A stretch of 28,009 nucleotides of DNA from Saccoglossus kowalevskii (Eukaryota > Hemichordata > Enteropneusta > Harrimaniidae): positions 890,822 to 918,830 of the forward strand of contig NW_003109079.1 of the NCBI RefSeq assembly GCF_000003605.2, read 5' to 3'. The position numbers and the translations under genes are program-made. The notes beneath the pieces were generated by a model that had not been told where the DNA came from, did not search any database, and saw only the letters and a list, made by a program, of their open reading frames with translations. Of this stretch, positions 1 to 28,009 are shown one piece after another (positions within the stretch are counted from its first letter, which is position 1; every line of letters begins with the position of its first letter).

Positions 1-838
1 ACTTGGTTTCAGTGAATTTACATGATATAATTTGTAGTAAAAAAGTAAAGCTGTGTAATTATTCAGATGAAAATGAGTGACTTTTATTAAAAAAGACATA
101 TTCATTGTAGGTTTGTTTTTATGTTTTGCTTATGATCTCCCTTAAAATTCCGGTCCTAATTAATATTCATGATTAAATGAATAAATTAGGCCATCTCCAT
201 ATAAAGACCACCTGTCTATAAAGGACAGTTTGGCTCAGTCCACTGACTGTCCTTTATAGACAGGTTTGACTGTAATACAGTAGTCACACAATGAGGCAGT
301 TCATATTTGTCTCAGTGAATCATTAATTTTTGACAGACACCTGTACAAAATACTTGGACTAAAGCCAGCTAAAATTTTCTGTTATCTTGCATGTTTTATG
401 AATCTATTCACATCTAAATGCAGCACTTTTTTTTTGCAATGAGACATTTGTTTTTATACTAAAATATCTGAATTACTTTGAATAAAGCTGGAAATTATGT
501 TCCTTAAAATAATTAAACAAATAAGGCACCAATGTTTTTGTAAGATATTTACATCTTTTAAGGACATTCGGTAGACTGATTCCCCACTGTTGGTTCAACC
601 CCAAAATTTGTTTGTATTCAAAATTAATTATGACAATGCATATTTATATTGAAACAAACTATGATAAAGGGAATTATATTATATAACAAAGGGCAAGGTC
701 ACCAGAGTTCAACTATGTTTCATCTAGAAATGTATATTGTCTTTGAAAGTTTGTAATGGAATATTATGTAAAGCTTAATAACTTTCTGAAAATCTCGCAA
801 GCCATTTTTTACGACATATATTGTATATTTACTTCTAG
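1..838. other. PARP1 intron sequence (upstream of exon A)
   Basis: Non-coding, AT-rich. It ends in the acceptor for exon A. The preceding PARP1 exon (WGR or start of the regulatory domain) is not in the window. The only structure I see is the 19-bp inverted repeat at 211-264. Confidence 0.7.
211..264. repeat. Perfect 19-bp inverted repeat
   Basis: Arm CCTGTCTATAAAGGACAGT (211-229) is repeated as its exact reverse complement at 246-264, with a 16-bp spacer. It would fold into a stable stem in the PARP1 pre-mRNA. It is probably the remnant of a small foldback element. No function can be assigned. Confidence 0.85.
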
Positions 839-922
839 ATTGACCTAAAAAAGATGCCTCTGGGTAAACTCTCCAAACGTCAGATTGAGAGCGCATATTC
901 AGTATTGTCTGAATTACAAAAG
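839..922 (+). CDS. PARP1: PARP1 exon A (regulatory domain start)
   Basis: 84 nt, 28 codons, phase 0 at both ends. It follows a pyrimidine-containing acceptor (acttctag) and ends before donor gtacgt. It encodes the stretch around [18 protein letters not shown], the first helices of the helical regulatory subdomain that covers the active site until DNA is bound. Confidence 0.94.
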
Positions 923-3900
923 GTACGTTTTCTCTCTTGTATCATTTTATTCATTGCACTGTGATTTCAAAACTGTCATTTATCTCTATAGCGACAGTAT
1001 AATTGGGGTAGATCGGATTGTTTAAGAGAAAAATATTGTTTCACTTCCTGACAACAATATACATACATACATTAAGAGAAATGATCTCTTATTAGTCCCT
1101 ATCCAAAAACAGAGACTTGACAGGGAATTGACCTCTATGCGTGCATGCGTCCATGCATCCATACCTATATTTTAGACATGTCTAACTAGACTGAATGTCA
1201 CATTTTAAAGTTAAAAAATCGTAATTAAACATCAACTTCTGGATTCATATTTCTGACATGTTCATGTTTCAACTGTATTACTACAAACAAAACTATATAT
1301 CTTATATTTGATAACAAACAGGAACTGTGTCATGCATGGGTTGTTGTAAAAGTGTTGGGAGGGTATTTTAGTCAGATCTCTTGTTTAACATCATCATAAT
1401 AACACAGGTTTCATCTTCCTAAATGCAACAGTGCTTGAGATGTAACTGTTGTGCGTATTAATTAGGTTAGCAACCCCACCCCGATGGCCCATCCATGTTT
1501 GAGGCATGTAATTGCACAATTTCTGCTTTCATAAAATCCAAGATGGTGGCAAAAATCACATGACAGCAGTGATACGTGGGAATTGCAAGATGCCTAGCAT
1601 GTTGAAAACTTGTACACATGATTAAATCCAAGATGGTGGACAAATTAATTGACCAAGCAGAATGCTGGAAACAAATTTCAATAGCTCAGACAATAACTTA
1701 CACCAAGTTTCATAACTGTAACTGCAATTCTTATAATATAAGGTCCTCAGCTAATTTGAACTAAAATCCACCGAGCTATGCAAAATCACAAACTAAGTAG
1801 CTGGTCGCCATTTTGATTCATTTGCACCAGTTCATATAAAGTTTCAGGTTTCAATTTTCAGCCATTTTGATTCATTTGCACCAGTTCATATAAAATTTCA
1901 GGTTTCAATTTTCAGCCATTTTGATTCTTTTGCACCAGTTCATATAAAGTTTCAGGTTTCAATTTTCAGCCATTTTGATTCTTTTGCACCAGTTCATATA
2001 AAGTTTCAGGTTTCAATTTTCAGCCATTTGTCAAACAGCTTTACCAAAAATTAGTTACTAAAGAAAGGGAAAAAAAAAAATGGACAATATAATCGGGTCC
2101 TCAACCTTATTGGCTTGAGCCCCTAATAATGACACAGGGAATTGTATGATAAAAATGAGAGGAAAAAAAGTCAATAGTTACAGCTATTGTCGCTTCAACA
2201 GTTTAAGTTTATTATTAAGGCCACAATCTTTTTATTATTTCATTCATTCAAAAAGTACTTTTTCTGCCAAAATTGTTTACCAGTGACTTTCACTACAGCA
2301 GCACTGACATCATGAAGTCTCTAGTGTTCTTTTCATTTCCAATGTTGCAGTTCAGTTACCAGGATTATTCTCCTATACTTTAACTTGACCACTCAAAATC
2401 TAATTTCTGTTTTTCTTCTAATAATTCCACCTCTCCCCAAAATATTTTTAGCTCCGCTGTCGACTTTGTCCGTAGTCTGTGTCAATGTTTTACTTTTTCG
2501 ACTTCTTCTTGAAAACTACATGCCTGAATGCTTTAATACTTGGTGTATATGTACCTTGGGTGGACCTCTCTTAGGTTTGTTCATTTCATGATTATATTTT
2601 CAATTCTCTAATTTTGGTGAATATTTTTGTCATTTTTGGTAAAAAGTGATATTTTCGACTTCTTGTTAAAAACCACAAGTCCAATTGCTTTGATACTATA
2701 CATATTGTTCATTTTCTAATGATATCTTCTGTTCTTTAATTGTAATGTGCATTGCTAACAGCGGAGCTATCTCAGCCGACTGGCTGCTTGTTTTCTAGAG
2801 TAGAATTATAAGAAGATATCATGCTAATCATAGTACAGTCAACAGCTCTGATACATGATACAGAAAACCAGCATATTTTGCTGTCAGGAGTTTTAAAACC
2901 TGACTATTCTCCTGCAATTAATTCTGCAATGAATATGATAGTACTGATTGTAGTCAAATTTATAATACTTGTGTCTTGTGTCAGGATTTTCTTGAAAACC
3001 CAGTCGGGTCTTTTTAGTCTGAATACTTGTGATTGGATATAATCTTCTCTGAAACCACTGGCAGTGTAAATAAGCAATTGTTCAGCAAGTCTTTAAATAT
3101 TTTGTTTCTTGTTACTTTCCCGTAGTTGTTGGATGAAGATAAAGCTACAGACTCGGCCATCTTAGATTGTTCAAATAGATTTTATACTCTGATACCGCAT
3201 GATTTTGGGATGAAGAAACCACCAATGTTGGATAATATTGACATCATCAAGGTAATTAAATGAATCATGGTTTTGTCTACATGTATGAATATATGTATGC
3301 TATTTTAGACCCATTTGTACTGTGCACTGTCATCCATATCCAAATCTGTGGTTATGCAGTGTCAGAACGAATCTGTGGTACTAAGTGAGGCTTGATTAAA
3401 AGTCACGTTACGTTGGAGGGAATCGGGCATGGAACTGCTTCTGCTTCTGGGGCTGCATCTTTGAACCGCTGTATCTGGAACTGAGAGATAGAATCAGCAT
3501 TAACATTCAATCTGCCTGGGATATGTTCAGCATGAAACATGAAGTTGCAAGACGCAGCAGTGATGACCAAGCGACGCATTAATTCCATGATGATTGAAGA
3601 TTTGGATCAACCTTTGTTGTTGATCTGGACAGTTGCCATGTTGTCATAGTTGAAGATGATACGTTTACGATGCCAAAGGTTTCCCCATAACCAGTGATGC
3701 AACAACAATTGGATACAGCTCTTGGAACGCGATGGACAGTGTTGGGTCTGCGTCAAGCGTGAGACTGGCAGGCAGGCAGGCATTCTGCGCAATTTGTCCT
3801 GAGGTATACTTGCTTCCATCTTGATGGTGTCAATCTCTATGCCAAGATACTCAAGGCTGGTAGTTTGACCAACTGTCTTATGTGGTGCAGGTATTCCTAG

Positions 3901-6900
3901 ACGTCGGAAAATCATTGTAATGGTAGCCATGGTTCGATCAGCATCAAAAGAGTGTACATCAACTGTCAAAAAACTATCTAGCAAATGGAAAATAATGTAA
4001 ATACCACAATTGTTCTGTGCAATCCAGCAGATTGCCTCTGACAAGTGGTCCAAAATCTTGGGACTTGATCGAGATCCACATGCCAATCGACAAAGAAGTA
4101 GAACTAGAGCTGTCTCATGAAATACAGATGCCATAAGGATGGATGGATGGATGTTTGTCTGTCTGTTTTACACAACCATGCACCTTTTCCGACATTATGG
4201 ATTGCTGCCACAGCAAAATACTTTCTTATCAATCAAGTCATTGATACTAGGTATTTCTGCATTATTACCTGGTGAAGACAGGTCAACAATCAGACGTTTC
4301 TTAGTGGAGTATTTTTTCTCTGCAACACTAATTGGACTACAGCGATAATTAGTGAACGGTGGTGTAGTAAAAAAACTAATTAAGTAACTGTTTTTTACCT
4401 CTGCTGCAATTTGTTCTGATACAATGGTTGGTTGGTTACGTACTGAGAGAAGGTTACGACAAATCAATGGAGATGTAGGAGGATCCCTGATCCCTGTATC
4501 GAAGCCCTCACGAAGACCAGTGATGAGATAATTAACAAAATGTTTATCTGGATGGCATGACAATTCTTTACTGAGTACATGTATGTCAATGTTAATTTGT
4601 GTTGATGGTTTGTCAATCGAGCTTGATTAGTACGGTCTTTTGGCAAACACTTTCCTTGGACTGACCGAAGGCATAATAAGTGACACAAACGTGGGCGAAA
4701 TTGTAGTTGCTTCTACGACAGCCATTATTGGAATTGCAGTTAATGGAAATTATTGTATTGTGGTGAGACCAGTCTACTTTGCCATTGTGATTTAGCAGAA
4801 TAGCGACTGCCTTTGCAGAGAAAGCATGGTGGTACTCGTAGAAGGCCAGTCCATTGAATCGTTTGGACATGTCCACGATGTCGCATTGGTATGCATCAAG
4901 TTCCTCACGGCGATAGGGTACACCTCACATACAACGTTTTTGTACACCTCAAATGCTAGGATGAACTCTTGGATCGTCAAAGCTCTTTTGTCCTTTAGTG
5001 GCCTGAGGGTTAGAGCTTTATCACCAATAACGATGTGACGTTAACCGTCAGAATAATTATAACCAGGGATAAGGAGACAAGCTAAATTGACTTCAAAGTA
5101 TATCGCGACGAATCAAAGGAGAGACCAGCTTGATATGCGGAAATTGCTCAGATGAAATTCCACGTGAACGCAGTGGATCTGTGACCCCTGCAACGCTGGG
5201 TGGAAAACTTGGATTGATGTTGAATGAAGTTCAAAGGAGGCCACCATCTTGTCTTGCATCAATGTTGTTGTTGTTGTTGTTTGACATCTAGTTACAGAAA
5301 TTCTTCAGTTTATATATAAACTAAACATTGAACCACACAGCCATGTAAATAAATATAAGTGACATGTTTAGATATTATCAAAGTATAGTATATATTTTAA
5401 AAAAATATGTCAATGTGCATTGCCATTTGAAAGATGGCCACACAGCCCTGTCATGTAGTCCCAAACATGAATATGACTTCTGTGGCAAAATGCATGTGTT
5501 GTTACTAGCACTTGCAATTTGCACATACAAAAAAAAAAAAAGTATAGCATATATTTTAAAATGATAATAGGCATGAAGATAAGCTGAAATAATTTCACCA
5601 GTGAATTTCATACAGGCAGTAATCTTTATTGCAGTTCACTTCAAATCACTAAATATCCACTGCGAAGTAACTCAGTTTTCCATATTTGATCTGTTTCTCG
5701 CACTGATTGACAGGTCTATTTTTAGTGCAATCTGGTACTTATGAAATAAATGTTAAAGCGGGGGAGTCGTCACCTGCGCATGCGTCAGATGGCCATAGCG
5801 TGTCATTGTTTACGAACAAGCGTCTACCCATGAGCTTTTGCGTTTTTTTTTACGCGTGTTATCGTCGCTTGGGTCTCAATTCCCACGTGTACACAGGTGA
5901 CGACCCTCTCGCTTTAAGTTTAAATAATTACATGTGCATTGTGATATCTAGAAATACTTGAATTCATTTATGATTATCAGCAAATGGTCTTCTTATATTT
6001 ATGACATATTTATTGATAATTTGATAGAACAAGACTCAGATGTTGGATAACCTGCTGGACATTGAGGTGGCATACAGCTTACTGAAAGGTGGTGACAGCG
6101 GTAAAGATCCTATTGATGCAAATTTTGAAAAACTCAAGTGTGGTATCGAGGTAAGACCCATGTATTCTTGTAAATTTATAAATTCGTGCTTATTTATTAA
6201 TCAGTCAGTGTTATAGTTTTGTGGAAAAAAAAAAATTGATCTGTATATAAGGAAACTTGCTCGTTTGAATTTTGAGATCGCAATGTTATGATGATGTAAT
6301 AATTATTTGTACGCTCCTCAGTTGTGTGACAATTTTGCTGTACGACCTCAGGCTGCTAAAGGCCAGGCTATACGAGGTACTCTAGAATACTTTATACTTC
6401 GCTATTTTCGCTGAAGGGATGATTCCGTGAAAATAAAATCCAGCGAATGTACCTTTTTTTCCCTATATTTCACAATTCAACTCATCAAGAATCAGTGAAA
6501 ATAAATTCCATAAAGAACGCCCAAAAAGCATTTTCAGCGAAAATTAATTCCAGCGAAAATAAAGTATTCCACAGTATATAATAATGTTGCTGATGATAAT
6601 GTTGTTTCGTGACAGGTACTGGAACACAAGAGTGACGAGTTCACAATGATTGAGAAGTATATGAAAAATACCCATGCTGCCACTCATACTCAGTACTCGT
6701 TAGAGTTATTGGATGTAAGTCTTACTTCCATTGTTATTGTTAGAAATTGTATCATTTTCTTTATGGACCACTCCCATTTAAAAAGTAGAATTATCACACA
6801 AATTAGATACCTTCAGGGATAAAATATGCCTCATTGTTTTCTATGTTGACGTTCTCGTATCTATGTTTACTGGTACTTTTCTTGTTTTGAAAGCAAGCTT

Positions 6901-9780
6901 CCCTTTTCCATGTTATGGTCATATTTCAGATGCAATACAACAAGACTAGTATTTAATGCAGTCATTCAACTTCATGTTTTTGGCATATTCACTGAAATTT
7001 TTAATTCAAAATTGTGTTTCTATTTTATTTGTGTCTGTTGATTTGTGTCTAAATTTTGAATATAGGTTTACCTATAACTATACAATAAGAACTCAAAGTT
7101 AAAACGGAAGGGTCGTCACCATGTGCAGGAATTGAGTCCCAAGTGACGATAACAACACACACTAAAAACACAAAGGCTCATAGGTAGACATTTGTATGTA
7201 AACAATGACACGCTATGGCCATCTGACGCATATGCAGGTGGTGACTCCCTCGCTTTAAACCTAACTTATCCTATCTAAGTATATATTGTAATTTGACTTC
7301 TCAGGTATACCAGTTAGACCGTGCTGGGGAATGTTCCAAATATAAGCCGTTCAAACAGTTACACAATCGTCAGTTATTATGGCACGGTTCAAGAACTTCT
7401 AACTATGCTGGTATACTTTCTCAAGGTTTGCGTATAGCGCCACCAGAGGCGCCTGTGGTAAGTTCTATTGTTTACATTTACTTTCCATGCACATTATTTT
7501 TTGAAATTTATACTTACCCCCGGTATTTAGTTCTTTATTCGTATTTAAAACGTAGATTGGTGCTCACAAAAAAATAGTGTTTCTGGTCAAACTGTGTTTA
7601 AAAAATGGGATGTAGAGGAATTTTTTTTTCTAAAAATGTTGACAGCATCCACTCCCACAAAAAGCAACAACTTTTTGTTGAGATTCAAAGGAACTTGCAT
7701 AACAATCTTCAAAGAAAATATTTACACGAAGATATTTGTATTCTTCTATATCCCATCTGAAATCACTTGGTAATTGACCAAGAATGTCTGAATTGTAATT
7801 ACTCCATTTCCCATTGTCCCCCTCTCGCTACCTCCAAATGTTGATTGTGAAATAAGGCTGGTATTCTTTGTGTGTCGTGATTGACAATTCATTGAAACAA
7901 TTTATTTTATTGCGACTATTGTTTTGTATTATTCTCTACAGACTGGTTACATGTTTGGTAAAGGTGTGTACTTTGCTGACATGAGCTCCAAGAGCGCCAA
8001 TTACTGCCGAACCACACCTAGCAACAATATTGGCTTGATGTTGCTATGTGAAGTCGCATTGGGTAATATGTACGAGTTAACAAATGCAAAGTCACTGAGT
8101 AAACCACCAAGTGGAAAGCACAGCACTAAAGGTAAGCAATCATTCATCTTTTACCTTCATCCTGTTGCTGCTAACACATTAACTGCTGAAAGAAGAAAAC
8201 GATATAATCTTTTGAATAGGTGTCATTTTTCGAACATTTCAATCTTTCCTGACGCATCATGCAGCAGGGCGTAAGCATGCAAAGTATTGACACATGTTCT
8301 GCTGATGCAACCCCCCCCCCCCCCCCATTGATTTATTGATTTTTTGTAGTCCACAAGCATAGTGCTGTGAAGTGTCTATAAATTCACATGTTTATTTGAT
8401 TTTGACAGGTCTTGGTGCCACTGGTCCTGATCCCACCGCTGCTATCACTACAAAAGATGGCGTGACTGTGCCCCTGGGCAAAGGTGCTATAGATGGTTCT
8501 CTTAAAACTAGCCTTCTGTATAACGAGTATCCTTTTTGTGAGCTATACAATTCTAACTGAAGTGGATTTCAGTGTTATCGATTTGTAGAGATTCAATTGT
8601 CAACTTATAATGTCAGGTTAATTTTTATATTATGCTTACACACCTGGTTACTAAATGGTGCAGGATTCATACAGACATCAAATGCCAGTGAAAACCTTGA
8701 TGCCAACAGTTGATTTTCCAATCAATGCAAGATCTTGTGTACTGCATGAGACACTGTTTGAATGTCTGTTGCGGAAATCAAATAGTTTGAATAACTTTTT
8801 TTCATATCAATCTTACAGATAGGAATATTGCATTGAGACAATCTTGCTTCATAAAAAATGACTATCATTAAATGTGTTTTTGTAGCACATTATGAAGTGT
8901 AGAAGTGTCCCCCAAAAATTTTGAATGTGACTGTGGTTTTTTCCGTTCGTTTCATGCAGTGAATGGAAAATGGTCTTTTTTAATTTATTTACTGTTCCCA
9001 AATCATAGTACTTGTTTTCGTTGCGATCTGTAGATCACATGACCAACTCTACTGACTTAATGTTTGCACATTCCATTCTAATTTGCTTCATCCCATTGTT
9101 ACCTTATTCTGCTTTTATCAGGGACTGAACAGTCTAGCTTCTTAAGTTTGCAACAATCTGCCAGATATAATTCAAATTTCATTCTCTGATGATATAACAA
9201 AGGCTTAGGAAATTATAATAATGGTTCAGTCTACTGCCTATAATTAAAATTTCTGCAAATCGTGGTTTTTTAGCAGTGAATATTCCTTATATTCCCTCAA
9301 GATGCTTGAAGCGACACTGTCTTCACAACTGTGCATACATGTATGTATAGGGAGGGCGAAAACAATAAATCTCTACATATTGATAGCAGGTAGAGATCTG
9401 TTAAAGCAGGTTGTGCACTCACAGGCAAGAGAGTCATACATATTAAATGTTTTTTCAGATGATAAAGTACTATAGTTAGGTTGTGAGGAATGTTTAATTT
9501 TAACAGCGTGTATGTACGCTTTAGTAGAGAACAGAAGAACACACACAAACGCAGTTTTGAAGACGGTGCCGTTTCAAGCATCAAACGACAGAAATTGTTT
9601 TATGTGAAAAATAACTGTTTGCAGTACAGCAACACATATTTTACAGTTGGGAAGGTTTTCACTGCTTGTAAGTGATTGTATTATCCTTAACCTTAACCTC
9701 TTAGATACATTGTCTATGATGTGGCTCAAGTACAAATGAAATACCTGTGCAAAGCCAAGTTCAACTACAAGATTTACTAA
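839..9780 (+). CDS. PARP1: Poly(ADP-ribose) polymerase 1, C-terminal 322 residues (8 exons, 5' end outside window)
   Basis: Nuclear enzyme that moves ADP-ribose from NAD+ onto proteins and builds poly(ADP-ribose) at DNA breaks. Exons: 839-922, 3126-3251, 6028-6150, 6616-6714, 7305-7457, 7942-8131, 8409-8526 and 9705-9780 (TAA stop). All have GT-AG borders and splice in frame to 322 residues. Local residues 1-140 are the helical regulatory domain ([46 protein letters not shown]). The rest is the catalytic ART domain. The H-Y-E triad is complete: His in WHGSR (exon 5), Tyr in GKGVYFAD (exon 6) and Glu in NEYIVYD (split between exons 7 and 8). The nicotinamide-pocket residues Gly (HG) and Ser/Tyr (SKSANYC) are also present. 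The C-terminus ends about two residues short of the human protein, as judged from memory. Zinc fingers, BRCT and WGR domains must lie upstream. The motifs point to PARP1 rather than PARP2 or PARP3, though only this half is visible. Confidence 0.96.
1807..2030. repeat. 54-bp minisatellite (4 full copies plus a partial)
   Basis: Four head-to-tail copies start at 1807, 1861, 1915 and 1969, with an 8-bp partial copy at 2023. Each unit begins gccattttgattc and contains ttgcaccagttcatataaa. Copies differ by only one or two bases (for example cattt versus cttt), so expansion is recent. It lies in a PARP1 intron. Confidence 0.93.
2450..2794 (+). mobile_element. Family-1 element (pearl/Helentron-like), single-core copy
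   Basis: Starts AGCTCCGCTGTCGAC after a T-run and ends with a subterminal inverted copy of the start (ACAGCGGAGCT, about 2759-2769). The short hairpin CAGCC-gact-GGCTG, then cttgtttt, follows. One core unit (attttggtgaatatttttgtc, then cttcttgttaaaaaccacaag) matches the tandem core of the copy at 12202-13036. The second half of its start hairpin is missing. It resembles the non-autonomous pearl/HINE elements known from bivalves and other invertebrates; that class assignment is an inference. Confidence 0.7.
3126..3251 (+). CDS. PARP1: PARP1 exon B (regulatory domain)
   Basis: 126 nt, 42 codons, phase 0 at both ends. Acceptor cccgtag, donor gtaatt. It carries the hallmark [17 protein letters not shown] of the PARP1-3 regulatory domain, preceded by a variable acidic loop. 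Confidence 0.96.
3403..4134 (-). pseudogene. RT palm/thumb and RNase H remnant of the DIRS-like element
   Basis: Two open segments (3607-4134 and 3403-3588) in different frames. The first holds the altered active-site area (LLDSFLTVD) and [16 protein letters not shown]. The second begins mid-RNase H and contains [13 protein letters not shown]. They are separated by a stop and a frame change, so no functional product is possible. Confidence 0.65.
4195..4563 (-). pseudogene. N-terminal reverse-transcriptase remnant
   Basis: Open segment containing [18 protein letters not shown] and [12 protein letters not shown], typical of the stretch before the RT fingers in DIRS-like elements. It stops at 4195, before the first catalytic aspartate would be reached. 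Confidence 0.6.
4613..5040 (-). pseudogene. Gag-like/ORF1 remnant with zinc-knuckle-like tail
   Basis: Two overlapping frames (from about 5040 to 4792, and 4876-4613) each read as part of the segment that precedes RT in DIRS-like elements: [23 protein letters not shown], then [14 protein letters not shown], then [15 protein letters not shown]. The frame change near 4870 shows decay. Confidence 0.5.
5395..5565. repeat. Short direct repeats with an A-run
   Basis: aaagtatagtatatattttaaa near 5379-5402 recurs as aaagtatagcatatattttaaa near 5539-5560, after an A-run at 5529-5541. This may be a processed or polyA-primed insertion with a duplication, but it is too decayed to classify. Confidence 0.4.
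5757..5913. mobile_element. TTAA-flanked MITE, copy 1
   Basis: 157 bp flanked by TTAA (5753-5756 and 5914-5917). The 20-bp terminal inverted repeats (AGCGGGGGAGTCGTCACCTG at the left; the right end reads AGCGAGAGGGTCGTCACCTG on the other strand) match at 17 of 20. TTAA duplication suggests mobilisation by a piggyBac-like transposase, an inference. It lies in the PARP1 intron before exon C, and a second copy lies in opposite orientation after exon D. Confidence 0.82.
6028..6150 (+). CDS. PARP1: PARP1 exon C (regulatory domain)
   Basis: 123 nt, 41 codons, phase 0 at both ends. Acceptor ttgatag, donor gtaaga. It encodes [18 protein letters not shown] and [10 protein letters not shown], helices of the regulatory subdomain. 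Together with the next exon it is bracketed by two inverted MITE copies (5757-5913 and 7103-7254). Confidence 0.96.
6378..6576. mobile_element. MITE with TACTGT-type ends
   Basis: About 199 bp. The left end (tactctagaatactttat, then ttcgct) and right end (agcgaaaataaagtattc, then cacagta) are imperfect inverted repeats. Internal segments repeat the theme cagcgaaaataaattcc several times. It lies in the PARP1 intron between exons C and D. The ends recall the element at 25444-25654. Confidence 0.65.
6616..6714 (+). CDS. PARP1: PARP1 exon D (end of regulatory domain)
   Basis: 99 nt, 33 codons, phase 0 at both ends. Acceptor cgtgacag, donor gtaagt. It contains [20 protein letters not shown], the last regulatory helix and the linker into the catalytic domain. 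Confidence 0.95.
7103..7254. mobile_element. TTAA-flanked MITE, copy 2 (inverted relative to copy 1)
   Basis: 152 bp flanked by TTAA (7099-7102 and 7255-7258). Its reverse complement aligns along nearly the full length of copy 1, including atggccatagcgtgtcattg and the terminal GTCGTCACC. It lies between exons D and E, so the two copies could pair in the pre-mRNA around exons C and D. Confidence 0.82.
7305..7457 (+). CDS. PARP1: PARP1 exon E (catalytic domain, catalytic His)
   Basis: 153 nt, 51 codons, phase 0 at both ends. Acceptor cttctcag, donor gtaagt. It encodes [18 protein letters not shown], whose His-Gly binds NAD+ and corresponds to human His862-Gly863. It ends with the strictly conserved [11 protein letters not shown]. 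Confidence 0.97.
7942..8131 (+). CDS. PARP1: PARP1 exon F (catalytic domain, catalytic Tyr)
   Basis: 190 nt, entered at phase 0 and left at phase 1, with the Gly codon split into the next exon. Acceptor ctctacag, donor gtaagc. It encodes [22 protein letters not shown], with the Tyr equivalent to human Tyr896 and the Ser and Tyr of the nicotinamide pocket. [10 protein letters not shown] follows. The family's usual Gly before EVALG is Cys here (LLCEVALG). Confidence 0.97.
8409..8526 (+). CDS. PARP1: PARP1 exon G (catalytic domain, ends inside catalytic Glu codon)
   Basis: 118 nt. It completes a Gly codon, then encodes [17 protein letters not shown] and TSLLYN, and stops after the first two bases (GA) of the glutamate codon. 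The donor at 8527 reads GTATCCTTT, the U12-type donor consensus, not a usual U2 donor. Reading past it gives NEYPF, which breaks the family motif, so the exon must end at 8526. Confidence 0.93.
8527..9704 (+). other. U12-type (minor spliceosome) intron in PARP1
   Basis: 1178-bp intron. The donor GTATCCTTT is an exact match to the U12 GT-AG donor consensus. The branch region TCCTTAAC (9684-9691) matches the U12 branch consensus and lies about 14 nt from the acceptor AG, within the usual U12 spacing. There is no long polypyrimidine tract before the AG, again as expected. The intron interrupts the codon of the catalytic glutamate in phase 2. I see no gene inside it; a 61-codon open frame at 9490-9675 has no recognisable features. 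Confidence 0.9.
9705..9780 (+). CDS. PARP1: PARP1 terminal exon H
   Basis: 76 nt: the last base (A) of the catalytic Glu codon, 24 further codons and a TAA stop. It restores [15 protein letters not shown] and a lysine/aromatic tail, matching the C-terminal strand of PARP1. The acceptor (cctcttag) follows two overlapping U12 branch-site-like sequences at 9684-9691 and 9691-9697. The exon is too small to find by open reading frame length alone. Confidence 0.94.
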
Positions 9781-11514
9781 GAAGAGTAACAAGCCCATAT
9801 CATTTCTTTGTTTTATGATAGGGCCCGAGTTGAGTCAAAGCATTTATGCAAGGCGTTATTTGATTTGTTGAAAGGATCTGTCAACAAATTGTTAGGTTTA
9901 TGCCGCAAATTAGTCACAATATTGTCAGTTATTTAGACTTGACTCGATGGTTGTGGCGATAACTCTTGGGGCTCTTCACAAGGAGTCTTAAAGATACAGG
10001 AGTTAGTACAACACTACACAACACAAGTCAGTCACCCACATGTGGTAAAATATATTTACATCTACTATCCGGGGTTCAAACTTGTATAGTCTATGAATAT
10101 AGTTTGGTGGTGCATATGAATATAGTTTGGTGGTGCATTTATTTAATACAGCTCCTGCTAAAAACCACAGATATATTAAAGGAAAAAACAACATCTGCAG
10201 GATGTGTGTTAACACCACTATAGCTGCAAAATTCAAATTTTTGTTTTTATGTTAAAAAATATACTTCTTTGAATTATCATACATAAGAAGAATCTTTTTT
10301 AATAATATATATTTTTGCTGTAAACCAACTGTTACTCTATGTGGGTCCCATATTGAACATGACGTGGATCAACAACTGTTTCGCTTTAAGTCGGGAGTGC
10401 ATAGTTCAGGGTTTATATTTAAAAAAAACAGTTGGAGCTTGTATGATCCTAGTTACACAATATGAAACAATCGGACAATGTGCTTAAAAATGAAAAAAAA
10501 ATTCGTTTTGATGGTAAAAATATATACTGGTGCGTAAAATTATCCTTTCAAAAATAATGAATGCCCCCACAGTGCCATATGAGAAGCGTCTATGGTAAGA
10601 TGATCTAGACCCTTCTCTAACTCCCATATGACATTTTGGGGATTTATTGTTATAAATAACCACCACCATCCTAATTAAACGAATTTAGTTAAATATTATA
10701 CTACTCTGATAGTAACCATAGTAACCATTTACTGTTAATAACTTATGGAGAATTGCAAACCATTATATACAGGTGATTTTTTGCTCACTGTTAGATCTCT
10801 CGTATTGCGTGAAAAGGCGCAGATCGAACTACTGTCACACAAATCGAAGTGATTTGAACTTGAATTTCTTTTTTTATAGCTATGTCAAAAATCTTTGAGT
10901 GGGGAATATTGCATGGAGATACCCTTACATCATCAAATGTTTTTAGAACATTTATTAAAGCATGGGTAATCCTAAAATACTTGAATCTTGTGCAATGTTT
11001 TAACGTCACCGTGAACTTTGTTTGTTCTGTTTTAAGTCACGCTTAACACAGGATCATATAGTGAACGAAGTCAAGACTACTACTATGTGTAGTAGAATGC
11101 ATTTTGTCCATGGTCAATGATTACAGTGGTAGAGAATCTGATTATAGTTAATTATGTAAACATTCAGTGAATTAAGCTTTACAGTGGTTTCAGAGAATAT
11201 TTGTTTACGATTCTGAAAGGTACACATTTGTTTAAAAGTGTCAAGACATTTCTGAAAAAGCATTTTCACTTGTCTGTAAATTTAGTGAAGAATTCATTGG
11301 CAGATCATTGTATATGGAATATAATTTGATGAATAAATTACACTACCTTTTCAATATGGATATTTAAAGTTCTAAAGTGGATGAGAATGTATAGTCTAGA
11401 GCAGTATTATTGGATTCTGAGTACACATGATACCATTCCCAAATTGATGTGCAAACTATCAAACGCAAAGATTGGAAAAACTTCTGAATAGAGTTGATTG
11501 TAGTTGAATTGGGA
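9781..11514 (+). other. PARP1 3' flank/3' UTR, no other gene seen
   Basis: AT-rich and non-coding. Possible poly(A) signals are ATTAAA at 10175-10180 and AATAAA at 11332-11337; which is used cannot be told. Two copies of a 23-bp unit (atgaatatagtttggtggtg...) lie at 10093-10138, and a palindromic element lies at 10554-10654. Confidence 0.5.
10554..10654. repeat. Imperfect palindromic (foldback) element
   Basis: The left arm (aatgaatgcccccacagtgccatatgagaag) and right arm (cttctctaactcccatatgacattttggggatttatt) are imperfect reverse complements meeting near 10605. This is about 100 bp of foldback DNA in the PARP1 3' flank. Confidence 0.6.
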
Positions 11515-11660
11515 TCATAAAAAAATCTTAGAATGAACTCTTGTGTGCTGTGAGAATTGAAAGCACCTGAAGTAAAAAACAAGGAATATTTAACAAGCCT
11601 AGAAAATAATAAGACTGGTATTTGAGATGCACAATGTGATTCATAGTATGAAGTTCATAA
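11515..11660. repeat. Dispersed repeat, copy 1
   Basis: Shares cttagaatgaactc, gtgctg, ggaatattta and a string of shorter matches in the same order with 23580-23720 in ISYNA1 intron 1. A third partial match is at about 23946-23985. It is an unclassified interspersed repeat. Confidence 0.55.
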
Positions 11661-12201
11661 TGCATACAGAAAATACAAGTTATTGTTAATGACACAGTCC
11701 CCGTCCAAAATTTTGTGATCTGACATATCAATTTGATGCTGATGAAGTCACTGAGATTAGATTGAAATCATTAAATAGGAGATGGATTTGTAAAATATTA
11801 TGATTTAGTGCTTTTACACGAGAATTGGGCAGTCATATTGCATCAAATTACAAAAATAATGTACATGTTGATGTATCTATTTGTATACTGTACAAAATTT
11901 AAAGAGAAATGTTCATTGCATTCATGGGAAAGTAGGCATGGGTATCATGGAAAACAAAATGGCCACCAGTCGGCCACATTAGTTTGAATCACAGAAAAAA
12001 TGACATACCAAAATATAACCCAATATGTACATGTATGATCATCATACCAACTTTGATCCAAATTGGCCTAGTCATCTCTGTGAAACGGACACGTGAAAAT
12101 GACGATTTATAGTGCTTTTATATAAAAATTGGGCATCAGCCAGCCATATTGGATCACAAAAATAATGTTGGTACAAATGTATCCCTTGGTATACTATCTT
12201 T

Positions 12202-13036
12202 AGCTCCGCTGTCGACTTTGTCGAGCGGAGCTTATCATATGAGTGATTGTCCGTCGTCCGGTGTCCGTGTCATGTTTACTTNNNNNNNNNNNNNNNNNNN
12301 NNNNNNNNNNNNNNNNNNNNNNNNNNNNNNNAGTTCATCAAAGCCTGAATGCTTTGATACTTGGTGTATATGTACCTTGGGTAGACCTCTCTCAGATTTG
12401 TTCATTTCATGATCATATCTTCAATTCGCTAATTTTGGTGAATATTTTTGTCATTTTTGGTAAAAAGTGATATTTTCAACTTCTTGTTAAAAACCGCAAG
12501 TCCAATTGCTTTGATATTACATATATAGGTACTACATGTGGACCTCTCTCAGATTTGTTCATTTTGTAATGATATCTTTAATTTTCTAAATTTGGTGAAT
12601 ATTTTTGTCATTTTTGGTAAAAAGTGATATTTTCAACTTCTTGTTAAAAACCACAAGTCCAATTGCTTTGATATTACATATATAGATACTACATATGGAC
12701 CACTCTCAAATTTGTTCATTTCATGATGATATCTTCAATTCTCTAATTTTGATGAATATTTTTGTCATTTTTGGTAAAAAGTGATATTTTCAACTTCTTG
12801 TTAAAAACCACAAGTCCAATTGCTTTGATATTACATATATAGATACTACATATGGACCACTCTCAAATTTGTTCATTTCATGATGATATCTTCAATTCTC
12901 TAATTTTGATGAATATTTTTGTCATTTTTGGTAAAAAGTGATATTTTCTTGTTAAAAACCACAATCATTTATGGTCAAAAATGATATTTTTGAATTCTTG
13001 TTGAAAACAGCAAGTCTCAGCCGAGAGGCTGCTTGT
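12202..13036 (+). mobile_element. Family-1 element with 157-bp tandem core, nested in family 2
   Basis: Starts with a perfect two-part hairpin (AGCTCCGC 12202-12209 with GCGGAGCT 12225-12232; TCGAC 12212-12216 with GTCGA 12220-12224; loop TTT). It continues through cgtcgtccggtgtccgtg and a 50-N gap. About 3.5 tandem units of roughly 157 bp follow (landmark aattttg(g/a)tgaatattt at about 12431, 12588, 12745 and 12902). It ends at the hairpin CAGCC-gaga-GGCTG and cttg. The flanks (tatacta tcttt on the left, acaaaac on the right) are contiguous in the sister unit at 13305-13325, so this is a visible insertion. Confidence 0.78.
12282..12331. other. Assembly gap (50 N)
   Basis: Exactly 50 unknown bases inside the family-1 element. 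A fixed-length placeholder is likely, so the true length is unknown and more core units could be missing here. Confidence 0.97.
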
Positions 13037-14001
13037 TTTTACAAAACGGAGAAAGTAGCATGGGCACCATGAAAAAAAAATGGCCGCCAGTCGGCCACAT
13101 TAGTTTGAATCACAGAAAAAATGACATGCAAAAATGTAACCCAATATGTATGATCATCATACCAACTTTGATCCAAATTGGCCTCGTCATCTCTGTGAAA
13201 CGGACATGTGAAAATGACGATTTATAGTGCTTTTACATAAAAATTGGGCATCAGCCAGCCATATTGAATCACAAAAATAATGTTGGTACAAATGTATCCC
13301 TTGGTATACTATCTTTGTACAAAACATAAAGAGAAAGTAGCATGGGTACCATGAAAAAGAAATGGCCGCCAGTCGGCCATATTTGTTTGAGTCGTTTATA
13401 AAATATGACGAGCACCTATAACAAAATATGTATGATCATCATACCAAGTTTGATCCAAATTGGCCCAGTCATCTCTGAGAAACGGCTCTAGACATGTAAC
13501 AATGACGATTTAGCGCTTTTACATGAAAATTTGGCGTCTACCAGCCATATTGAATTGAATCACACAAATCATGTTGGTGCAGATGTATCTCTTGGTATAC
13601 TATCTTTGTACAAAATTTAAACAGAAACGTTCATTGCATTCAAGATAAAGTAGCATGGGTACCATGAAAAACAAGATGGCTGCCAGTCGGTCATATTTGT
13701 TTGAATCACGAAAAAAAAACTGACATGCACCTACAACCCAATATGTATGTTCATCATACCAACTTTGATCCAAATGGGCCCAGTCATCTCCGAGAAATTG
13801 CTGCGGACATGTTTAGGTATCAGAATTTGAAATAGCAAATTTTACATCCAAAATGGCCACCAGTTGGCCATTTTTGCTCGGATCATAAGATATTATGTAT
13901 TGTCTTCATGTAAAGTTTGAATCAAATCCGTCAATGGGTGTCCGAGATATAGTTTCGGACGAATGAATGGACTAACTGAACAAACCCAAATTAATACCGG
14001 G

Positions 14002-14038
14002 TAGTCCCTGTTTTCGGACTTCGTCCGAACGGGGACTA
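14002..14038. repeat. Terminal hairpin of family 2
   Basis: Nested stem: TAGTCCC (14002-14008) with GGGACTA (14032-14038), and TTCGGAC (14013-14019) with GTCCGAA (14023-14029), loop TTC. It marks the end of the element. Confidence 0.85.
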
Positions 14039-14099
14039 AAAAAAAATAGGCTTGATTGTACTTCTCTGCTTTGCAGTCTGAATAATTCCAGAACACAAG

Positions 14100-14810
14100 T
14101 TTAATTTAAATTTGCTTTTTTTAAATATCAGAAATTGCCTAATTTATGCTACTTCTACAAACTACCCCAAAGCACCGACACTATCGTGTTTCATTGAAAT
14201 CCGAGTTATCAAGATATCTATGGAAAAGCTTAAAATATGCTAATTAGATAACTAATCTACACAAATGTATCTTTGAAATGCGATGATTGGTTTTTCAAGA
14301 TATCAGTGGAATAGCAACAAATTGGCTAATTAGTACTTTGTAAGCGCAATTTCAACACAAAAATTAACAGGTCTTTCACGTTCTTCCCATGAATCTAGAA
14401 TCGTTGGCTAATTATGCAAATTCAGTAATTAGTATGTACAAATTTTGGGCATCTGTGTATCAAATTTCATTGAAATGCAATCACTGGTTTTTGAGATCAC
14501 TGAAAAAGCTGAAAGTTTATTATGCAAATCGGGTAATCAATATGCAGATTTTAACCTGAAACTAATCAGGTATTCGCACTGTCCAAAAATATCTATGTAC
14601 CCAAGTTTCATTGGAATGTGATGATAGTACTTCAGATATTGGTAAAAATATATCAACACAAAATGAAGCCAAAAATTTACTAATCGTTATGCAAATTAGT
14701 TAATTAATATACATCGACTTCAACCCACAACTAATCAGGTCTGCACATTATCTCGGAGTACCTATGTACCATGCGTCTTTAAAATATAATTGATTATCGA
14801 GACTCTTATA
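14100..14810. repeat. Family-3 type core array, hairpin-less copy
   Basis: Degenerate tandem units with ttcattgaaatgcgatgattgg, gagatatc- and ttatgcaaattagtaattaatatg-like landmarks. Clear units are near 14190, 14265, 14460, 14600 and 14755. They match the better-preserved array at 23740-25140. The array starts just after the family-2 hairpin, and no hairpin end of its own is visible. Confidence 0.65.
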
Positions 14811-15309
14811 TGTGCTTGTCTAAAATGAACTGCAATATTGATGTTGCCACTCAAATTTAAAAACAGCAGAATGCTGTTCCTCTAGCAGATTGAGCCGTGT
14901 TTGTAGTCTAGGGAAATATTCGCTGCACCATTTCAAATTCCCATATGCTTTCTTATGAATAACCATATTCAAGAGGTGACATTGCAGCCATTTGGTGAAT
15001 AAAAGTGCCTTGGATCAATATGGACCACTTCTTCGTCTGCATTGCCACTTATGGTTCAGCAAATTCGTTAGCACATGAACACTGCAACATCTCCCTGGGA
15101 GTTAAGATTCATTAATCCAGCAATTCATTTTGACCGATATACAAACCAAGATTACAGCAAGAACTACAGAGAACAGAACAAATGACAGCTGAAACATGCA
15201 TTAGTCTGATCTGGTAAGTAGCAGGATGCGGTTAAATTTATTCACTGTAGTTATTTTAAAGTTCGAAAAAGAAAACCTGTTGGTAGGACAACAGTATTCG
15301 TTTGATGAA
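14811..15309. other. Intergenic, no feature seen
   Basis: Unique-looking non-coding sequence between repeat blocks. No open frame, RNA gene or repeat was recognised. Confidence 0.5.
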
Positions 15310-15674
15310 CAAGCAGCACGTCGACTGAGATAGCTCCGCTGTTAGCAATACACATTTCAATTAATGAACTGAAGGTATCATTAGAAAATAAACAATATGT
15401 ATAGTATCAAAGCAATCGGACTTCTGTTTTCAACAAAAATGTCAAAAATATTCATCAAAATTAGATAATTGAAGAAATCGTGACGAACAAATTTGAGAAA
15501 GGTCTACCTGAGGCACCTATATGTATAGTAACAAAGCAATCAGACTTGCGTTTTTTATCAAGAAGTCGAAAATTTGGTTTAACGGTTTTGAAGACAAAAA
15601 TGTAAAAAGTTGACGATATACTACATATGCTGGATGATCAGTAATATGAACGGCTTCGCGTCGACAGCGGGGCT
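15310..15674 (-). mobile_element. Family-1 element, reverse orientation
   Basis: On the - strand it begins AGCCCCGCTGTCGAC (one change from the family start) at 15674. It ends ...AACAGCGGAGCTATCTCAG, then a GTCGAC-containing hairpin and gctgcttg, at 15310. Two degenerate core units lie between. The ends coincide with those of the copies at 2450 and 12202, supporting real element boundaries. Confidence 0.72.
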
Positions 15675-16536
15675 AAAAATCTGATGTGCAGAGATACCAA
15701 ATCACACATTTATTTAAGAGTTTCATTGAACAATTATCTAAAACAAATTGTTTTCAGATCAAACAATATTAAAAATTACATTTGCTCATCCATATTGCTT
15801 TGTTAAACAGAAAATTCCCACGGCACAATAAAGCACAAAGTTGCGTTTAATATTGTAACTTTATTTAACGCTAAACATACAAGTACATCTGTAATCCAAC
15901 TTTGATAGAATATTTTGTGAAAACTATCTCCGTTGCAGGGAACCGACTTCAAGCAGGGTTGCAACATTACAGGAAAATAAAATAAATAATCATGTTGCTC
16001 AAATAATTCTACCTGTACTGTATTAATCTCCATGTCCCCTTATCAAATATACATGAATTATATAAAAGTTACTAAAAAATAATAGTAAAGCAACATTTTA
16101 AAGCAAAAATGTATAAATACTAGCCAACGTGTTCCTCAATAATACATGTACGGTACTGTATTATTAAAAAACTGATTTTATAATATATAGGTATATATAT
16201 ATATAAACAAAATAAAATACAAGCCTGATTTGGCAGGAAAAGTACACAATGAAAACAAAATGGTTTATAGATCTTTGGGATATCTGTGTCTCCTTACAAG
16301 TACTATAAAATTTAATGTCTTTATTCCATTTACTTATTTTGCATCTAACAAATGTTTTATTTAAGCCAAATTTTATACCATCATGAAAATTGAACTAGAA
16401 GATGGTCAAATAAGTTATTGTAATGACAAGAAGACTACAAATTTGACTTGAAATTTCACAAATAACTTGAACACATTATCAGAGTTGGGGAAAAACTGAG
16501 TTACTGTGACCAACGATTTGCAGCGTTTTTTTTATT
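15675..16536 (-). other. ISYNA1 3' flank
   Basis: Non-coding. Sense-strand AATAAA occurs directly after the ISYNA1 stop (16531-16536) and again at 16356-16361. A short TA run lies near 16188-16204. No further gene was seen. Confidence 0.55.
16531..16536 (-). terminator. Poly(A) signal AATAAA abutting the ISYNA1 stop codon
   Basis: AATAAA begins on the base immediately after the TAG stop (16539-16537). If used, the 3' UTR would be only about 20-40 nt. A second AATAAA at 16356-16361 would give roughly 190-210 nt and is the alternative. Confidence 0.4.
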
Positions 16537-16838
16537 CTATTCCTCCACTGGTACTTCCTGTGGTCTTTTCAAGTTGATGACGTATGGTTTGGGTTTTTCC
16601 TGCACTTCTACATTTTTGGTTGCAACCAGCTTTGGGAGCGGTGCGGTTACTTTGTGTTCCAGAGTCATGTGGTTGATTGGTGACAATCCAATGCAGGCTC
16701 GGAAGATGTTCTCTAAACAGGCGCGTTGTTTGAAGAGTGCGTTGACCACTGGTGTACCAGGAGGAACTAGCGGCGCTTTACAGAGATAGCTCAGGATGGA
16801 CAGCACTGGGTGGAAAGTTTCCCAATCATCACTGTTGG
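16537..16838 (-). CDS. ISYNA1: ISYNA1 exon 5 (C-terminus)
   Basis: 302 nt including the TAG stop. The acceptor is ttttatag. It completes the split Ala codon, then encodes [33 protein letters not shown] and NHMTLEHK, followed by a variable tail ending VPVEE. Confidence 0.96.
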
Positions 16839-19800
16839 CTATAAAAAGAGAATTGGTAACAAAAATTGAATTTTTAGTATGCTTTGAAACTAAACACAAA
16901 GAAAGTTTGTGCAAAAACAACACAGTTGTCAGTCTGAAACTGGGTAAGTGCACCTTGTTTATTTTAGCGTTTCAAATGTTTTTCATCTTCAAATCAATAT
17001 TTAATGCATGTATTCAAAAACATTATTTATTACATATTGTTGTCGTATTGAAAATTTAACCACACCATTTTCCCCCTGAAGAAAAATTTTAAAATCTTTC
17101 TGTTTTGGCCCTTAGAAAATATATATAGGAAATATCTGCAGCTAATTACTAATCTACAATTGCCCCTTTTAAAACCAGAAGTTTGTCAGCTAAAGTAAGC
17201 TCATTATTATTGATGTGAAAATGATCCACAGTAGAAAACGTTTACATATATACGTGTACATTGCAACAGCTGAACATTGGCAATTGTTATGTCCAGATTT
17301 TAACCCTAATACCAAGTTCACTGATTCTCGATTGACATTTGTTGATTTCATAATTTTAACACCTGTAGGTGGGGAAAAATCATATCTATTTGGTTCAAAA
17401 ATGTCAATTTTGGCATTCAAAGGATTTAAATACAAATTTTGGTTCAAATTACCTGTCTTGAAATTGATTCTCTGGCACATCTCGCAGAGGATAACCAAGT
17501 CTAATATGATTGGACTAGCAAGAAGCGAATCCTCGCACGTATTGTGCATCACGATGGTATTGTGGCCGCCCATCATAATCTCAGAGGTATATTCGTCCAT
17601 CGCACGCTTACTGTCACCAACGAATGGTACGTATTTAATAACGACGCAGTGATCTGGTTTCTCATTTTCTTTGTACAAGATAGAATTAGACTGGACCATA
17701 TCATCAACTACGTTGCTCTTGGAGATCTCCTTGGAACGGAATTGTTGGGGTGCAGATAGATTCTTTCCGTCGTTGTTGCCAAGGTGATTGTAACTCACAA
17801 TGGATACAGGCTGTGATTCAAAGCAAAATTTAGAAAGAAAAAAAAAAGGCATCAAAATTTTAAATGTTAAATCATGAGTACCGCATTTGCTCTATTGCAT
17901 CAGTAGAAGATTATTTTGCACAATATCCATTACTAGAATAGAGCAAATATGGTAATATTTTATTGTCAGCTTTTTATTTAAAAGGGATACGTTATTAACA
18001 ATTTAACCTATGCAAAAAACAAAGCTTAAAGGCAAGTAAACAATTCCAGACTTATTTGATTATTCGCAACCCAAACAAAGTTTGATTACCAATACGACAA
18101 ATTAAGTTGATTTTTATACTTGTGACTTTTATGTACATGTTAAATTTTTTTGCATGAAATCAAGCATAGCAATCACTCCATTGTATTATCACCAAATTAT
18201 GACCTTGTTAATAATCAGCAAAGATCAAGAACAAGGAAAAAGTGAGTGAATTTCATGAAAGTCACTTTCACAGAATGTGATTACTGAACGACATTCAACA
18301 AATTGTATTGTTGACTGTAGCCTTTATTAGTTATAACTGTAGAAGAAACCAAATCGAGTGTGCACCATATAAATTCATCTTACATTCAGTGCAGTACAAT
18401 CTCTAACAAGTGTGAATTATGTATTTCAACCACAGCCGAATTTTTTGTAGCAACGATCAATGTGATGATCAATGTGAAAAAGACCAGGCTTTAGATAAAT
18501 GTGGATTAGGTTCAATTGTATTGTGTCACTGAAAAAATAAGCTTTGATGGTATGAAACTTGCCCATGTCGCATGTAGGACTGGTTGCAAATGCATGCAGT
18601 TCCTTCAAGTATCAGAAGAGAAACCTACTTTGATACTGATCACAAACATTCACACCAAATTTAAACAAAATCAGTAAAAATGTGCCTGCATAAGGAACAG
18701 GTACAACACTGGCACATAAATTTTTCATTAAATCGTGAGAATAAATTATGTGCACCATACTCTGTAAAAAACAGACTTGTGTCTCGTCTTTGTACTTTCT
18801 TGAACAAGGTATGCAAGAGGGATGATGAAGGACATGTGAAAATAAAACCAATATGGCCAAGTTTGAAGGGAATTATTAAACAAACCAACATATATCAATA
18901 ACCGATTTTCGATGAAATGACCACCAATTGGTTAAATTACATCAAAATCTAAAAATAATAACAATATTCAACCTACTTTGTCTTGCTTTTGAATCAAATT
19001 TAAACAAAACCTATAAAAGTTTATAAGAAAAACTTGTGGAACACTTGAAAGAAACAAAATGGTCACTGGTCAGCCATTTTCAATCAATGAAGGGAATTAT
19101 TACACAAACAGACATGCATTAATAACCGATTTTCGATGAAATGACCACCAATTGGTTAAATTACATCAAAATCTAAAAATAATTGAACAATATTCAACCC
19201 ACCTTGTCTTGCTTTTGAATCAAATTTAAACAAAACCTATAAAAGTTTATAAGAAACACTTGAAAGAAACAAAATGGCCACTGGTCAGCCATTTTCAATC
19301 AAATCAATAAATTGGACATCAGTTTCCCACCAAGAGTGATGTAAATATCAAGTTTAAATTGAAATCAGTCAAGGCATGTCCAAGAAACTGCTGATGACAT
19401 GTTAAAATGTTGAGTTTTGGTGTGTGCTGGGTTTATACAAATTGATGTACATATGCAGACTAATTTGTACCAAAAATCAGTCCAGGCATGTCTGAGTAAT
19501 GATGTTTTATGAATGCACAACCAGAACCCAAAACACAAGTCCATGTTTTAGTAGCATTTATATGTACGTGATGAAGTGTATACCATTGTATTAGTAGACC
19601 TAAACATAACCATTTTATGTTATGAGGCAGCAAAGTAAAAATACTGAATTGACCGAATTTTAGAATTTAACCATAAGCTTCACTCAATTCATTTCTTGAC
19701 CTCGATCTCATAATAAAACAAACCTTTTTTTTTTTTAAATTCTCCACACACAATGTACATATAAAACTGTTTTGTTTTTATTTTACCTCAGTGGTGCCAT

Positions 19801-22800
19801 TCCTATGGCACTGTTAATGCAACATGTAAATATAATTGGTGTGCAGCTTCTGAAGCAAATGAGCTCTCGGGTCACTGAAACGAGAGGACTTTTTACAAAG
19901 CAGAATATGTTAGTGGTACGGGGTGGGGTTGCAAAGAAGGGCCATAACTATTCCAGTCCTTTCAGCTTAATCTAATCTATCAAAACAGAGCGTACCTAAT
20001 ACAACCTTGCCCCATGAGAATCTAGATATTAAATAACATTTGACACAAAACTATGTATTTATTTGTTTGGTGCGTAGTATAAATTTTCCTTGCAGGGTAA
20101 GTTTAATAATATTAAGTTCTGAAATAATGCAGTATCTAAAATTTGTGTATGGAAATTACTGGCTAAAATTTTATCAAAAAATTGAACAAGAACAATGAGC
20201 TCGTCATGATATTATTCAATATTCATGTTTCTAATATTCATTATTATCAGTGTCAAAACTTACGAGTGTCCCCTTCCCCTCCAAAAATGTTATTGTTTGG
20301 CACATTTTTTTAATTTATTGGATACTATAATCTTGATGGATCACAGAACTGTTCCAGTTTTGGTGCTCCATTATGTCATCAGCCATAAATTTTTCCTTTT
20401 TGGACCTACGGTTTAACACCAATTTTTAACAGTGTTGGGGACTATGGAAGTGACAACCAACACTCAAGAATGATCATCTAGACAATACACGTGAACCAAA
20501 ACATTACTTTTTGAAGTTCTGCTAGCATTACCAGATAATAGTGATAATAATAGTGAACCAAGAAACGCATGCAGGGAAAAAATGAATGTAAATACTGGTA
20601 ATATTTCTGACCAGCAATATATCCAAGCAAAATTTGGGAGAAAAATACTAACTAGCGTTTTGGTCAGAAAAGAACATGTCAATTGTTTTTTCGAGGAAAA
20701 ATGATTTCAAAGTTTGAAGATGATCAAATAAAAATTGAGTTATGTAACCACAAGATAAAAGTTTAAAACAGAGACAACTAGACATTTTCCCCTTGTATAC
20801 CTTCTCCATCTAATGATGTTCAGGGCAAGGTAATAAAAGCACTCAAACAAGAGATAGATTGCAATGTAAACCCCCCTCCACCCCTCAACTCCACCCCACC
20901 CCAACCACCCACCCCAACCAAATTCACAGAGAACCAGGTATCATGGAAACATTGTCAAAAACAGAAATTTGAAGAAGCAGAAAAAATAACAGACTGCAAA
21001 GGAAAAGTAATCAATGTACACTATCATGGCACCAGCTTTGTATGTGACCTGCGACCTGTTTAATTCAGCTTATGGGTTGGTCAGAAAAAACTGGAGCTGA
21101 AAATAAAATGCAGATTAAGACTTGACAATTGATTAGAAAATTGTAGATATTACCATGAAATTAAACGAGGTACCTATATATTTAATGTCAAACCAATCAG
21201 GTTTTCAGGAAAAAGTTAAAAATATAACTTTACAAAACATGACAGAAATATTTATCAAAATTAGAGAACTGAAGATATCATTACCAAATGAACAAATTTG
21301 AAAGAACTACCCAAGGTACATTTGTAGTGTGTATGAAAATTCATACAGCTGAAGTTTTTTTAAGAAGTTAAAAATGTAAAGTTGGCATAAACTAACAGTA
21401 AGCAATATGAATAGCTCTGTTCTGTCTACGCAGTCCCGCGCAGAGCTACAAAGGCAATGGCTTCTTGGTATCTTAGAACACTTGAAACGTGAATATTAAA
21501 TTCCAATGAGAAAATCAAGTTTTAAACCATGCAGATATGTCAGTTTGCCAATGTTGGGTATATGATAACGCAGTGAAGGAGTAATACTAATGTCTACCAG
21601 TAGGATAGCAAGAGTTAGTATTGTAACAGCAGATTAGGGAGCATTAACATTGTACCATTAGGATAGAGGGCATTAGCACTGTAAAAGGAAGATAGAGGGC
21701 ATTAGCACACTAACAGTAAGATAGAGGGCATTAACAATGCGTCAGCAGGATAGAGGGCATTAGCATTGTAACAGTAAGATAGAGGGTTTAGCACTGTAAC
21801 AGTAAGATAGAGGGCATTAACAATGCGTCAGCAGGATAGAGGGCATTAGCACTGTAACAGTAAGATAGAGGGCATTGGCACTGTAACAGTAAGATAGAGG
21901 GCATTAACAATGTATCAGCAGGATAGGGGGCATCAACAATGTGGGATTGCAAGGGAGCATTGATCAGTCATCTTACCTTGATACCGGCACTGACAAGGAA
22001 ATCAACCAAGACCGACTTAATTTTTGTCTGACCAGACTTAAAGTCATCCCCACCAATGAATACTTTGTGCTTGGCAGCCAGTTCAATGACGCCAGGAACC
22101 AGTGTATTCTGTGGTGATCCATTAATGTATGCACATCCTTCCAGGATACTAGCAACAGCAAATATAGTCGATGGTGAAACCTCCGATTCACCATGCTTGA
22201 TGGAAGCTAGAAGGTTTGCAGCAGTGTCGTTGAGACCAGACCTGACATCCGAGAAGCGTTCTGTGTTCGCAGTCCATAAAACAATCACCTGTAAAATTAC
22301 AGTTAAATAGTATAGAATACAGAAAGTGCTTAAAATTAAATTTCTGAACCAGAATATGTGGCTAAACTAATGCTTTTATTCAATATTGGGGATAAAGGGT
22401 ACCAAGTGCAATATATACCTTGTCAAGTTCATTATCATTCTTGAAGTTTCTGATATCCTTTCGTATCTGTTCCATCTGTTCCTGCTTACTGCCATTTAGA
22501 ACATTATCAGCACGATCAGCCTGGTTAGCGGCAATGAAGTCTGGAAAGTATATGGATGGGCGTGGCTTGTATTTTTCCATATGCTTGTACAGTTGTTTTT
22601 GTAACTGGACATCCAGTACGCAAGCTCTCTCCATGGCTTCAGCTAAATCCAATGAGGAAATGTCCCAGCCATCGAACACTATATCTTCTGGTTCTACCAT
22701 GGGTAAAATGTCTTTGAAAGGAATGTACACATCTCCATGTTGTCCACTTCCAAGACAAATTGTTGATGCTTGAGTCAGAGAACCAAAATAATTGGCATGC

Positions 22801-25800
22801 TACGAAGAAAGAAAATATTTAAAGAAATTTCTCACAAGTGTCATTTTACAGTGTGTTGCAGAAATCTGTGGAAGTTATTTTTTAATTTCAAAAATGGCTG
22901 CTGGATTTCCAGCATTAGTGTTGTGACAACTGCACATGCATTATAATTTATCTTCAGTTTGCATAAGTACTTTGTAACAATGCAAGACTTACGTTTTGTA
23001 AATATAACGTTTTATAAAGTTAAAGTACTGGGGGGGGGGGGGGGGGGTCTGAATCAACATTACCGGGTAATACCATTTTGTCAGCAGAAATACAGTTATA
23101 AGGTAGTTATTTCACTATACCAGCTTCAGTTCTGTGTTGCATCATCTTATGAAATATGGAAACATACAATGATGCACTCAAAATGAATATTGACAAAATA
23201 TCATTTATATTCTTTTGTCATCGGTACAGACATTTGCGAAATATTACTGGGGGACAACATACGAGCATGTACACTCAGCTAACGAAAAACTGCTGCAAAT
23301 AGGCTCATGAATGATTGATTATATAATCTACCCCCCCCCCCCCTTTTGTCTGAAGTACATTCAGTATCATAGCAACCATGCAACACTCCATCAAGTCAAA
23401 AAACTCATCTATTGACCAATGTTGTTTTGACATCATAGTGAATATAAATTACTCTTGATGTTTTAGTTTCATATCATCCAGTCAGAAAGTGAGAACTGTC
23501 CAGGAATTCTTTTTAAGGCACAAGCTAACATTATGGGTTATGCAATAATGAGCTCATAGAACCTTGATGACAAATCAAGCAAAGCTTAGAATGAACTCGT
23601 GTATGTGCTGAGGGTATTGTGGGAATAAGAATTACAAGTAGGGAATATTTAAATAAGATTGGTAATGTATATGCTCTTTGAGATTTACAATAAGTTATCT
23701 GATTCGTAGTATTGGTATAGAGAACTAAAAGAATAAATTTGATTCCAGCAAACGGATTTATGCAAATTAGTAATTAATATTTGTTTATTAATATTTAATA
23801 TTCATTTCAGCCCCTAATCAGGTCTGGATTATCCAAGAGCAACTACAAATTTCATTGAAATCTGAAGATTGGTGGAAAATTAAAAACTGATTATGTAAAT
23901 TTTAGTATTACTATGCATAATAATTGATAGTATTAATAAATCAAAGAAAGCTTAGAAAGAACTCCCACGTGCTGAGAGTATTGGAGACACATTAAATATA
24001 ATTCAAATTAAATTAAATTAAATATATTCAATTCATTAAATATATTGTCATAGATAGTGATAGTGATGGAAAAGCCGAAAACTAATAATGCAAATCAGAA
24101 AATTAATATGAACAGATTTTAATGGAAAACTAATGAGGTCTGCGCAATATAACTGACCATATATGTACCAAGTTTTATTGAAATGTGATGGAACCCAAAA
24201 AAAATTATAAATTATTATGCTAATTAGGGAATTAATATAAACAGATTTTAACCCCAAACTAATCAGGTTTGTCCTGGAGCAGCTTTGCACTGAGTTTCAT
24301 TGAAATGGAATAATTAGTACTTTAGATATCAGTGTGATAGCTTAAAAGTGGTTAATTATGTAAATTAGTAATTAATATGTACAGATTTTAACCCACAATT
24401 GTTATTGTCTACAGCATCCATGTAAAAAGTTTCATTGAAATGTGATGATTAGTACTTGAGAAATCTGTGAAAGCTGAAAATTAATTAATTATGCAAATTA
24501 GGTAATTAATATACACAATTATTTATCCTAAAACAATCAATCTCTGCATAGTCCTTGAGGATCTATGTACCAAGTTTTATTGAAATGTAATGCTTACTAC
24601 TTGAAACATCAAAAGCTGAAAGTTAATTAATTATGCAAATTAGGTAATTAATATGCACTGACATTACCTTAAAAACTATCAGGTCTGTGCAGTGTCCTAT
24701 GACATCTATGTACCAAGTTTCATTGAAATGTGATGATTAATACTTGAGATATCAGTGGAAAAACCAAAAATTGACTAATCATTATGCAAATTAGGTAATT
24801 TTTACCAAAAACTAATCAAAACCAAGCATTGGTTCAGAGCATCCATGTACCAAGTTTCATCAAAATGCAATAAGTGGTTCTTTAGATATCAATGGAACAG
24901 CTAAGAATTAGCTTATTATCATGCAAATTAGGTAATTAATATGCATGAAATTTTACCAAAACCTAATCAAATCTGCGCATTAGCCCAGAGCATCTATGCA
25001 CCAAGTTTCATCAAAAACTGATGTATGGTTCTTGAGATATCAATGGAACAGACGGACACACATACACACACACACACACACACACATACAGACACACTAA
25101 CCGCAAAGACTCCCATTTTGTGCTTCGCACATGGGAGTCAACAAAGGTTGAAACTTGAACTCTGCCTATAGGACAGAATAAATATGTCCCAGTACAGTGC
25201 CTTGCTCAAAACAGACCCTAGAGGGTCTATGCTCAAAATAATGAAAATTATAGAATTAATAGTTTGGTGCACGTCTATATCATTAAGTGGTCTACCCTAA
25301 CCTCTGTTAATGGGCACCTCTAAAGAGCAGCTGCCTGTTTATAGCAGCTGCGGCCCGACAGTCCAGGGCAAATATTGGAATATTTTTCTTTTCTCTTACT
25401 GATTTCTGCAGGATGTTTTTCTGTGTAAATTATTGTTTTCAATTACTGTAAAATGACTAATTTTCACTGGGTTTAAATTTCGTTGATTTAGCATTTCAGG
25501 CATATTCAGTGGGTTTTAAATTAACGTTTTATCATTTAGATAATTTGTTCTATGCTAAATTTTACATATTCACCGGGTTTTAATTTGGCTCATTTTCCAG
25601 TCAGCGAAATAAGCAGAATTAAAACTCAGTGAACAATTAACCCTTTTTACAGTATGCCATTGCTGCCCCCTGAGAAATGTACACTGTATAGAGCACCCTC
25701 AAGCAGAAAGAATTCACAGTCCTGCTGTTTGAGGGAGATCACACATGCATAAATTAACATAAGCTGAAGGCTGAAGGCTGATAACAGATCGATTATACCC

Positions 25801-26634
25801 TTGTTAATGCTTTGAAATTTGGAAAAATATGATTTATACGTGATCATTGAAATGTGTGCACGTTTTTTTTTTTTTTGTCCCCTTGTGATTAATACAGTGG
25901 CTAATCAGACAGAACAAGTATTAGTGATTGTTGGAGTTTTAGAGTGTGAATTGTCAAGTTTAATGATATAGGCTTGCATTACATTACCCAACTGTTTTTT
26001 ATTCTATAACTTCCATTATTTTGAGGATACGGTTATTTCGACACATAAACATCCATCAACTTCAACAACCACTACCACACGAATACAGGAGTTGATCACT
26101 AGGTAACTTACTCTCAAGAAATTAGCCCATAAAAAGGTATTAGGAAAATGTACAGAATTTTTGTTAAAAAGTTAGCCTGTACTCCAGGGCTGCCTCCAGT
26201 ATTAATTGACACTACTGAACAAATGCTGCACTTTGTACACAGCTGGATGTGATTGTCGATAATATTTTATTCTAGGGGGGAAACAATGCAACCTTCCACA
26301 TGAAAAGATCTTTAGCAACGGACAGACATTCATTGTGCCTGTTGCCTACAAGTTATCAACCTACCTGCATGCCACTTTTGGTTTCCCATGACAGACCGAG
26401 TTTATTGGCAATGACGGCTGCTGTAACAGTTGTGCCATTATTGCCGCCCCATCCTACCAACATGCAGCCAACTCTGGGTTTCTTGCGTTCAGTACGGAAC
26501 TTGAACTGAGTCGAGACTGGTACAGCTCTCATGGTACCATTGTCCTTGAGTATTTCGGTTGTTTCATACTTGTAGTCACTGATGATAAAGTTTTCAGTGT
26601 AACTTACGTTGGGACTATCCACTTTGAATGCCAT
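16537..26634 (-). CDS. ISYNA1: Inositol-3-phosphate synthase, complete (5 exons, 540 aa)
   Basis: Cytosolic NAD-dependent lyase/isomerase that turns glucose 6-phosphate into inositol 3-phosphate, the committed step of inositol synthesis. Exons on the - strand: 26634-26365, 22799-22419, 22288-21977, 17810-17453 and 16838-16537 (TAG). All have GT-AG borders and join in frame. Residue landmarks: Rossmann NAD loop GWGGNNG 61-67, FDGWDISSL 132-140, LWTANTERF 221-229, [11 protein letters not shown] 273-283, [11 protein letters not shown] 296-306, [10 protein letters not shown] 327-336, [12 protein letters not shown] 380-391. These include the conserved lysine-rich active-site motifs. The length is close to the 558-residue human enzyme; the tail after LEHK is divergent, as is usual. 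Start chosen at 26634 (context AAAATGG). An in-frame ATG at 26664 would add ten residues. Confidence 0.97.
16839..17452. other. ISYNA1 intron 4
   Basis: 614-bp intron between exons 4 and 5, AT-rich. No repeat or other gene was recognised; long open frames here are extensions of the flanking exons. Confidence 0.8.
17453..17810 (-). CDS. ISYNA1: ISYNA1 exon 4
   Basis: 358 nt, entered at phase 0 and left at phase 1 (Ala codon split). Acceptor aatcacag, donor gtaatt. It encodes [49 protein letters not shown] and [10 protein letters not shown], the most conserved part of the enzyme, which forms the tetramer core and active site. Confidence 0.97.
17878..17954. mobile_element. Small foldback MITE
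   Basis: The ends TACCGCATTTGCTCTATT (left) and aatagagcaaatatggta (right) are inverted repeats matching at 16 of 18, enclosing about 40 bp. This is typical of a very short TIR element or its solo palindrome. Confidence 0.65.
18780..19320. repeat. 224-bp direct repeat (about two copies)
   Basis: gaagggaattatta at about 18865 and 19089, and gttaaattacatcaaaatct at 18931 and 19155, give a 224-bp period. Units contain ataaccgattttcgatgaaatgacc and caaaatggccactggtcagcc. The second theme resembles the aatggccgccagtcggcc part of family 2. Confidence 0.8.
21050..21447 (-). mobile_element. Degenerate family-1-like element, reverse orientation
   Basis: Read on the - strand, it has a start hairpin AGCTCTG/CAGAGCT (21447-21441 and 21419-21413). 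Core-like sequence follows whose complement matches the family-1 unit (caaatttgttcattt, then gatatcttcagttctctaattttgat). It is much more diverged than the copies at 2450, 12202 and 15310, and its other end is unclear. Confidence 0.5.
21604..21950. repeat. 29-bp minisatellite (about 12 copies)
   Basis: Units start with gatag at 21604, 21632, 21662, 21691, 21720, 21749, 21778, 21805, 21835, 21864, 21893 and 21922, with spacing 27-30 bp. There are two unit types: gatagagggcattagcactg followed by taacagtaa, and gatagagggcattaacaatg followed by cgtcagcag. They partly alternate, suggesting a 58-87-bp higher-order unit. The array sits just inside ISYNA1 intron 3, 27 bp from the exon 3 donor. Confidence 0.93.
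21977..22288 (-). CDS. ISYNA1: ISYNA1 exon 3
   Basis: 312 nt, 104 codons, phase 0 at both ends. Acceptor ttttacag, donor gtaaga. It holds [44 protein letters not shown] and [11 protein letters not shown]. It is separated from exon 2 by the gene's shortest intron (130 bp). A 29-bp minisatellite begins about 25 bp past its donor. Confidence 0.97.
22289..22418. other. ISYNA1 intron 2
   Basis: 130 bp with donor gtatat and acceptor ttttacag. Nothing else is visible. Confidence 0.9.
22419..22799 (-). CDS. ISYNA1: ISYNA1 exon 2
   Basis: 381 nt, 127 codons, phase 0 at both ends. Acceptor cttcgtag, donor gtatat. It begins [10 protein letters not shown] and continues through [10 protein letters not shown] and the [11 protein letters not shown] segment to NELDK. 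The exon starts about 70 nt before the first in-frame ATG, as the family alignment requires. Confidence 0.96.
23580..23720. repeat. Dispersed repeat, copy 2
   Basis: Matches 11515-11660 in the same orientation through gcttagaatgaactc, gtgctg, gggaatattta and gattcgtagtatt. See copy 1. Confidence 0.55.
23740..25140 (-). mobile_element. Family-3 element: hairpin end plus ~140-bp tandem core
   Basis: On the - strand it starts with hairpin 25139-25108 (GACTCCCAT/ATGGGAGTC outer stem, GTGC/GCAC inner stem, 3-nt loop), then a TG/CA microsatellite. About eight core units follow. Landmark accaagttt(c/t)at occurs near 24170, 24293, 24431, 24570, 24712, 24848 and 25000, and each unit carries gagatatc and ttatgcaaattaggtaattaatatg. 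It is non-coding. The far end near 23740 is approximate. Confidence 0.75.
25061..25086. repeat. (CA)n microsatellite
   Basis: An almost pure run of CA dinucleotides beside the family-3 hairpin. A microsatellite near one end is common in Helentron-derived elements. Confidence 0.9.
25444..25654. mobile_element. MITE with TACTGTAAAA ends
   Basis: 211 bp from TACTGTAAAA (25444) to TTTTACAGTA (25654), perfect 10-bp terminal inverted repeats. Internal repeats contain cactgggtttaaatt / cagtgggttttaaatt / caccgggttttaattt. TA ends suggest a TA target duplication. Confidence 0.75.
26365..26634 (-). CDS. ISYNA1: ISYNA1 exon 1 (start and NAD-binding loop)
   Basis: 270 nt, 90 codons, ending in phase 0 at donor gtaggt. 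It encodes the N-terminal strand and the glycine-rich GWGGNNG dinucleotide-binding loop, ending at SWETKSGMQ. The ATG has A at -3 and G at +4, better context than the in-frame ATG ten codons upstream. Confidence 0.95.
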
Positions 26635-27000
26635 TTTTGATGAAGAGAAAACACCTACGCCCATGCGAGAAAAAACGGGTTTAATTTAATACAGCTATAA
26701 AAAGCCAAAATTGCTATAAAAAATAAACACAATTAAAATATACTGGCTGTAAACTTCCCACCATACAACCACGAAGTATATGTGTCGGCCAATCAGGTTC
26801 TCCGATAAGCGATGACGTGTTGGTTGGATGTCGTTGACCTTTCAGTGAACTGTGTCTTCCATGTCCGACGAATTTTCTAGAGCCGGCGTCGAGCCCAGAC
26901 TACAGACCGGTGCGCGTCGCTTTCAGTATGTTCGGAATATATTTTAACGATTCAAAGGTAAAAAAAAACGAAGATGATATTACTGGGTTGGGTCATGGAA
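26635..27000. promoter_or_regulatory. ISYNA1 upstream region, possible shared promoter
   Basis: Shortly upstream of the ISYNA1 ATG lie a CCAAT box (ggCCAATCAg, 26789-26796), a CRE-like TGACGT (26813-26818) and a patch richer in CpG (26860-26920) than the rest of the window. This suits a housekeeping, possibly bidirectional, promoter. The transcription start cannot be placed from sequence alone. Confidence 0.45.
26928..26957 (+). CDS. Possible first coding exon of a divergent gene
   Basis: ATG with A at -3 opens ten codons (MFGIYFNDSK) directly followed by donor gtaaaa, just past a CpG-rich patch and pointing away from ISYNA1. The peptide is not recognised. Ten codons and a weak donor can occur by chance, so this is only a candidate. 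Confidence 0.2.
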
Positions 27001-28009
27001 CACCATGAGTTGTGGGAGGAAAATTTTTAAAATTGAAACGGAGAGAATGCATGTGAAATTATTGGCGGGAAAACAACATAAACAGAATAGTTGAAATCAC
27101 CATAGTCGTCATGCAGCATTTTCAATTTAATCACGGTTAGTACCAGTTACTAGTAATCGTGGTGTGATGTGCCAGCTTACTGCCTCCGTATAAAGGAAAC
27201 GAAACCAAGCAATCAGACGATGTCATGCGTGTTTTCAAACGCGTACATGTATCCGTCGCATGGGACCCATAGTGATGTGATGACCGAAAAACATTGATGG
27301 ACGTATTCCACTTAATACTAAATATAAAAAAATCTATTAGGGAAAATTCCGTACCTGCGTATCTGTATGGAATTGCGTTGCACGAAAGAAAACGCGAGAG
27401 TTCTCGCACGATCTAATTCTTACCTATTTATATGCCCTTGTTGTCGCGTGGTCTAATTTACATCAATATAAATCCCGAATAAACCATTCATGCAGTAGGT
27501 TGTGGTGGTTATGTTTTCGAATACTCTCGAATATACAAGAAAATTTTCGGTGAAAACGGAGGCATACGATTTGAACGCGAGCCAAAATGAATGTGGGTAA
27601 ACTGTGTCAGCTGGCCAGAAATATACCTGATCATGGTCCATGTGTGCGTGAAATTAACATTATGTCTGCTAAAATCCAATATGGGCATGACAGTGCAACG
27701 CCCGCACCAAACCAATGTTTTCAACGGAAAATTCCACTAGAACATTCGAGAAACTGTACAGCCGACTGTACATGATTGAAACGTCACAACTAAATAATGT
27801 GTTATACTAGTATATCGGTCACCTTAACAAATATAACCAATACTTTTTGTTATTCAGTTTTGTCTTTGAGATTTATTTATCTATTTATCATCTATTTTCT
27901 TCTCTGTGCTTTCGAGAAAGTTATGTTTTAAAATTATATAACATGTACTAACATTAGTTCCTTCCATGGTCTATGTAACCGATTAGATCACGTAACGACC
28001 ACGCCCCGA
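27001..28009. other. Region upstream of ISYNA1, no recognised gene
   Basis: Somewhat more CpG than the repeat-rich part. Open frames such as 27587-27775 (+, 62 codons) show no family motif. It could be an intron of a divergent gene. Confidence 0.4.

What the first reader, a model, noticed from the sequence alone, without database searches (positions are those of the whole stretch)
8524..9708. U12-type intron splits the catalytic glutamate codon of PARP1
The donor is GTATCCTTT and the branch region TCCTTAAC lies about 14 nt from the AG with no polypyrimidine tract, so all three minor-spliceosome hallmarks are present. The exon boundary falls inside the codon for the Glu equivalent to human Glu988: GA in exon G, A in exon H. 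Production of active enzyme therefore depends on the minor spliceosome. Retention of this intron would read NEYPF and end soon after, giving a protein with the Glu kept but the last strand lost. Two overlapping branch-like motifs (9684-9691 and 9691-9697) are also unusual.
Basis: partly seen in the sequence, partly recalled or inferred. Interest (0 to 1): 0.72.

Follow-up and report, generated by a model that had tools for sequence, protein, structure and literature searches.

The report
Known minor-class intron in PARP1
The last intron of this animal's PARP1 gene looks like a textbook rare-type (U12) intron that cuts the codon of the catalytic glutamate; what appears to be the same intron is already published in mouse, so it is real but ordinary.

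Summary
PARP1's last coding intron is 8527-9704 (1178 nt, phase 2) and splits GA|A, the codon aligned to human Glu988. Its donor matches U12 consensus 9/9 and U2 4/9; TCCTTAAC (8/8) lies 14 nt from the intron end. None of 18 other modelled PARP1 introns has both signals this well. The genome encodes U6atac (136 bits). U12 snRNA was not found in three searches.

It is not new. PARP1 is a published minor-intron gene, and the mouse 'Parp1_U12_intron' primer ends CTG TAT AAT GA, consistent with the same codon and phase (PMC12332006).

Corrections: the polypyrimidine criterion does not discriminate in this gene; the second branch-like motif lies only 8 nt from the intron end (published range 10-20); a Glu-keeping retained frame follows from GA + GTATCC.

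Side observation: PARP1 and a PARP2-like paralogue both lack the C-terminal Leu-Trp that contacts HPF1 in human PARP1, and an HPF1 profile gave no candidate while PARG rang.

The parts
8409..8526 (+). PARP1 penultimate coding exon, ends ...CTG TAT AAC GA (L Y N, first two bases of the Glu codon)
   Evidence: spliced translation; tblastn
8527..9704 (+). U12-type GT-AG intron, 1178 nt, phase 2, last coding intron of PARP1
8527..8535 (+). U12 donor GTATCCTTT, 9/9 to RTATCCTTT, 4/9 to the U2 donor consensus (recalled)
   Evidence: U12 consensus as printed in PMC8199999
9684..9691 (+). U12 branch site TCCTTAAC, 8/8, A9690 14 nt before the last intron base
9690..9697 (+). second overlapping branch-like octamer ACCTTAAC, 7/8, A9696 only 8 nt before intron end; probably not used (inference)
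   Evidence: sequence; published range 10-20 nt
9703..9704 (+). acceptor AG
9705..9780 (+). last PARP1 coding exon: third base of Glu codon, [24 protein letters not shown], stop
8558..8560 (+). TGA that would end the intron-retained reading frame after [12 protein letters not shown]
839..8131 (+). six further PARP1 exons (839-922, 3126-3251, 6028-6150, 6616-6714, 7305-7457, 7942-8131); the six introns that follow them have U2-like donors (8/9 each)
   Evidence: PARP regulatory and catalytic domains

Best explanation
The feature is the U12-type last coding intron of PARP1, most likely inherited from an ancestor shared with mammals. It is removed by the minor spliceosome: U11/U12 read GTATCCTTT and TCCTTAAC, and U6atac then pairs with UCCUUU of the donor. 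Removal joins GA to A, rebuilds the catalytic Glu codon and attaches the last 24 residues of the ADP-ribosyltransferase fold. If the minor spliceosome is limiting, the intron stays and translation would stop after nine foreign residues, giving a C-terminally truncated and most likely inactive PARP1, or the RNA is kept in the nucleus or degraded. Shown here: sequence, phase, position, contrast with the other introns, U6atac gene. Inferred: shared ancestry, use by the minor spliceosome in this species, and the fate of the unspliced RNA.
For: Donor 9/9 and branch 8/8 at a junction fixed by protein homology. Of 18 other PARP1 introns, donor scores are 3-7/9 in 17; the 18th (8/9) was a wrong machine junction, corrected to 6/9. 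Best branch score among the 18 is 7/8 (two introns, A at 9 and 24 nt). Four PARP2-like introns score 3-5/9 at the donor. A U6atac gene scores 136.2 bits in L013 and a second copy 111.8 bits in L014; its AAAGGA is complementary to UCCUUU of the donor. The mouse Parp1 U12-intron forward primer ends ...CTG CTG TAT AAT GA (L L Y N GA), consistent with the same codon and phase. PARP1 is called a minor-intron (U12) gene in four papers seen in passages.
Against: No RNA data. U12 snRNA was not found by Rfam RF00007 (44 of 18940 candidates scored) or by two human-like probes; U4atac requests did not complete (the last is) and U11 was not searched. Base -1 is A, which is disfavoured in phase 2 GT-AG U12 introns (PMC7367187, passages), though the Glu codon forces it. 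One other intron of the gene (948 nt, after human residue 583) also leans to U12 in part: donor 7/9, branch 7/8, but U2 donor 7/9 and the branch A is 24 nt out.
Confidence: 0.94

Rival explanations
1. The intron has U12-like ends but is removed wholly or partly by the major spliceosome, as described for some dual-use sites.
For: GT-AG ends; pyrimidine-rich 3' end (0.76); [quoted passage not shown] U12 snRNA not found.
Against: U2 donor score 4/9, against 7-8/9 for 16 of the 18 other introns after the correction (two have 5/9); both U12 motifs are perfect.
Confidence: 0.04
2. The Glu-keeping retained frame is a selected switch that makes a special truncated PARP1 rather than a by-product.
For: The frame stays open for 10 codons after the Glu codon and keeps Glu and Tyr; p38MAPK-controlled U6atac as a switch for minor introns is published (PMC3728624, abstract and passages).
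Against: GA plus the GTATCC donor necessarily reads Glu-Tyr-Pro; the nine foreign residues need no selection; 23 native residues of the fold are lost.
Confidence: 0.03

Closest known systems
Mouse Parp1 U12-type intron (primer Parp1_U12_intron, PMC12332006)
   Same: same gene, U12-type; the exon primer ends on the first two bases of the same Glu codon; retention rises when Rnpc3 (65K) is lost (n = 2 for Parp1)
   Different: other species; the mouse splice junction itself is not printed in the passage seen, and intron sequence and length were not compared
Minor-class (U12-type) GT-AG introns in general
   Same: donor, branch site, distance, phase other than 0
   Different: base -1 is A because of the Glu codon; a tandem CCTTAAC gives a second, poorly placed branch-like motif

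Membership tests
U12-type (minor) intron | donor (A/G)TATCCTTT | tested here: met
   9/9; consensus from PMC8199999
U12-type (minor) intron | branch site TCCTTAAC 10-20 nt from 3' splice site | tested here: met
   8/8, A at 14 nt; range from PMC8199999
U12-type (minor) intron | no polypyrimidine tract | tested here: inconclusive
   pyrimidine fraction 0.76, not lower than in the other introns of the gene
U12-type (minor) intron | genome encodes U6atac, an RNA specific to the minor spliceosome | tested here: met
   136.2 bits against a gathering score of 33
U12-type (minor) intron | genome encodes U12, U11 and U4atac snRNAs | tested here: inconclusive
   U12 not found (not proof of absence); U4atac requests unanswered; U11 not searched
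U12-type (minor) intron | removed by the minor spliceosome in vivo | not testable with these tools
   no RNA data
Orthologue of mammalian PARP1 minor intron | same codon and phase | tested here: inconclusive
   GA|A in NEYIVYD here; the mouse exon primer ends TAT AAT GA, which fits but does not print the junction
PARP1 | PARP regulatory plus catalytic domain, PARP1-like sequence upstream | tested here: met

The most novel reading that the evidence does not exclude
The intron acts as a regulated off-switch set exactly on the catalytic Glu codon: low U6atac yields a truncated PARP1 that still binds DNA breaks through its zinc fingers, keeps the Glu but lacks the last strand, and acts as a dominant-negative DNA-break reader until stress restores minor splicing.
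Probability: 0.05. Interest if true: 0.6.

Novelty: already known. Interest (0 to 1): 0.22.

Why it matters
It adds a further animal in which PARP1 carries a minor intron at the catalytic Glu codon, in line with an old, position-conserved intron, and it makes supply of a main DNA-damage ADP-ribosyl transferase dependent on the minor spliceosome. That link is already discussed for cancer (PMC12332006, passages), so the gain here is small.

Tried and rejected
Rejected: chance motifs (joint occurrence at a protein-defined junction). Rejected: the overlapping second branch motif as important in function (8 nt from the end, outside the published 10-20 nt). Rejected: lack of a polypyrimidine tract as evidence.

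Led nowhere: U12 snRNA by Rfam family and by two probes. Searches for U4atac and with a third U12 probe did not complete. Four papers on minor introns searched for PARP in the main text (supplements not seen) gave none: PMC2831892, PMC7367187, PMC10639083, PMC6865273. No passage that I saw says that this intron splits the catalytic Glu codon (paper searches; only listings and passages were read), so I cannot say whether that detail is in print. PMC5358835 had PARP1 only as an apoptosis stain.

Machine splice models were wrong or doubtful for two PARP1 introns. The one after human residue 714 was corrected. The one after residue 489 is unresolved, because the stretch between human residues 489 and 518 had no tblastn match. 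Residues 199-240 also had no match and may hide a further exon.

Full report
Observation. The last coding intron of the PARP1 gene in the window is 8527-9704, 1178 nt, phase 2. Joining the eight window exons gives an uninterrupted reading frame that ends in [30 protein letters not shown]; its translation matches the PARP regulatory and catalytic domains (PF02877 113.3 bits, PF00644 265.2 bits).

U12 type. The donor GTATCCTTT is a 9/9 match to (A/G)TATCCTTT and only 4/9 to the U2 donor consensus. TCCTTAAC is an 8/8 match, with its second A 14 nt before the end of the intron, inside the 10-20 nt given by PMC8199999 (passages). As a control I modelled 19 introns of the gene over 58 kb of the contig. 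In 17 of the 18 others the donor scores 3-7/9. The 18th scored 8/9 through a wrong machine junction; the hand-corrected junction scores 6/9 and looks U2-like (8/9). One of the 17 (after human residue 489) is an unresolved model. The best branch-site score among the 18 is 7/8, in two introns; one of these (after residue 583) also has the 7/9 donor, but its U2 donor score is 7/9 and its branch A lies 24 nt out. Four introns of a PARP2-like gene on another contig score 3-5/9 at the donor. Each motif alone occurs in 28 kb about as often as chance allows. Over about 68 kb on both strands, 1 of 7434 GT sites and 2 of 6670 AG sites carry them, this intron included, so both at one protein-defined junction by chance is very unlikely (product about 4e-8).

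Minor spliceosome. A U6atac probe matched twice in the genome, once exactly. Rfam confirms both as U6atac at 136.2 and 111.8 bits against a gathering score of 33. Its AAAGGA is complementary to UCCUUU of the donor. U12 snRNA was not found: Rfam RF00007 scored only 44 of 18940 candidates, and two human-like probes found nothing. U4atac requests did not complete and U11 was not searched. The machinery is therefore shown by one of its four specific RNAs.

The pyrimidine fraction before the AG (0.76) is as high as in any other modelled intron of the gene, so this hallmark says nothing here. The second branch-like motif is ACCTTAAC at 9690-9697, 7/8 and only 8 nt from the end; it is probably a harmless tandem CCTTAA. 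The retained frame [12 protein letters not shown] then stop is right, but GA followed by any GTATCC donor must read Glu-Tyr-Pro, so keeping the Glu is a by-product. Retention would replace the last 23 residues by nine foreign ones. Because this is the last coding intron, no known exon junction would lie downstream of the new stop (introns in the 3' untranslated region were not examined), so classic junction-dependent decay is not expected; nuclear retention, or decay through the long 3' untranslated stretch, is then more likely (inference). Against this, a review says that most retained mouse minor introns led to decay and names Parp1 among the genes (PMC8199999, passage).

Comparison with the known. 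PARP1 is described as a minor-intron (U12) gene in PMC8199999, PMC12332006, PMC7312986 and PMC5435706 (passages). PMC12332006 prints the primer 'Parp1_U12_intron' CGACACCTGCCTGCTGTATAATGA used on mouse cells. In frame it reads D T C L L Y N and then GA, so the primer stops on the very bases where the exon stops here. The junction itself is not printed in what I saw and the reverse primer was not mapped, so identity of codon and phase is a strong inference, not a test. In that paper the mouse intron is retained more when Rnpc3 is lost (n = 2 for Parp1). The intron here is thus very probably the orthologue of a published one. A paralogue in the same genome, closest to PARP2 among solved chains (61.6 bits, PARP1 34.2), has its Glu inside one exon (TLNYNEFIVY), so the intron is not shared by both paralogues in this species. 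The collections offered hold prokaryotes, viruses and plasmids, so I searched no other animal genome; the age of the intron is not tested.

Side observation. PARP1 here ends KFNYKIY and the PARP2-like gene ends KFHFK. Human PARP1 ends in Ser-Leu-Trp, residues important for binding HPF1 together with His826 and Leu985 (PMC7884425, passages). In the alignments the equivalents of His826 and Leu985 are kept here; only the tail is missing. A search of the genome with the HPF1 profile gave 0 candidates, while PARG as a control rang in two places, one with a stop inside. This would fit a lineage that lost HPF1 together with both tails. The control is a single family, the HPF1 profile rang in none of the 14 control genomes either, and the tool warns that silence is no proof of absence.

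Verdict. It is of low interest in itself.

Noticed in passing
window 9706-9780; L012:7604-7753: Both PARP1 (...KFNYKIY*) and a PARP2-like paralogue (...KFHFK*) lack the C-terminal Leu-Trp that in human PARP1 contacts HPF1, and an HPF1 profile search of the genome gave no candidate while PARG rang: possible joint loss of HPF1 and its docking tail. His826 and Leu985 equivalents are kept in PARP1.
   Followed up: partly
window 5753-5847 and 7164-7258: 95-nt inverted-repeat arms, 87% complementary, in two different PARP1 introns with two PARP1 exons between them: could fold the pre-mRNA or favour exon circularisation.
   Followed up: no
window 3607-5040, minus strand: Long open frames inside PARP1 intron 3252-6027 that look to me, from recall, like a decayed retroelement; no Pfam match for the two tested, 3607-4167 and 4195-4626.
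   Followed up: no
window about 17190-26685, minus strand: Exons of a myo-inositol-phosphate synthase gene, tail-to-tail with PARP1.
   Followed up: no
window 1807-2029, 12384-12948, 21615-21933, 24415-24754: Tandem arrays with units of 54, 157, 29 and 143 bases; the first lies in a PARP1 intron.
   Followed up: no
window 9364: AATAAA inside the U12 intron, a possible signal for intronic polyadenylation if splicing is slow.
   Followed up: no
L014:1490-1620: Second U6atac copy (111.8 bits) with a changed stem, functional gene or pseudogene.
   Followed up: no
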